This document shows, one piece after another, positions 1-64,000 of a stretch of 64,000 bases of DNA. Made by a program: the position numbers and the translations under genes. Below the pieces are notes generated by a model that worked only from the letters and a program-made list of their open reading frames with translations, did no database searches and was not told the DNA's origin. The stretch is from Porticoccaceae bacterium (GTDB lineage Bacteria; Pseudomonadota; Gammaproteobacteria; Pseudomonadales; Porticoccaceae): positions 124,001 to 188,000 of the forward strand of contig JAGPUQ010000002.1 in the NCBI GenBank assembly GCA_018069525.1. The letters run 5' to 3'. The stretch's first letter is position 1; every line of letters starts with the position of its first letter.

Positions 1-1
1 G

Positions 2-148
2 TTTTCCAATAACTTTCGACGCTTTCAAATGCACGAGGCTATGCATAAAAAATATGTGGTGGAAGATATCAGTGCGAAAACCCTCGACCCGGATTTTGTG
101 CGCAATCCGCGCATCCACAATTGCTGGTTAATTCGACACCGAGATTAA
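2..148 (+). CDS. 3' end of a truncated gene, product not recognised
   Basis: An open frame runs from the left edge to a TAA at 146-148 and gives the last 48 residues of a protein ending in IHNCWLIRHRD. The piece is basic and hydrophilic and has no motif I recognise. The next gene begins 7 nt downstream in the same direction, so the two are probably co-transcribed. The rest of the gene lies outside the window, so no function is assigned. Confidence 0.55.
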   Translation, partial: FSNNFRRFQMHEAMHKKYVVEDISAKTLDPDFVRNPRIHNCWLIRHRD

Positions 149-155
149 ATAGGAC

Positions 156-425
156 ATGGTAGTGAGCAACGATAAAAACAGAAAAGTGCTGACGCTCTAC
201 ATTGGTGAGTCTTGCCATTTATGTGATCAAGCCCGGCAAGTGGTACTGCCGGTGATTACGGGCACCGACTGGGTACTAGAGGAGGTCGTTATTACGGGAA
301 ATGAAGCCTTGATGGCGGCCTACGGTATTCGTATTCCAGTTGTGAAAACTTCAGCGGGTGCCGAAAAAGGCTGGCCGTTTACCCCAGGGCAGATTAAGCG
401 GCTTATTGCTGGAGTGGATGCTTAA
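156..425 (+). CDS. Small glutaredoxin/thioredoxin-fold protein (DUF836 type)
   Basis: This 89-residue protein begins with a beta strand (about residues 11-16) followed by a Cys-X-X-Cys redox pair (C20, C23, sequence CHLC). A proline after an Arg-Ile pair (P61) sits where thioredoxin-fold proteins carry the cis-proline. Length and layout fit the DUF836 glutaredoxin-like family of small cytoplasmic thiol proteins, whose substrates are generally unknown. It follows the truncated gene by 7 nt. Its last 23 bases overlap the 3' end of the convergent phospholipase-like gene. The thioredoxin fold is fairly certain; a specific partner cannot be named. Confidence 0.8.
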   Translation: MVVSNDKNRKVLTLYIGESCHLCDQARQVVLPVITGTDWVLEEVVITGNEALMAAYGIRIPVVKTSAGAEKGWPFTPGQIKRLIAGVDA

Positions 426-942
426 GCGTTTGCCAATACTGCTCGCTATGTTTTTGCACTTGCTCCTTTTCCTCCTCGCTTAATTCCCGATAAGCCCGTG
501 GGTAGGGCCAGCCATAAGCCCAGCGAAATTTGGTGGGCAAATAGGGGGTGCCGCCAACACGTACACCTGCCAACATCAGTTTGGCAATATCTGGATGTCC
601 TGCATTAGCTACACAACTGCGTAATTGTTGGTCTGCTTCCCGCCTTTGTAGAGAGTTGCCGCCTTGCCAGTAGGCATAGTCGTGATCGGTGCAGCAGGAT
701 AACCAAACTTCTTGCTGGCTGGGGGTGCCGTCTGGAAAAGCACTGCAGCCATCACTGGTGAAGGGCTTTAGGGAGCTCGGCGTTTTAAGGGGCGAAGTTT
801 CTCTTTGTTCAGCATAGCCTTCTGGGCTGTTCTCCACATTCTTTTCTACATTCTTTTCCACATTGTCCCCGGCATTACCGGGGAGGCAATAAAAGAAAAA
901 CAATAAGATGGGTGAACATAAAAATATCAGTTTTAGCGGCAT
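403..942 (-). CDS. Secreted phospholipase A2-like protein
   Basis: The 179-residue product has a hydrophobic N-terminal segment (residues 3-20) ending near an Ala-Gly, which looks like a signal peptide. A low-complexity stretch follows with the unit NVEK repeated almost three times (27-38), encoded by a 12-bp tandem repeat. The conserved core starts with DGCSAFPDG (64-72) and contains Cys-Cys-X-X-His-Asp (C83, C84, H87, D88). This is the catalytic His-Asp arrangement of the phospholipase A2 superfamily. A short Tyr/Trp-rich tail follows. The protein is likely periplasmic or secreted; lipid hydrolysis is inferred from the motif only. The 3' end overlaps the convergent gene by 23 bp. Confidence 0.65.
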   Translation of the reverse strand: MPLKLIFLCSPILLFFFYCLPGNAGDNVEKNVEKNVENSPEGYAEQRETSPLKTPSSLKPFTSDGCSAFPDGTPSQQEVWLSCCTDHDYAYWQGGNSLQRREADQQLRSCVANAGHPDIAKLMLAGVRVGGTPYLPTKFRWAYGWPYPRAYRELSEEEKEQVQKHSEQYWQTLKHPLQQ

Positions 943-957
943 AGATTTATGTTGCCT

Positions 958-1863
958 CTAAGATGGCTTCAGTCTAAAAAACCGGCGCGCCGTCGCGGTG
1001 GTAGCGCGGGCTAATTCTATCTCGCTTTCCTGGCGGCATTCCGCGAGTTGGCTTAACACCCAGGGTAGGTAGGCGGGTTCGTTGCGGTTTTTATCTGATT
1101 TCTTTGTTGCTTGATGTTTTGGCGCATTATCTCCCGGTAAAAAGCCCCCAGGCAATAACTTTTTCGGCAATAAGAACGGCGCGTCGCTTTCAATCATTAA
1201 TCGGTCGAGAGGAATATTTTTTACCAGGCCCTGTAACTCCAGGCCGCGTCGAGGGTCGCAAACCCAACCGGTGATACCGATGTGTAAATTGAGATCGAGA
1301 TAGTTAAATAGTTCGCTGCGCGTACCGGTAAAGCAGTGAATCACTGCGTCTGAAAATTGATCCCGGTAGTTTTTTAGTATGTCCAACTGGCGCTGGTGGG
1401 CGTCGCGTTCGTGTAAAAACAGAGGCAGCCTACACTCGATAGCGAGTTCAATTTGAGTTTCGAAGACTTTCTCTTGATCAACTCTAGGGGAGTAGTCGCG
1501 ATTAAAATCGAGTCCGGTCTCGCCAATAGCGACGACCTGGGGCTGCTCTGCAAGTGTTCTTAGCCGTGGCAGAGTGTCGCTATTCCAGTCTTTGGCATCG
1601 TGGGGGTGAACGCCAGCAGTGGCGTAGAGCATGCCGGGGAAGTCGTTTGCGTACTGCTCACATAGGGCCAGGGCTTGCTCGCTACTATTTACGCAAGTAC
1701 CGGTAATCATCACTTGATCGACTCCGGCTGCTCGCGCACGTTGTAGAACTTCAGCTTGATCGTGATTGAAGCGCGGGTTGGTTAAATTAACGCCAATATC
1801 CACTAAAGTAAATTTAGGCGGGGTCTCGGTAGCTAAATTTTGTTCGGTGGCACCTGTTGTCAC
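958..1863 (-). CDS. tatD: TatD family metal-dependent DNase
   Basis: This 301-residue protein belongs to the TatD amidohydrolase-fold nucleases, cytoplasmic 3'-5' exonucleases that need divalent metal. The start of the domain reads [11 protein letters not shown] (from residue 22), the form found in TatD proper rather than the Asp-X-His-X-His of YcfH/YjjV paralogues. It is followed by [11 protein letters not shown] with the metal-binding Glu, then [15 protein letters not shown] and [10 protein letters not shown], the other ligand-bearing motifs in family order. The start overlaps the stop of slt by 4 nt, so the two are translationally coupled. About 15 extra residues precede the conserved core; a start closer to the core cannot be excluded. 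Confidence 0.88.
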
Positions 1864-4043
1864 AGCGCCCGCTTGCGTTCAGCAGCAGATAAGATGCGTT
1901 CATTACTGTTGAGGTGGTGAGAGTAGATGGCTGAAAAAGCTAATACGTTTTGTACGTAGTTGCGGGTTTCTTTAAAAGGAATGGTTTCAATCCACGCGTC
2001 GAAGGGCAGCTTTCCCGCGCTAGTCGACAACCAGCGATCAACTCGATGTGGCCCGGCATTGTAGGCTGCCGTGGCGAGAATACGGTTCTCGCCGAAACGG
2101 CTTAGCATGTCCCGATAATACTGCGTGCCCAGCTCTATATTTTTTGCCGGATTAAATAGTTCAGCTGTTTTCTTGTAGGGTATTTTGTGTTGCTTGGCAA
2201 CAAATCGTGCTGTGGCGGGCATTAACTGCATGAGGCCGCGTGCGCCGGCGGGGGACACGACTCCCGCATTAAAAGCACTCTCCTGGCGCGCTAAGGCCAT
2301 GATTAAAGGTAAAGGCAACTGGTGTTGTTGAACCCGGTCTTCAAAATATTCTCGGTATAAAACTGGAAAGCGTGTGTCGATATCGTCCCAGTAACTGGCC
2401 TTGATCATCGCGAAAATAGATTGGTGGTGCCATTGCCAGCGTGTTGCCAGCTGCGCGGCGACGACTAACTGTTCTTCTCTCATGATGTTTGTGGAGGCAC
2501 GCCACTCGCGGTGTGCTTCTGTCAGCAGTCCGTGATAACGCAACTCTTGAACGCGAAGCATTGCTGGCAGGGTGCTTAATGCGTCGATGTCTGTGTTTGA
2601 AACAGGTGGTGGTTTATGTTCCATTTGGTAATTTTTATTGTCTAGCCAATCGCTGGCCATAAAGCCGTAGAAGTTGCGTCGCTGGGCCAGAGCCCGATAG
2701 GTTTCTTGGGTGGCCTGGGTGTTTTTCCCTAACAGGGATGAGGCGCGGGCATACCAGTATTGCCAACGGGGATCTTCTTGCAGGGCCTGGGGCAAGGTTT
2801 CGATACCGCTCAGTAAGCCGCGCCAGTTGCCTTCGCCGATCAGTTTACGCAGTCGCCACTCGTGGAAATCAACAGTAAATAATTCGCTTTGCTGGTCTAC
2901 TAGCTGTGCGACGGCGAGAGCATCGCCCTGGTCGTAGAGTGTGCGCGCCAGGGCTGTATAAACATCGGCGCGAGTGGCGACGTCAAATAGGTGTTGCTGC
3001 TGATAATGTTCCCAGTGTGCGAGCGCCTTGCGGGGATCATTTTTAGCCTGGTGGCGAACAGCGTGAGCAATAACGGCGCTGATTTCTGCGCTGCGCTCCG
3101 GGAATAGGTCGCGATTGCCGAGCAAGTTGGGATTGCGATCCAGAGACACGTAGCGCTGCGCTAGTGAGGTATAGCGAGCAGACTTGAGAAAGCTTTCGAG
3201 ATAACGCGCAAGATCATAACGGTGGGCGAGCACAGCCTTGGTATAGCGCTGCCAGGCAAGTGCTTCGGTGATAGCGCCGGCCTTGCTCATTAATTTAAAC
3301 AGCGAATCGCAGCCCGATGGCTGGGACTTGTCGACATTCCATAACTTCAACCCAGCGGCGATGGACTGGTCTTTTACGCCGGTGTGATACAAGGCTTCCT
3401 GAAACTGACATTTCAACGCGGTGTGGTTTAGCTCGGGGTCGTAGTAGTTGCGGAACTCGGTCCAGCGCTGCTGCCGATAAAAACTGTTGAGCAAGCTAAT
3501 GCGCAGGGATCGAGCCACCGGGGCGTCGTTGTAATTTTGTAGGAAGGCCTTAATGTCTTCCCGCGCAGCGGCATAGGGTTGGTGCTTCAGATATTCGTAT
3601 TCCAGGTAGGGAAACAAAGGATAAGTGATAAGTTGTTCTTTGAGTTGTAGAAAGCTAGCGGTATCACCCTCGCGCAGGGCATCGACTGCAGCTCGGTATT
3701 GAGGGCGTTGTCGGAGATGTTGTTGTTGAAGTTGCTGTAACTGTTTTTCGAGTTGCTGTGCGGCGATAAGCTGGGCCTGGGCTTCGAGCTCCTGGAGTAT
3801 TTTTTGCTCTTGCTCTTGCTCCTGTTCGAGTTGTCTTTGTTGCTGTGTAATTTGTGGGGCTGGCTGTGTCGATTCTAGTGCGGGCTGCAGTAGCGAGGGC
3901 TCCGCTTCAGCGTGCGTGAAGGCGACAAATCCGGTAGCTAGTGCAATCAACAGCCACGGGGTGCAGGAAAGGCCGACTCGGTAGACGCATATGGTTAACT
4001 TGCTGAGAGGCTGGATGATTTTCCTGAAAGGATGCATGGTCAT
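1860..4043 (-). CDS. slt: Soluble lytic murein transglycosylase (Slt70 type)
   Basis: The 727-residue product has an N-terminal hydrophobic signal segment, then a Gln/Glu-rich, probably coiled-coil stretch (about 65-115). A long alpha-helical superhelical region follows, and the C-terminal lysozyme-like SLT domain is at about 570-700. That domain carries ARQESAF with the catalytic Glu at residue 588, then [13 protein letters not shown] and [13 protein letters not shown], the three hallmark motifs. Slt cleaves the MurNAc-GlcNAc bond of peptidoglycan with formation of 1,6-anhydro-MurNAc in the periplasm. It is longer than E. coli Slt70 (about 645), largely because of the Q/E-rich insert. tatD overlaps its stop. 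Confidence 0.92.
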
Positions 4044-4103
4044 AAATTAATTCGAAAATTAGCTAAAGGTGTCCACCTGAGACAATGGTATACCTCTAAA
4101 GTG

Positions 4104-4559
4104 TTATTTGTCAGTTTTGATTCTTACCGCCAGCACATCGCAACAGGCGCCATGCAGTACGCCGTTGGCGGTAGAGCCAAACACCAGCGCCAGTCCATGA
4201 CGACCATGGCTGCCAACCACGGCGAGATCAACGTCGTTTTCCCTGGCAAAGCGGTGCATTTCATGGGCGGGTTGGCCGATAAGCACGTGGTAGTCGATGG
4301 CGTTGGTGGGCAGGCTTGCAGTGAGGTCGGCAACGACGGCTTTAAGCCGTTCGCTGGCCTGTTCCTCCATTTTAAGCTGCACGTCGCCAAGATCCATGGG
4401 GATGTCACCACCGTAGGCGAAGGACAGGGGTTCTTGAATATGAATCAGGGTAATACGGGTGTCCTGGCCGGCGAACAAGGCTTTGACCTTGTCAATGACT
4501 TGCTGGGATTCGGGTGACAGGTCGAGCCCGACTAGAATATGTTGGTAGGAAGACATCAA
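4104..4559 (-). CDS. Universal stress protein, UspA family
   Basis: This 151-residue single Usp domain opens with HILVGLDLSPES and ends with VVGSHGRHGLALVFGST, which resembles the Gly-rich nucleotide-binding signature of ATP-binding Usp proteins; the spacing between the second and third Gly is 8 residues instead of the textbook 9. The family comprises cytoplasmic dimers induced by growth arrest and stress. It stands alone and is divergent from topA, with a 330-bp AT-rich gap between. An opposing frame at 4032-4517 is only its antisense shadow. Confidence 0.85.
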   Translation of the reverse strand: MMSSYQHILVGLDLSPESQQVIDKVKALFAGQDTRITLIHIQEPLSFAYGGDIPMDLGDVQLKMEEQASERLKAVVADLTASLPTNAIDYHVLIGQPAHEMHRFARENDVDLAVVGSHGRHGLALVFGSTANGVLHGACCDVLAVRIKTDK

Positions 4560-4891
4560 GCTTGGCTCCGTGGAAGTAACATGAGTTTAGCTGCTTTGTG
4601 TGTGGGGCAGTAGTGGTGTAGTGAGGCGATGTGGCGGGACGGCGGTATTTGAATATAAACGATTGTATTTTTTTAGTAAAATTAATCATATTATTTTCAT
4701 ATAAATCATATTGTTAATAGATTTTTATGAAGTTAATTATAGTATAGTTTTAAGCCAAGATTGAGACGTTCAAAATATTTTTTTTAGAAATATTTTGCAC
4801 TCTTTACTTGACCCATTAAAAATCAGCCCGTATATATGCGCGCATCCGGTCACAAGACGGGAACCGAATTTGGGAGTTCAAACCGAGTTAC
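4560..4891. promoter_or_regulatory. Divergent uspA/topA intergenic region
   Basis: This 332-bp AT-rich stretch separates two divergently transcribed genes and should hold both promoters. A strong sigma-70 match pointing to topA is listed separately. I see no open frame worth calling: a short minus-strand frame at 4492-4689 overlaps the usp start and looks random. Confidence 0.5.
4808..4836 (+). promoter_or_regulatory. Sigma-70 promoter for topA
   Basis: A -35 box TTGACC (4808-4813), a spacer of exactly 17 nt and a -10 box TATATA (4831-4836) lie about 55 nt before the topA ATG. In many bacteria topA transcription responds to supercoiling; the GC-rich bases just after the -10 would fit a supercoiling-sensitive discriminator, but that is inference. 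Confidence 0.65.
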
Positions 4892-7525
4892 ATGGGTAAA
4901 TCGCTAGTAATTGTCGAGTCACCGGCCAAGGCCAAAACCATTAATAAATATCTGGGTAAGGACTACGTGGTGAAATCCAGCGTGGGCCATATCCGGGATT
5001 TGCCTACTGGGGCGAGCAACCGCGAGCCGGTCGATACCAAAGAGCGGGCGCGGCGCAGCGCGGAAACTCGCAAGTTATCGCCCAAGGCCAAGATAGCCCA
5101 CAAAGCCAAAAAAGGCCGCGAGCAGTTAATCAAGCGCATGGGTATTGACCCCAGTAAAGGCTGGAAGGCCAACTACGAGGTGCTGCCGGGCAAGGAAAAA
5201 GTGGTTGCCGAATTGCAAAAGCTTGCTAAGAACGCCGATACCATCTATCTCGCGACCGATCTCGATCGCGAGGGAGAGGCCATTGCCTGGCATTTGAAGG
5301 AAACCATTGGCGGCGATGACGATCGCTACAAGCGCGTGGTGTTTAACGAAATTACTAAAAAGGCCATTCAGGAGGCCTTTGCCAAACCGGGTGAGCTGGA
5401 CATCAGTCGGGTCAACGCCCAGCAGGCGCGGCGTTTTCTTGATCGCGTGGTTGGCTTTATGGTGTCGCCCTTATTGTGGGCCAAGGTCGCGCGGGGTTTG
5501 TCCGCCGGTCGAGTGCAATCCGTCGCGGTCAAGCTGGTGGTGGAGCGGGAGCGAGAAATCAACGCGTTTCAGCCCGTTGAATACTGGACGCTACACGCCG
5601 ATCTTGAAAACAAACAAGAAGAGCAGGCGCGTTTTGAGCTCAAAAAGATTGCTGATAAAGCCTATCGCCCCGATAACAAAGTAGATTCTGACCAGGCCCT
5701 TGCCGCACTTAACGCAGCGGAATTTAAAGTAGCGAGTCGGGATGACTCTCCTACCCAGAGTAAGCCATCGGCACCGTTAATCACCTCGACCCTGCAGCAG
5801 GCCGCGAGTACTCGCCTGGGCTTTGGCGTCAAGAAAACCATGATGATGGCTCAGCGCCTCTACGAGGCCGGCTATATCACTTATATGCGTACCGACTCCA
5901 CCAATTTGAGTGCCGAGGCGGTGGCCAATTGTCGCGATTTGATTACTAGCCGCTACGGTAAAGAGTATTTACCGGAGAAGCCTAATAGCTACAGTAGTAA
6001 ATCCGATGCTCAGGAGGCTCACGAAGCGATCAGACCTTCTAATGTGGATATTACTCAGGCGGATATCCAGGGTGTCGATGAGGACGCCAGACGGCTTTAC
6101 GACATGATCTGGCAGCAGTTTGTAGCTTGCCAGATGGTGCCAGCTCGATTCAGTAGTACTTCCGTGGTGGTTAAAGCCGGCGACTACGAATTGCGCGCCC
6201 GGGGGCGAGTGATGCGCTTCGACGGTTTTTTACGCGCGATTCCGGTGCTGCGTAGCAAGGACGATATTGAGTTGCCAGATCTCGCTGTAGGGGAAGTGCT
6301 TAACTTGCTCACCCTGGTGCCGCGCCAGCATTTTACCAAACCGGTATCGCGATTTGGCGAAGCCTCGCTGGTGCGTGAGTTAGAAAAACGCGGCATTGGC
6401 CGACCCTCTACCTACGCCTCGATTATTTCGACGATTCAGGATCGCGGCTATGTCCGGGTGGAAAACCGGCGCTTTTACGCCGAAAAAATCGGCGATATTG
6501 TGACCACTCGTCTCGATAATAATTTTTCCGATTTAATGGATTACAGTTTTACCGCGACCATGGAAGCGGAGCTAGATGACGTCGCCAATGGCGAGCTTGG
6601 CTGGAAGACAGTACTCGATCGCTTTTACGAGGGCTTTACCCAAAAACTCGAAAAAGCTCAGGGCGAAACCGATGGCATGAAGCCAAACGATCCTGTTGAT
6701 ATTAGCTTGCCCTGCGAAAAATGTGGTCGTCCGATGACTATTCGCACCGGTAGTACCGGCGTATTTTTAGGTTGCTCCGGCTACGGTTTGCCACCCAAGG
6801 AGCGCTGCAAGGCAACTCGTAACCTGGTGCCGGGAGAAGAGACGGTCAATGTCGATGAAGACGACGAAGCGGAGTCTAAATTGCTGCTGACCAAGCATCA
6901 CTGCTCGATTTGTAATACCGCGATGGATAGTTATTTAGTTGATGAAAAAACCAAAATTCACATTTGTGGTGCCAATCCGGATTGCCCTGGTTACGAGCTG
7001 GAAGAGGGCAGCTATCGCATTAAGGGTTATGAAGGCCCAGTGCTGGATTGCGATAAGTGTGGTGACGAGATGCAGCTTAAGTCCGGGCGTTTTGGCAAAT
7101 ACTTCGGCTGTATGGCGGAGGATTGTAAAAATACCCGCAAACTATTAAAAAGCGGCCAGCCTGCACCACCGAAAATGGATCCGGTGGTGATGCCGGATCT
7201 ACGCTGCGAAAAAGTAGACGATCACTACGTGTTGCGCGACGGTGCCGCCGGTATTTTTCTGGCTGCCAGTCAATTCCCCAAACACCGGGAAACACGGGCC
7301 CCGCTAGTGGAAGAGATGATTCCTTTTCGCGATCAAATCGATCCCAAATACGACTATCTGATGGAAGCTCCGACTCAAGATCCCGACGGTAATAAAACGA
7401 TGGTGCGTTTTGGTCGCAAGACTGGCAAGCAGTACGTGCAAACTGAAAAAGACGGCAAAGCCACGGGTTGGCGAGCTGACTATGAAGATGGAAAATGGTG
7501 TATTACCGACAAGCGCAAAAAGTAG
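4892..7525 (+). CDS. topA: DNA topoisomerase I
   Basis: This 877-residue type IA topoisomerase relaxes negative supercoils. The Toprim domain at the N terminus shows [14 protein letters not shown] and the metal-binding acidic run [13 protein letters not shown]. The active-site Tyr is residue 331 in ITYMRTDS. The C-terminal third carries three zinc-ribbon repeats, each with paired Cys motifs (starting [16 protein letters not shown] and CDKCGDEM), then a basic tail. Length and domain order match the E. coli enzyme (865). The ATG is preceded by a weak GGGAG about 15 nt upstream. The next gene starts 3 nt after its stop. Confidence 0.97.
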
Positions 7526-7528
7526 CTA

Positions 7529-8086
7529 ATGGCCGCCTATAATCCCTATCGGGATCGGGTTAATCAAAAGCTGTATTTTGCGCGCTTGCTATTAACTCTC
7601 GGGGTTGATCGCGGGATCATTCCCGACGATGGCCGTAATCAGGAGTCAGCCCAAAACCGTTCCCTGGAGCAAGCTTTATTTGAAGGAGCGGTGCTGCATT
7701 TGGGCTGCGCTTATCGCTTGTATTTGCAAGAAGTGGCCGAGAATTATCAATGTTCGTCAGAGAGCGTGGTCGATATTGCAACGCTGAGCGCAGCCCTGGC
7801 GCGTATCAATAAGACTCCCGGCGAAGTACAGGAATTGGTTAATCTGAGGGCTGATGTGGGCTCCTGGTTGGGCCAGTTGCTGGCGGTCTTAGAAGGCCAG
7901 AACTTGCTGCAAGCTAAACCACCGGCCGTACAGCAACTCAGCACTTCAGACTCTGGGGCCTCCATAGCAGCAATTACTTTGATAGAAGAGCTTCTTCCTG
8001 AACTAAACGCTGAGCGAATTATGGCCTGGCACGGGGCGTTTGCGGACCTCGTCGAGCGCCAGCGCGAGCTGATGACAGAGTGCTAA
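7529..8086 (+). CDS. Conserved hypothetical protein downstream of topA (DUF6586-like)
   Basis: This 185-residue, mostly helical, soluble protein begins MAAYNPYRDRVNQKLYFARLLL. It starts 3 nt after topA and is surely in the same transcript. Pseudomonas has a protein of similar position and N terminus between topA and lexA, which I remember as DUF6586; the family name is from memory. There is no signal peptide, membrane segment or catalytic motif. The linkage to topA and lexA is conserved, but no function is known to me. Confidence 0.75.
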   Translation: MAAYNPYRDRVNQKLYFARLLLTLGVDRGIIPDDGRNQESAQNRSLEQALFEGAVLHLGCAYRLYLQEVAENYQCSSESVVDIATLSAALARINKTPGEVQELVNLRADVGSWLGQLLAVLEGQNLLQAKPPAVQQLSTSDSGASIAAITLIEELLPELNAERIMAWHGAFADLVERQRELMTEC

Positions 8087-8139
8087 GCACCTCAAGTCAT
8101 GTTACAATCGAGCGCCAGCTTTAAATTATTAGTATCTCT

Positions 8140-8385
8140 ATGGCTTCAGCCCTGTATGAAATTATTGAGCTCCCTGATGGCGAATACGCGTTGCAGCGTT
8201 CTGGCGAAGAGGGAGAACCTTTGGTTACCATCGGCTTCTCAGAAGAGGCGCGACTCTACTTATTGGAGTCCGGTATGGATGTTGCTCGCGCGATGATCGA
8301 TGCGGGTATCAATGCGGTTGAAAGCCTGGGTACGGATGCTGAGCGTGAACTGCTTGAATTTGACGAGCATCGCGTTCTGCATTGA
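8140..8385 (+). CDS. Small conserved hypothetical protein
   Basis: This 81-residue acidic protein reads MASALYEIIELPDGEYALQR at its start and has no Cys, no membrane segment and no known motif. A similar small gene lies in the same topA–lexA interval in Pseudomonas (from memory). It starts 54 nt after the previous stop, so it is probably part of the topA transcript. A longer frame in another phase (8099-8296) overlaps it but shows no protein-like composition. Gene call fairly sure; function unknown. Confidence 0.75.
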   Translation: MASALYEIIELPDGEYALQRSGEEGEPLVTIGFSEEARLYLLESGMDVARAMIDAGINAVESLGTDAERELLEFDEHRVLH

Positions 8386-8455
8386 AATACTGATTGATGA
8401 CAGGGCCTGGCCTTAGCTGGCCGGTGATGAATCGGCCTCTGCCGCCAGTCTCTTA

Positions 8456-8471
8456 TTAACTAATTAGTTAA
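8456..8471. repeat. 16-bp perfect palindrome
   Basis: The sequence TTAACTAATTAGTTAA is its own reverse complement. It lies in the 220-bp gap between the convergent 81-residue gene and lexA. It could be a protein-binding site or chance in AT-rich DNA. Confidence 0.45.
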
Positions 8472-8559
8472 CCAGTCTGCTCTTTCTGAGTCATTTCTTC
8501 CAAGTGATAGACCGTAATTTCTTTCCAGCGATATAGCCTATCGCCACTCATACTCACTA

Positions 8560-8590
8560 CCATTGATTATTGATCACGCTTAATCAATGG
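8560..8590. terminator. Stem-loop between convergent genes (possible bidirectional terminator)
   Basis: Perfect 10-bp arms CCATTGATTA (8560-8569) and TAATCAATGG (8581-8590) flank an 11-nt loop. The site is 18 nt beyond the lexA stop on the minus strand and about 175 nt beyond the plus-strand gene. There is no long T-run on either side, so intrinsic termination is uncertain. Confidence 0.4.
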
Positions 8591-8607
8591 ACTTTAAAGC
8601 CTGATTT

Positions 8608-9225
8608 TTAGTGAGTGGTGCGAATAATCCCCACGCTAATGCCTTCGATGGCAAAGGGCGTTTCCCGTAAATCGACCTCGATAACTTTGAAGTCCGGATT
8701 CTCCGGCAGCAGGTTGATGCGATGGGGGCTGCGCGTGCGCTTGAAGCGCTTAACGGTAACCTCGTCGTCGATGCGGGCAACTACGATCTGTCCATTTTCA
8801 ACGTGCTCAGTGCGGTGTACAGCCAGCAGGTCGCCATCGAGAATACCTACGTCCCTCATGCTTTCGCCCTGCACCCGTAAAAAATAATCGGCGATGGGGT
8901 GAAATACATCTGGGGATACAGCGTAATGTTCTTCGATATGTTCCTGTGCCAAAATTGGGCTGCCCGCAGCCACGCGCCCAACAACCGGAAGTCCGGATTC
9001 AACCTCGACCAGCCGAATACCTCGGGAAGCGCCTGGTGTCATTTCGATAACACCTTTGCGAGCGAGGGTGCGCAAATGATCTTCTGCAGCATTGGGCGAT
9101 TTAAAGTTAAAATGACGAGCGATTTCGGCGCGAGTAGGAGGGTAACCGTCAATGATGATGGAATCCCTGATTAAATCGAAAATTTCCTGTTGGCGGCGGG
9201 TAAGTTTTACGGTGTCGGTAGACAT
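8608..9225 (-). CDS. lexA: LexA, SOS repressor
   Basis: The 205-residue protein has an N-terminal winged-helix DNA-binding domain (1-65) and a C-terminal S24 self-cleavage domain. The cleavage bond is Ala87-Gly88 within GRVAAGSP; the catalytic dyad is Ser122 (GESMRD) and Lys159 (VTVKRF). These fall three residues later than in the E. coli protein, as expected. RecA filaments trigger autocleavage and derepression of DNA repair genes. A consensus LexA box 24 nt upstream of its start shows autoregulation. No sulA-like gene follows, unlike in Pseudomonas. Confidence 0.97.
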
Positions 9226-9248
9226 GGAGTGCCCTCGATAATTGATTA

Positions 9249-9264
9249 CTGTAATTGTATACAG
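9249..9264. promoter_or_regulatory. LexA (SOS) box
   Basis: CTGT (9249-9252), 8 nt, ACAG (9261-9264): the full gammaproteobacterial consensus CTGT-N8-ACAG, extended by a symmetric TA on both sides. It lies between lexA and the divergent LOG gene, 24 nt from lexA and about 139 nt from the LOG start, so lexA is the main target. Confidence 0.92.
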
Positions 9265-9402
9265 TAAATCGTAAATGACAAGTGTCGTTTGCAGTGGCTC
9301 TAGTTCTGGTTCTGGCTCTAGCTATGCCACGGAGGCAGCAGTGATAGAAGCGATAACTAAAGCCGGAACTACGATAACAACCATGTAAAGGAGTAAAGGT
9401 TA

Positions 9403-10059
9403 ATGGAGGAAAGTAAAATAGCTGAGGCGTGGCGTGTGTTAAGGATTCAGTCGGAACTGGTGGATGGAATTGAATCGCTGGCCAAGTTAGGCGGTGCTGT
9501 TACCGTGTTTGGCAGCTCGCGCCTAAGTGAGGGTTCTCACTGGTATGACGAAGCCAAAAAACTGGGGGAGCTGCTAGGTGCGGAACAAATCCCGGTGATC
9601 ACGGGTGGCGGGCCGGGTATTATGGAAGCTGCTAATCGAGGTTGTTTCGAAACGCCAACTAATACCGTGGGCTTAAATATCACTTTACCCGAAGAACAGG
9701 AGCCTAATCCCTATCAAGATATTCGACTGGAGTTTCGTTATTTTTTTGTGCGTAAGTTTATGTTCGTTAAATACGCGATGGGCTTTGTTATTTTCCCCGG
9801 TGGTCTGGGTACACTGGATGAATTGTTTGAAGCGTTGACGCTGGTGCAGACCGGTAAGGTGCGAGCTTTTCCGATTGTGCTGGTCGGTGTTGATTACTGG
9901 CAAGGCCTGTTGGCGTGGTTGGAAACCACGGTGAGCGAGGCGGGTTGTATCGGCGCGCGGGAGTTAAATTTATTTCGCCTGGTGGATTCGGCGGAAGAAG
10001 CGGCGACGATTGTACAAGAGCATGCGCGTATGCTGCGTGCGCAGGTGCAGGCGGAATAA
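9403..10059 (+). CDS. LOG family protein (nucleoside monophosphate phosphoribohydrolase type)
   Basis: This 218-residue Rossmann-like protein has the two LOG signatures: GGGPGIMEAANRG (about 66-78) and PGGLGTLDE (about 129-137). LOG enzymes hydrolyse the N-glycosidic bond of nucleoside 5'-monophosphates; the plant namesakes activate cytokinins, and bacterial members include PpnN-like nucleotidases. This single-domain TIGR00730-like form lacks the extra domains of E. coli PpnN. A good ribosome site, AAGGAG, precedes the ATG. It stands alone between lexA and a minus-strand gene. The true substrate is not deducible. Confidence 0.85.
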   Translation: MEESKIAEAWRVLRIQSELVDGIESLAKLGGAVTVFGSSRLSEGSHWYDEAKKLGELLGAEQIPVITGGGPGIMEAANRGCFETPTNTVGLNITLPEEQEPNPYQDIRLEFRYFFVRKFMFVKYAMGFVIFPGGLGTLDELFEALTLVQTGKVRAFPIVLVGVDYWQGLLAWLETTVSEAGCIGARELNLFRLVDSAEEAATIVQEHARMLRAQVQAE

Positions 10060-10138
10060 TCTATTCGAGAATAGCCTGACTCGGGATAATTAACTTGGAG
10101 AGGATGGTTAGAGAGAGCTGATTAAACGGCTAGCGTAA

Positions 10139-10441
10139 CTAGACGTCGTCGTAGCCAGCAAAGCTGTCAGGTTCAATATCGCTCAGTGGGTCGAGGGAAT
10201 ATTGTTCGTCTGAGTCGGGTTCGTTGTCGTTCAAGGTGTAAGAGTTGCGCCAATCCTCGGGTGGTTGCGCCGGTAATAGCACCATTTGTTGCCAGGTTTC
10301 AAAATCGATTTCTCCGACGTCACCATCGTAGTACTGTACTTCGATAGTGCCTTCTTGTTCATCGATAGCAACAACTTCAAATAAAATGTCCTCCCTGGCA
10401 TCCTGATACCAGTTGTTAAGGACAGGACCTAGCTTAGCCAC
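10139..10441 (-). CDS. Small acidic conserved hypothetical protein
   Basis: This 100-residue, strongly acidic protein has a conserved-looking N-terminal half (PVLNNWYQDAREDILFEVV, then EVQYYDGDVGEIDFETW) and a variable Asp/Ser/Glu-rich tail. I recall such proteins from many Gammaproteobacteria as an uncharacterised family (DUF6763, from memory). The core reads like a small beta-barrel. It is divergent from nagZ. Function unknown. Confidence 0.7.
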   Translation of the reverse strand: MAKLGPVLNNWYQDAREDILFEVVAIDEQEGTIEVQYYDGDVGEIDFETWQQMVLLPAQPPEDWRNSYTLNDNEPDSDEQYSLDPLSDIEPDSFAGYDDV

Positions 10442-10783
10442 GGGCTGTGCCTCGCTGTGGTGTACCTGCTTTAAACCATGGTTTTTTCATATGAGAACAC
10501 CCTAGCACCTGCTTGTAGTAAGTGCATATTAAAAGGCATTAAATTTACTTAGAGATTGATCGCAGTCAAGTACTTGAGCGATAATAGGAAAGCGGATTTA
10601 ACTCTATGAAAACTATAAAATAATTCATGTGAGAGCAAATTTTTAATCGCTTTGGGTAATATATAAAATTTTTTAAATGAAAAATCTATCTAATGGATTT
10701 GGCCTTAGTTGAACATAGAGAAGACTTATGAGTTGGATGAATGATTTGGAACAACGGCCGACTCATCGTTTAGGTGTTTTGTT
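10442..10783. promoter_or_regulatory. Intergenic region upstream of nagZ
   Basis: This 342-bp AT-rich gap lies between two divergent genes. It contains a plausible sigma-70 promoter (10556-10585) and a 19-codon leader ORF that overlaps the nagZ start, both listed separately. Pseudomonas has psrA near this place; no such gene is present here. Confidence 0.5.
10556..10585 (+). promoter_or_regulatory. Candidate sigma-70 promoter for nagZ
   Basis: TTGATC (10556-10561), an 18-nt spacer and GATAAT (10580-10585). Transcription from here would give a leader of about 190 nt before the nagZ ATG. Confidence 0.4.
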
Positions 10784-10787
10784 ATGA
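10728..10787 (+). CDS. Candidate 19-residue leader peptide overlapping nagZ
   Basis: A short frame starts at ATG 10728 and encodes MSWMNDLEQRPTHRLGVLL. Its TGA overlaps the nagZ ATG as ATGA. An AGAGAAG element lies 5-6 nt before the leader ATG, while nagZ itself has no visible Shine-Dalgarno sequence. Translational coupling is therefore plausible. The peptide is short and its coding status is inference. Confidence 0.4.
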   Translation: MSWMNDLEQRPTHRLGVLL

Positions 10788-11815
10788 GTACACCTGGTGC
10801 GCTGATGCTCGACCTGGAAGGCTTGCAAGTATCTCCCGATGAACGCGAGCTGCTTCTACAGTCAGAAGTAGGAGGCGTGATTTTTTTCGCGCGCAATATT
10901 GCGTCCAAGGAACAATTTCTCACTCTGGTTACCCAGGTTCGCGCGCTACGCCCCGAGTTACTGTTGGCAATTGATCAGGAAGGCGGTCGGGTGCAGCGCC
11001 TCAGGGAAGGTTATTCTACAATTCCGCCGATGCAGGTCCTGGGGGATGTGATGGCGAGTAATCCAGAGCTGGGCGAATATTTGTGTCGGGATGCGGGTTG
11101 GTTAATGGCGGTAGAAATTATCGCTAGCGGACTCGATTTTAGTTTTGCCCCGGTGCTTGATCTCGATCGGGACAGTTGTGAAGTGATTTCAAATCGGGCA
11201 TTTCACGATAATCCTAGATTAGCTATCCAGGCATTGCGGCCTTTTATTCAAGGTATGAATGAAGCGGGTATGGCCGCCACCGGCAAACATTTTCCGGGGC
11301 ACGGCGGGGTGCGTGAAGACAGTCATCTGGAAACCCCGCAAGATACGCGTAGCCTGAATGATTTGCTGGCCCACGACATAATACCCTTTGCCGAACTGTC
11401 TCAGGAACTTGCCGCGGTGATGCCAGCGCACATTGTCTATTCCGCTGTAGATAAAAAGCCCGCAGGGTTTTCTCAGATTTGGTTGCAAGATATCTTGCGG
11501 CAGCGTTTGCGTTTTGACGGTGTTATTTTTAGCGACGACCTGTCGATGAAAGGCGCTGATATTGAAGGGGGTTATCCCGAAAAAACCCGAGCAGCATTGG
11601 CAGCGGGTTGTGATATGGTACTGGTGTGCAACAATCGCAGCGGTGCTTTAGAAGCTGTCGAAACCTTGCGCAACGATAAGCATAAAACATCAGAAAAACT
11701 TTCCCTGATGCGAGCGCAACGCTCGTGGAGTTGGTCTGAATTAGAAAGTAATACGCGCCGAGGTGAAATTATCGCGGCGATTGCCGACAGAGCGCTAACT
11801 TCGCCGTCGGTATAA
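10784..11815 (+). CDS. nagZ: Beta-N-acetylhexosaminidase (glycoside hydrolase family 3)
   Basis: This 343-residue cytoplasmic enzyme removes GlcNAc from anhydro-muropeptides during peptidoglycan recycling. The family motif KHFPGHG is at 168-174, followed by Asp-Ser-His (179-181), the general acid/base loop peculiar to NagZ. The nucleophile motif FSDDLSMKG is at 249-257. The N terminus ALMLDLEG fits the usual start, which supports ATG 10784 despite the absent ribosome site. It connects functionally with slt and mltF, which make its substrates, and with mupP, also in this window. Confidence 0.95.
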   Translation: MSTPGALMLDLEGLQVSPDERELLLQSEVGGVIFFARNIASKEQFLTLVTQVRALRPELLLAIDQEGGRVQRLREGYSTIPPMQVLGDVMASNPELGEYLCRDAGWLMAVEIIASGLDFSFAPVLDLDRDSCEVISNRAFHDNPRLAIQALRPFIQGMNEAGMAATGKHFPGHGGVREDSHLETPQDTRSLNDLLAHDIIPFAELSQELAAVMPAHIVYSAVDKKPAGFSQIWLQDILRQRLRFDGVIFSDDLSMKGADIEGGYPEKTRAALAAGCDMVLVCNNRSGALEAVETLRNDKHKTSEKLSLMRAQRSWSWSELESNTRRGEIIAAIADRALTSPSV

Positions 11816-11819
11816 AGGC

Positions 11820-11927
11820 ATGCCTGAATTTGAAGGCGAATCTGGGTTTGAAGGCCTGCCTGAGTTTGAAGGAAATAGTATTCAGTTTGTTAATTATTAT
11901 TACATTGGTATAGAGGTAAATAGTTGA
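11820..11927 (+). CDS. Possible 35-residue ORF with internal repeat
   Basis: Between nagZ and the mscS gene a frame encodes a peptide with two PEFEG units, built from imperfect repeats of TTTGAAGG. Its TGA overlaps the mscS ATG (TGATG). The upstream AAGG is too close to the ATG to be a good ribosome site. It may be only a decayed repeat. Confidence 0.2.
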   Translation: MPEFEGESGFEGLPEFEGNSIQFVNYYYIGIEVNS

Positions 11928-13042
11928 TGTTGCAGTCCTTTGAAAACTGGTTAATCAATCTAACCCAATTGGAATCGGTTTGGTGGATTGAGGTATTTAT
12001 TATTGTATTTGCGGTTTTATTGCTCGGTTTTGCTGCTAATAAAATTATATCTATGCTGGAGCGGCGAGCCAATAAAACCAAAAATATTTGGGATGATGCC
12101 CTGGTTGAAGCGATGAGGAAGCCAGTGGTGTGGTTAATCTGGGTCGTCGGTATCAATTTCGCTGCGGGTATCGCTGCGGGTATGTTTGATTCTTCCTGGG
12201 GTGATTTACTAGGGCCTCTTAATCGAGTTGCTGTATTGTTTCTCGGCGCGTTATTTCTGGTTAATTTTATTAAGCGTGGCGAGCAAAATTTAGTGAATCC
12301 GGAATATCTCGATCAACCGATGGATGAGACTACCGTGCGCGCGGTTGGGAAGCTGCTGAGGGCTGCGGTAATCATTACCGTTACTTTGATCGCTATGCAA
12401 GTGTTTGGTTACAGTGTGTCCGGGCTGCTAGCGTTTGGTGGTATTGGTGGTCTTGCCATCGGCTTTGCAGCGAAAGATTTACTGGCGAATTTTTTCGGTG
12501 GCCTGATGATTTATCTGGATAGGCCCTTTGCGGTGGGTGATTGGATACGATCTCCCGATCGAAATATCGAGGGTACGGTGGAAGATATCGGTTGGCGCTT
12601 GACACGCATTCGCACCTTTGACAAACGACCACTTTATATACCGAATTCACTGTTCAACAATATGTCGGTAGAAAATCCGTCAAGAATGACCAGTCGACGT
12701 ATTTATGAAACACTGGGTATTCGTTACGACGACATTGCAGTCATGCAAGATATCGTTGCGGAGGTTAAATCCATGTTGAAAGCTCACCCCGACATCGATG
12801 TAAATCAAACCATGATCGTTAATTTTAATAGCTTTTCGTCCAGTTCCCTGGATTTCTTTATTTACACGTTTACAAAAACCACAGACTGGATTCGCTTCCA
12901 TGAAATCAAGCAGGAGATTTTATTAATGATCGCAGGGATTATTGCGAAACATAACGCAGAGATCGCCTTTCCAACGTCTACTGTGCATTTGCTGGACGAT
13001 ACAGATGAGGGCGACCTGGTTCTCGAAGAGCAAGGGATCTAA
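11927..13042 (+). CDS. MscS-family mechanosensitive ion channel
   Basis: This is a 371-residue membrane protein when started at ATG 11927; AGAGG ends 10 nt upstream. A TTG three bases earlier is the alternative. Hydrophobic segments lie at about 20-40, 70-95, 100-115 and 140-190. The last holds the pore-lining Gly/Ala-rich helix (FGGIGGLAIGFAAKDLLANFFGG), typical of MscS TM3. A beta domain with FAVGDWI follows, then the C-terminal vestibule. MscS channels release solutes on osmotic downshock. Its stop abuts the GTG start of the next gene. Confidence 0.9.
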   Translation: MLQSFENWLINLTQLESVWWIEVFIIVFAVLLLGFAANKIISMLERRANKTKNIWDDALVEAMRKPVVWLIWVVGINFAAGIAAGMFDSSWGDLLGPLNRVAVLFLGALFLVNFIKRGEQNLVNPEYLDQPMDETTVRAVGKLLRAAVIITVTLIAMQVFGYSVSGLLAFGGIGGLAIGFAAKDLLANFFGGLMIYLDRPFAVGDWIRSPDRNIEGTVEDIGWRLTRIRTFDKRPLYIPNSLFNNMSVENPSRMTSRRIYETLGIRYDDIAVMQDIVAEVKSMLKAHPDIDVNQTMIVNFNSFSSSSLDFFIYTFTKTTDWIRFHEIKQEILLMIAGIIAKHNAEIAFPTSTVHLLDDTDEGDLVLEEQGI

Positions 13043-13828
13043 GTGGGAGTGAATTTAGCGCGCAGCCCAAATGCAGTTCGGCGCATTGCCATTATTGGTG
13101 GCAGCGGATTGCAGACGCTAGATAATTTCGATATTAAAGAGGTGGTTGACTGTACAAGCGAGTGGGGCGAACCTTCTTCGCCGGTTTATCGTGGTTACTT
13201 AGAAGGTAATGAAATATTTTTTATGCCACGTCACGGTGGCGAACAGGCCATCCCGCCACATAAAGTAAATTATCGGGCAAATATTGCAGCTCTCGAACAG
13301 CTTGGCGTCGAAAGTATTCTGGCCTTTAATGCGGTGGGTGGTATCACCGCTACATACGGTAGTGGTGTGTTGGCGGTGCCGGATCAGATTGTCGATTACA
13401 CCTGGGGTCGGGAGCATACATTTTGGTCGGATAAAAACGGTGACTTACTGCACGTCGAGTTCACCTATCCCTACGATCAAGATTTGCGGAACGAACTCCT
13501 GTCGAGTGCCAAAAAAATTAATATAAAACTACAGGGCCGTGGTGTTTATGGGGCGACGCAGGGGCCGCGCCTGGAAAGTGCAGCGGAAATTATTCGTCTA
13601 GAGAAAGACGGTTGCGATATCGTCGGCATGACGGGGATGCCTGAAGCGGCTTTGGCCCGTGAAAAAAATATCCCCTACGCCTGTCTGGCCTTAGTGGTCA
13701 ACCCGGCTGCGGGAAAATCAACAGAGCTTATTAGTATGGATGATATTCGAGCAGTAATGGCCGAGGGTATTCCACGAGCACAGCAAGTTTTGAGTGCTAG
13801 TGTCGCAGAACTAATAGCGGGGCCTTAG
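13043..13828 (+). CDS. mtnP: S-methyl-5'-thioinosine phosphorylase
   Basis: This 261-residue protein of the PNP/MTAP family cleaves the nucleoside with phosphate. Motifs are IIGGSGL near the N terminus (phosphate loop), MPRHGG, VNYRANI, AVGGI, and MTGMPEAALAREKNIPYACLALVVNPAAG near the C terminus (written here in pieces, residues about 193-222). The last is almost the same as in the P. aeruginosa MTI phosphorylase as I remember it. GTG 13043 immediately follows the mscS stop, with AAGGGA about 8 nt upstream. The MTA deaminase candidate at 45.3-46.8 kb would supply its substrate. MTA phosphorylase activity is the alternative. Confidence 0.85.
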   Translation: MGVNLARSPNAVRRIAIIGGSGLQTLDNFDIKEVVDCTSEWGEPSSPVYRGYLEGNEIFFMPRHGGEQAIPPHKVNYRANIAALEQLGVESILAFNAVGGITATYGSGVLAVPDQIVDYTWGREHTFWSDKNGDLLHVEFTYPYDQDLRNELLSSAKKINIKLQGRGVYGATQGPRLESAAEIIRLEKDGCDIVGMTGMPEAALAREKNIPYACLALVVNPAAGKSTELISMDDIRAVMAEGIPRAQQVLSASVAELIAGP

Positions 13829-13834
13829 GCCGCA

Positions 13835-14275
13835 GTGAAGGAGTTTTTGTTGTCGTCTGATATTGGTTTATGGGGCTTAGCGCTTAGTGCTTTTCTGTCT
13901 TCTACCTTGTTGCCGGGCGGCTCCGAAGCGGTATTGTTGTTATTGGTAAAGCAAGGTGAGATCGACTGGGGCTTATTATTACTGGTTGCTACTGTAGCTA
14001 ATACCCTGGGCGGTTTGGCGACCTATGCCATGGGGTTTTGGACCGAGCGAGGTTTGGTTAAGCTCGGTAAAGTGAAGCCTCCATCGGGAAAAATATTAAG
14101 TTGGCTGCAGCGCTTTGGCGCTCCGGTTCTACTGTTTTCCTGGTTGCCAGTTATTGGTGATGGTTTATGCCTTGGCGCGGGTTGGCTGCAAATACGTTGG
14201 TTGCCGGCGACGGTGGCCATATCGCTTGGCAAGGCACTTAGGTATGCGTTAGTGTTATATTTTTTCCTTAGTTAA
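13835..14275 (+). CDS. YqaA family membrane protein (SNARE-associated/DedA-like)
   Basis: This protein of about 141-146 residues has four hydrophobic stretches. The N-terminal re-entrant part reads LPGGSEAVLLLL, and a later segment is FGAPVLLFSWLPVIGDGLCLGAGWL in pieces; both are typical of YqaA/VTT-domain proteins. DedA/VTT proteins act in lipid scrambling or flipping; the role of the YqaA subset is not settled. GTG 13835 opens the frame, but AAGGAG at 13838-13843 lies inside it, so TTG 13850 may be the true start. It is co-directional with mtnP, 6 nt after its stop. Confidence 0.75.
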   Translation: MKEFLLSSDIGLWGLALSAFLSSTLLPGGSEAVLLLLVKQGEIDWGLLLLVATVANTLGGLATYAMGFWTERGLVKLGKVKPPSGKILSWLQRFGAPVLLFSWLPVIGDGLCLGAGWLQIRWLPATVAISLGKALRYALVLYFFLS

Positions 14276-14297
14276 CATTATGGTGTGATTGTTTGTT

Positions 14298-14858
14298 ATG
14301 AAAATCATGTGGAAATTGTTGCTTCTAGGACTGTTAATGGCTTTGGTCTTTCCGTTTATTATTAATGGCCAGAATGGGGAGCCTGTAGTGACACTTAAAG
14401 ATATAGCTTTGGATATAAAGTCACCAATTGTTAATGTTAAGAAAAAAATTGAGATAGTGAAACAGAAATTTAATGGTGAGGATTTTTTTTCAAATCAGCA
14501 AGGTGAGCAGGTAAGTGATGCTACTGGCCTATCGATCTATCGGTGGCGCGATAATAGTGGCGCCTGGCAGTTTTCCGACGAGGCTAATCCGCGCGGTGAC
14601 TATGAAACTGTTGTTATTGAAATGGATTTAGAGTCAAGTGGCTTGGCATCTTCAGATGATGCTCTATCTCAACTATCAGACAACAATAACGATAGAGCTG
14701 ATGGCCTTGAAGCTTTATTGAAGAATGTAAATAAACTGCCACTACCTTTAACCGTATCTTCCGATGACCTGGAAAAGATGGTTAAGGACAGCGGGGGACT
14801 GCAAGGGCTTATCGATGAATATGGAGAAGGTTTAGATACAGCGGGTTCGACACAATAA
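14298..14858 (+). CDS. DUF4124-type membrane-anchored protein
   Basis: This is a 186-residue protein when started at ATG 14298; an upstream in-frame TTG (14289) lacks support. One hydrophobic N-terminal segment (about 5-22) anchors or exports it. Residues about 75-105 (IYRWRDNSGAWQFSDEANP) fit the short DUF4124 domain: Tyr-x-Trp-x-Asp-x-x-Gly, then a His/Phe-Ser-Asp segment. The rest is Asp/Ser-rich and low complexity. Function unknown. A second DUF4124 protein lies at 28.9 kb. It is convergent with badH. Confidence 0.7.
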   Translation: MKIMWKLLLLGLLMALVFPFIINGQNGEPVVTLKDIALDIKSPIVNVKKKIEIVKQKFNGEDFFSNQQGEQVSDATGLSIYRWRDNSGAWQFSDEANPRGDYETVVIEMDLESSGLASSDDALSQLSDNNNDRADGLEALLKNVNKLPLPLTVSSDDLEKMVKDSGGLQGLIDEYGEGLDTAGSTQ

Positions 14859-15013
14859 ACAGGCTCTACCTAAGTAATTATCGCCACAGCTTTCCATCTA
14901 AAAGTGATGAAGTTACTGTTAATGCTGACACTTCTAATGCAGGCACTTATGATGCCTAATAGCAATGACGACAACCACCATGTAGATATTTCGCTGCTAT
15001 CAATAACCGGTAT

Positions 15014-15811
15014 TTAACCGATCATGCTATAGCCGCCGCTTGCCGATAGTACCTGGCCGGTAATAAAACTGGCCGCTTTCTGTGACGACAAAAAGACTAC
15101 GGCATTAGCGATATCCTGCGGCCGACCAAGACGCTTTAAGGGTAGTGATTTGGCGATAGCTGCGAACTGCTCTTCTGTAAACATGGAATCCTTGTCTTTC
15201 CACATACTGTTTTCGCTAGTTTCTTCTACAGAGTCCGGGACGGTAACGCCAGGGCATACGCAGTTGCAGCGAATATTGTAGCGTCCGTTTTCTTTGGCGA
15301 TGGTTTTCATAAAGCTATTGGTAGCCGCTTTCAGCCCGCCATAAACGGCTTCTTTAGGTTCACCCTGGCGACTGGCGTCGGAGCTAATGGAAACAATGGA
15401 GCCGCCACCGTTGGGAGTCATATGCTCCAGTGCCACTCGAGTGCAGTTGAGTACGCCGACATAGTTAATCTTAATCAGTTTGTCCCATAGTTCGGGTGTG
15501 GTTTGGGTGAAAAACATTAAATCGTCCCAGCCCACGTTATTGACCAGGCAGTCGACGCTGCCAAACTTTTGTTTCGCCGCAGCGAAAGTGGTTTCGACAT
15601 TGGCCAGATCGGTAATATCTGTTTTTACCACTTGAACGTCGCTGGCACCGAGTTCCAGTGCGAGCTTGGCAACGCGTTCGCCCGCGTCTGTATCGAGGTC
15701 GGCGATGGTGATATTGGCGCCTTCGCTGGCAAAACAGAGGGTGATTGCGCGACCAATATTGGAGGCGCCGCCGGTGACGATGACAGATTTATTTTTTAGA
15801 TCGAGATCCAT
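15014..15811 (-). CDS. badH: 2-hydroxycyclohexanecarboxyl-CoA dehydrogenase (SDR family)
   Basis: This 265-residue short-chain dehydrogenase would oxidise 2-hydroxycyclohexanecarboxyl-CoA to the 2-keto compound with NAD. The cofactor loop is TGGASNIG (14-21), NNVGW follows near 90, and the catalytic triad is Ser in SISSDAS and Tyr-X3-Lys in YGGLKAA. The C-terminal ITGQVLSASGG is the normal SDR end. The assignment beyond SDR rests on resemblance to Rhodopseudomonas BadH (NN-GWD, SSDAS-RQG) and on the adjacent badI and aliB. A GAGG lies about 12 nt before the ATG. It is the last gene of the operon. Confidence 0.75.
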   Translation of the reverse strand: MDLDLKNKSVIVTGGASNIGRAITLCFASEGANITIADLDTDAGERVAKLALELGASDVQVVKTDITDLANVETTFAAAKQKFGSVDCLVNNVGWDDLMFFTQTTPELWDKLIKINYVGVLNCTRVALEHMTPNGGGSIVSISSDASRQGEPKEAVYGGLKAATNSFMKTIAKENGRYNIRCNCVCPGVTVPDSVEETSENSMWKDKDSMFTEEQFAAIAKSLPLKRLGRPQDIANAVVFLSSQKAASFITGQVLSASGGYSMIG

Positions 15812-15831
15812 GGCAAGTATTTCCTCGTGGT

Positions 15832-16614
15832 TTATTTGACGTATTTACGGAATTCAGGTTTGCGTTTTTCGTTGAGCGCGTTCACGCCTTCGCGAGATTC
15901 ATCACTATCGTAATACAGTTTCAGGGCTTGTAGACCCAGGCTAGCGATACCGCGAATGTTTTCTGTGGAAGCATTGAAGGAACGCTTGGCAATAGCGATG
16001 GCGGTGGGGCTGCGCTCGGCGATTTCCGCACACCAGCTATCGACTTCCGCATCGAGTTGATCGTCGGGTACCACGGCGTTGGCCAGGCCCATGTCTAGAG
16101 CTTCCTGAGCGCTGTAGCGACGGCACATATACCAGATTTCCCGCGCTTTTTTCTCGCCGACGACGTGGGCAAGGTAGGCAGTGCCGAAACCGGGATCAAC
16201 GGAACCCATTTTGGGGCCGACCTGGCCGAATTTGGCGCTTTCACCGGCGATCGTCATATCGCAGATGGTGGCGAGGACATTGCCGCCGCCAATGGCAAAA
16301 CCACGCACTTTGGCGATAACGGGTTTAGGTACATCGCGAATGATCGAATGTAATTCTTCTACGGGCAGACCGATGGTGCCGCGACCGTCGTATTGGCCTT
16401 CGTGGGCCGATTGGTCGCCACCCGTACAAAAGGCTTTCTCGCCCGCGCCGCTGAGCACGATGGAGGCAATCTGATTATCCCAACCGGCTTTTTGAAAGGC
16501 GTGAATTAATTCGTCGCAGGTAATACCGCGAAAAGCATTGTATTTTTCCGGGCGATTAATGGTGATGTACGCGGTGTTGTTTTTTTCTTCGTAAATAATA
16601 TCTTGATAGTCCAA
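15832..16614 (-). CDS. badI: 2-ketocyclohexanecarboxyl-CoA hydrolase (crotonase superfamily)
   Basis: The product opens the ring of 2-ketocyclohexanecarboxyl-CoA to pimelyl-CoA. From a TTG start at 16614, with AGAGG 8-9 nt upstream, the protein has 260 residues, the length of Rhodopseudomonas BadI. It aligns from the first residues: DYQDIIYE, NAFRG-TCDELI, FCTGGDQS, GQVGPKMGSVDPG, EKKAREIWYMC and the tail DESREGVNALNEKRKPEF. An ATG farther upstream (16710) would add 32 residues that merely translate a 15-bp tandem repeat, so I reject it. MenB is the closest relative, but no other menaquinone gene is near. The coding order on the minus strand is aliB–badI–badH. Confidence 0.88.
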   Translation of the reverse strand: MDYQDIIYEEKNNTAYITINRPEKYNAFRGITCDELIHAFQKAGWDNQIASIVLSGAGEKAFCTGGDQSAHEGQYDGRGTIGLPVEELHSIIRDVPKPVIAKVRGFAIGGGNVLATICDMTIAGESAKFGQVGPKMGSVDPGFGTAYLAHVVGEKKAREIWYMCRRYSAQEALDMGLANAVVPDDQLDAEVDSWCAEIAERSPTAIAIAKRSFNASTENIRGIASLGLQALKLYYDSDESREGVNALNEKRKPEFRKYVK

Positions 16615-16630
16615 GCGTGATTGCCTCTTT

Positions 16631-16675
16631 GTTAAGTAGATAAAAGTTAAGTAGATAAAAGTTAAGTAGATGAAA
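16631..16675. repeat. Tandem repeat, 3 x 15 bp
   Basis: Unit GTTAAGTAGATAAAA occurs at 16631-16645 and 16646-16660, and once more with one change at 16661-16675. It sits between aliB and badI, just upstream of the badI ribosome site. Read on the minus strand it would encode repeats of TFIYL if translated. Confidence 0.95.
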
Positions 16676-16768
16676 GTTGGGTCGGTGGTTTTAAAACAGA
16701 CGTCAAGCAAGCTTGATGGTGAAAGCGCCCATTAATGTTAGTAAACTTCCCTCTAGGGTTTTGTTGCC

Positions 16769-17908
16769 TTATTTGCCTACATAGCCACGGGCGATCACCA
16801 TTTTCATGATTTGGGCGGTGCCGTCGCCAATCTGCATGCCCATCACATCGCGCAGACGCTGTTCGAAAGGCATTTCATTACTGTAGCCGCCGTGGCCGTG
16901 GATCAGCAGACATTGATGAACAATATCGAAGGCTAGTTTCGGTGCCCACCATTTTGCCATAGCGGCTTCTTTGGTGTGGTCCAGATTTTGCGATTTTAAC
17001 CAGAGCGCCTTCAGGCAAACCAGGCGCGCGCCTTCTAGATGAGTTTCGGCTTCGGCCAACGGGAAGGTAATTCCCTGATTGACGGATAATGGCTTGCCAA
17101 AGGTTTCACGCTGTTGAATAAAGGGCCAGGTTTCGTCGAGACATTTACGTGCTACCGCAATGCACTGCAGGCCGATTAATGCTCGACTAAAGTCAAAACC
17201 CTGCATTACCTGGACAAAACCTTTGCCCTCGTCGCCCACTCGGTAACGGGCATCGACCTCCACGTCGTCGAAAAAGATCGAGCCACGGCCAACGGCTTTT
17301 TCGCCGAGATCTTCGAAGCGGGAGCGGCTAATACCCGGGCTATCGAGTTTCACAATAAACGCGGATACACCGTGAGCCTTTTGCTCGGGTGTTCCAGTAC
17401 GGGCGAAGACCAGGTTAATGTCTGCCTGGTCGGCGAGAGAGATTGAAGTTTTTTCGCCATTTAGGCGGTATAGATCGCCATCGCGTTCGGCTTTTAGGCT
17501 TAGGTTGGCGGCATCAGAGCCGCCCCGTGGTTCGGTTAAGCCGATGGAGCCGAGGATTTCGCCGCCGCACATTTTAGGGATGATTTCGTCGATGGCCTCT
17601 GGCGTGGCATAGCTAACAATGCAGCTAGACAGCAGTGAGGCCATAATTTGCACATAGGCGACGTTCATATCGCCCTCGGCAATGGCCTCGGTGATCAGGC
17701 CCGAAGTGAGGGTGTCGAGATCACTACCACCGTGTTCACTGGGGACTTCCGGGGCAATTAACCCGAGTTGCCCCATCTCCCGAATCAGCTCCGGGCCAAT
17801 GGTGCCGTCGTACTCGCGTTGTTGATAGTGAGGGGCGAGCTTTTCGACGGCAAATTTTTTGGCCGTATCCACCATGGATAGCTGGAACTCGTCTAGGGCA
17901 AAATCCAT
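16769..17908 (-). CDS. aliB: Cyclohexanecarboxyl-CoA dehydrogenase-like acyl-CoA dehydrogenase
   Basis: This 379-residue FAD flavoprotein would introduce the first double bond into cyclohexanecarboxyl-CoA. Acyl-CoA dehydrogenase signatures are IGLTEPRGGSDAA (flavin/substrate loop), QRETFGKPLSVNQGI and the C-terminal QIGDGTAQI. In the last, Asp (residue 362) stands where the usual catalytic Glu of the YEGT motif is found. ATG 17908 has GGAGAG 5 nt upstream; a TTG one codon earlier is less likely. Specificity is inferred from the operon with badI and badH and the divergent MarR gene. Confidence 0.75.
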   Translation of the reverse strand: MDFALDEFQLSMVDTAKKFAVEKLAPHYQQREYDGTIGPELIREMGQLGLIAPEVPSEHGGSDLDTLTSGLITEAIAEGDMNVAYVQIMASLLSSCIVSYATPEAIDEIIPKMCGGEILGSIGLTEPRGGSDAANLSLKAERDGDLYRLNGEKTSISLADQADINLVFARTGTPEQKAHGVSAFIVKLDSPGISRSRFEDLGEKAVGRGSIFFDDVEVDARYRVGDEGKGFVQVMQGFDFSRALIGLQCIAVARKCLDETWPFIQQRETFGKPLSVNQGITFPLAEAETHLEGARLVCLKALWLKSQNLDHTKEAAMAKWWAPKLAFDIVHQCLLIHGHGGYSNEMPFEQRLRDVMGMQIGDGTAQIMKMVIARGYVGK

Positions 17909-17971
17909 CAATACTCTCCGAAATGTAAACCTGAGTCAGCGGTAGATAACAGGCGGCTTTTGCCTATCTCC

Positions 17972-17988
17972 TTGTTATCTTTTAACAA
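17972..17988. promoter_or_regulatory. Inverted repeat in the aliB/badR control region (putative MarR operator)
   Basis: TTGTTA (17972-17977), 5 nt, TAACAA (17983-17988): perfect 6-bp arms in the 124-bp gap between the divergent aliB and marR genes. MarR proteins bind palindromes of about this size. Placement supports an operator; sequence specificity is unknown. Confidence 0.45.
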
Positions 17989-18032
17989 TTATTAAAGTCA
18001 TGTAGACTCGCGGCATAATTATATACCAGTGC

Positions 18033-18509
18033 ATGGACCTAGCTATGACGGATATCTTTGAAGCACCAGAAAACGAAATTGAGGATACGGCGGAAAAACT
18101 GTTCTTCCGCCTGTATCAGGCTTGCAATATCTCTGTGCGGCGGGTCGGCAATATTTTAACTGAATACAATATGAGTGCCCAACAGTTTTCGGTACTGGGT
18201 TCGCTGGGTCGTACCGGGTTTGAGTCTGGCCTTACCGTTAACGAGATGGTTGAGTACTTGATGGTGAGTCGGCAGAGCCTGAACGGCGTGTTAAATCGCA
18301 TGGAAAAGGCCGGTTACATTAAACGTTCGGTGAACCCGGATGATCAACGTTCTCGCAAAATCACACTTTGTCCGCTGGGTCGCGAAGTGCTTGACCAGGT
18401 GCGGCCGCGCTTGCAGGCTTTCTATCAGCAGAGCCTGATCGACATGTCCGAAGAAAAGCGACTGGACAGCATTGATAGCCTTAACTTCCTGATTCAACGG
18501 ATGAAATAG
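18033..18509 (+). CDS. badR: MarR family regulator of the alicyclic-acid operon (BadR-like)
   Basis: This 158-residue protein has a MarR winged helix: helix-turn-helix SAQQFSVLGSLGR to LMVSRQSLNGVLNRMEKAGYI (about 50-100), then the wing with NPDDQRSRKITL. It is divergent from aliB–badI–badH. In Rhodopseudomonas the MarR protein BadR represses badH and responds to 2-ketocyclohexanecarboxyl-CoA, as I recall; the arrangement here suggests the same job. The BadR name rests on context, the MarR family on sequence. A second Met (codon 5) is an alternative start; neither has a clear ribosome site. Confidence 0.7.
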   Translation: MDLAMTDIFEAPENEIEDTAEKLFFRLYQACNISVRRVGNILTEYNMSAQQFSVLGSLGRTGFESGLTVNEMVEYLMVSRQSLNGVLNRMEKAGYIKRSVNPDDQRSRKITLCPLGREVLDQVRPRLQAFYQQSLIDMSEEKRLDSIDSLNFLIQRMK

Positions 18510-18613
18510 TTTTACTTTAGTGTTGATGGTGAGTCCGCTGCCTGTTTTAGACTTTATTGTGGACAATCGATGAAGACAAATCAGAGCTCTAGTCCCAAAT
18601 TTCTCAAGTGCTT

Positions 18614-19111
18614 ATGAATTCTCCCCTTGAACCGGAGTATCGGGTGCCCGCTCAGGATGAAGACCTCGAGTGGATGCAGCGCGCGTTGAGCCTGGCCCGG
18701 CAAGCCGAGCGGGAAGGCGAAGTGCCGGTCGGTGCAGTCATAGTTGATGACGGTGAGCTATTAGCCGAAGGTTGGAATAGCCCTCTTGGCGGACACGATC
18801 CCACCAATCACGCTGAAATTGTGGCTTTGCGCAAAGCCGCAGCGCATCGGCAGAATTATCGTTTACCCGGTGCGACTTTATACGTGACCCTGGAGCCCTG
18901 CATCATGTGTGTCGGCGCGATGATCCACGCGCGTATTGAACGCTTGGTGTTTGCCGCCACGGAACCCAGAGCGGGCGCGGTGGTGAGTCAGTTGTCCTTG
19001 TTGGAAGAGGGATTTTTTAATCACCGCATACGCTGGACCGAGGGCGTGTTAAAAGACCCTTGCGGGAGTTTGCTAAGTGATTTTTTCAAAGCTAAGCGAG
19101 CCGCTCGATGA
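18614..19111 (+). CDS. tadA: tRNA(adenine34) deaminase
   Basis: This 165-residue zinc deaminase converts A34 to inosine in tRNA-Arg(ACG). Zinc-site motifs are His-Ala-Glu (H66, E68 in TNHAEIVAL) and Pro-Cys-X-X-Cys (C96, C99 in LEPCIMCVGAM). Length fits E. coli TadA (167). ATG 18614 is chosen over GTG 18608; neither has a strong ribosome site. It is followed by convergent mltF and then purL, the usual order in related genomes. Confidence 0.95.
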   Translation: MNSPLEPEYRVPAQDEDLEWMQRALSLARQAEREGEVPVGAVIVDDGELLAEGWNSPLGGHDPTNHAEIVALRKAAAHRQNYRLPGATLYVTLEPCIMCVGAMIHARIERLVFAATEPRAGAVVSQLSLLEEGFFNHRIRWTEGVLKDPCGSLLSDFFKAKRAAR

Positions 19112-19179
19112 GTAACGGGCAACGATAACGATTGTGCCAGGGAGAGGCAGCTATATGCCTTTACTATTACGGTTCGACG

Positions 19180-20637
19180 TTATAAAGAGGACAGGTTGGG
19201 CGGGCGCCAGTCGCTATCGATAGCATCTAGCTCTGCCTGTAGCATCCGCGCCTGCTCCTGACTGTGCCAGCGTAAAATGGTGCGAAAATGCCGAATATTC
19301 CGCACATAATTGACCGGCTCGTTACCGCGCGCAAAACCGTGGCGTACGGTTTCGTAGTATTTACGTTGACGTAATAGTGGCAGGTAGCGCTGCACGGTTT
19401 CCCAGTGATTGAAGTCGGCGCCATCCCGCTGTGCCAGCACTCGAGCATCTTCAACGTGGCCCAGGCCGACGTTGTAGGAGGCGAGGGCAAACCAGGTGCG
19501 ATCCGGCTCTACAATCGATTTCGGGAGGCGTTTCTTTAAGCTCAAATAGTATTCTGCACCTCCACGCAAACTTTGCATGGGGTCGAGTAGATTGGCTACG
19601 CCGACTTCGCGCGCCGTATCCTGGGTCAGCATCATCAGGCCGCGCACGCCGGTGGGCGAGGTTGCGAGGGGGTTCCAGTGGGACTCCTGATAAGCGATGG
19701 CGGCGAGTAAATACCACTCCATATTGTATTGTTCCGCAGTAAGGCGAAACAAATCTTCGTAGACGGGCAGGCGTTTATTGACTCGGCTAATAAATAATTG
19801 TGAGCCACCGATGCTAAAGGCGTCCGTGGGGCTGTAAAAACGTTCTTTCAGGCGTTCTAACTGCCCACTGCTACTGTATTCGTCGAGGAATTCATTGGCC
19901 ACCACAACCAGGCTATCGTCGATATGTTGAGGGAAAGCCCAGGCGATGGGTTGGGGTTCAGAGAGGTGAAACGCTGAGCGGGCGTAGGGATAAATGCTGC
20001 GATTAATGCTAAAGGCGCTGGAGTCAATCACGGCGTAATCAGCCTGACCACTGTGGACCAACTGCATAAGGCCGAGCATTTCGGTGTTATCGAGGCTTTC
20101 CCAGCTTAACTCGGGATACTGTGTTTGCTTCAGGGTTTTTAATGTACTTTCGTGGGAGCTGCCGGCCATCACCACCAGACGATCTTCTGGATTAATGTCC
20201 ACGATACTTTTGGGCTTGGTTTTGCCGCGTTGATAAATTAAAGTTTGCCGAACCTGATCATAGGGCACGGAAAAGCGCAGCCACGCGGAGCGATCATTGG
20301 TCACTGTCAGATTGGCGGCAGCAAAACTGGCCTGAGGGCCGGTGAGAGTAAATAAAACGGCGTTTAAATCTCGACCGACGCTTACGTCGAGCTCTACGCC
20401 CAAGTATTCGGCAAAGGCCTTCGCCAGCAGGTATTCAAAGCCGTCTGCGCCGCGTGCACTCTCATAATAAGTAGTCGGACCCTCGAGCGTCGTCATGCGC
20501 AATACACCCTGGGACATCACGCGCTCTAGAGAAGTGCTGGATATACTGGCCACAAGCGTAATCGACAAGCCGATTATCGCGGTCGCCATGACCGCTCGGA
20601 TTGCCATTTGCCGGAATTTGACTTGCCATAGTTGCAT
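19180..20637 (-). CDS. mltF: Membrane-bound lytic murein transglycosylase F
   Basis: This 485-residue protein has an N-terminal hydrophobic segment (about 10-32), then a periplasmic amino-acid-binding-protein-like regulatory domain (about 40-275). A C-terminal SLT domain carries AIAYQESHWNPLA with the catalytic Glu and TGVRGLMMLTQDTA. This two-domain order defines MltF; the E. coli protein has about 518 residues. It cleaves peptidoglycan glycan strands and is allosterically controlled by muropeptides. It is divergent from purL with a 237-bp gap. Confidence 0.93.
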   Translation of the reverse strand: MQLWQVKFRQMAIRAVMATAIIGLSITLVASISSTSLERVMSQGVLRMTTLEGPTTYYESARGADGFEYLLAKAFAEYLGVELDVSVGRDLNAVLFTLTGPQASFAAANLTVTNDRSAWLRFSVPYDQVRQTLIYQRGKTKPKSIVDINPEDRLVVMAGSSHESTLKTLKQTQYPELSWESLDNTEMLGLMQLVHSGQADYAVIDSSAFSINRSIYPYARSAFHLSEPQPIAWAFPQHIDDSLVVVANEFLDEYSSSGQLERLKERFYSPTDAFSIGGSQLFISRVNKRLPVYEDLFRLTAEQYNMEWYLLAAIAYQESHWNPLATSPTGVRGLMMLTQDTAREVGVANLLDPMQSLRGGAEYYLSLKKRLPKSIVEPDRTWFALASYNVGLGHVEDARVLAQRDGADFNHWETVQRYLPLLRQRKYYETVRHGFARGNEPVNYVRNIRHFRTILRWHSQEQARMLQAELDAIDSDWRPPNLSSL

Positions 20638-20874
20638 AGGTCACAGCTGTTCGGTGTTTGTCCTGTACTCAGACTATGGTGTGCTTACGATGGTTTCAAC
20701 TAAAAACACCTAATTATTCGACGAAACTAGCAAAAATTGCGATAAATCAAATGCTTGTGCAATATCTAGGCTAGTTAAGCCTACGATTACGCCGATGTTT
20801 AATGCTTTCTATAGCGCTTTTTTGCAGTAGAATGGCGGCCTTATTCCCTTTCACCACCTTAGCGAGTTCTTTGC

Positions 20875-23800
20875 ATGCTGATTTTGCCAGGGGCACCGGC
20901 GCTGTCGGCCTTTCGTACGAAAAAGTTAATAACCCTAGTTTCCAGTAAAATTGCCGCTAATGTCGACATAATTGCCGAATTTGTGCACTTTGTTGATCTT
21001 GATGCTGAACTGAATCAGGCTCAGCAGAGCACGCTTGAGGAGTTATTGCACTACGGGCCAACATTCGATGCCAGCCTGTCTGGTGGTACCAGGCGCCACG
21101 AAGAAAGGCTGGAGCAGGGCTATCAACTGTTTTTAGTGACGCCCCGGCCCGGCACCATCTCGCCCTGGTCGAGCAAGGCTACGGATATTGCCCACAATGC
21201 TGGTTTGGGCGGAGTTAAACGGCTTGAACGCGGTGTGGCCTACTACCTTAAATGTGATTCTGCAGGTGACCTGGGCGCTGATCTTACCGTGCGCAATGAC
21301 ATTGCTCAGCTATTACACGATCGCATGGTCGAGGTGGTGTTTGACCGACTCGACGCAGCCGAACAATTATTTGTGCAGGAAACTTCCCGGCCTCTGGTTC
21401 GTATCCCCATGCTTGCCGAGGGTCGCAGTGCTTTGGCGCGCGCCAATACGGAGCTAGGCCTGGCCCTGGCCGAAGATGAAATAGATTATCTGCTAACTAG
21501 CTTTACCGCGCTCGGCCGCGACCCGGCGGACATTGAGCTAATGATGTTTGCGCAAGCCAATTCGGAACACTGCCGCCATAAAATTTTTAACGCCAGTTGG
21601 ACGGTGGCGGGGCTTGAGCAGGATCGTTCCCTGTTCGACATGATTAAGCATACCTACAAAGAAAATGGCGATAACGTGCTGTCTGCTTATTCGGATAATG
21701 CGGCGGTGATTGTGGGCAGCGAGGCCGGTCGGTTTTTCCCCGACCCTGACAGTGGCGAATATACCGCGCACCAGGAGCCGGTACATCTGTTAATGAAAGT
21801 GGAAACTCATAATCATCCTACTGCGATTGCACCGTTTGCCGGTGCGGGCACCGGTTCTGGCGGTGAAATCCGCGATGAGGGTGCCGTGGGTCGCGGCTCC
21901 AAACCCAAAGTCGGTTTGAGTGGCTTCAGCGTGTCGAATTTGCGTATCCCCGGTTTTGAGCAACCCTGGGAAGATGACTACGGCAAGCCGGATCGGATTG
22001 TTTCTGCACTGGATATTATGCTCGATGGCCCCATCGGTGGTGCAGCCTTCAATAACGAATTTGGCCGACCCAATTTATGCGGATATTTTCGCAGCTTTGA
22101 GTTGAGTCACGGTGGTGAACGTCGGGGTTATCACAAGCCCATAATGATTGCCGGTGGCTACGGCAATATTCGCGAGTCCCATGTCGACAAACCTACCTTT
22201 GCGCCAGGGCATAAGTTGATCGCGCTCGGCGGCCCGGCCATGTTGATTGGTTTGGGTGGTGGCGCGGCCTCGTCGATGGCTTCGGGTTCCAGTGCGGAGG
22301 ATCTGGATTTTGCTTCTGTTCAGCGTCAGAACCCGGAAATTGAGCGCCGCTGTCAGGAAGTGATTGATCGCTGCTGGGCCTTCGGCGACGACAATCCCAT
22401 AGCCTTTATTCACGACGTCGGCGCGGGTGGCTTGTCCAATGCTTTTCCAGAATTGGTTAAAGACGGCGGTTGTGGCGGTGACTTTCAATTGCGTGATGTA
22501 CCCAACGACGAACCCGGTATGTCGCCTCTAGAAATATGGTGTAACGAAGCTCAGGAGCGCTATGTGCTCGCCGTGACTCCCGAGCAATTACCGCGCTTTA
22601 CAGCGATATGTGAGCGCGAGCGCTGCCCCTTTGCGGTTGTCGGCGAAGCCACCGAGCAGCAGCAACTCCGTGTCCACGATCGGGATGCGGCCGAGCAACC
22701 GGTAGACCTACCGCTATCGGTACTATTCGGCAAGCCGCCGAAAATGCATAGAATTGCCGAAGTTAAAAATGCTGACACGCAGCCCTTTGATGCTCAGGGC
22801 ATCGAGATCGACGAAAGCATAGCCCGAGTCCTGGCTCATCCCGCAGTCGCCAGTAAAAGTTTTTTAATTACTATCGGCGATCGCTCGATTACCGGTACGG
22901 TGGTACGGGATCAAATGGTGGGACCGTGGCAAATTCCCGTGGCCGATTACGCAATGACCACAGTGGCGTTCGATACCTATGCCGGAGAAGCCATGTCCAT
23001 GGGCGAACGTACGCCCCTGGCGCTACTCAATGCGCCTGCATCGGGACGTATGGCGATTGGTGAAGCGCTGACTAATATTGCGGCGGTTCCCATTGGTGCG
23101 ATTAATAATATTAAATTATCCGCCAACTGGATGTGTGCTGCGGGACACCCGGGTGAAGACGAGAAACTCTTCCGTACCGTCGAAGCCGTCGGTATGGAGT
23201 TATGCCCGGCTTTGGGGATTACTATCCCGGTGGGTAAGGACTCTATGTCGATGCGCACCGCCTGGCAAAACCAGGGCGAAGACAAAGCGGTTACCGGGCC
23301 GATGTCATTAATTATTTCTGCATTTTCTCCGGTTACCGATGTACGGCAGGCGGTGACGCCGCAACTTAATACTGAGCTAGGCGCAACAGAGTTGTTGCTG
23401 ATCGATTTAGGCGCAGGCAAAAATCGCCTGGGTGGCTCGATACTCGCTCAGGTCTACAGCCAGTACGGCGACGAGGTGCCGGATGTGGATAGCGCTGAAC
23501 GCTTGCGTGGCTTTTTTGATGCGGTGCAAGGCTGCATTATGGCGGATCATTTGTTGGCCTATCACGATCGTTCCGACGGCGGTTTGTTGACCACGCTGGC
23601 AGAAATGAGTTTTGCTGGCCACTGTGGTTTGAGTATCGAATTGCCCGAGACCAGTGATCGTCTCGGCAGTTTATTTTGTGAAGAACTCGGCGCGGTGATA
23701 CAGGTTGCCGATGAACACCTTGAGCAAGTGCTGGCGCGTTTTTCGGCAGCGGGCTTAGGCGAATGCGTGCATCGTATCGGTACGCCAAATAATAGTAGCG

Positions 23801-24801
23801 ATCAGCTGGTGATTTCCTGTGGCGGAGAGATTGTTGTTAACAAGAGTCGCACTGAGCTTCAACAGCGCTGGGCCGAAACCAGTTATCGCCTGCAAGCCTT
23901 GCGCGACAATAGTGATTGCGCGCAACAGGAGTTCGATAGCATTGCCGAAGACGATCCCGGTTTATCTGTGGCGCTCACCTTTGATGTATCCGAGGATGTG
24001 GCCGCGCCGTTTATTGGGCGGGGCATCCGACCTCCCATCGCGATTCTCCGCGAGCAAGGTGTTAATGGTCAAATCGAAATGGCCGCAGCTTTTGATCGAG
24101 CAGGCTTTAGTGCCATCGATGTACATATGAGCGATATTTTATCGGGGCGAATCAGTCTTGCTGAGTTTTCGGGTCTCGCGGCTTGCGGCGGGTTTTCCTA
24201 CGGCGATGTTCTGGGCGCGGGTGAGGGCTGGGCGAAAACTATTTTGTATAACCCCCGCGCACGAGATGAATTCGAGGCTTACTTTACTCGACCTGACACC
24301 TTTACCCTGGGGGTTTGTAACGGTTGCCAAATGTTGTCGAGCCTGAAAGGCTTGATTCCCGGCAGTGATCACTGGCCGCGCTTTGTACGTAATACCTCAG
24401 AGCAATTCGAGGCTCGCGTCGCCCTGGTTACGATTGAATCATCTCCCTCTATTTTGTTAGAGGGTATGGCGGGCTCGGTATTACCGGTCGCTGTGGCTCA
24501 CGGCGAAGGGCGGGCGGAATTTCGCGATCAGTTACATCGAGACAGTACGCACAGCTCGGGCCTAGTTGCGTTGCGCTATGTGGATAATCATCACCGCGTT
24601 AGCGAACGCTATCCGGCAAACCCGAATGGCTCGCCGCTGGGGGTTTCCGGGCTTAGCAGTGTCGATGGTCGCGTCACCATTATGATGCCCCATCCGGAGC
24701 GCGTATTTCGAGCAGTGACTAATTCCTGGAAACCGAATGAGTGGGAGGAGGACGGAGCCTGGTTACGTATGTTCCGCAATGCGCGAACCTCCCTTAACTA
24801 A
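20875..24801 (+). CDS. purL: Phosphoribosylformylglycinamidine synthase, large form
   Basis: This 1308-residue single-chain enzyme performs the ATP- and glutamine-dependent fourth step of purine synthesis. The N-terminal PurS-like part begins [18 protein letters not shown]. The synthetase core shows [19 protein letters not shown] and two AIRS-like halves. The C-terminal glutaminase domain has the Cys of [10 protein letters not shown] and later AHGEGRAEF and PHPERVFR. Length matches gammaproteobacterial PurL (about 1295). I see no convincing PurR operator in the 237 bp before it. Confidence 0.97.
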
Positions 24802-24887
24802 AGTGGCTGTAGTAGCTCTCAATCAATCAATAGCGTTATTAATTAATACATATCTTTAACTAAAACAAGGTTTGGGAAAAACACCTA

Positions 24888-25742
24888 ATGAACGAACATA
24901 TTGTCGATGTAACACTGGAAAATGCCCAGCAGATATTGATCGAAGAATCCGCGAAGCGTTTAGTGCTCGTAGATTTTTGGGCCGATTGGTGTGCGCCCTG
25001 TAAAGCGCTGATGCCGATACTTGAAAAATTGGCCGAGGAATATAAAGGCCAGTTTTTACTGGCCAAAGTAAATGCCGATCAGCAACCCGATATCTCGGCG
25101 CAGTTTGGTGTGCGCAGTTTACCGTCGATTATTATGATGAAAGATGGTCAGCCCGTTGATGGCTTTCAGGGCGCTTTGCCCGAAACTGAAATTCGCGCCA
25201 AGCTCGACCTCTTGCTACCTAAAATTTGGGATGCGCTAATGGCGTCCGCTCAGGAAAAAATGGCGGCGGGGGACTTTGATGGCGCTTTACCCGATTTAAA
25301 CGACGCTTATACGCAGTCTGCTCAAGACAGTGGTATTGGTCTTGCTCTAGCCCAAACCCTGTTACAGGTTAATCGTTGCGATCAAGCAGAAACCGTACTA
25401 AAAAATATTTCCCTTGCTGAACAGGATGCATATTACGAACAATTAATGGCCCAGCTGGAGTTGAAGCGCGAAGCGTCGAAATCGCCAGAAATTATTGAGT
25501 TGGAGCGACAGCTCAGCGAAGATCCAGACAATACCGAAGCTGCCTACCAACTCGCACTTCAGTACAGCCAGAATCATAACTACCAGGATGCCCTGGAGTT
25601 ATTGCTTGGGATATTGCAGCGCGACAAAGATGCTAAGGGCGGTGAAGTTAAGCAAGGGTTTTTGGATGTGTTGGCGGCTCTGGGCAAGGGCGATCCGGTG
25701 GCCGTGCAATACCAGCGCAAGTTTTTTAATATATTGCACTAA
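24888..25742 (+). CDS. cnoX: Thioredoxin-TPR co-chaperone (CnoX/YbbN)
   Basis: This 284-residue protein has an N-terminal thioredoxin domain with Trp-Cys-Ala-Pro-Cys (C35, C38) and SLPSIIMM around the cis-Pro, then TPR-like helical repeats from about residue 115. It is the YbbN/CnoX architecture: a holdase that protects chlorine-stressed proteins and delivers them to GroEL. E. coli CnoX lacks the full CxxC pair; here an intact pair suggests oxidoreductase activity as well. The gene lies 86 nt after purL. Confidence 0.88.
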   Translation: MNEHIVDVTLENAQQILIEESAKRLVLVDFWADWCAPCKALMPILEKLAEEYKGQFLLAKVNADQQPDISAQFGVRSLPSIIMMKDGQPVDGFQGALPETEIRAKLDLLLPKIWDALMASAQEKMAAGDFDGALPDLNDAYTQSAQDSGIGLALAQTLLQVNRCDQAETVLKNISLAEQDAYYEQLMAQLELKREASKSPEIIELERQLSEDPDNTEAAYQLALQYSQNHNYQDALELLLGILQRDKDAKGGEVKQGFLDVLAALGKGDPVAVQYQRKFFNILH

Positions 25743-25779
25743 CCTGTAAATAGACTTGTATAGATCGGAATATAACTAA

Positions 25780-26091
25780 GTGTATAAATTATGCTTTTAC
25801 GTTCCCGAATCGGCGCTTGAGTTAGTCAAGGGCGCGGTGTTTGATGCCGGAGCAGGGTGTGTAGGTAATTACGAGCACTGTTGCTGGCAAGTTCTGGGCG
25901 AAGGCCAGTTCCGACCATTACCCGGTAGTAATCCGCATATTGGTTCTGCTAATCAACTTGAAGCTGTCCCCGAATATAGAGTTGAGCTGGTGTGCGATGA
26001 TCAACATATCGACGCTGCCGTCACCGCTCTAAAGAAGTCTCATCCCTACGAAACTCCTGCGTTTGACGTAATCAAACTCATCTCTGTTTAA
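25780..26091 (+). CDS. NIF3-like/YqfO-type small protein
   Basis: This 103-residue protein starts with GTG (25780) and reads MYKLCFYVPESALELVKGAVFDAGAG, then GNYEHCCWQ, GEGQFRPLPGSNP and SHPYETPAFDV. These match the stand-alone domain otherwise inserted in NIF3/YqfO proteins (a PII-like ferredoxin fold), often listed as NGG1p-interacting factor 3-like. No catalytic role is established for the small form. It is 37 nt after cnoX and likely in the same transcript. Confidence 0.8.
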   Translation: MYKLCFYVPESALELVKGAVFDAGAGCVGNYEHCCWQVLGEGQFRPLPGSNPHIGSANQLEAVPEYRVELVCDDQHIDAAVTALKKSHPYETPAFDVIKLISV

Positions 26092-26202
26092 ATATTTTCA
26101 GCTCTCCTTAATTACCTCAAATCAATCAGTTCGCACCAGCAGGCTTTTTAGGTTATTACTAGCCTTATTGATCTATCACATATCCCGGTTTTAGACTTTG
26201 CA

Positions 26203-26228
26203 TTGAAATTGCGGTATTGGCCCCAAAA
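26203..26228 (+). promoter_or_regulatory. Sigma-32 type heat-shock promoter for clpB
   Basis: TTGAAA (26203-26208), a 12-nt spacer and CCCCAAAA (26221-26228) match the RpoH consensus TTGAAA-N11/12-CCCCAT. It lies about 72 nt upstream of the clpB ATG, in a gap free of other genes. Confidence 0.65.
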
Positions 26229-26299
26229 TAGTAGGCATTGCCCAGCATAGTAATGGGCTCCAAATTGTTTTAACTGCAAAGGTGTAACAAGTAAGGCCT

Positions 26300-28876
26300 A
26301 TGAAACAGGAAAAACTAACCAATTCCCTACAGGCGGCGCTGAGCGAGGCGCAGTCAATCGCCATTGGTCGAGATCATACGGCGATTGAGCCAGTGCATGT
26401 GTTAATTGCCATGCTCAATCAAAGTGGCGGTTCGGTACGGCCGATGTTGTCGAATGCCGGTTTTAATGTGGCCGGACTCGAAGGTCAGTTGGAAGCCTTG
26501 TTGCAGGCGCTACCAGAAATCAAAAACCCCAGTGGTGATATTGGTATCTCTCAGGACTTGATGCGTCTGCTCAATCTTGCCGATAAGCGAGCGCAACAGC
26601 AGGGCGACCAATATATTGCTCTGGAAGCGGTGTTGCTGGCGGCCTTTGATGCTGGTGGTGGCGTTGGTGATGCACTGAATAAATTTGGTGAGCGAACTCG
26701 GCTTGAAACTGTAGTAGAAGAAATTCGTGGAGGCGAAACTGTGCAAAACCCCGATGCGGAAGATCAACGTCAGGCGCTGGATAAATACACCATAGACCTT
26801 ACCGAGCGTGCGGCTGAGGGTAAGCTTGACCCGGTGATTGGCCGCGACGACGAAATCCGTCGCACCATTCAGGTGTTACAGCGCCGCACTAAAAATAATC
26901 CGGTATTGATCGGAGAGCCAGGGGTAGGTAAAACCGCGATTGTGGAAGGTCTCGCGCAGCGGATTGTTAACGGTGAGGTTCCGGAAGGTTTAAAAGATAA
27001 AAAAGTACTATCCCTCGATATGGGTTCGTTACTGGCAGGCGCAAAATTCCGAGGAGAATTTGAAGAACGTTTAAAGGCTGTGCTGAGCGAGCTGGATAAG
27101 CAGGAAGGGCGCGTTATTTTGTTTATCGATGAATTACACACCATGGTCGGCGCCGGTAAAGCTGAAGGTGCTATGGATGCAGGCAATATGCTTAAGCCTG
27201 CGCTCGCCCGCGGTGAGTTGCACTGTGTCGGTGCCACTACGCTCGATGAGTATCGTCAATATATCGAAAAAGACGCGGCGCTTGAGCGACGCTTTCAAAA
27301 AATTCAGGTCGATGAGCCCAGCGAAGAGGATACCATTGCCATTTTGCGGGGTTTGAAAGAGCGCTATGAAGTACATCACGGCGTTGATATTACCGATTCA
27401 GCCATTGTTGCTGCGGCAAAGTTATCACAACGTTATATTACTGATCGCCAGTTGCCGGATAAAGCTATTGATCTGATCGATGAGGCCGGTAGCCGTATTC
27501 GTATGGAGATTGATTCCAAGCCAGAAGAAATGGATCGTTTAGATCGACGTTTGATTCAACTTAAAATGGAGCGGGAGGCGGTTAAAAAAGAAAAAGATGA
27601 AGCAGCTAAAAAACGCCTGAAAAAGCTTGAGGAAGATATTGCCGAAATCGAAAAAGAATACGCTGATTTTGAGGAGATTTGGAAATCAGAAAAAGCCTCC
27701 ATGCAAGACGCCAATCAAATTAAAAGTGATCTTGAGCAAGCCGGGATCGATATGGATGCGGCACGGCGTGCAGGTGATTTAACCAAAATGTCAGAATTAC
27801 AGTACGGTATTATCCCGAAGCTGGAAGAACGCCTGGTCGCTGCTGGTGCGGCGGACGTGCAGGAAAAACAACTGCTACGCAATAAGGTCACCGACGAAGA
27901 AATCGCCGAAGTTGTGTCCAAATGGACGGGTATTCCGGTATCAAAAATGCTGGAAGGTGAGCGCGACAAACTCTTGCGCATGGAAGAATTCTTGCATGCG
28001 CGGGTTATGGGTCAGGATGAGGCCGTAGTCGCGGTGTCCAATGCCGTGCGTCGCTCCCGTGCCGGTTTATCGGATCCGCATCGACCCAATGGCTCATTTT
28101 TGTTTTTAGGCCCAACCGGTGTTGGTAAAACGGAGTTGTGTAAATCCCTGGCTGAATTTTTATTTGATACCGAAGAATCCATGGTGCGCATTGATATGTC
28201 GGAATTTATGGAGAAGCACTCTGTCGCCCGTTTGATTGGTGCACCTCCGGGTTATGTGGGCTACGAGGAGGGTGGTTATCTCACCGAAGCGGTACGGCGA
28301 AAACCTTACTCCGTATTGTTGTTGGATGAAGTCGAAAAAGCCCATCCCGATGTCTTTAATATCTTGCTGCAAGTGCTAGATGATGGTCGTTTAACCGACG
28401 GGCAAGGTCGTACAGTGGACTTCCGTAATACCGTGGTAGTGATGACCTCGAACCTGGGTTCTGACCTGATTCAAAACCTGGCTAGTGAAAATGACTACGA
28501 TAAAATGAAAGCTGCGGTGATGGGAGTTGTCGGCACGCACTTTCGCCCCGAGTTTATTAATCGAATCGACGAGGTGGTGGTATTTCATCCGCTAACGCGA
28601 GAACAACTTCGCGGTATTGCCGATATTCAAATCGAGCACCTACGTCGTCGTTTGCTAGACCGGGATCTTGGTTTGGAGATGAGTGATGAGGTGATGGAGT
28701 TGCTTTGCGACGCGGGGTTTGATCCGGTTTATGGCGCGCGACCCTTGAAGCGCGCCATTCAGCAGATGATAGAGAACCCTCTGGCCCAGGCAGTATTGGC
28801 AGGCAAGTTTTCGCCTGGGGATACCGTGAAGGCGAAAGTGAGTGAGGGTGCGGTGAGTTTCGAGGTAGGTAAGTAG
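26300..28876 (+). CDS. clpB: ATP-dependent disaggregase ClpB
   Basis: This 858-residue Hsp100 ATPase resolubilises aggregates with DnaK. The N-terminal Clp repeat domain (1-145) is followed by AAA-1 with Walker [10 protein letters not shown] and Walker B FIDELH. The coiled-coil M domain (about 410-525) is rich in Lys/Glu. AAA-2 has [10 protein letters not shown] and [10 protein letters not shown]. Length matches E. coli ClpB (857), and the M domain excludes ClpA and ClpC. Pore-loop and sensor motifs are intact by eye. Confidence 0.97.
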
Positions 28877-28916
28877 TTGTCTTTAGTTTCCCAGACGAAA
28901 AGGAATTGTCCAAAAA

Positions 28917-29411
28917 CTATTCGCAAAACTCTTTTACAGCTTGCCTGCTCTCTTCTTTCTGCTTGGCGATTTCTTCTTCAGTGAGGTAGTGGTGTTCATT
29001 AGTTTCTTCATCGATTGTCACTACGCGAGCTCGATTGCTTAATGTGTAGAGGTTTTTTCGAGCTACGTCACAGTTTTCTTTGTCTTGCTTTTCAATGGCA
29101 GCAAGCTCTTTGGGAGTAAGTGCAGCTTTTTCGTCAATGGCTTTCTCCTCCTCACTATCGGCTACTTCTTCTTCGGCATCAGTTGCGCTTGCGGTGTCGT
29201 CTTCCTCGGCTGGTTGGCTTTGTTTCGGCGTTTTTATGGTCAGCGATTCAGTTTGGGCATCAGCATCGGCCGGGGGGCGGACAGAGTAATGAGTAACGCC
29301 TTCAGCATCGACCCACTTGTAAAACTTGCCAGCCCAGGAAGGTGCGGCGCTCAAGGAGAGCGCTAAGAGAGTCAGTATCAGGATGGCAGTTGGCAAGATT
29401 TTTCTGATCAT
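28917..29411 (-). CDS. DUF4124 domain secreted protein
   Basis: This 164-residue protein has a clear signal peptide (cleavage near APSWAG at about 29) followed directly by a DUF4124 domain: KFYKWVDAEGVTHYSVRPP. The middle is Ala/Glu/Asp-rich, low complexity; the C-terminal part has two Cys (C115 region and C163) and a helix with many charged residues. It is probably periplasmic. Function unknown. It converges on clpB with a 40-bp gap. Confidence 0.78.
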   Translation of the reverse strand: MIRKILPTAILILTLLALSLSAAPSWAGKFYKWVDAEGVTHYSVRPPADADAQTESLTIKTPKQSQPAEEDDTASATDAEEEVADSEEEKAIDEKAALTPKELAAIEKQDKENCDVARKNLYTLSNRARVVTIDEETNEHHYLTEEEIAKQKEESRQAVKEFCE

Positions 29412-29575
29412 TGTCAGGGTCTCTACTCGGTTACAAAAGAATGTAATGGGGCAGATTATACCCCTTGTTTACTAAAAAAGTGTGTTGCAGCTATCGTTTA
29501 CCCCATTCGTTCATCTAGTGCTCGTAAGGTTTTGTTTTGCAAAGGTTAGCACTTTGGCGCTTGATAATAAAATAG

Positions 29576-29604
29576 TTGACTCTCGACAGCAAGACACCTA
29601 AAGT
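29576..29604 (+). promoter_or_regulatory. Candidate sigma-70 promoter of the ilv leader
   Basis: TTGACT (29576-29581), a 17-nt spacer and TAAAGT (29599-29604). Transcription would begin near 29611, about 440 nt before ilvI and 40 nt before the 29-codon frame. Confidence 0.5.
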
Positions 29605-29652
29605 AACCACCTCTAATACACAGCTCTGTGCAATACATTTGCGCGGAGTGAT

Positions 29653-29742
29653 ATGTCAGGTAAACGTAAACAGCGTACGCTAGGCATCAACGGGTCGCAT
29701 TACCCTGCACCCAACGGCGGTTATATCCCCGTGTTATATTAA
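29653..29742 (+). CDS. Candidate 29-residue small protein
   Basis: ATG 29653, preceded by GGAG (29645-29648), encodes a basic N terminus (MSGKRKQRTLG) and a Pro/Gly/Tyr-rich end (HYPAPNGGYIPVLY), then TAA. It lies about 40 nt after a good promoter. Composition is not that of a branched-chain amino acid leader (five Ile/Leu/Val of 29). It may be a free-standing microprotein or chance. Confidence 0.35.
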   Translation: MSGKRKQRTLGINGSHYPAPNGGYIPVLY

Positions 29743-29832
29743 AGGTCATGTTTCAAGGTTGCCAAAACCCTGGGCAGATTACTTGATTAATAACACCGAC
29801 CGCAGTCGCTATTGGCTATTCAGCCAGGCTTG

Positions 29833-29892
29833 ATGTTCTTACATTCGTTATTCGTTCGCTCGTTTTGGATTGGATTGACCCTGGATTGTTAA
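29833..29892 (+). CDS. Candidate ilv leader peptide, 19 residues
   Basis: ATG 29833 with CCAGG about 5 nt upstream encodes MFLHSLFVRSFWIGLTLDC; six of the 19 residues are Leu, Ile or Val. Its TAA lies in the first arm of a small stem-loop (29889-29907). This is the arrangement of a transcription attenuator, but the regulatory codons are not clustered. Confidence 0.35.
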   Translation: MFLHSLFVRSFWIGLTLDC

Positions 29893-30050
29893 GGTAGCTA
29901 GCCTTAAGCAGCCATTGTTCTATTCTATTTCCGTTTACCTCGTTTTAGATCAAGGTTGGAGCCACAGTGAGGGTCAGGGTTAAGGGCCACAACTGAGTTG
30001 GGTAACAGAGAGCAGTAAAAGTAACTTACGGGCAACGAGGATTAATTAAA

Positions 30051-31802
30051 GTGGATCATCTTTCTGGTGGTGAAATCGTCATTCGCGCACTTCGTGATGC
30101 GGGCGTCCGACATTTGTGGGGTTATCCGGGTGGTGCGGTATTGCACATCTACGATGCTCTGTTTCGGCAAGACGATGTCAAACATATTCTGGTGCGTCAC
30201 GAGCAGGCCGCGACTCACGCTGCCGATGCCTACGCCCGCGCTACGGGTGAAGTAGGTGCGGTACTCGTTACCTCCGGCCCCGGTGCGACCAATGCCATTA
30301 CAGGTATTGCCACAGCTTATATGGATTCCATTCCTATGGTGGTGGTTTCCGGGCAGGTGCCACAGGACAAAATTGGTGATGACGCCTTCCAGGAGACCGA
30401 TATGATCGGCATCTCCCGTCCCATTGTGAAGCACAGCTTTCTGGTTAAGCGTGCCGAAGACATTGCCGAGACCATCGCTAAAGCGTTTTATCTTGCGGGC
30501 ACCGGTCGCCCCGGCCCAGTGGTGGTCGATATTCCCAAGGATGTCACTGACCCTAACCATAAGGTGGCGTATCACTATCCGGAAAAAATCAAAATCCGCT
30601 CTTACCAACCGACGGTTCGAGGCCATTCCGGACAGATTCGCCGTGCAGTCTCCGCCTTGCTCGGTGCCAAGCGCCCTATCATCTATGCCGGTGGCGGCGT
30701 TGTATTGGGTAATGCCTCAAAGCAGTTGACTCAGTTAGCGCAAATACTCAATTACCCAGTGACTAATACCTTAATGGGGCTGGGTGGTTATCCCGGTAGT
30801 GATCGACAGTTTCTTGGTATGCTCGGTATGCACGGTACCTGTGAAGCCAATATGGCGATGCACGATGCCGATGTTATTTTGGCGGTGGGTGCGCGCTTCG
30901 ATGACCGGGTGACCAATACCCCGGATCGCTTCTGCCCAAATGCTACCATTATTCATATCGATGTCGATCCTTCGACCATTTCTAAGACTGTGCAGATCGA
31001 TATTCCCATTGTAGGGGCTTGCGACGCAGTACTGGACGAAATGCTCACTCTGGTCGAGACCGAGCTTGGAAGCAAAAACTCTGAGCGCCCGGATCGCGAG
31101 GCGCTGGCGGAGTGGTGGGCGCAAATTGATGCCTGGCGTGAGCGTCACGGTATTTATACCGACTCGCGTTATGAGCCCAGCGTTGGGTCGGTGATCAAAC
31201 CGCAAGATGCCGTCAAGATGCTGTACAAGGTCACCGAGGGCAAAGCCTACGTCACCTCCGATGTTGGCCAGCATCAGATGTTTGCCGCTCAGTATTATTT
31301 GTTCGACAAGCCTCGGCAGTGGTTTAATTCTGGTGGTCTGGGCACGATGGGCTATGGTTTACCCGCTGCTATGGGTGTACAAATGGCCTTGCCCGATGCG
31401 GATGTCGCCTGCGTGACTGGCGAAGGCAGTATCCAAATGTGTATTCAGGAGCTTTCGGCCTGCACTCAGCACCAGTTGCCGGTGAAGATTATTAACTTAA
31501 ATAATCAATCCCTGGGCATGGTGAGACAGTGGCAGGATATGCAATACAGCGGTCGCTATTCGCAAATTCTTTATGAGGATTCGTTGCCCGATTTTGTAAA
31601 ATTGGCCGAGGCCTACGGGCATGTTGGTATTCGGGTTACGCATATCGACGAACTGGAAGATAAAATGCGCGAGTGCTTTAGTTTGAAGGATCGGGTGGTA
31701 TTTATGGATATCCAGGTTGACCCCAGCGAGCACGTCTATCCGATGCATGTGGCACCGGGTTCGATGCGCGATATGTGGTTAAGCAAAACGGAGCGCACCT
31801 GA
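30051..31802 (+). CDS. ilvI: Acetolactate synthase large subunit
   Basis: This 583-residue thiamine diphosphate enzyme makes acetolactate and acetohydroxybutyrate, the first shared step of Val, Leu and Ile synthesis. The catalytic Glu is residue 51 in VRHEQAATH. The FAD/PP domain centre has [13 protein letters not shown], and the ThDP-binding motif is [11 protein letters not shown] to [12 protein letters not shown]. The start is GTG 30051 with GAGG about 12 nt upstream; the N terminus ([15 protein letters not shown]) fits the family. The stop overlaps the ilvH start. Confidence 0.96.
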
Positions 31803-32293
31803 TGAGACGTATTCTTTCAGTACTGATGGAAAACGAACCGGGCGCATTGTCTCGCGTGGTCGGATTATTTTCCCAGCGCGGCTATAATATCGACACCCTA
31901 ACGGTAGCACCGACCGACGATAGCACCTTATCTCGTCTGACCTTGACGACCCGCGGTGACGACCGAGTGATCGAGCAAATTACTAAGCAACTCCACAAGT
32001 TAATTGATGTAGTTAAAGTAAATGATCTCTCGGAAGGCCCGCATATCGAGCGCGAGTTATTGCTGGTTAAAGTGCGAGCGTCGGGTGCCCAACGTGCCGA
32101 AATTAAACGTTGCGTGGATATTTTTCGCGGGCAGATCGTCGATGTTGGCGTTAGCACCTATGTGATTCAGGTGGCGGGTAGCAGTGACAAGCTGGATGCC
32201 TTTGTAGGGTCCCTCGGTGAAGCGGGTATTTTAGAGGTGGTACGTTCTGGTGTATCCGGTATCATGCGCGGCGAAAAAGCCCTGCGGGTGTGA
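31802..32293 (+). CDS. ilvH: Acetolactate synthase small (regulatory) subunit
   Basis: This 163-residue protein has the same length as E. coli IlvH. The N-terminal ACT domain begins [30 protein letters not shown] in pieces (1-30), the valine-sensing fold; the C-terminal half follows LLLVKV. The ATG overlaps the ilvI stop as TGATG, so the subunits are made by coupled translation. It binds valine and stimulates and inhibits the large subunit. Confidence 0.96.
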   Translation: MRRILSVLMENEPGALSRVVGLFSQRGYNIDTLTVAPTDDSTLSRLTLTTRGDDRVIEQITKQLHKLIDVVKVNDLSEGPHIERELLLVKVRASGAQRAEIKRCVDIFRGQIVDVGVSTYVIQVAGSSDKLDAFVGSLGEAGILEVVRSGVSGIMRGEKALRV

Positions 32294-32373
32294 GTTCTCC
32301 AGCTGGTGTTGGTAGCGTTAACTGTTTACAAAGCTAATTGTTTACAGAGTTAGCGTAAGGCTTTTATTTTTAT

Positions 32374-32399
32374 ATTTCATTTAACAATTTCATTTAACA
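32374..32399. repeat. Tandem duplication, 2 x 13 bp, upstream of ilvC
   Basis: ATTTCATTTAACA occurs at 32374-32386 and again at 32387-32399, immediately before the ilvC ribosome region. Upstream, TGTTTACA occurs at 32323-32330 and 32339-32346. Confidence 0.9.
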
Positions 32400-32413
32400 A
32401 GTAGATCGGGTAA

Positions 32414-33439
<1,026 letters not shown>

Positions 33440-33458
33440 GTAATACGTTTGCTTGCAG

Positions 33459-33488
33459 AAAAGGGCAGACTTTGGTCTGCCCTTTTTT
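33459..33488 (+). terminator. Rho-independent terminator after ilvC
   Basis: Twelve-base arms AAAAGGGCAGAC and GTCTGCCCTTTT around a TTTG loop, running into a T-tract. It ends the ilvI–ilvH–ilvC transcription unit. Confidence 0.93.
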
Positions 33489-33828
33489 ATTGGTGTTTTA
33501 ATCCAGGTTGTTGGCTTAAAGACCAGCCGGCCAATGACTTGTGAACTCGCCGTGGACTTAAGGAAGAAGGATGTTTATTCTTCCTGTGTTTTTGATAGAG
33601 CGGTGTCGGGTAGCACGATTTATGAATAAGCCCGGGGCAAGCGATGAGTTGAGAGCTCGTCGGTGCACTTGATGAAATTCTGGGAGCGAGTATTGGTATC
33701 GTATTCTTTGTTTATTTAGTTTGCTAGATACGAACACTAAATATTGAGTTGCGTTTAATACTGATTTAAGTGATGGAATAAAACGTACCCGATAGCCGAA
33801 TGCCACCTTTTCCCTAACGTTGATCCTT
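33489..33828. other. Gap between ilvC terminator and FAD dehydrogenase
   Basis: About 340 bp without a credible gene. It holds a stem-loop with 8-bp arms, AGGAAGAA (33561-33568) and TTCTTCCT (33578-33585), followed by GTGTTTTTG, possibly a second weak terminator. I see nothing else specific. Confidence 0.4.
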
Positions 33829-35460
33829 ATGCTGCGACTCAATGATATTAAATTACCCCTCGATCACAGCGATGCTGATCTGACGCAGGCCATTGTTAAC
33901 AAGCTGACTATCGAAGCCGATGATCTGTTGAGCTGTAGCGTGTTCAAGCGCAGTCACGATTCCCGTAAAAAAAATAATATCCTGCTGGTTTATCAGTTGG
34001 ACGTTACTCTTACCGAAGAACTCAGCAACAACGTGCTGAAAAAATTCGCCGGACAATCGTTTGTTAGGCCGAGCCCGGACACCCGTTATCATTTTATGGC
34101 TCAGGCCGCCGCGGATTTTCCAAACGCGCAACAACAACGTCCCCTCGTCATCGGTTTTGGCCCCTGCGGTATTCTGGCGGCGCTGGTGTTGGCACAGATG
34201 GGCTTGAAACCGATTGTGCTGGAGCGTGGCCAAGATGTAAGGCAACGTACTCAGGATACCTGGGGCTTTTGGCGCAAGCGCAAATTGAACACCGAATCGA
34301 ACGTGCAGTTTGGCGAGGGCGGGGCGGGCACATTTTCTGACGGTAAGCTCTATAGCCAGGTAAAGGACAAGCGCTATTTAGGCCGTAAGGTATTAAGCGA
34401 ATTTGTCGCAGCCGGTGCCCCGGAAGAAATTTTAACTCTGAGCAAGCCCCATATTGGCACCTTTAAATTGGTCAAGATGGTGGAAAACATGCGCGCGGAA
34501 ATTATCCGTCTGGGCGGCGAAATTCGTTTTGATTGCAAGGTCGAAACCATTCATCGCGAAGCGGATGATAACGGTGGCCAGGTTACCGGGGTAACTTTGG
34601 CTAACGGCGAAGTACTACAAAGCCGCCATATTGTGTTGGCCATCGGCCACAGTGCCCGCGATAGTTTTGATATGTTGTTGAAGCAAGGCTTCTATATTGA
34701 GGCGAAACCGTTTTCCATTGGTTTTCGCATCGAGCATCCGCAGTCGGTTATTGATACGGCGCGCTTCGGTGCGCAGGCCGGACATCCGATTTTGGGCGCG
34801 GCGGATTATAAATTGGTGCATCACTGTGCTAATGGTCGCAGTGTTTATAGTTTTTGCATGTGTCCCGGCGGCACTGTGGTGGCGGCAAGCTCGGAAGAGG
34901 GGCGTGTAGTGACTAACGGTATGTCGCAGTACTCTCGCAACGAACGCAACGCTAACGCGGCTGTTGTGGTCGGCATTAACCCCGAGCAGGACTATCCCGA
35001 GCATGTGTTGGCGGGCATCGACCTGCAGCGGGATCTCGAAGCCCTGGCGTATCAATTAGGTGGTGAAAACTACAACGCTCCGGCTCAACTGGTGGGGGAT
35101 TTTTTACAGGATAAACCATCGACACAATTGGGTAGTGTTACCCCGTCCTATCAGCCGGGTATTACTCTTGGGGATTTATCGAAAGCCTTGCCTGCCTTTG
35201 CGACAGCGGCTATTCGCGAAGCGATTCCGGCCTTCGATAAAAAGATAAAAGGCTTTGCTATGGCTGACGCTATTTTAACGGGTGTCGAAACCCGAACCTC
35301 GTCGCCGATTTGCATCAAGCGCGGGAAAGATTTTCAAAATATAAACACCCGGGGCTTATATCCCGCGGGGGAGGGCGCGGGCTATGCGGGTGGCATCCTG
35401 TCCGCAGGAATAGACGGCATTAAAGTCGCCGAAGCACTGGCCGTGGATATATTAAAGTAA
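33829..35460 (+). CDS. FAD-dependent dehydrogenase, COG2509 type
   Basis: This is a 543-residue flavoprotein from ATG 33829; a TTG three codons earlier is less likely. It begins MLRLNDIKLPLDH. The dinucleotide-binding motif is VIGFGPCGILAAL (about 103-115), followed by GEGGAGTFSDGKL. The C-terminal FAD contact is GLYPAGEGAGYAGGILSAG in pieces (about 508-526). The family is common in bacteria, and its substrate is unknown to me. It is monocistronic, 108 bp before pssA. Flavoprotein class sure, role open. Confidence 0.85.
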   Translation: MLRLNDIKLPLDHSDADLTQAIVNKLTIEADDLLSCSVFKRSHDSRKKNNILLVYQLDVTLTEELSNNVLKKFAGQSFVRPSPDTRYHFMAQAAADFPNAQQQRPLVIGFGPCGILAALVLAQMGLKPIVLERGQDVRQRTQDTWGFWRKRKLNTESNVQFGEGGAGTFSDGKLYSQVKDKRYLGRKVLSEFVAAGAPEEILTLSKPHIGTFKLVKMVENMRAEIIRLGGEIRFDCKVETIHREADDNGGQVTGVTLANGEVLQSRHIVLAIGHSARDSFDMLLKQGFYIEAKPFSIGFRIEHPQSVIDTARFGAQAGHPILGAADYKLVHHCANGRSVYSFCMCPGGTVVAASSEEGRVVTNGMSQYSRNERNANAAVVVGINPEQDYPEHVLAGIDLQRDLEALAYQLGGENYNAPAQLVGDFLQDKPSTQLGSVTPSYQPGITLGDLSKALPAFATAAIREAIPAFDKKIKGFAMADAILTGVETRTSSPICIKRGKDFQNINTRGLYPAGEGAGYAGGILSAGIDGIKVAEALAVDILK

Positions 35461-35569
35461 TGCCTGCTCTCAACAGGGCTATTAATATGTAACGTAGACA
35501 GGTTTAGCCGCTTGGCCTCATAATAGCCGCGAATATCAAGCCTTAGTGCGCAAGTCTGAGTAAATTGTA

Positions 35570-36463
35570 ATGTCTGACCCCGTAGTTCCTTTTGACAAAA
35601 AGAGCACCGATAAAAACGGTACTGCTCCAGGCAGTGTCGATACAAATAGTGCGGATACCAACAGCACCGATGAAACCGTAACGACAGGCATTGATCACGA
35701 CCGCTCTCATGACCAGAACCACGACCAGAACCAAGATCAGAGCCACGATAATGATCGGGTGCGGCGCAAAGGTGTTTATTTGCTGCCCAATTTACTGACT
35801 ACCGGTGCGTTGTTTGCGGGGTTTTATGCCATTCTTTCGGCTATGGATGGTAATTTCAGCTTTGCTGCTATCGCTATTTATGTGGCGATGTTATTCGACG
35901 GACTGGATGGCCGAGTCGCTCGACTAACCAATACCCAGAGTGAGTTTGGCGTGCAATACGATAGCCTGTCCGACATGGTGTCCTTCGGGGTGGCCCCGGC
36001 GGTGCTGATGTTCAGCTGGATTTTGGAGAGCCTGGGTAACTTTGGTTGGGCGGCCGCGTTTATTTATGCCTCCTGTGCCGCACTGCGCCTGGCGCGTTTC
36101 AATGTACAGGTGGGTTCAGCCGATGAACGCTTCTTTATCGGTCTGGCGAGCCCGGCTGCGGCGGGTCTAGTGGCCGCTATGGTGTGGTTTGCTCACGGCA
36201 GTGAGGCCACGATAATCCTGGCGATTAGCGCAGCGGTGGTCACGGCAGCGGCGGGCTTACTGATGGTCGTCAACATCCGTTACCACAGCGCTAAAGCAAT
36301 AGATTTGAAGGGCCGTGTGCCGTTTGTAGTGATTCTAGGGGTGGTTATGGTACTGGTGGTGATTAGTATTGATCCGCCACGAGTCTTACTCAGTATGGCG
36401 ATTCTTTACGCGCTTTCCGGCCCCAGTCTGTGGGTATGGACAAGAATTAAAGGTAGGCAATAA
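35570..36463 (+). CDS. pssA: CDP-diacylglycerol–serine O-phosphatidyltransferase
   Basis: This 297-residue integral membrane enzyme (PssA type II) makes phosphatidylserine. The CDP-alcohol signature Asp-Gly-X2-Ala-Arg-X8-Gly-X3-Asp-X3-Asp is complete: D113, G114, A117, R118, G127, D131, D135. About eight hydrophobic helices follow. The first 65 residues are hydrophilic and low complexity, with degenerate repeats of Asp-Gln-Asn-His; this tail is longer than usual. It is located near ilvC and leuA, as in other gammaproteobacteria. Confidence 0.94.
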   Translation: MSDPVVPFDKKSTDKNGTAPGSVDTNSADTNSTDETVTTGIDHDRSHDQNHDQNQDQSHDNDRVRRKGVYLLPNLLTTGALFAGFYAILSAMDGNFSFAAIAIYVAMLFDGLDGRVARLTNTQSEFGVQYDSLSDMVSFGVAPAVLMFSWILESLGNFGWAAAFIYASCAALRLARFNVQVGSADERFFIGLASPAAAGLVAAMVWFAHGSEATIILAISAAVVTAAAGLLMVVNIRYHSAKAIDLKGRVPFVVILGVVMVLVVISIDPPRVLLSMAILYALSGPSLWVWTRIKGRQ

Positions 36464-36538
36464 TAAGCAGGTGTTATGAGGGCTTGGCAGGGCCGCCATA
36501 ATTTGTTTGAATAGGCGCTAGAAGGTTTTTAACCTCGC

Positions 36539-36577
36539 AACTTAATATCAGAACTTAATACCACAAGTTAATACAGA
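36539..36577. repeat. Three direct 13-bp repeats before the leu leader ORF
   Basis: AACTTAATA at 36539 and 36552 and AAGTTAATA at 36565 recur with an exact 13-bp period. They end 4 nt before the leader ATG. They may be duplications or binding sites. Confidence 0.75.
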
Positions 36578-36581
36578 GCAA

Positions 36582-36674
36582 ATGACAAACAGTAACGCAG
36601 CCAATTTATTATTCCTCCGTGAGCTTCCTTGCTCCGGCGCGCTGCTGCGTACTGATCTCCTGCTGCTGCCCTGA
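36582..36674 (+). CDS. leuL: leuA leader peptide, leucine rich
   Basis: ATG 36582 to TGA 36672 encodes 30 residues of which ten are leucine: Leu at 9, 10, 12, 15, 21, 22 and 26-29. The four consecutive codons CTC CTG CTG CTG come just before the Pro and stop. That is the hallmark of a leader peptide in which ribosome stalling on Leu codons senses charged tRNA-Leu. It ends 112 nt before the leuA start. The ribosome site is weak (AGAG). The symbol is by analogy with enteric leuL. Confidence 0.75.
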   Translation: MTNSNAANLLFLRELPCSGALLRTDLLLLP

Positions 36675-36709
36675 GGGGCATCTATCGTACGACATTCTTT
36701 AATTTTTTT
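36648..36709 (+). terminator. Candidate attenuator terminator of leuA
   Basis: CGTAC (36648-36652) and GAT (36654-36656) can pair with ATC and GTACG (36684-36691). This encloses an inner stem TGCCC/GGGCA (36667-36671 with 36676-36680). A T-rich run ends at 36709, including seven consecutive T. The inner stem overlaps the leader stop. The distance from stem to T-run is larger than in a standard terminator, so the exact fold is uncertain. Confidence 0.45.
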
Positions 36710-36786
36710 GCATCCTGCTTCCTACCGGAGCAGAATTCAGTTTATTGTGCCTACCCGAAGTTCGGGTTATCCAGGAGTTAAGACCC

Positions 36787-38331
36787 ATGGACAAACAACG
36801 CCTTATTATTTTTGATACCACCTTACGCGACGGCGAACAAAGCCCCGGCGCCGCCATGACCAAAGAAGAAAAGCTCCGGGTAGCCAAATCGCTGGAGAAG
36901 CTGAAGGTAGACGTGATTGAGGCGGGTTTTGCGACCTCGAGCCCCGGTGATTTTTCGGCGGTTAAAAGCATTGCCGAAGCCATTAAAGATTGCCGTGTGT
37001 GCAGTTTAGCCCGCACCATGCCCAGCGATATTGAGCGGGCCGCAGAAGCGCTGGTCGATGCCGTTGCACCGCGTATTCATACCTTTATTGCGACCTCGCC
37101 GATCCATATGGATTACAAACTGCAAATGACGCCGGAGCAGGTGTTTGATCAGGCCATCGGTGCGATAAAAATTGCACGCAACCTGGTCGACGACGTGGAG
37201 TTTTCACTGGAAGACGGCAGTCGCTCTGAGTTTGAGTTTATGTGTCGCATCGTTGAAGCTGCTATTAATGCAGGGGCGGGCACTATTAATATTCCCGATA
37301 CCGTGGGTTATGGCACGCCGGGTGAATACGGTGAAATGATTGGCCGGGTAATTAACAACGTGCCGAACTCCGATAAAGCCGTATTTTCCGTACATTGCCA
37401 CAACGACTTAGGTCTTGCGGTCGCCAACTCCCTGTCGGCGGTATTACACGGCGCGCGTCAGGTGGAATGCACCATAAACGGTTTGGGTGAACGTGCCGGT
37501 AATGCCTCGCTGGAAGAAATTGTGATGGCGATTCGCACCCGGCCGGATATTTATCCGGTGGAAGTAGGCATCGACAGCACGCAGATTGTGCCGACCTCGA
37601 GATTAGTTTCCACGGTTACCGGCTTTCCGGTGCAGCCCAACAAGGCTGTGGTTGGCGCTAATGCCTTTGCCCACGAGTCGGGTATTCATCAGGACGGCGT
37701 ACTGAAGTATCGCGAGACTTACGAAATTATGCGAGCCGAGGATGTGGGCTGGAATACCAATCGTATTGTACTTGGCAAGCTTTCAGGCCGGGCGGCGTTT
37801 TCGGCGCGGCTCGAAGACCTGGGTATCAGCTTCGACAATAAAGCCGATTTGAATCGAGCCTTTACTCGCTTTAAAGAACTTGCGGATAAAAAACGTGAAA
37901 TCCACGACGAAGATTTACAGGCCCTGGTGTCCGACATTCAAATTGGCGAATCCGCCGAAGACCTCGCTTTGGTCGCGATGGATGTTTCCAGTAAAACCGG
38001 GCGCGCACCCCATGCGGAATTAACTTTGCGCAGCCACGGTAACGATCACTCGGTCTCTGCCGAAGGTGATGGGCCAGTTGATGCGGTATTTCGTGCTATC
38101 GAAAAACTGGCGGACAGCGGTACCGAGCTTAAACTTTATTCGGTTAATGCTATTACCACCGGTACCGATTCCCAGGGCGAAGTCACGGTGAGGCTGGAGA
38201 AAGGCGGGCGCATTGTGAACGGACAGGGCGCGGATACCGATATTTTGGTGGCCAGTGCCAAGGCCTATATTCATGCGCTTAACTTGCTGGGTAATCCTGA
38301 TCGTGTGCATCCGCAACTGGGTGGTGTTTGA
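36787..38331 (+). CDS. leuA: 2-isopropylmalate synthase
   Basis: This 514-residue enzyme makes 2-isopropylmalate, the committed step of leucine synthesis. The catalytic TIM barrel shows [13 protein letters not shown] near the start, [13 protein letters not shown] with the metal His residues, and [10 protein letters not shown]-terminal LeuA dimer domain (about 385-510) gives leucine feedback. ATG 36787 with AGGAG 9 nt upstream is the right start. Upstream in-frame codons from 36745 would add residues encoded by the leader and are rejected. Confidence 0.96.
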
Positions 38332-38376
38332 GGTGATCGCAATGGTTTATTTGGTGGACCTGGATTTTAGCTCGCG

Positions 38377-39183
38377 GTGAATGCTCTGCGCAGTCAATAC
38401 CTCTCCGCTTTGGGTATCGTGCAATACCGACCCAGAGTTGAGGGTATTGTCGGTGGGAGCGAAGAGCTTGCGGATTCAGCTTCGGACACTGTAAATCAAG
38501 ATGAGCCCGGTTCAGATAAATCGAGCCTGGATAAGCCTAGCTTAGGTCGACAGCACTTAAGCCTGTTGGCCACAGAACTGGATAGTCCAGCAAGTAAAGT
38601 CGAAGTCGTTCAGGCAAGCGCTGATGCAAAGCATACCTCTACTCAAGTTCAGTCTCGAGCCCAAAGCCAGGCCTTAGATTCCCCTTCAGGGGTACAGCTG
38701 TCCTTTAGGCTGGCCTGTTGGCAGGCGTCCGCTCAACTGCTGGTGCTAGATTCGCTGGAGCCGGGAGAGCGCCCCGACGCGCGTCGCGTAACCTTACTGG
38801 GTAATATTCTTAAAGCGATTGGGCAGCAACCCGATCTATTGCCGCCCACCGAATTTTTGGATTGGCCGCTATCCTCCGGTGCGGATGCCAGTCTGAATGG
38901 GGCCAGAATTTCCATACATACCTTTTTACAGGGTCGCATGACTCTGTCGCCGTTTCGGTGGGTGCTGGCCATGGGTGAAGCGGCGATACTGTCTTTGGCT
39001 CCAGAAGTCTTACTAGACAATAGAGATACGAATGAAAGCAGCCTGCAGGGGCAGTCTTTCCCCTTATTCGATAAGGTATCGGTGCTATGCGTACCCGGTT
39101 TGGCACAGATGCTGGCCGAACCTGCAAGCAAGGCGCTGACCTGGAAAACCCTGCAAGGTTTGCTAGAGCCAGCGGCTAAATAA
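38377..39183 (+). CDS. holD: DNA polymerase III psi subunit-like protein
   Basis: This 268-residue protein lies directly before rimI, the position of the divergent psi subunit gene in Pseudomonas. The N terminus (residues 1-20, LSALGIVQYRPR) resembles the start of E. coli HolD (QLGITQW). Residues about 25-105 are Ser/Asp/Gln-rich and look disordered; the C-terminal part from about 108 is a folded domain. Psi joins chi and SSB to the clamp loader. The start is GTG 38377, with no clear ribosome site. The call rests on context and a short N-terminal match. Confidence 0.6.
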   Translation: MNALRSQYLSALGIVQYRPRVEGIVGGSEELADSASDTVNQDEPGSDKSSLDKPSLGRQHLSLLATELDSPASKVEVVQASADAKHTSTQVQSRAQSQALDSPSGVQLSFRLACWQASAQLLVLDSLEPGERPDARRVTLLGNILKAIGQQPDLLPPTEFLDWPLSSGADASLNGARISIHTFLQGRMTLSPFRWVLAMGEAAILSLAPEVLLDNRDTNESSLQGQSFPLFDKVSVLCVPGLAQMLAEPASKALTWKTLQGLLEPAAK

Positions 39184-39195
39184 GCGCTTATTTTG

Positions 39196-39681
39196 ATGTC
39201 GAAGGCCGAGCAGTCTGTCACTATAATTTCCGCCACGTCTGCGCATGTTGCCGATCTTCACGCCATTGAGTTACAAGTATCCCCATCGCCGTGGACTGCG
39301 GGGCAATTTGAAGAAAGCTTGAGACATCACTCCGCCTATGTTTTGCAACAGTCTGGCAATGTCTGTGGGTTTTTAATTTTTAGTTGTATCGCCGGTGCGG
39401 CAGAGTTGATTAACATCGCCGTTGCTCCCGCCCATCAAGGACAGGGTTTGGGTTCTCGCTTACTGGGTTTTTGTTTAGAGTGTGTAGAAGGTAAAGCGGA
39501 CAGTATTTTTTTGGACGTTCGCGTCAGTAATTTCCCCGCCATTTCGATGTATGCCAATAAAGGTTTTGTGCAGGTAGGTGAGAGGCGCGACTACTATCGC
39601 AAGCCCCATGGCCGTGAAGATGCGCTGGTCATGGCCTGTGAGTTAAACGCGAATCTGTTTGCCAGCGACGACCAGGATTGA
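39196..39681 (+). CDS. rimI: Ribosomal protein S18-alanine N-acetyltransferase
   Basis: This 161-residue GNAT enzyme acetylates the N-terminal Ala of S18. The acetyl-CoA loop is VAPAHQGQGLGSRLL (about 78-92, Gln-X-X-Gly-X-Gly/Ala pattern). The C-terminal NFPAISMYANKGFVQVGERRDYY is the standard RimI end. ATG 39196 is preferred to TTG 39193. It is coupled to the psi-like gene (12-nt gap), an order known from Pseudomonas and enterics. Confidence 0.9.
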   Translation: MSKAEQSVTIISATSAHVADLHAIELQVSPSPWTAGQFEESLRHHSAYVLQQSGNVCGFLIFSCIAGAAELINIAVAPAHQGQGLGSRLLGFCLECVEGKADSIFLDVRVSNFPAISMYANKGFVQVGERRDYYRKPHGREDALVMACELNANLFASDDQD

Positions 39682-39838
39682 TACATGTTCAGACCATCGC
39701 GATGGCAGCTATATAACAGAGATGTGGCGGTGGTGGATTTCTGCTAGAATCCCAACCTGTTGAATTAAAATAAGTTTCAGGGCTCGGAGAAGGTTCGGAG
39801 AGGGTTCTGAAGCGGTAAGTTTATAGAGGAGATGCTTG

Positions 39839-40294
39839 ATGGAATCTGTTGAAATGCTCTATTGGCACTGGGTCGTACTGGGTATTGGCCTGGCTGTGCT
39901 GGAGATTTTCCTGGCTAGTTTTACCGTACTCTGGTTTGGTATCGGCGCGATTGTGGTTGGGCTCGTGCTGTGGGTATTTCCGTCCATTCCGTTTGCCGCG
40001 CAATTATTGTTGTGGATGATTAGCTCGTCGGGTTTGGCGGTATTCTGGTTTAAGTATTTCAAGCCTCGTATGGTGGATAAAACCCGTGCAGGTATGGCTC
40101 GCGAAGCCGTTATTGGCGAATTCGGCCAGGTGATTAAAGCGCCGTTTGAAGGTGGTCGGGGGATGGCGCGCTTTAGCACGCCGATACTGGGTAGTGACGA
40201 GTGGGAAATTATTAGCAAGGATGACATTATCATTGGGGACCGTATTACCATTCGTGAATTTTCTGGTAACACCTTGGTGGTGACTAAGACTTAG
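39839..40294 (+). CDS. NfeD family membrane protein
   Basis: This 151-residue short NfeD (NfeD1b type) has two or three hydrophobic helices (about 8-75) and a C-terminal OB-fold-like soluble domain (about 90-150) with AVIGEFGQVI, and GDRITIREFSGNTLVV. GAGGAG is 7 nt before ATG 39839. Such proteins pair with SPFH proteins, and the next gene is one. NfeD1b/QmcA pairs act at the inner membrane, with debated roles in membrane domain organisation and quality control. Confidence 0.88.
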   Translation: MESVEMLYWHWVVLGIGLAVLEIFLASFTVLWFGIGAIVVGLVLWVFPSIPFAAQLLLWMISSSGLAVFWFKYFKPRMVDKTRAGMAREAVIGEFGQVIKAPFEGGRGMARFSTPILGSDEWEIISKDDIIIGDRITIREFSGNTLVVTKT

Positions 40295-40394
40295 TTGGTC
40301 TTTAAGACTTAGGTAGTTTTACACGGACAGATGTTACAAAAATTAATCTGATAGGCCGATATTGATTGGTCAAAGATAAAACAGGAGATAAGTT

Positions 40395-41246
40395 ATGGAA
40401 AGTGTCTGGATGGTAGGAATTTTTGTAGCGGCAGTGATCATTACTGCCTTCAAAGGCGTTCGCCAGGTGCCGCAAGGCAGTAAATGGGTAGTGCAGAGAT
40501 TGGGTAAATTTCATCAAACATTGTCTCCCGGTCTGCAATTTATTATTCCTTATATTGATAACGTGGCCTACAAAGTCACCACCAAAGATATCGTTCTCGA
40601 TATCCCTTCGCAGGAAGTTATTACTCGTGATAACGCCGTGATCATTGCCAACGCGGTTGCCTATATCAACATTGTCTCGCCAGAAAAAGCCGTTTACGGC
40701 GTTGAAGATTACGAGCGCGCGATTCGTACCCTGGTGCAAACTTCTCTGCGTTCCATTGTTGGTGAGATGTCGTTAGATGATGCTTTGTCGTCGCGAGATC
40801 AAATTAAGGCCAGCCTTAAAGCGGCCATTTCCAATGATATTTCCGACTGGGGTATTACTTTAAAAACCGTCGAAATTCAGGACATCAACCCTTCACCGAC
40901 CATGACCGCTGCGATGGAAGAACAAGCCGCCGCCGAACGTCGACGTCGCGCTACAGTAACTCGTGCCAATGGTGATAAAGAAGCTGCGATCCTTGAAGCT
41001 GATGGTCGCTTAGAAGCGTCTCGCCGCGATGCCGAGGCCAAAGTTGTCCTGGCTGAAGCTACCAAAGAAGCCCTGGTGAAAGTTAATCAGGCGGTGGGCG
41101 ATAATGAATTGCCTATTCTCTACTTGCTGGGTGAAAAATACGTCGAGTCCATGCGCGAGATGGCAGTGTCTGATAACTCTAAAATAGTGATTATTCCCGG
41201 CGATTTACCCTCAGCAGTTAGAGGCATGATGGGAAAGTTTAAATAA
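40395..41246 (+). CDS. qmcA: SPFH (stomatin/prohibitin) domain protein, QmcA-like
   Basis: This 283-residue protein has an N-terminal membrane anchor (about 5-22), then the SPFH domain beginning VPQGSKWVVQRLGKFHQTLSPGL in pieces, with DIPSQEVITRDN. A long Ala/Glu/Arg coiled coil follows (about 170-235, EEQAAAERRRRATVTRANGDKEAAILEADG in part). It is located 100 nt after nfeD. SPFH proteins form large inner-membrane rings around proteases such as FtsH. QmcA is the closest E. coli name (305 residues). Confidence 0.88.
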   Translation: MESVWMVGIFVAAVIITAFKGVRQVPQGSKWVVQRLGKFHQTLSPGLQFIIPYIDNVAYKVTTKDIVLDIPSQEVITRDNAVIIANAVAYINIVSPEKAVYGVEDYERAIRTLVQTSLRSIVGEMSLDDALSSRDQIKASLKAAISNDISDWGITLKTVEIQDINPSPTMTAAMEEQAAAERRRRATVTRANGDKEAAILEADGRLEASRRDAEAKVVLAEATKEALVKVNQAVGDNELPILYLLGEKYVESMREMAVSDNSKIVIIPGDLPSAVRGMMGKFK

Positions 41247-41264
41247 AGGCCTTGCAGCCAAAAC

Positions 41265-41284
41265 TTTAAAATAGCTATTTTAAA
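41265..41284. repeat. 20-bp perfect palindrome after qmcA
   Basis: TTTAAAATAGCTATTTTAAA is self-complementary, 19 nt beyond the qmcA stop. Confidence 0.6.
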
Positions 41285-41305
41285 ATAAATAGATTTTCTT
41301 CGGCG

Positions 41306-41340
41306 GCAACGGTTTTGAATTACTAATTCGAAACCGTTGC
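41306..41340. terminator. Long stem-loop between convergent qmcA and SDR genes
   Basis: Arms GCAACGGTTT and AAACCGTTGC pair fully; one T-G pair and then GAATT/AATTC continue the stem to a 3-nt loop, giving a 16-bp hairpin. It lies between two convergent genes. No T-run follows on either strand, so it may halt transcription only with help or stabilise 3' ends. Confidence 0.6.
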
Positions 41341-41396
41341 TCGAAATCTGGTCGAAGACATAGGCAGATACAGTCAGACATGACCAAATAATTAAA

Positions 41397-42167
41397 TCAC
41401 TGGGCGTCAATCGATTGCCCAGTCACTCCCTTGCTATCCGGTCCCATTAAATACACATACGTGGGCATAATATCTTCCGGTGTTTTAATCGTGGCGGGGT
41501 CTTCCGCCGGGAACGCAGTCGCGCGCATACGGGTGCGGGTCGCGCCGGGGTTAATGCAATTGGCTCGTATATTACTGGTGTTTTCCAGCTCTGCCGCCAA
41601 TACCTGGCTAAACCCTTCAGTGGCGAACTTCGAGACCGCATAGGCTCCCCAGAATGCTCGACCCTGACGACCCACGCCGGACGAAGTAAATACTATCGAG
41701 GCATCCGCCGATTTTTTCAGCAGCGGCAACAGGGCTTTCGATAACATAAATTGTGCATTTACATTTACGGACATTACCTGGTTCCAGCTTGCCAGTGAGT
41801 AGTTAGCAATGCTGGTGCGTTCGCCGAGTGCTGCGGCATTGTGTAATAAACCGTCAAGGCGAGAAAATTCATTTTCCAGTTGTTCGGCGAGGGCGGTGTA
41901 GTCCGCTTCCGTTGCCGTTTTCAGATCAATGGCATAAATCGCCGCCTGGGGATAACCGGCGTGTTCGATGGCATCGTAAACCGCTTCTAGTTTCTCTTGA
42001 GTGCGCCCGGCGAGAATCACCGTCGCGCCGTAGCGCGCGAAGGTAAGTGCTGCGGTTCTACCGATACCATCACCGGCACCGGTGACTAAAATCACTCGGT
42101 CGCGCAAACTATTGTCGGCGGCGGAGTAGCCCTCTGGAATGTGGCGATTTAGGATAATGTCAGGCAT
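41397..42167 (-). CDS. Short-chain dehydrogenase, YciK-like
   Basis: This 256-residue SDR has a cofactor loop TGAGDGIG (29-36), HNAAAL near 105, Ser in FTSSGVG, and Tyr-X3-Lys in YAVSKFA. The C-terminal ends in SKGVTGQSIDAQ as in YciK. Its position after ubiG and mupP is conserved in Pseudomonas. Substrate unknown; YciK-like proteins are orphan oxidoreductases. A 17-bp tandem repeat lies just upstream of its start. Confidence 0.85.
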   Translation of the reverse strand: MPDIILNRHIPEGYSAADNSLRDRVILVTGAGDGIGRTAALTFARYGATVILAGRTQEKLEAVYDAIEHAGYPQAAIYAIDLKTATEADYTALAEQLENEFSRLDGLLHNAAALGERTSIANYSLASWNQVMSVNVNAQFMLSKALLPLLKKSADASIVFTSSGVGRQGRAFWGAYAVSKFATEGFSQVLAAELENTSNIRANCINPGATRTRMRATAFPAEDPATIKTPEDIMPTYVYLMGPDSKGVTGQSIDAQ

Positions 42168-42177
42168 AGCGGTTCCT

Positions 42178-42211
42178 GTTTAAAAGCTATCTCGGTTTAA
42201 AAGCTGTCTCG
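42178..42211. repeat. Tandem repeat, 2 x 17 bp plus partial copies
   Basis: GTTTAAAAGCTATCTCG (42178-42194) and GTTTAAAAGCTGTCTCG (42195-42211), then a partial third copy from 42212 and further degenerate TTTAAAAA elements to about 42262. It fills the 87-bp gap between mupP and the SDR gene. Confidence 0.9.
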
Positions 42212-42254
42212 GTTTAAAAGACTGACTAGATTTAAAAAATACAGCGGTTTTGAT

Positions 42255-42923
42255 TTAAAAAATAATAGGCAGAAGATCGGCAGCGCACTCAATCGCATGG
42301 TGCGCGTTCCAGTCGGCGATGTTTTCACCCTGGTCCACATAACCGTAGGCAGCCGCTACGGTGATGGTGCCAGCGGCGCGACCGGCTTCGATATCCCGCT
42401 GGTGATCACCGACAAATAAGGTTTGCTTAGGATCGCTGTCGAGGTGTTTGCAAGCCAGTAACACCGATTCTGGGTGAGGTTTGGTATTGGTGACGTGATC
42501 GGGACAAATAACCGTTTGCGGAGCCGGGTTAAAGGTCAGAGCATCCATCAAAGGCAAAGTATAAATACTGGGTTTATTAGTGACGATGCCCCAGGGAATA
42601 TTCTCGGCACCAAGTCGGGCGAGTACGGTTTCAATACCGGGAAAGGGGCGGGTTTCAACGCATACATTGGCGCGATATAAGGCGAGAAACTCGCTGCGAA
42701 TCGTCTCGAAAGCCGCATCTTTCGGCGAGCAGTTAAACGCGCGAGCAATCATCGCAGCAGAACCATCGCTAATAATGGCACGAATATCACTCTCTTGTAG
42801 TGTTTGGCGTTGATGACTCGCCAGCAGCGTGTTGAGAATCAGTGCAAAATCCGGTGCGGTGTCGAGCAGGGTGCCATCGAGATCAAATAAAACCGCCTGG
42901 TAGGAGCTGGAGCTAGAGGTCAA
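42255..42923 (-). CDS. mupP: HAD-family phosphatase, MupP (MurNAc 6-phosphate phosphatase)
   Basis: This 222-residue haloacid dehalogenase phosphatase has motif I VLFDLDGTLLDT (10-21), motif II IVTNKPS, and motif IV FVGDHQRDIEAGRAAG. Such proteins are often labelled phosphoglycolate phosphatase. In Pseudomonas the gene next to ubiG is mupP, which dephosphorylates MurNAc 6-phosphate in the cell-wall recycling bypass to UDP-MurNAc. Synteny (ubiG–mupP–SDR) supports MupP. It would act after NagZ. Confidence 0.78.
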   Translation of the reverse strand: MTSSSSSYQAVLFDLDGTLLDTAPDFALILNTLLASHQRQTLQESDIRAIISDGSAAMIARAFNCSPKDAAFETIRSEFLALYRANVCVETRPFPGIETVLARLGAENIPWGIVTNKPSIYTLPLMDALTFNPAPQTVICPDHVTNTKPHPESVLLACKHLDSDPKQTLFVGDHQRDIEAGRAAGTITVAAAYGYVDQGENIADWNAHHAIECAADLLPIIF

Positions 42924-42925
42924 AA

Positions 42926-43690
42926 TCAGGCCTCTTTAGCGTCAGGGGTTTTGGAGGCCGCAGACATTTCGGTATGCATCATATAATTAACGCTAACATC
43001 CGATGACTTAAGTCGATATTTTTTACTTAGCGGATTGTAAAGTAAGCCCGTCATATCGTTGACCGACAGTTCGGCTTGTCGACACCACTGGGCGAGTTCC
43101 GCAGGGCGAATTAACTTGTCGTACTCGTGAGTACCCTGGGGCAGTAATTTCAACACGTACTCCGCGCCGACAATCGCGAAGGCAAAGGCTTTTGCGCTGC
43201 GGTTAATGGTGGAAAAAAACACGTGTCCACCGGGCTTAGCCAGTGTTGCACAGGCGCGTACTATCGAAGAGGGATCGGGTACGTGCTCCAGCATTTCAAG
43301 ACACGTGACGATATCGAAAGTACCGGGCATTTCTGCGGCCAGAGCCTCGGCAGTGATCTGTCGATAGTTAACATTGATGTTGGACTCAATACCGTGCAAG
43401 CGCGCCACCGAAAGTGGTGCCTCACCCATATCGATGCCGGTGACGTCTGCACCGCGCTGAGCTAGAGATTCCGCCAATATTCCGCCACCACAACCGACAT
43501 CTAATACGCGACGTTCGGCTACCGGTGCACGAGCGTCAATCCAGTTGGCTCGCAGCGGGTTTATATCGTGGAGCGACTTAAACTCGCCATCCTCATCCCA
43601 CCACCGCGAGGCCAGGGCGGCAAATTTCGCGATTTCTGCTGCGTCGACATTCTCGTTAAGATGGGAGTGCTCGTTAGTGCTTGTGGTCAT
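42926..43690 (-). CDS. ubiG: Ubiquinone biosynthesis O-methyltransferase
   Basis: This 254-residue SAM-dependent methyltransferase performs both O-methylations in ubiquinone synthesis. Motif I is [19 protein letters not shown], then [11 protein letters not shown], and [13 protein letters not shown]. The N-terminal [25 protein letters not shown] in pieces is diagnostic of UbiG. It is followed by mupP after 2 nt. A ubiquinone pathway agrees with an aerobic gammaproteobacterium. Confidence 0.95.
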
Positions 43691-43882
43691 GGTGTAAGTG
43701 TCAACCCTAAAGTTTTAAAGCTAGTGCGTAGTTTAAGCCAATCAGGCACCAAAAGTGCGGGTGTGCGCCATTATTATGCAGCAGAGCTTGCTACAAGAAT
43801 AAGCCATGAAAACTATTTTGTATCCGGGCCGGGTACTGTGAGTGCTCGATATTTGAGATAAGTACCCAGGATAGGTGATGTT

Positions 43883-43910
43883 TTGCTCTGCTATCTCAGC
43901 AGCCTATACT
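43883..43910 (+). promoter_or_regulatory. Candidate sigma-70 promoter before the truncated haemoglobin gene
   Basis: TTGCTC (43883-43888), a 16-nt spacer and TATACT (43905-43910), about 79 nt before the ATG at 43989. The rest of the 298-bp gap between ubiG and this gene shows no gene and no recognisable Fnr or NsrR site to my eye. Confidence 0.4.
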
Positions 43911-43988
43911 GTAAATTGTTGATAGTTAAGTAATGTTTTATGTGTAAGGTGGATACCCTGATACGAAGTTTCAACCAGGTCAGTCTCT

Positions 43989-44408
43989 ATGCCATTGAAT
44001 AAACAAGGATACGGTGTAAAATCCAATTCTTATCAGGCGGCGGGCGAACTCGCTGGCATTACTCGTCTGGTCGATAGCTTTTATGAAAACATGAACGCTT
44101 TCCCCGAAGCGAAAACAATCAGGCAGATGCACCCTGAAGATTTAGGGGAATCGCGAAAAAAATTAACGTACTTTCTCAGTGGCTGGTTGGGAGGCCCAAA
44201 GCTATACTCGCAACATTACGGGGGAGTCAGTATCCCTAATTCACACCGGCATTTGCTGATTGGTGAAATAGAAGGTGATGCCTGGTTGCACTGCATGGAA
44301 AAAGCGATTGCTAACCAGCCCTACGAGGAGTCTTTTAAAACATACTTGTTGGCCGAGTTGAAGGTTCCCGTCGGACGGATTAAGGCGGTTTGTGCTGAAT
44401 ATAATTGA
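43989..44408 (+). CDS. Group II truncated haemoglobin
   Basis: This 139-residue 2-on-2 globin has the central FLSGWLGGPKLY (62-73), typical of group II, with the proximal His at about H88 (SHRHLLIG) and the group II Trp in DAWLHCM (W99). Such proteins bind O2 or NO and act in NO detoxification or peroxidase-like reactions. It heads a group of three genes, with a DUF4405 membrane protein 54 nt downstream. A 14-bp direct repeat lies in that gap. Confidence 0.9.
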   Translation: MPLNKQGYGVKSNSYQAAGELAGITRLVDSFYENMNAFPEAKTIRQMHPEDLGESRKKLTYFLSGWLGGPKLYSQHYGGVSIPNSHRHLLIGEIEGDAWLHCMEKAIANQPYEESFKTYLLAELKVPVGRIKAVCAEYN

Positions 44409-44412
44409 GGTA

Positions 44413-44446
44413 GTTCGAAGATAACTTATGTCGTTCGAAGATAACT
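44413..44446. repeat. Direct repeat of 14 bp with 20-bp period
   Basis: GTTCGAAGATAACT occurs at 44413-44426 and 44433-44446, between the globin and the DUF4405 gene. Confidence 0.9.
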
Positions 44447-44462
44447 ATTCCAGGGTTTGAAA

Positions 44463-44801
44463 ATGTTTAGAAAATTGATAGCAGTGGCTTTGTTTGTTTC
44501 GTTTCTGGCAATGTCCACCTCCGGCTTAATGATGTTTGTCATTGAAAAGCCGTCATTTACCATTCAAATGCACCCGGTGCATAAATTGTTTGGGTTGGTG
44601 TTGATTTTTGCCGTAATCGGCCATTTGTTTTTAAACTACCGCTCACTGCTGAATCATTTAAAAACCCGGTCGGTAGCTATCTTTGGTGGGGTGTTGGTGG
44701 TTGTTTTAGTGCTGCTTTACGGAGTGGTTTTAAACAATAAGGTACCTGAAGGCATAGCAGGGCCGATGGATGCGCTCGCTGCAGAGGCGGAAGCTGAATA
44801 A
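44463..44801 (+). CDS. DUF4405-like small membrane protein
   Basis: This is a 112-residue protein from ATG 44463. Three hydrophobic helices lie at about 5-28, 40-60 and 72-90. His residues before helix 2 (QMHPVHKLFG) and one inside it (VIGHLFLNY) could be haem ligands, as in the cytochrome b-like DUF4405 family. It is co-directional with the globin and the DUF4399 gene, suggesting a shared redox role. The haem-binding idea is inference. Confidence 0.65.
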   Translation: MFRKLIAVALFVSFLAMSTSGLMMFVIEKPSFTIQMHPVHKLFGLVLIFAVIGHLFLNYRSLLNHLKTRSVAIFGGVLVVVLVLLYGVVLNNKVPEGIAGPMDALAAEAEAE

Positions 44802-44858
44802 GTGATGTTATGCTGGTCGCTGAAATACGCGAGAGCTGATATGAAACCAGGAGCAGAT

Positions 44859-45323
44859 ATGAAACCGATTCTACTAAGGTCTTGTGCGCGGGTAGTAGCG
44901 CTATTTTTGCTGGTGTTTATAGCGGGGGCGCCCTCTGCGCTCGCAGGCGATTTGGTGTCGAGCTCGCCAGAAGGGGCCGCGGTGTATTTTATTGAACCGC
45001 AGGACGGACAAGTGGTAACTCCAGACTTTACCGTCAAATTCGGCTTAAAAGGTATGGGCGTGGCTCCGGCGGGTACCATTAAGGACAATACCGGGCATCA
45101 TCACATTTTGATTGATCTGGAAGAGTTGCCGGATTTAGCTCAGCCGCTGCCTGCGACTGAGCAGATTAAGCACTTCGGTGGAGGGCAGACTGAAGCGGAG
45201 CTGTCTCTCCCCGCGGGAACCCACACCTTGCAGTTATTGTTGGGCAACTACGCTCACGTACCGCACGACAAGCCGCTGGTGTCGGAACAAATTACGGTTG
45301 TTGTTAAAGAGACCGTCAAATAA
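44859..45323 (+). CDS. DUF4399 domain periplasmic protein
   Basis: ATG 44859 with AGGAG 5 nt upstream gives 154 residues with a good signal peptide (LLRSCARVVALFLLVFIAG, cleavage near ALAGD). The mature part has YFIEPQDGQVV, TGHHHILID, and LPAGTHTLQLLLGNY, typical of DUF4399. The His-His-His may bind metal. An upstream in-frame start (44802) gives no signal peptide at the N terminus and is rejected; it arises from an 18-bp duplication of GATATGAAACC. Function unknown. Confidence 0.8.
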   Translation: MKPILLRSCARVVALFLLVFIAGAPSALAGDLVSSSPEGAAVYFIEPQDGQVVTPDFTVKFGLKGMGVAPAGTIKDNTGHHHILIDLEELPDLAQPLPATEQIKHFGGGQTEAELSLPAGTHTLQLLLGNYAHVPHDKPLVSEQITVVVKETVK

Positions 45324-45346
45324 AATTTATTCCAGCAGCCGTAATA

Positions 45347-46750
45347 TTAATCCCCGCTGATTTTTTTACCCCATTGTTTAGCGCGAGCAGTCACCGCCAC
45401 GCTATCAATGGTTTGTAATTCCCGATCCTTTAAGAGCGCTACACCATTAACCCAGGCGTGAGTCACCTGATGGCCTACGTTGGTGTAGACCAGTTGGGAG
45501 TGCAAGTTGTACAGGGGTGTTGTCGATACGTCGGCGAGATTGATGGCGATGAGATCGGCGGCTTTACCTGCTTCTAAACTACCAATTCGATCCGCCATAC
45601 CTAAGGCTTTGGCTCCGCCCATGGTGGCCATATAAAGAGCTTGTTCGGCAGGTAGGTCGGTTGCCTTACCCAAACCTTTGGCCAGCAATGCCGCCATATT
45701 TAATTCTTTAAATAAATCCAGACTGTTGTTGCTGGCCGCGCCATCGGTACCGAGGGCGACGTTAACGTCGGCATCCAGCAATTTTTGTACGGGACATAAA
45801 CCGCTGGCGAGTTTCAGGTTGGACTGGGGGCAGTGAATCACCTGAGCGTCGGTATCGGCTAAGAGCTGTATATCTTCGTTCGTAATTTGGGTCATATGCA
45901 CGCATTGGGTGGCCGGGGATAACAGGCCGATCTGGTTTAAGCGCGCGATGGGGCGCGAGCCTTTATCTGCCAGGGCATCGGCGACTTCCTGAGCCGTTTC
46001 GTGAAGATGAATCTGCACGGGTGCTTCAAGTTCACTGCTCAGCGTGGCGATGCGCTCCAGGGTGTTGTCATTGACCGTGTAAGGCGCGTGCGGGCCAAAG
46101 GCGATCCTAATAAGTGCGTCGTCCTTGCAGTCATCGTAGAGCTGCAAACCCTTGTGGATGTAGTCGGAGGCGTCTCTGGCCCAGGCGGTGGGGAATTCGA
46201 GTACAGGAAAGGCGATTTGCGCACGTATGCCGCTGTGGCGAACGACCTGGGCAATTTGGTCGGGATAAAAATACATATCGGCGTAGCAGGTGGTACCACT
46301 ACTAATCATTTCTGCCACGGCTAATTGCGTACCGTCGGCAACGAAGTCGCCGTTAACCCATTGGCTTTCTGCGGGCCAAATGTAGTCGTTTAGCCATTGC
46401 TGTAAGGGGAAGTCATCGGCATAGCCTCGCAGCAGGCTCATGGCGGCGTGGCCGTGAGCGTTGACCAGCCCCGGCATCAATACCGTAGCCTCGAGGATGG
46501 TGTGCTCAGCGGTATGGTATTTACGCAGTGCTTCGGCCTCGGGCAGCAGGTCGATAATGTCGCCCTTGTGGATGACCAGGCTACAGTCCTGGTAGACCGC
46601 GTTGCGAGGTACGATGGGGATGATCCAGGGTGCTGAAACAATGAGATCAACGGGGGTTTTGTCGCCAGTCGCTGATAGGGAGCCAGATGCGGTGGTCGAT
46701 GTCGGCCGTATTGAGGTATTTGCTGGGGTATTTTTGGGGCTATTAGTCAT
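45347..46750 (-). CDS. mtaD: Amidohydrolase, 5'-methylthioadenosine deaminase type (TRZ/ATZ family)
   Basis: This 467-residue metal-dependent amidohydrolase has ligands in PGLVNAHGHAAMSLLRG, HLHETAQE, the His of HCPQSN, and LGTDGAASNN. Families close to it deaminate S-adenosylhomocysteine and MTA. In Pseudomonas the copy between gyrA and ubiG deaminates MTA to methylthioinosine. Here the same neighbourhood (gyrA, ubiG, mupP) and the methylthioinosine phosphorylase at 13 kb support that. The first 33 residues are Thr/Ser-rich and not conserved. It is divergent from gyrA. Confidence 0.78.
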   Translation of the reverse strand: MTNSPKNTPANTSIRPTSTTASGSLSATGDKTPVDLIVSAPWIIPIVPRNAVYQDCSLVIHKGDIIDLLPEAEALRKYHTAEHTILEATVLMPGLVNAHGHAAMSLLRGYADDFPLQQWLNDYIWPAESQWVNGDFVADGTQLAVAEMISSGTTCYADMYFYPDQIAQVVRHSGIRAQIAFPVLEFPTAWARDASDYIHKGLQLYDDCKDDALIRIAFGPHAPYTVNDNTLERIATLSSELEAPVQIHLHETAQEVADALADKGSRPIARLNQIGLLSPATQCVHMTQITNEDIQLLADTDAQVIHCPQSNLKLASGLCPVQKLLDADVNVALGTDGAASNNSLDLFKELNMAALLAKGLGKATDLPAEQALYMATMGGAKALGMADRIGSLEAGKAADLIAINLADVSTTPLYNLHSQLVYTNVGHQVTHAWVNGVALLKDRELQTIDSVAVTARAKQWGKKISGD

Positions 46751-46793
46751 GGGCGGGGAGTATAGCGCAGGGCGTTAAAAGTTCGGAGTGGGG

Positions 46794-46810
46794 CTCAGAT
46801 CATATCTGAG
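46794..46810. promoter_or_regulatory. Palindrome in the mtaD/gyrA divergent region
   Basis: CTCAGAT, 3 nt, ATCTGAG: perfect 7-bp arms. It lies 44 nt from the mtaD start and about 60 nt before the likely gyrA promoter, a position suited to a regulator of mtaD. Confidence 0.4.
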
Positions 46811-46871
46811 TAGAAGGCTTCAAAGCGTGTGTCGAAAGCCCCCTGAAGAGGCTCTGTGTGGCACTTCTCTA

Positions 46872-46880
46872 TGGTACAAT
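46872..46880 (+). promoter_or_regulatory. Extended -10 promoter candidate for gyrA
   Basis: TG-N-TACAAT (46872-46880) is an extended -10 element; the -35 is poor. It is about 105 nt before the gyrA ATG. Confidence 0.45.
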
Positions 46881-46984
46881 GCTGGCTATTCGCGGGCCGG
46901 TTGTTGCTACCCAATCTAGGAATCAATCTTAGGGGTAATGACCAGCCCGTTGTCGTACCACACTAGCCGAGTATTGTTGTCGTT

Positions 46985-49624
46985 ATGGGTGAATTGATCG
47001 CGAAAGAAATCGTCCCGATAAATATCGAAGACGAGCTGCAAAAGTCGTACCTCGACTATGCCATGAGTGTCATTGTTGGCCGGGCATTGCCCGATGTGCG
47101 CGATGGCCTCAAGCCTGTGCATCGCCGAGTGCTGTATGCCATGAGCGTACTCAACAACGACTGGAACAAGGCTTACAAAAAGTCTGCTCGAGTGGTGGGC
47201 GACGTGATTGGTAAGTATCACCCCCACGGCGATTCCGCTGTGTACGATACCATTGTACGTATGGCGCAGCCGTTTTCACTGCGCTACATGTTGGTCGATG
47301 GCCAGGGTAACTTCGGCTCCATTGACGGCGATTCACCGGCGGCGATGCGTTACACTGAAATTCGCATGTCGAAGATTGCGCACGCTTTGCTCGCCGACCT
47401 CGATAGCGAAACCGTTAATTTCGTCCCCAACTACGATGAAACCGAAACCATTCCCGAGGTGATGCCGACCCGTGTGCCGAACTTATTGGTTAACGGTTCT
47501 TCGGGCATTGCGGTTGGTATGGCAACGAATATCCCGCCGCATAACCTGTCGGAAGTGATCGCCGCCTGTTTGGCACTTGTCGACAACCCAGATATTACTA
47601 TCGATGAGTTGATGGAATTTATTCCCGGCCCCGATTTCCCCACCGCCGGCATTATCAACGGTCGCGCTGGAATTTTGCTGGCTTACCGCACCGGTCGAGG
47701 CCGCATTTATGTGCGCGGTCGTGCTCGGGTTGAGCCTATGGAAAAAGGCGATCGTGAACGTATTGTGATTACCGAAATTCCCTACCAGTTGAATAAAACC
47801 CGCTTGCTAGAAAAAATTGCCGAACTAGTTAAAGAAAAGAAAATTGAAGGTATTTCCGAATTACGCGACGAGTCTGATAAAGATGGCTTGCGCGTGGTGG
47901 TTGAGCTCAAGCGCGGCGAAATGGGTGAGGTGATTTTGAATCAGCTCTACTCGCAAACGCAACTGGAAAGCGTGTTCGGCATTAATGTGGTCGCGCTGGT
48001 CAACGGCCAGCCGAAAACACTGAACCTCAAGCAATTGATCGAATGCTTTATTCGTCACCGTCGCGAAGTAGTGACGCGTCGTACCGTTTACCTGTTGCGC
48101 AAAGCCCGAGAGCGCGGCCACGTACTGGAAGGTTTAGCGATAGCCATTGCTAATATCGACGGCGTGATTGAAATGATTAAAGCCTCGCCGAATCCGACAG
48201 AAGCTCGCGAACGCTTAATGGCGCAAGCCTGGGGCGCGGCCGAGGTAATGCCGTTTCTCGAAGTTGCCGACGCCTGTCGCCCTAGTGATTTGGGCCCCGA
48301 GTTCGGTTTGCGCGATAACAGCTACTATTTGTCAGAAGCTCAGGCGCGAGCGATTCTGGAATTACGCCTGCATCGTTTAACCGGCATGGAGCATGAAAAG
48401 CTACTCGACGAATACCGTGAAAAACTCGTAGAAATCACTGATTATCTCGATATTCTGGGCGATCCCGAACGCTTGAAAACGGTAATTCGGGAAGAGCTTG
48501 CCGAGGTCGATGCGGACTTTGGCGATGAGCGTCGCACCGAAATTGTCGAATCAAAACTAGATTTAACCGTAGAGGACCTGATCCCTGAAGAAGAACGTGT
48601 GGTCACAGTTTCCCACGGCGGTTACGCCAAGAGCCAACCGCTGGATGACTACCAGGCTCAGAAGCGCGGTGGCACCGGTCGCTCGGCGACAGCGGTTAAA
48701 GACGAAGATTTTGTTGAGCACCTGCTGGTCGCTAACACTCACGACACCATTCTTTGTTTCACTAACGCGGGCAAGGTGTACTGGCTCAGAACTTTCCATA
48801 TTCCCGTAGCCAGTCGCACGGCCCGTGGTCGTCCGCTGGTGAACTTGTTGCCATTGGATGCAGACGAACGCGTCACCTCAATTCTTGCGATAAAAGAATA
48901 TCGAGATGATCAGTTTGTGTTTATGGCAACCTCAAGCGGTACGGTTAAAAAGACCGCTTTGACGGCGTTTTCACGACCGCGCAGCGTGGGTTTACGCGCG
49001 TTAGAGCTAGACGAAGGTGATCATTTAGTGGGCACGGCGCTGACTAATGGCGAGCAAGACGTGATGCTATTTTGTAGTTCTGGGAAATCCGTACGCTTTA
49101 ATGAAACCGACGTTCGCGCCATGGGCCGTACGGCTAAAGGCGTACGGGGCATTCGTATGCCCGAGAGCGAAACCATGATCTCGCTGATTATTCCGGCGGA
49201 AGAGCGCAGCATTCTTACCGTGAGCACTAACGGCTACGGCAAGCGTACCGATCTGGATGATTTCCCCGTTCACAAGCGCGGCGGGCAGGGCGTGATTGCC
49301 ATGCAAACCAGCGATCGTAACGGTGCCTTAGTCGGTGCAGTACAGGTTGCCGCTAACGATGAGATTATGTTGATTTCGGATCAGGGCACACTGGTGCGTA
49401 CACGCGTCGAAGAGATCTCGGTGCTAAGCCGTAACACTCAAGGTGTGCGGGTAATTAAAGTGCGCGATGCAGAAAACCTGGTTGGTGTGGTTGCTATCCG
49501 GGAAAGTGCTGAAGACCTTATAGAGCGCACGGAAGGAGAAAGTGTTCTTCCGGTTGAAAACAACGCTGATGAACAGGCCGGAGAGCAGACCGAAGAAAAT
49601 CAGGGCGAGAAGGACGACGGTTAA
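46985..49624 (+). CDS. gyrA: DNA gyrase subunit A
   Basis: This 879-residue subunit breaks and rejoins DNA in gyrase. The active-site Tyr is Y123 (AAMRYTE). The quinolone-resistance region reads HGDSAVYDT with Ser84 and Asp88, the sensitive-type residues (E. coli Ser83, Asp87). The C-terminal beta-pinwheel has the GyrA box QKRGGTG near 560 and several further repeats. The end is acidic. pheA follows 1 nt after the stop; serC, found between them in Pseudomonas, is absent. Confidence 0.97.
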
Positions 49625-49625
49625 G

Positions 49626-50711
49626 GTGGCTGACGAAAAACGATTAAGCGCTTTGCGCAAACAGATCGACGACATCGACAGTAAACTGTTGGAGCTGATC
49701 AGCGCCCGTGCTCAGTGTGCGAGCGAGGTTGCCGAGGTTAAAGGCGGCGATGCCGATGCGGTCTATTATCGTCCCGAGCGCGAAGCTCAAGTCTTACGTG
49801 CAGTGAAAGCCGCTAATCCCGGACCCTTGAGCGATGAAGAAATTGCACGCCTGTTTCGCGAAATTATGTCGGCGTGTCTGGCCCTGGAAAAACCCATAAC
49901 CGTGGCTTTTCTCGGCCCCGAAGGCACCTTCACTCAGGCCGCAGCTCTCAAACATTTCGGCCATTCCGCAATTTCTGCGCCACTGTCCGCGATCGACGAA
50001 GTGTTTCGCGAAGTCGCCTCGGGTGCCGCGAACTACGGTGTGGTGCCGGTAGAAAACTCAACCGAAGGCGTGGTCAATCATACTCTCGATAGTTTTCGCG
50101 AATCGACATTGAGTATTTGTGGCGAGGTGGAATTACGCATTCATCACCACCTATTAATAGGTCCCAATACCAGGCCAGATAATATTACGCGGGTGTACTC
50201 CCATCCTCAGTCGCTGGCGCAATGTCGCAAGTGGCTGGATGCCCACCTGCCCAATGTCGAGCGGGTGCCGTTAAACAGCAACGCCGAGGCCGCCAAGCGG
50301 GTTATTGGCGAGTGGAGTTCGGCGGCTATCGCAGGGGAAATGGCGGAAACTTTGTACGAGCTCACTCCGCTGTATCAAAATATTGAAGATGAACCGGACA
50401 ATGCCACCCGGTTTTTGATTATTGGGCGGGAGCCCGTACCGCCGAGTGGCGACGATAAATCCTCTATTATGGTATCGGTTAAAAACCAGCCGGGGGCTTT
50501 ATATACATTGCTGGAGCCGTTTCGCAAGCACGGTGTGGATTTAACTCGGGTGGAAACGCGGCCATCGCGCACCGCCACCTGGAGCTACGTATTTTTTATT
50601 GATCTTGTCGGTCACAGCGAAGATGACAACGTGCGTCTGGCGCTGGAAGAAATAGCCGCGGTGGTGGCCGAGCTGCGGGTGCTTGGCTCCTACCCGCGAG
50701 CCGTTCTTTAA
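49626..50711 (+). CDS. pheA: Chorismate mutase/prephenate dehydratase (P-protein)
   Basis: This is a 361-residue bifunctional protein from GTG 49626, just after the gyrA stop with AAGGA about 10 nt upstream. Domain 1 (1-90) is AroQ chorismate mutase, starting LSALRKQIDDID. Domain 2 (about 93-270) is prephenate dehydratase with FLGPEGTFTQAA and TRFLIIG. Domain 3 is an ACT domain with PGALYTLLEPF and VETRPSR for Phe feedback. The upstream ATG 49542 lies inside gyrA and is rejected. Confidence 0.94.
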   Translation: MADEKRLSALRKQIDDIDSKLLELISARAQCASEVAEVKGGDADAVYYRPEREAQVLRAVKAANPGPLSDEEIARLFREIMSACLALEKPITVAFLGPEGTFTQAAALKHFGHSAISAPLSAIDEVFREVASGAANYGVVPVENSTEGVVNHTLDSFRESTLSICGEVELRIHHHLLIGPNTRPDNITRVYSHPQSLAQCRKWLDAHLPNVERVPLNSNAEAAKRVIGEWSSAAIAGEMAETLYELTPLYQNIEDEPDNATRFLIIGREPVPPSGDDKSSIMVSVKNQPGALYTLLEPFRKHGVDLTRVETRPSRTATWSYVFFIDLVGHSEDDNVRLALEEIAAVVAELRVLGSYPRAVL

Positions 50712-50741
50712 TGCGATCCTTGATAGAGTAAGTTCTTGCTT

Positions 50742-52973
50742 ATGACACAAACAGATGAGTTGGGTCAGTCCCGCTTATTAGTGGTTGGTCTCGGTCTAAT
50801 TGGCGGGAGCCTTGCGCTGGCGGTCAAAGAACGAGGCTTGTGTCGCGAGGTGATCGGCTGTTCGCGCAGTGCGGAAACCCTGGCGCAGGCCTTAAAAAAT
50901 CGTGTGGTAGATCGGGTGGAAGCCGATTTAACCATGGCCCTTGGGCAATTAGGCGCTGGCGATATCGTGGTGATTTGCGTACCCACATTGACCGTGCCGA
51001 ATATTCTACAGGTGGTCAAAGACGCGACTTCCCCTGAAGTTACCATTACTGACGTGGCCAGCGTAAAAGGCAGCGTGGTGTCCAGCGTCGAAACTATTTA
51101 TGGCGGTATCCCGGCGCAGTTTGTGCCGGGCCATCCCATTGCTGGCTCTGAAAAAAGCGGCATTAATGCGGTGGTGGCTGACCTCTACCAGCACCACGAG
51201 GTGATTTTAACGCCACTGGAGCAGACCGGGGCGGATCATCTCGCTCGGGTGCGCGCGCTTTGGCAGGCCGTGGGTGCTCAGGTCAGTGAAATGCCCGCTG
51301 AGGTACACGACAAGGTGCTTTCGGCCACAAGTCATTTACCGCATCTACTGGCCTATACGCTAGTGGATACCCTGGCGGATATGGAAAAAAATCGCGAGAT
51401 TTTTCGCTATGCTGCGGGTGGTTTTCGAGATTTTACCCGCATTGCCGGCAGCGACCCGGTGATGTGGAAGGATATCGCACTGGCTAACGACACCGCCATT
51501 GTCGAGGTGTTGGATCAATTAAATACCAGGCTGGGTGATTTACGTGCAGCTATTTTGCGTGGCGACAGTGATCACCTGCTGGGGGTTTTTACCCGTGCTG
51601 GTGAAGCGCGGCGACATTTTCAGATTATGCAGGATCAAAAACCCTATATGAGTAGCACGGAACAAAGTATGGATTACCGCGTTGAACCTGGTGGTCGAAT
51701 GATGGGTGATATGCGCGTGCCCGGCGATAAATCGATCTCCCATCGTTCGATTATGCTGGGAGCCATTGCCGAGGGCGTGACGCGAGTTAGTCATTTTCTC
51801 GAGGGCGAAGATAGTCTGGCGACCTTGCAGGCGTTTCGCGATATGGGTGTGGTGATCGAAGGTCCAGATCACGGTCAGGTGCTGATTCACGGCGTCGGTT
51901 TACACGGTCTTAAACCCGCGCCGGGTGATGTTTATTTAGGTAATTCCGGAACCTCAATGCGTCTGCTGTCGGGCTTAATGGCGGGCCAGGCTTTCGATAG
52001 CACTCTAACGGGTGATGAATCGCTATCGCGACGCCCGATGCGGCGGGTATCTGTACCGCTGTCAGAGATGGGTGCGAAAATCGAAACTGGGGAGGGCGGT
52101 GTACCGCCAGTGAAAATTTCCGGTGGACAGCGCTTGCAGGGGCTGGATTACGCCATGCCGGTGGCCAGCGCCCAGGTGAAATCCAGTGTGTTGTTGGCAG
52201 GTTTGTACGCGGAAGGTGAAACCAGCGTGGTGGAACCCGCACCGACTCGGGATCATACCGAGCGCATGTTGCAGGGTTTTCAGTACCCGGTGAAGCGAGA
52301 GGGGAATCGGGTCAGTATTACTGGTGGCCATACGCTTACCGCCTGTGATATTGAGGTGCCAGGGGATATATCCTCCGCAGCCTTTTTTATGGTGGCCGCA
52401 AGTATTGCGCCCGATTCTGATCTCACCTTACGCGCGGTCGGCGTTAATCCTACCCGTATTGGTGTGGTGAATATTTTACGCGCCATGGGTGCGAATATTG
52501 CTTTGCTTAATGAGCGAGATGTCGGTGGCGAACCGGTGGCAGATATTCGGGTGCGTTATGCACCGTTGCAGGGCATTCATATCCCGGAAGACCAGGTACC
52601 CCTGGCAATTGATGAATTCCCGGCCATTTTTATTGCCGCCGCCTGCGCTGAAGGGCTGACAGTATTAACCGGGGCCGAAGAGCTGCGGGTTAAAGAAAGT
52701 GATCGTATTCAAGCCATGGCGGATGGTTTGGTGAGTCTAGGAGTTGATGCTACAGCCACCGATGACGGTATTCATATCGTGGGTGGTCGTATACAAGGCG
52801 GCAAGGTGGATAGTCTGGGTGACCACCGCATTGCTATGTCATTTGCCATTGCCGGATTGCGGGCCGAAGGGCCGATTAAGATCCGTGATTGTAATAACGT
52901 AGCTACCTCCTTTCCCAATTTTTTAGAGTTAGCCAGTGCCAGCGGTCTGGCACTCTCTGAGGTAACAAGATGA
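50742..52973 (+). CDS. tyrA-aroA: Fused prephenate dehydrogenase / EPSP synthase
   Basis: This is a 743-residue fusion. Residues 1-300 are cyclohexadienyl/prephenate dehydrogenase with [15 protein letters not shown] and [11 protein letters not shown]. Residues about 315-743 are 5-enolpyruvylshikimate-3-phosphate synthase with [33 protein letters not shown], and [11 protein letters not shown]. The same fusion is known in Pseudomonas. The shikimate and tyrosine steps are thereby linked. hisC, which lies before it in Pseudomonas, is missing. cmk overlaps its stop by 4 nt. Confidence 0.95.
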
Positions 52974-53671
52974 CCAACAAAGCTATACCAATTGTGACCA
53001 TTGATGGGCCTAGCGGGTCGGGCAAAGGCACTATGAGTATGATGCTGGCGCGCAAGTTGGGCTTCCACTATCTCGATAGCGGGGCGCTGTATCGCTTGTT
53101 AGCACTGGCGGCCAGTCGTCACAAGGTTGCCCTCGATAACATTGAAGGCCTCGCCGTGCTGGCTGGGCATATGGATATTACCTTCGCCATGAAAGCCGAT
53201 AATGGAGCACCGCAAATTATTTTGGAAGGCGAAGACGTTTCCACTCAAATTCGCGCCGAGGAAATTGGTCTGCTGGCCTCCAAAGTAGCCGCAATTCCCG
53301 AAGTGCGCGCTGCTTTATTGCAACGTCAGCACGCGTTTGCTGCAAAGCCAGGCTTGATCGCCGACGGACGTGATATGGGTACCGTGGTTTTCCCCTCGGC
53401 TCAGGTCAAAATCTTCCTCACGGCAGGTGCCGACGAGCGCGCCAAAAGACGCTATAAGCAGTTGATTGAAAAGGGAGAAAATGTTAATCTCCCGGCGCTT
53501 ATCGACTCGGTCAGAGAGCGTGACGAGCGGGACAGTCAGCGTGCGGTTTCACCTTTGGTGCCGGCGCCAGACGCCCATCAGATTGATTCAACGGATCTGT
53601 CTATCGAGGAAGTTCTACAACTTATCCTCGATTTGGTGCAGCCGATCAATGTGGAAGCGGCCGCGGGGTGA
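52970..53671 (+). CDS. cmk: Cytidylate kinase
   Basis: This 233-residue enzyme phosphorylates CMP and dCMP with ATP. The P-loop [11 protein letters not shown] is at 10-20; [23 protein letters not shown] and [11 protein letters not shown] follow in family order. ATG overlaps the aroA stop as ATGA. It is followed by rpsA, the usual pairing in Proteobacteria. Length is typical (227 in E. coli). Confidence 0.96.
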
Positions 53672-53733
53672 AGTAAGCCGAGTTTAAAAGAGGCCGGCAC
53701 CTGGGGCTCGTGAGTTAAGAAAAGTGAAATCTT

Positions 53734-53767
53734 AAACGTCATTAGTTAGTTAAGAAGTTAGACGTTT
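53734..53767. repeat. Inverted repeat in the cmk–rpsA gap
   Basis: AAACGTC (53734-53740) and GACGTTT (53761-53767) with a 20-nt loop. It is upstream of the rpsA promoter; it could be the 3' end structure of the cmk transcript. Confidence 0.35.
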
Positions 53768-53819
53768 GGGAACGCAGCTTAAAGATTTTTTGGAGAGTGG
53801 CGGTCTATTTTGGGCCAGA

Positions 53820-53848
53820 TTGACGAGATCGTTACTCAATTTTAGAAC
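53820..53848 (+). promoter_or_regulatory. Sigma-70 promoter for rpsA
   Basis: TTGACG (53820-53825), exactly 17 nt, TAGAAC (53843-53848), about 100 nt before the rpsA ATG. The leader is of the size in which S1 autogenous control is known in other species. Confidence 0.6.
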
Positions 53849-53950
53849 CAACCTGTGATACTGGCATCACAGCGCGCAGACGCCTAACTGAACACAATAC
53901 TCAGTTAACGCCGACCCGCTAGTTGAATTGATAGTACGAGAACTAAAGTA

Positions 53951-55642
53951 ATGACTGAGAATTTTGCCGAGTTATTTGAAGAAAGCTTAAAAAGCGTTGA
54001 AATGAAACCTGGAACGATTGTTACCGGGGTTGTTATCGACGTCGATAAGGATTGGGTCACCGTGCACGCCGGTCTTAAATCCGAGGGTGTTATCGCGCTG
54101 AGTGAATTTGCCGATGACAACGGTGCTATTACCGTCGCTATAGGCGACGAAGTGCAGGTAGCTCTTGAAGCGGTGGAAGATGGCTTTGGTGCCACTCGCC
54201 TGAGCCGTGAAAAAGCGCGTCGCGCAGAGTCCTGGATAGAGCTCGAAAATGCTCAAACCGAAGGCAAAATTGTTACTGGTATGATCAGTGGCAAGGTGAA
54301 AGGCGGCTTTACGGTCGATATTAATGGGGTACGGGCATTTTTGCCGGGTTCACTGGTCGATGTACGACCAATGCGCGAAACCACGCATCTGGAAGACAAA
54401 GAACTCGAATTTAAAGTTATCAAGCTGGACCAAAAACGCAACAACGTTGTGGTATCGCGTCGCGCGGTAATGGAAGCAGCCAATAGTGTTGAGCGCGAAC
54501 AGTTGCTTGAGCAACTCGACGAAGGCGTGGTCATGAAGGGTATCGTTAAGAACCTGACCGACTACGGTGCTTTTGTTGATATGGGTGGTATCGACGGTCT
54601 GTTGCACATCACTGATATGTCCTGGAAGCGCGTTAAGCATCCTAGCGAAGTGGTTGAGGTTGGCGACGAAATCGAGGTTAAGATCCTCAAGTTTGATCGC
54701 GAACGCAATCGCGTCTCGTTGGGCTTGAAGCAGCTTGGCGAAGATCCCTGGAGCGACATTATTGGTCGTTATCCACGCAATACCCGCATCACTGCGGTAA
54801 TCACTAACTTGACTGACTACGGCTGTTTCGCCGAGTTGGAAGACGGCGTTGAAGGTTTGGTCCACGTTTCTGAAATGGATTGGACTAACAAAAATATCCA
54901 CCCCTCGAAAATGGTTCAAGTGGGCGATAAAGTTGAAGTCATGGTGCTCGATATCGACGAAGAACGTCGTCGTATCTCACTAGGCATGAAACAGTGTCTG
55001 GCTAACCCCTGGGACGAGTTTGGTACGCATCACTCCAAAGGTGATCTTATCAAGGGTAATATCAAATCCATTACTGATTTTGGTATTTTCATCGGTCTCG
55101 ACGGTGGTATTGATGGCCTGGTTCATCTCTCCGATATTTCCTGGAGTGAAGAAGGCGAAGAAGCCGTTCGTGGTTACAATAAGGGCGATGAGCTGGAAAC
55201 CGTTATTCTTGCAGTCGATCCTGAGCGTGAGCGTATCTCTCTCGGCATTAAGCAAATGGCCAACGACCCGTTCTCAAACTACCTTGCCGAAAATGACAAG
55301 GGCAGTGTGGTGAAGGGTAAGGTAATTGCCGTCGATGCTAAATCAGCTACGCTTGAATTGGCTGAAGGTATTGAAGCAACTCTGAAAGCATCTGAAATTT
55401 CGCGAGATCGAGTTGAAGATGTACGCAACGTTTACTCTATAGATGCAGAAGTCGAAGCTCTGGTTATTAGTACTGATCGCAAAAAACGCGTTATCAATCT
55501 GTCGGTCAAAGCTTTGGAAAATGCGGAAGAAAGAGCAGCTATTCAGAACCATCGCGATAAGGAACCTGAAGTGGTATCCAGCAGTCCTAATACGACTATT
55601 GGTGATCTTATCCGCGCACAAATGGACAGCTCGGACAAGTAA
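53951..55642 (+). CDS. rpsA: 30S ribosomal protein S1
   Basis: This 563-residue protein has six S1 RNA-binding repeats. The first two bind the ribosome; later ones carry clear copies such as [25 protein letters not shown] and [23 protein letters not shown] (quoted in part). S1 unwinds mRNA and helps initiation at weak ribosome sites, of which there are several in this window. ihfB follows 50 nt later, an order conserved in Proteobacteria. Confidence 0.97.
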
Positions 55643-55692
55643 TTAAATAGCCGCAGCGTAGGTATAAGCGTGCGCGGTATGGGTGACAGAAA

Positions 55693-55986
55693 ATGACAAA
55701 ATCAGAGTTAATTGAACGGATCGCAATGAACCAGGATCAGCTACCGCCAAAAGATGTTGAGTTGGCAGTTAAGATGATGCTGGATTCTATGACGAAGGCG
55801 CTGACGAATAATCAACGCATTGAGATTCGGGGTTTTGGCAGTTTCTGTCTCCATTATCGCGCTCCACGTATTGGACGCAACCCTAAATCGGGCACTACTG
55901 TGGAGTTACCTGGTAAATACGTACCACATTTTAAGCCTGGCAAGGAGCTGCGTGAGCGGGTAAATGCTTCTCTTACAAAAGCGTGA
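55693..55986 (+). CDS. ihfB: Integration host factor beta subunit
   Basis: This 97-residue DNA-bending protein has [11 protein letters not shown] at the start, [20 protein letters not shown] with the beta-arm Arg/Pro motif, and [15 protein letters not shown] at the end. The position after rpsA identifies IhfB rather than HU or IhfA. It bends DNA in recombination, replication and transcription control. Confidence 0.96.
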
Positions 55987-56021
55987 TTTTCTTATCCAGG
56001 GAATAGGTTCGGGGAGAACAT

Positions 56022-56297
56022 GTGAAACGTATTAAACTAATTTTTTTAGTTATTATATTAATTATCTGTGCACTGGCTGGTATCTGGTTTGTGCAAGATA
56101 ACCCGGCCTTAACGGGACTGACTGTATTCGGATTTAGCGTTGGGCCCCTACCTTTGGGTGTTTGGCTGGTTGCTACTTTTTTTGTTGGTGTCTTGTTGGC
56201 TTTGTTCGCCACTAGCGTACCTGTTGCTAGAGCCAGGCGAAAAAACAAGCGTTTGGAAAAAGAATTGAATCGCCTTAAATCCTCCGTTCCGGCATAG
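56022..56297 (+). CDS. lapA: LapA domain (DUF1049) inner-membrane protein
   Basis: This 91-residue protein starts with GTG (56022). Two hydrophobic helices (about 4-22 and 42-65) and a basic C-terminal coiled part (RARRKNKRLEKELNRLK) give the LapA layout. LapA with LapB helps regulate lipopolysaccharide synthesis in E. coli; lapB is not adjacent here. It lies 35 nt after ihfB and is likely co-transcribed. Confidence 0.82.
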   Translation: MKRIKLIFLVIILIICALAGIWFVQDNPALTGLTVFGFSVGPLPLGVWLVATFFVGVLLALFATSVPVARARRKNKRLEKELNRLKSSVPA

Positions 56298-56607
56298 GTT
56301 TTATCCTCGCTAAGCACCCCTCAATGTCGTCCATACCTTCCAGCTAGTATTTCCCTAAAATGCAAATGTGCTCTGTCACTATTACGTTCTGTAGGTCTTT
56401 GTAGGTCTTTGTAGGCCATGTGGAAGTGCAGATGTGCGCTTTTCTTCGGGTTTAATACTAAAAAATCTGACAGAGTAATCCTTGCTGCCGCAGAAGAAAT
56501 ATAAGATTATCGCTTCGTCGAAGGGATTTCGACATGGTTTTGGCCTCTTTTCTTAAAGGCCATTTTTCACTGACAAGGATCGCCTTATCGGGCGAAAGGA
56601 GTTTAAT
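56298..56607. other. Gap between lapA and the ComEA-like gene
   Basis: This 310-bp gap has no credible ORF. It contains GTAGGTCTTT twice in tandem (56391-56410) with a partial third copy, and a terminator-like hairpin listed separately. Confidence 0.5.
56541..56567 (+). terminator. Terminator-like hairpin before the ComEA-like gene
   Basis: TGGCCT (56541-56546) and AGGCCA (56557-56562) around a 10-nt loop, followed by TTTTT. It could end the rpsA–ihfB–lapA unit. Confidence 0.45.
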
Positions 56608-56937
56608 ATGAAATATTTTACCGCCCTTCGGGGTATTTTGTTGGCGTTGACACTGCTATCCGCGCCTATCGTTTCGTTTGCCGCCTCGCCTGCAGAGGCC
56701 GCGGCTAAGTCCAGCGCACTGGCAACAAGTCAAAAAAGTGAGGCTGGGGTTAATATCAACACGGCTAGTGCCGAAGAGCTGGCCAGCACCTTGGTTGGCG
56801 TTGGACCTAAGCTTGCTCAGGCTATCATCGATTATCGTGAAGCCAATGGCGTGTTTGGGGATAAAGCGCAGTTAATGGAAGTTAAGGGTATTGGTGATTC
56901 GGTCTTTAATAAAAACAAAACCAGAATCAGCCTGTAA
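56608..56937 (+). CDS. ComEA-like helix-hairpin-helix protein
   Basis: This 109-residue secreted protein has a signal peptide with cleavage near SFAAS (about 26). A short linker is followed by a tandem helix-hairpin-helix domain: NINTASAEELASTLVGVGPKLAQAI, then LMEVKGIGDSVFNKNKTRISL (in part). It lies in the ComEA family of periplasmic DNA-binding proteins used in DNA uptake. AAAGGAG lies 6 nt before the ATG. A natural transformation role is inferred only from the family. Confidence 0.88.
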   Translation: MKYFTALRGILLALTLLSAPIVSFAASPAEAAAKSSALATSQKSEAGVNINTASAEELASTLVGVGPKLAQAIIDYREANGVFGDKAQLMEVKGIGDSVFNKNKTRISL

Positions 56938-57434
56938 TTCGATAATACCCAGTAGTTTATTATGTAGCGTCGCACGATATTCTGCAGTCGGTTGTTTCTC
57001 CGAGTAAGCAGTTTGCGGAACCATCGTGTTTGACGCAGTTTTATATCAGATGTAAATATAGAATCAGGTCTAAACTTCGACGCAATGTTGAGATTTTCCC
57101 CGGTCTGTTTGTCCCTTTCCCCGCCTAGAATATCAGTCAAGTAAAACCCACAGTTAAAGTCAGCATCTTCTGGTTCTTCTTTAGTATCCCCCAGTATCCC
57201 CCAGTATCCCACTTACATGTTCTACCTACATGCTGGTGTTAATGCCAGCAGCCCACGCTTAGGGTATGCTTAGTCTTTATTTATATCGAGTCGCCAGGGC
57301 AGAAAACTAGCTGACACCCACCTGGATTCCCTTAACGGTTTGCTTTGATCCGGCTGGGCAGCAACTTCGCGAACGATAACGGGTTTTTGACAATATTCTT
57401 ACGCTTTTCCAATTAATCACTTCAGGAGTTTGTT
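56938..57434. other. 497-bp gap before the second acyl-CoA dehydrogenase
   Basis: There is no gene that I can support. A minus-strand frame (56832-57212) overlaps the ComEA-like gene and starts inside a tandem repeat; its composition is not protein-like. The gap holds a 3 x 10-bp repeat and a ribosome site (CAGGAG) before the next gene. Confidence 0.45.
57183..57212. repeat. Tandem repeat, 3 x 10 bp
   Basis: AGTATCCCCC at 57183-57192 and 57193-57202, then AGTATCCCAC at 57203-57212. Confidence 0.95.
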
Positions 57435-58637
57435 ATGGATTTTAATTATTCGGATAAGGTTCGCGAGCTGCAATTACGTGTTCAGAACTTTATGGATGTG
57501 CATATTTCCCCGAATGAGGCCTTGTTCTACCAGCAATTGGACGAGGGTGGGCGCTGGTGTACGCCACCCATTCTCGATGAGTTAAAGGCCAGGGCTAAGG
57601 AGGAAGGCTTGTGGAATTTGTTTCTGCCGGAGAGCGAGCAGGGTGCCGGGCTGACTAATCTTGAGTATGCCCCTTTATGCGAAATTATGGGTAAATCCAA
57701 ATGGGCGTCGGAAGTGTTCAATTGCTCGGCTCCCGACACCGGTAATATGGAGACCATCGAGCGCTATGGTTCTCAGGAGCAAAAAGACCGTTGGCTCGAA
57801 CCTCTATTACAGGGGGAAATACGCTCGGCATTTTGTATGACCGAGCCTCAGGTGGCATCCTCCGATGCGACCAATATTGAAACTCGCATCGAGCGCGATG
57901 GTGACGAATACGTGATTAATGGCCTGAAATGGTTTTCTTCCGGTGTTCACGAACCCCGGTGCAAAATCTTAATCGTGATGGGTAAGACCGATCCAGACGC
58001 TGCTCGGCACGTACAGCAATCGATGATTTTGGTTGAACCCAATACCCCCGGTATTACCGTGAAACGCTGGACTCCGGTATTCGGTTACGACGATGCGCCC
58101 CACGGCCATGCAGAAGTCGAATTTAAGGATGTGCGTGTTCCGGCTAGTAATATGTTGCTGGGCGAGGGCAGAGGTTTTGAAATCGCCCAGGGCCGTCTTG
58201 GCCCCGGTCGAATTCACCACTGCATGAGAGTTATCGGCGTTGCCGAGCGCGCCCTGGAATATATGTGCACCCGTGCGCTGAACCGCGTTGCCTTTGGTAA
58301 GACTCTGGCCGAGCAATCAATCTGGCTTGAACGTATTGCCGATGCCCGCATTAATATCGAACAGGCGCGCCTGTTGACTCTCAAAGCGGCCTATATGATG
58401 GACACGGTGGGTAATAAAGTCGCTCGCATGGAAATCGCCATGATCAAAGTCGCCGCTCCGAATATGGCGTTAGCGATTATTGACGATGCCATTCAGGCTT
58501 ACGGTGCTTGCGGTGTTACCGAGGATGTTGGCCTGGCGAGAGCCTGGGCGCACACCCGTATTCTGCGTATTGCCGATGGCCCGGACGAAGTTCATCGCAA
58601 TCAGATAGCGCGCTTAGAATTGAAAAAGTACCGATAG
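57435..58637 (+). CDS. Acyl-CoA dehydrogenase, ACAD10/11-like
   Basis: This is a 400-residue flavoprotein. FAD/substrate motifs are [15 protein letters not shown], then [13 protein letters not shown], and the C-terminal [18 protein letters not shown]. The N-terminal region with [12 protein letters not shown] and this C-terminal signature place it in the ACAD10/11-like branch, whose members act on long or branched (some 4-hydroxy) acyl-CoAs. It is monocistronic with a strong terminator. It could be part of fatty-acid or alicyclic catabolism, but nothing nearby specifies it. Confidence 0.85.
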
Positions 58638-58696
58638 CAATTCAATAAATCCACCTTTATAGTTTCAGGTAATCTGAGTTATAAATTAAGTTGTAT

Positions 58697-58729
58697 AAAA
58701 GCCTGCCGCTAACCCGGTGGGCTTTTTTT
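58697..58729 (+). terminator. Rho-independent terminator after the acyl-CoA dehydrogenase gene
   Basis: AAAAGCC on the left pairs with GGCTTTT on the right; the inner CCG/CGG closes the loop. A run of seven T follows. Confidence 0.85.
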
Positions 58730-58807
58730 GGGTAGCGGTCTCCTGTTTACTCGTACCGGCGAATCATTTTATTGCTAGCTAAAACAGGAGCTTATGTATT
58801 GGTTTTG

Positions 58808-58816
58808 TGCTATAGT
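58808..58816 (+). promoter_or_regulatory. Extended -10 promoter upstream of the RNA helicase gene
   Basis: TG-C-TATAGT (58808-58816) is a good extended -10 element; the -35 is not clear. It would give a leader of about 410 nt. Confidence 0.5.
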
Positions 58817-59160
58817 GTGGGCCACTCGTCGCTAGTGCTTGTTTAAATTATCGGCGAGCGCGTCATAGTTAGTTGCATGTTCGTCAGTGGTACGGTGTAT
58901 CCGCAAAATTTAATTGCGTTTATCACTGTCAGGTTATTCCCTCCTTACTCCTAGCGACCACCAATTACCGAATGCCGCAATAAGTGCCTGGCCATTTTTG
59001 TGTCACACAAAATCTAGTCAGGCGTTGTGCATCGTAGGTGTGTCGCGTACGTCGCGTACGCAAAATTGGTCGCAATATTACACTTGTTTAAACCGGACAG
59101 TTCTTGCCCGGCTTGAGTGTTGCATTGTCATCCAGCCCGATACATTACGTTAGCGAACGT

Positions 59161-59187
59161 ATGGTTTTTTAAAACCATTATTTTTAT
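59161..59187 (+). terminator. Hairpin with T-rich tail in the RNA helicase leader
   Basis: ATGGTTTT (59161-59168), TT, AAAACCAT (59171-59178), then TATTTTTAT. It sits 44-70 nt before the start codon, so it could act as an attenuator or a temperature-sensitive structure. Confidence 0.45.
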
Positions 59188-59230
59188 CTACTATTAATGT
59201 GCCATAAGGCGCATTCAGGAATACTATTGA

Positions 59231-60637
59231 ATGACTTTTGAGACTCTCGGTTTATCCGAACAATTACTACGCGCTACTGCCGAGATGGGTTACACCGAAC
59301 CCACGCCGATTCAGGCGAAATCCATTCCCGCAGTGCTAAAAGGTGGCGATATATTGGCTGCCGCACAAACTGGTACCGGTAAAACCGCCAGTTTTGTACT
59401 GCCTATTTTGCATCGCCTTAGCGACAAACCAGCGGTTAAAAATAACCAGGTACGGGCCCTGGTGTTGACTCCAACACGAGAGCTGGCTGCTCAGATTCAA
59501 CAAAGCGTTGTCGACTATGGCAAGCATCTTAATTTACGTTCTACCGTGGTGTTTGGTGGCGTAAAAATCAATCCACAAATGATGAAGTTACGTGGTGGTG
59601 TCGACGTTCTTGTGGCAACCCCCGGACGTTTACTCGATTTATATCGCCAAAATGCAGTTAAGTTTGATCAAGTGGAAACACTGGTGTTGGACGAAGCGGA
59701 TCGCATGCTCGATATGGGCTTTATTAACGACATTAAAAAAATTCTGGCGGCGTTACCGAAACAGCGTCAAAATTTATTGTTCTCGGCAACTTTTTCCAAT
59801 GACATTCGGCGGCTGGCAGGTGGCTTGTTGCATGATCCCCTCGAGATTAATGTCGCACCTAAAAATACCGCGGCTGAAACTGTTGAACAGAAAGTGTATC
59901 CGGTTGATAAGGCCCGTAAGGCCGAATTACTCAGCCATTTGATTCGCACTGAAGGCTGGCATCAGGCATTGGTATTTTCCCGCACTAAACACGGTGCCAA
60001 CAAGCTGGTTAAGTTGTTGGATCGCGACGATATTCGCGCCGCGGCTATTCATGGTAATAAAAGCCAGTCCCAGCGTACTAAAGCACTAGCAGACTTTAAG
60101 CGCGGTAAAGTTCAGGTTTTGGTTGCTACGGATATTGCTTCGCGGGGTATTGATATTGATCAGCTGCCTCAAGTGGTGAATTTTGATTTGCCCAATGTCC
60201 CTGAGGATTATGTGCATCGTATTGGCCGTACTGGCCGTGCCGGTAATGAGGGTCGAGCGATCTCGTTGGTTAGCGCAGATGAAATTAGTTTGTTGCACGA
60301 TATTGAGCGTGTTATTAACTCTAATATCGAGCGTCAGGAAATTGAAGACTTTGAACCTAATCACACCTTGCCGGCTTCACGTCCGCCCGGGTCTGGTCGA
60401 GGTAGACAGGGTCAAAACCGTCCGCCGCGTAAGAATGGTGCTCAACAAAAACCCTGGAGTGGTTCTAAGTCCGGAGGTGGTCGTAGTGCTAATGGCGGCG
60501 GCGGTGGTAGAAATTCGAACGGTGCTAGTAGAAATACCAGTGGCGCTAATAGAAATACCGGCGGTGCTAGTAGAACGGGTGGCGGTAGGGGAACGTCAGG
60601 TAATACTCACGACGCTGAAAACTTTGGTAATAGGTAA
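59231..60637 (+). CDS. rhlE: DEAD-box ATP-dependent RNA helicase, RhlE type
   Basis: This 468-residue helicase has the Q motif ([11 protein letters not shown]... PTPIQ), motif [10 protein letters not shown], motif [15 protein letters not shown], motif III SATFS, and motif [12 protein letters not shown]. The first 375 residues form the core; the rest is a basic Gly/Asn/Arg/Ser-rich tail with 9-residue repeats of the type NTSGANRNT and NTGGASRT, typical of RNA-binding extensions. RhlE-like helicases act in ribosome assembly, RNA decay and cold growth. It ends at a strong terminator. Confidence 0.93.
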
Positions 60638-60735
60638 GCTTAGGTACCACGCGTACTTTGCCTTGTAAGTAGGGGGCTTGTAACTAGAGCTTTATAAATA
60701 GCCTTTTACCACGAGTGTTTTAAAAGTGGCATGTT

Positions 60736-60765
60736 AAAGCCAGCCTGTTAAAGGGCTGGCTTTTT
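60736..60765 (+). terminator. Rho-independent terminator after rhlE
   Basis: AAAGCCAGCC (60736-60745), 8-nt loop, GGCTGGCTTT (60754-60763), then T. Confidence 0.92.
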
Positions 60766-60812
60766 CTTTGCGCCCCATAAAGTCATTGTCGGAAAAGTGA
60801 GTGTCGGCAAAG

Positions 60813-61532
60813 CTAGTATCGACAGAGCAGGGCGCTTACGGCAACCTCTACATTAAGAATTCGCGGGCCAAGGGATATCGGTAAAAACCCGACCTCCTCA
60901 AACTTTTCGATTTCATAGGGAGTAAATCCTCCCTCCGGGCCAACCGCGAGTGTTACTGGTGGTTTATTGTCCGCTTGCGGGTTTGTTGATGGCGCTGGAT
61001 TATCCGCGCCGGGATGCGCCACGTAAGTTAAGGTGTTTTTGCTAATATCATTTAACTCGTCTTCCACAAAAGGTTTGAATAAGGGGTGCAGAGATACCTG
61101 TGGCATTACCGTATCAACGGCTTGCTCCAGGCCAAGTGTCAGTTGCTCACGGATATTGTCGGGCGAGAGTAATGGGCTTTGCCAATAACTCTTTTCGACT
61201 TTCCAGACGTTAATTAAATGAATACGTTTAACGCCGAGCACCGCAACGTTACGAATAATACGGCGCAAAGCTTTGGGACGGGGCAGGGCGAGAACAAGTG
61301 TTACCGGTAACGCTGGTGGCGGATCGCGCTCGAAGCTGACTTCCAGTTCGGCCATGGTGGCATCTATTTTGAGTACGGTTCCGCTACCGATTTGGCCATC
61401 GATTAAACCGACTTTCAAAATCGATTCGGGCGCAGTCTTTAATATGTTTTGCAAATGCAGTAAGCGACGATCATCAATACGGGCGCGGTTTTGGTGGTAG
61501 AAGTCTGAAGGAGAGAGGAGCAGTAAGTTCAT
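60813..61532 (-). CDS. rsmE: 16S rRNA (uracil1498-N3)-methyltransferase
   Basis: This 239-residue SPOUT methyltransferase modifies U1498 of 16S rRNA. The start MNLLLLSPSDF is the normal N terminus; an upstream in-frame ATG (61583) would add 17 residues and is rejected. The central LVLALPRPKALRRIIRNVAVLGVKRI in pieces, then WQSPLL and TLAVGPEGGFTPYEIE form the SAM-binding knot. The knot ends with LGPRILNVEVAVSALL, in which Asn/Val stand where LRTETA is common. A short insert with Pro/Asn (about 183-200) is unusual. Confidence 0.92.
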   Translation of the reverse strand: MNLLLLSPSDFYHQNRARIDDRRLLHLQNILKTAPESILKVGLIDGQIGSGTVLKIDATMAELEVSFERDPPPALPVTLVLALPRPKALRRIIRNVAVLGVKRIHLINVWKVEKSYWQSPLLSPDNIREQLTLGLEQAVDTVMPQVSLHPLFKPFVEDELNDISKNTLTYVAHPGADNPAPSTNPQADNKPPVTLAVGPEGGFTPYEIEKFEEVGFLPISLGPRILNVEVAVSALLCRY

Positions 61533-61624
61533 GCTGTGATCTGCATTGAGATAATTTGTGTGGATAGGCTTTATGGATAACATTTATGATTAGTTTGTAT
61601 GGACAGCTTCAGTAAAGTACTAAT

Positions 61625-61701
61625 TGGTGTCCCGGAGAGGATTCGAACCTCTGACCTGCCCCTTAGGAGGGGGCCGCGCTATCCAGCTGTGCCACCGGGA
61701 C
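61625..61701 (-). tRNA. tRNA-Arg (anticodon CCU)
   Basis: The 77-nt gene includes an encoded CCA end (61625-61627). Acceptor arms GTCCCGG and CCGGGAC pair fully; the T arm contains GGTTCGAATCC. The anticodon loop CTCCTAA is on a GCCCC/GGGGC stem and gives the anticodon CCT, reading AGG. It lies between rsmE and the J-protein gene. Confidence 0.97.
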
Positions 61702-61754
61702 GTAAATAGATAGTCAGTAAGATAAGGCTCTTATTATAAGAGCGTCGAGGTTTA

Positions 61755-62480
61755 TCACAAACCTTTCAATAATTGATCCTTAGCGGCATTTACTTTCGCT
61801 GCCAAGTAGTCGTTGCCGCCACGATCGGGATGCAGCTTCTGCATGAGGCTCTTATGGGCTTTACTGATGTCTTCACGGCTTGCACCAGGTTGTAGTCCTA
61901 AAATTTGCCAGGCTTCTTCGTCGCTATTACCTGACAGTGGCGGTGAAGTGGTCTTAGCCTCTTCAAAACCGGTGAAGCGTCGTGCCATATAGGCGTTGAG
62001 TAATAAGCCGGATTCTCGATCACTATTTTGGTAGGTGCTAAGCAGTTGGCTTAATTGTTCGCGGCTTAAGGTCGACAATCGACTCTGGGCGTAAGTGCCT
62101 TTGCGCACAGTGCCGTCCATAGCGCCGTTAGTTAAGTTAATTTTAATTTCCAGATGCTGGGTGCGCAGTGTGGGTCCGATGCCCTCTGTACCAAATGCCG
62201 CACTGCTGGCTTTGCCCCAAAACTTTAACAGGGGTGCGGCGCGCAATGCCGTAGTAAGTAGACCTTTCATCGCGGGTAACAAGCCGGCAATAGCGGCGCT
62301 GAGCCAATGGGCGCGACCGGTGATAACTAGCAACAGGGTGACAACAAAGACGCCGATAAACACGCTGCGCCAAATCACCGCGCGACGTTTTTCTGCGGAT
62401 AAGGTATTTAGCTTTTTAGTTTCGCGCCATAGGTACCAAAGCACAAATGCCAGGACCAGCAGGACAATGATGCGCACCAT
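61755..62480 (-). CDS. DnaJ domain membrane protein (Tim14/Pam18-like layout)
   Basis: This 241-residue protein has two N-terminal hydrophobic helices (about 2-17 and 38-58), a Gly/Ala-rich third (about 63-80), a middle region with GPTLRTQHLEIKINLTNG, and a J domain at the C terminus (about 190-241). The J domain has WQILGLQPGASREDISKAH and His-Pro-Asp in LHPDRGGND. A J domain at the C-terminal end behind membrane helices resembles mitochondrial Tim14. It should recruit DnaK to the inner membrane. trhP ends 20 nt upstream, so they share a transcript. Confidence 0.85.
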   Translation of the reverse strand: MVRIIVLLVLAFVLWYLWRETKKLNTLSAEKRRAVIWRSVFIGVFVVTLLLVITGRAHWLSAAIAGLLPAMKGLLTTALRAAPLLKFWGKASSAAFGTEGIGPTLRTQHLEIKINLTNGAMDGTVRKGTYAQSRLSTLSREQLSQLLSTYQNSDRESGLLLNAYMARRFTGFEEAKTTSPPLSGNSDEEAWQILGLQPGASREDISKAHKSLMQKLHPDRGGNDYLAAKVNAAKDQLLKGL

Positions 62481-62499
62481 AAAAAATACAGATCCGAAT

Positions 62500-63924
62500 T
62501 TATTGGGGCAGGTAGCGCATCAGCAGGGCGTATTCGTCCCCCTCTGCAGCGTTCCAGTCGTCGGGTAGCGGTATGCGCACCGTGTGACCCGAGCCAGGGG
62601 CAGCGGACATGGATTCGCCATTGAGTTTTTCGATATGATTTAGGTTAAACACGCGATTGCCACCAGGCCTGATTAACTCCAGGGTATCACCGGTTTCAAA
62701 GCGATTTTTTACGTCAATGGTTAACCAGCCGCGATCGGCATCGGTTTCCAGAATTTCACCGACAAATTGTTGTCTGCTGTTCCCGGAAGCACCCTTGCCG
62801 TAGTTTTGATAGGACTCGGGAACATGACGACGATAAAAGCCTTCGGTGTAACCGCGATTGGCGAGGTGGTCGAGTTCGGTCATCAAAGACATATCAAAAG
62901 GCTTACCGTTGACCGCCTCATCAATTGCGCGGCGATAGCTTTGCGCGGTGCGGGCGACGTAGTAGTGAGATTTAGTACGACCTTCAATTTTTAAGGAATG
63001 AATGCCCATGTCTACCAGAGTGGGTACGTGTTGCACCGCACGTAGATCTTTGGAGTTCATAATATAAGTGCCATGCTCGTCTTCGTAGGCAGGCATAAAT
63101 TCATCGGGCCGGTTTTCTTCTTGTAAAAGCACTAAAGGTGGTTCGTCAAAACCCGCTGTATTGTCCACCACGGGCGAGTCGCCGGGTGCCCAGGATTGTA
63201 CTTGAGGGTTTACCGGAGTGATGTTGCCGGTTTCATCTTGCGTGGCTGCGTGGGCCTGATACTTCCAGCGGCAGGCATTGGTGCAGGCGCCTTGATTGGG
63301 ATCGCGGTGATTCATATAGCCAGACAGCAGGCAGCGACCTGAGTAGGCGATACACAGCGCGCCGTGGACAAAGACTTCGAGTTCCATGCCAGGACATTCT
63401 TCGCGAATTTCGCCAATTTCCTCCATCGATAATTCTCGGGATAAAATTACTCGGCTAACACCTTGTTTATACCAGAACTGCACCGTCGCGAAATTTACCG
63501 CGTTGGCCTGCACAGAAAGGTGGATGGGGACGTCTGGCCAGCGTTCGCGTACCAGCATAATTAGCCCGGGGTCGGACATGATCAGCGCGTCGGGCCCCAT
63601 CTCAATCACGGCTTCCATATCGCGTAAATAGGTGCGTACTTTATCGTTGTGGGGCGAAATATTACTGGCAATATAAAATTGCTTGCCTTGCTTGTGCGCC
63701 TCGGCAACGGCCTCGCCCATAATGTTGAGACGATTAAATTCGTTGTTGCGCACCCGTAAGCTGTAGCGAGGTTGTCCGGCGTAGACTGCATCCGCCCCGT
63801 AGGCGAAGGCGTAGCGCATGCTTTTGTAGGTGCCCGCAGGAGACAGCAACTCCGGAGTTTTGATTATTCCAGAAGCAGCACCTCGTGACGTAGCTATTTT
63901 TGAGGAAACGGTATTTGAAGACAT
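62500..63924 (-). CDS. trhP: tRNA 5-hydroxyuridine synthesis protein, peptidase U32 family
   Basis: This 474-residue protein was formerly called YegQ. With prephenate as a cofactor source it hydroxylates U34 in several tRNAs. U32 motifs are ELLSPAGTYKSMRYAFAYGADAVYAG in pieces, then HLSVQANAVNFATV, VILSRELSMEEI, EVFVHGALCIAYSGRCLLS, and the Cys cluster GACTNACRWKY. The prephenate-dehydratase gene pheA also lies in this window. The first 20 residues are Ser/Thr-rich and may not be conserved. It is followed by the J-protein gene. Confidence 0.93.
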   Translation of the reverse strand: MSSNTVSSKIATSRGAASGIIKTPELLSPAGTYKSMRYAFAYGADAVYAGQPRYSLRVRNNEFNRLNIMGEAVAEAHKQGKQFYIASNISPHNDKVRTYLRDMEAVIEMGPDALIMSDPGLIMLVRERWPDVPIHLSVQANAVNFATVQFWYKQGVSRVILSRELSMEEIGEIREECPGMELEVFVHGALCIAYSGRCLLSGYMNHRDPNQGACTNACRWKYQAHAATQDETGNITPVNPQVQSWAPGDSPVVDNTAGFDEPPLVLLQEENRPDEFMPAYEDEHGTYIMNSKDLRAVQHVPTLVDMGIHSLKIEGRTKSHYYVARTAQSYRRAIDEAVNGKPFDMSLMTELDHLANRGYTEGFYRRHVPESYQNYGKGASGNSRQQFVGEILETDADRGWLTIDVKNRFETGDTLELIRPGGNRVFNLNHIEKLNGESMSAAPGSGHTVRIPLPDDWNAAEGDEYALLMRYLPQ

Positions 63925-64000
63925 GGCGGTAGCAACAGTGGCAAATTAGCGGGCCATTTTACCAGTAATCGGGTGACATCGCTGTTCAATTATGGTTTTT

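Follow-up and report, generated by a model that had tools for sequence, protein, structure and literature searches.

A Leucine-Codon Leader with a Stop-Codon-Spanning Hairpin Precedes leuA in Gammaproteobacteria: A Candidate Leucine-Sensing Element

Introduction

That leader peptides control leucine synthesis in enteric bacteria is textbook knowledge, and the classical attenuator of the leu operon, of the E. coli leuL type, is represented in Rfam as Leu_leader. In trp-type attenuators, the 1:2 stem contains the stop region, and in tnaC, a Rho-dependent leader attenuator, tryptophan is sensed.

Further systems have been described, and the statements made on them here refer to the accessible parts of the cited articles. 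For leuA of Shewanella, a classical attenuator with a terminator and an antiterminator was proposed (PMC2659441). Studies of actinobacteria described the LEU element, leader peptides without terminators, and ilvB leaders that overlap terminators (PMC1262725), and an upstream ORF was linked to Rho in the toiL/topAI system (PMC12121999). In a survey of terminator-based attenuators (PMC2965389), leuA is absent from the main text, and a term search of the accessible text of PMC8297930 returned no mention of leuA. The literature searched contained no description of a leuA leader with a hairpin at its stop codon; older surveys (Vitreschak 2004, Lopatovskaya 2010) may hold one.

Here, a leader upstream of leuA was analyzed computationally in a 64,000-nucleotide stretch of DNA from a Porticoccaceae bacterium (the window), together with its relatives. 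Like the classical leu attenuator, the locus has a leucine-codon leader before leuA and a small hairpin that holds the stop region, as the 1:2 stem does; unlike it, the locus gave no Rfam match, no separate U-tract terminator in the window, and no antiterminator signal, and its leuA lies apart from leuC. The likeness to the Shewanella leuA attenuator, as set out in the accessible text, comprises the Leu leader, the stalling logic, and a covarying anti-antiterminator stem before leuA, whereas the terminator and antiterminator proposed there are both unclear here (PMC2659441). The actinobacterial LEU element likewise has a leader with a Leu run before leuA, whose Leu codons can pair with the leuA Shine-Dalgarno (SD) box, but the accessible description gives it a conserved pseudoknot, the feature at the present locus is a hairpin spanning the stop (hairpin I), and the LEU element belongs to a different phylum (PMC1262725). 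In the actinobacterial ilvB leaders, as here, branched-chain codons overlap a hairpin that may end transcription; the poly-U run reported there is, in contrast, found in only a minority of the present relatives (PMC1262725, accessible part). With the Rho-dependent leaders tnaC and, as far as its accessible text goes, toiL/topAI (PMC12121999), the locus would share the principle that the position of the ribosome on a short upstream ORF decides on premature termination, no intrinsic terminator being involved; those leaders sense tryptophan or antibiotics, whereas the codons here are for leucine, and the Rho step here is hypothetical.

The sequence comparisons described below give roughly even chances to the reading that the leader and hairpin I form a leucine-sensing element of leuA, with Rho as its likeliest off-step. 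A wider proposal, put forward tentatively and itself somewhat doubtful, is that this is a widespread gammaproteobacterial leuA element of undescribed architecture, in which the stop-spanning hairpin would read whether the ribosome stalls on the Leu codons or finishes, and would act as a switch without a standard terminator or antiterminator, via Rho or access to the ribosome-binding site. The layout is different from the enteric one and well conserved in marine and environmental Gammaproteobacteria, without an Rfam match and mostly without a U-tract. Should Rho or translation prove to be the output, searches that demand a U-tract would have undercounted leader attenuators, and the stop-spanning hairpin offers a sharp handle for tests.

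The Leader ORF and leuA

The leader ORF (36582-36674, plus strand) comprises 30 codons, and its predicted product is MTNSNAANLLFLRELPCSGALLRTDLLLLP. The translation agrees with an earlier note on this DNA, which had described a 30-codon ORF with ten Leu codons before leuA; in order, these are TTA TTA CTC CTT CTG CTG CTC CTG CTG CTG. The last four, CTC CTG CTG CTG (36657-36668, plus strand), are the putative control codons. They form the uninterrupted run that the earlier note reported, but this run does not directly abut the stop as it had stated, one Pro codon (CCC) intervening before TGA. The two strands of the window hold 415 ATG ORFs with lengths of 15-60 codons. Three of them consist of at least one third Leu and two contain LLLL, and LLL no more than two codons from the stop occurs in the leader ORF alone.

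The first Leu pair, TTA TTA, had been thought to use rarer codons and to provide a possible second stalling point. In the 28 ATG ORFs of at least 250 amino acids, TTA makes up 18.3% of the Leu codons, compared with 8.4% for CTA and 9.7% for CTT, and the idea of TTA as a rare codon was dropped. The second stalling point is likewise unsupported, TTA not being rare and codons 9 and 10 having, by eye, no counterpart in an alignment of 23 near loci.

The downstream gene, leuA (36787-38331, plus strand), encodes a 2-isopropylmalate synthase of 514 amino acids, which scored 715 bits against TIGR00973 leuA_bact (cut-off 598.7) and 864 bits against NF002087 (cut-off 729); several NCBIfam leuA models were above cut-off. 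Upstream of the leader lie pssA and ilvC, the latter with Pfam KARI domains, and the ORFs at 30051-31802 and 31775-32293 before ilvC correspond, by eye, to ilvB/I and ilvN/H. From 30051 to 38331, ilvB/I, ilvN/H, ilvC, a gene for an FAD protein, pssA, the leader, and leuA all run in one direction. While leuA is near the ilv genes, it is far from leuC, which is found on another contig (C13 versus C18), as expected from the earlier statement that the two are separate.

A Hairpin Spans the Leader Stop Codon

The strongest feature of the leader, absent from the earlier description, is hairpin I (TGCCC-TGAG-GGGCA, 36667-36680, plus strand), which consists of five pairs with the TGA in its loop and is part of the minimum free energy (MFE) fold of 36560-36790. 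The stem-loop had been placed after the ORF; this is wrong, as hairpin I overlaps the ORF end. The leader as a whole folds with ordinary stability (z -0.97). A 15-mer containing hairpin I occurs once in the genome, even when one mismatch is allowed.

Conservation of the hairpin was assessed in leaders chosen without reference to structure, by the presence of at least four Leu among the eight codons preceding a stop located 60-330 nt upstream of leuA. This choice yielded 95 of 164 sequences, which were reduced to 47 representatives. In 43 of the 47, the stop was spanned by a perfect stem of at least four pairs, and in 40 by one of at least five pairs, whereas shuffling of the 16 nt after the stop over 300 rounds left a mean of 7.0 of 47 with a stem and a maximum of 16. 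The representatives lacking the stem are L011, L057, L129, and L157, although L011 does have hairpin I, another stop having been picked there. The stems covary, with variants including CTGCC/GGCAG, CTGCGC/GCGCAG, TGCCGC/GCGGCA, and GCTGCC/GGCAGC, among others. The outermost pair is missing in L014, L135, L137, and L144, in which TGCCC faces GGGCT. RNAalifold analysis of 22 loci returned hairpin I only.

The end of the leader peptide is itself recurrent, with LLP before the stop being very common among the leaders. This would suit a TnaC-like arrest of the nascent peptide at the Pro-stop position, with the LLP C-terminus as arrest sequence, but leaders ending in LR, LPV, LPF, LPR, LPH, and LPSGSH also occur, and in these the hairpin is kept. 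Hairpin I is retained despite a Pro to Arg change in L059 (CTGCGC/GCGCAG), despite an extra codon before the stop in L028, L069, L035, and L075, and with the stop lying beyond the hairpin in L036, L072, L079, L104, and L109. Its persistence through these changes indicates that the RNA stem, rather than a Pro-stop peptide end, is conserved. Peptide arrest thus appears highly improbable, and it was discarded as a candidate, Pro and the stop position varying while hairpin I stays.

Conservation of the Leader in Relatives

The sample comprised 80 named contigs selected by LeuA similarity and the upstream stretches of genomes of the same family, as overlapping sets; 92 of 112 same-family genomes matched the window LeuA at E ≤ 1e-100. 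The resulting 166 sequences include the window, its two copies (L081 and L082), and organisms present twice. Conservation in relatives had been named beforehand as a check of the leader, and the core pattern was found in 116 of these 166 leuA upstream regions rather than being absent from them.

Without the two window copies, 114 core loci remained, which were reduced to 51 representatives below 70% identity. Counting upstream from the Pro position, Leu occupies codons -1 to -5 in 51, 48, 30, 26, and 31 of the 51, a count that is in part built in because the core pattern fixes Leu at -1 and needs at least two Leu in the six codons upstream. Synonymous variation is not built in, and four to six different Leu codons were found at each of positions -2 to -5, with four at codon -2. 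An in-frame start (ATG, GTG, or TTG, of which TTG also encodes Leu) without an intervening stop was present in 51 of 51.

The core was absent by pattern from the other 50 of the 166 upstream regions. Two of these, L041 and L156, are truncated, and L089 apparently starts inside leuA; the rest may truly lack the leader.

A profile of 44 positions (R1) was trained on the leuA leaders and used on 369 whole genomes of the class. R1 contains sequence only and no base pair, presumably because hairpins of differing loop length were misaligned. Matches at E ≤ 0.1 were found in 234 genomes, many of them surely by chance. LeuA is encoded at 26 of the 30 loci returned by the search, the window's own counted, and is lacking at the matched loci L189, L190, and L192; the match L181, which lies amid phage-like genes (ORFs judged by eye), is probably a chance one. 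The best 78 places (E ≤ 0.005, window excluded) lie in 77 genomes, in 70 of which LeuA was separately located. Of these places, 53 are upstream of leuA on the same strand, at a distance of 85-272 nt (median 128), and 25 are not; the first 13 by rank are all upstream of leuA, as are 27 of the first 32. The search ignored LeuA placement, yet the training organisms are partly shared with the 369 genomes, the cores of L179, L182, and L184 being the same as those of L044, L040, and L056, and for this reason the test is not fully independent.

As judged from these comparisons, the Leu codons, hairpin I, and their place before leuA are kept across Gammaproteobacteria, and the predicted sensing of leucine via the terminal Leu codons is well supported.

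A Predicted Leader Promoter

Upstream of the leader, a -35-like box (TTGGCA, 36484-36489, plus strand) and a -10-like box (TTGAAT, 36507-36512, plus strand) are separated by 17 nt, with a TG one base upstream of the latter (36504-36505). Of 67 Porticoccaceae leaders, 43 carry TTGGCA-17-TTGAAT and a further one has TTGGCA-17-TTCAAT, compared with a mean of 0.08 and a maximum of 2 in shuffled controls. Spacings from 16 to 18 were permitted in the scan, and all 44 have 17. Five loci outside the family (L042, L049, L065, L073, and L078) carry TTGGCA-17-TATATT at a similar place. In the window's genome, TTGGCA-17-TTGAAT has a single exact occurrence and a second one with one mismatch.

Most simply, 36484-36512 is the predicted promoter of the leader. 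The second position of TTGAAT is T where A is usual, which is odd for sigma-70, and a general promoter scan of the window did not report the pair of boxes; given the -10 box without A at position 2, the site may instead be one for a regulator.

Proposed Mechanism

From the predicted promoter, a leader RNA would be transcribed, with the four Leu codons at the end of its 30-codon ORF. When charged Leu-tRNA is short, the ribosome would stall on these codons, the 5′ arm of hairpin I would stay single-stranded, and leuA would be on. Ribosome footprint sizes are such that a ribosome stalled on the Leu codons would cover the 5′ arm of hairpin I. With ample leucine, translation would run to the stop, the ribosome would leave, and hairpin I would form; the formed hairpin would mark the leucine-present state, with leuA expression lowered.

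In the window, leuA would be turned down by something other than ordinary intrinsic termination, and Rho, with the G-poor RNA behind hairpin I as its target, is weakly favored. Rho is preferred because no U-tract adjoins hairpin I there and because the family has little G in the RNA that follows; close behind as off-steps would come weak termination at hairpin I and masking of the SD sequence. In 97 leaders, the region 17-37 nt from the core start contains 10% G and 28% C. Measured over 60 nt, the C>G skew exceeded the locus's own 95th percentile in 55% of 71 loci (longer than 3 kb), compared with 15% at random places, and the C>G bubble of the window reaches the 89th percentile only. For Rho to be the off-step, its loading site would have to be hidden while the ribosome stalls, and no enrichment was seen for pairing between the G-rich strand of hairpin I and the RNA downstream.

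Hairpins, the T-Run, and Termination

Hairpin I is followed by an inter-hairpin stretch (36681-36714, plus strand) that is G-poor in relatives and holds a run of seven T (36703-36709). This run begins 22 nt after the hairpin I stem and precedes hairpin II (CTGCTTC-CTACC-GGAGCAG, 36715-36733, plus strand), behind which there is no clean U-tract. The earlier note had read the ORF, a stem-loop, and the T-run as an attenuator; lying 22 nt behind hairpin I and ahead of hairpin II, the T-run does not form an ordinary intrinsic terminator with the hairpin, and hairpin I with this T-run was rejected as one. Hairpin III (ACCCGA-AGT-TCGGGT, 36753-36767, plus strand), identified from the sequence and the MFE fold, lies just before the leuA ribosome-binding site; at its site, near genera seem, by eye, to carry hairpins of other sequence.

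Intrinsic termination at or around hairpin I itself could nevertheless be the off-step, with the same sensing and with the ribosome on the Leu run blocking the terminator directly, and the overlap of the last Leu and Pro codons with the 5′ arm of hairpin I is consistent with this. The U-rich tail was assessed as the T count in 8 nt starting 0-8 nt behind hairpin I in 77 representatives, 5 of 82 having been dropped as the stem end was not found. At least five T in 8 were present in 21 of the 77, compared with 12.5 expected, and at least six in 9 of the 77, compared with 3.7 expected, with none of 300 shuffles as high. A lax terminator scan, similarly, found sites in 27 of 97 leaders, where shuffles gave 10.1. 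Hairpin I came first in 18 of these; in the other nine, which include the window, the first site lay elsewhere, and the window's only match, a lax one, is at hairpin II. The U-rich tail behind hairpin I is thus enriched, which favors weak intrinsic termination there in part of the family, yet it is confined to a minority: 68 of the 77 lack it, and in the window 4 of the 8 nt next to the stem are T. Long T-rich stretches follow hairpin I in L135 (in which the stretch is TTCTTTCTTTTTT), L101, L108, and L111, and in these four loci, hairpin I could itself be a terminator.

In the window, such a terminator would consist of a longer alternative fold (approximately 36646-36694, -15.3 kcal/mol), followed by ACATTCTTTAATTTTTTT. 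This fold has an imperfect U-rich stretch directly behind its stem and is a borderline case; a comparable outer stem is present in L083, of the same genus, but it is absent in L084, and only broken pieces of it are found in L087. With evidence on both sides, intrinsic termination at hairpin I is regarded as unlikely, though worth retaining as an account of the off-step.

A classical three-stem attenuator, in which an antiterminator competes with a separate intrinsic terminator, would also be in keeping with a leader whose stop-spanning stem resembles that of trp-type attenuators. Such an attenuator has been proposed for Shewanella leuA (PMC2659441, accessible part). Antiterminator pairing was scored between the 3′ strand of hairpin I and the next 55 nt in 82 representatives; the score was 11.74, compared with 12.09 for permuted and 12.34 for shuffled sequences, and 97.6% of permutations were as high or higher by this crude, ungapped score. 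Antiterminator pairing was accordingly rejected as a general feature, there being no enrichment in the 82 representatives. In the next 60 nt, a local hairpin stabler than the mean of eight shuffles was found in 64 of the 82 (mean -6.3 versus -3.7 kcal/mol), but the sequence behind hairpin II is, by eye in the 82 representatives, mostly A-rich and not U-rich. The classical arrangement is thus considered improbable for this leader. In many leaders from outside the window's family, among them L051, L053, L035, L193, and L186, the second hairpin, located 20-50 nt past the point at which hairpin I begins, has the recurring sequence CCTGGCGAGG and behind it a form of AAACGCA. Rfam, searched at 36440-36900, gave no family up to an E-value of 5.

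The attenuation logic proposed in the earlier note is therefore supported in its sensing half, a conserved leader with Leu control codons before leuA, but not in its classical output half, with no clear terminator in the window and no antiterminator enrichment; the U-rich tails behind hairpin I in a minority of relatives speak partly in its favor.

Pairing of the Leader with the leuA Shine-Dalgarno Sequence

The leuA SD sequence, CAGGAG (36772-36777, plus strand), is complementary to CTCCTG (36657-36662) in the leader, and the two are paired in the window MFE fold. Translational control could operate through such pairing, the CU-rich Leu codons pairing with the SD region of leuA until a stalled ribosome frees it, in the manner reported for the actinobacterial LEU element, with Rho perhaps ending the untranslated transcripts. 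Matched duplexes of leader and SD sequence were indeed stronger than permuted ones (p 0.0045; p 0.03 within GC quintiles; n=36), and a further test gave p 0.011 (n=39). However, the control duplexes shift as well (n=36), with p 0.045 for reversed leaders (0.06 within GC quintiles) and p 0.011 for a window upstream of the SD sequence (0.24 within GC quintiles), and Leu codons of the form CTN are in any case complementary to purine-rich sites.

With the Leu run masked, the SD sequence became more accessible by prediction in 45 representatives, going from 0.185 to 0.297 (Wilcoxon p 4e-5), compared with 0.193 for a control mask. The gain exceeded 0.2 in just 12 of the 45, versus 4 of the 45 with the control mask, and in the window, accessibility stayed flat, from 0.198 to 0.199. 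SD masking is accordingly thought a little less likely than intrinsic termination at hairpin I, and Rho-dependent termination after hairpin I is kept as the preferred off-step.

Additional Observations

Across the whole window, Rfam at the gathering threshold returned no Leu_leader, and its single match was a tRNA gene (61628-61701, minus strand). In L048, from Endozoicomonas, the LeuA frame appears to start with 12-bp tandem repeats, which encode ENQI units.
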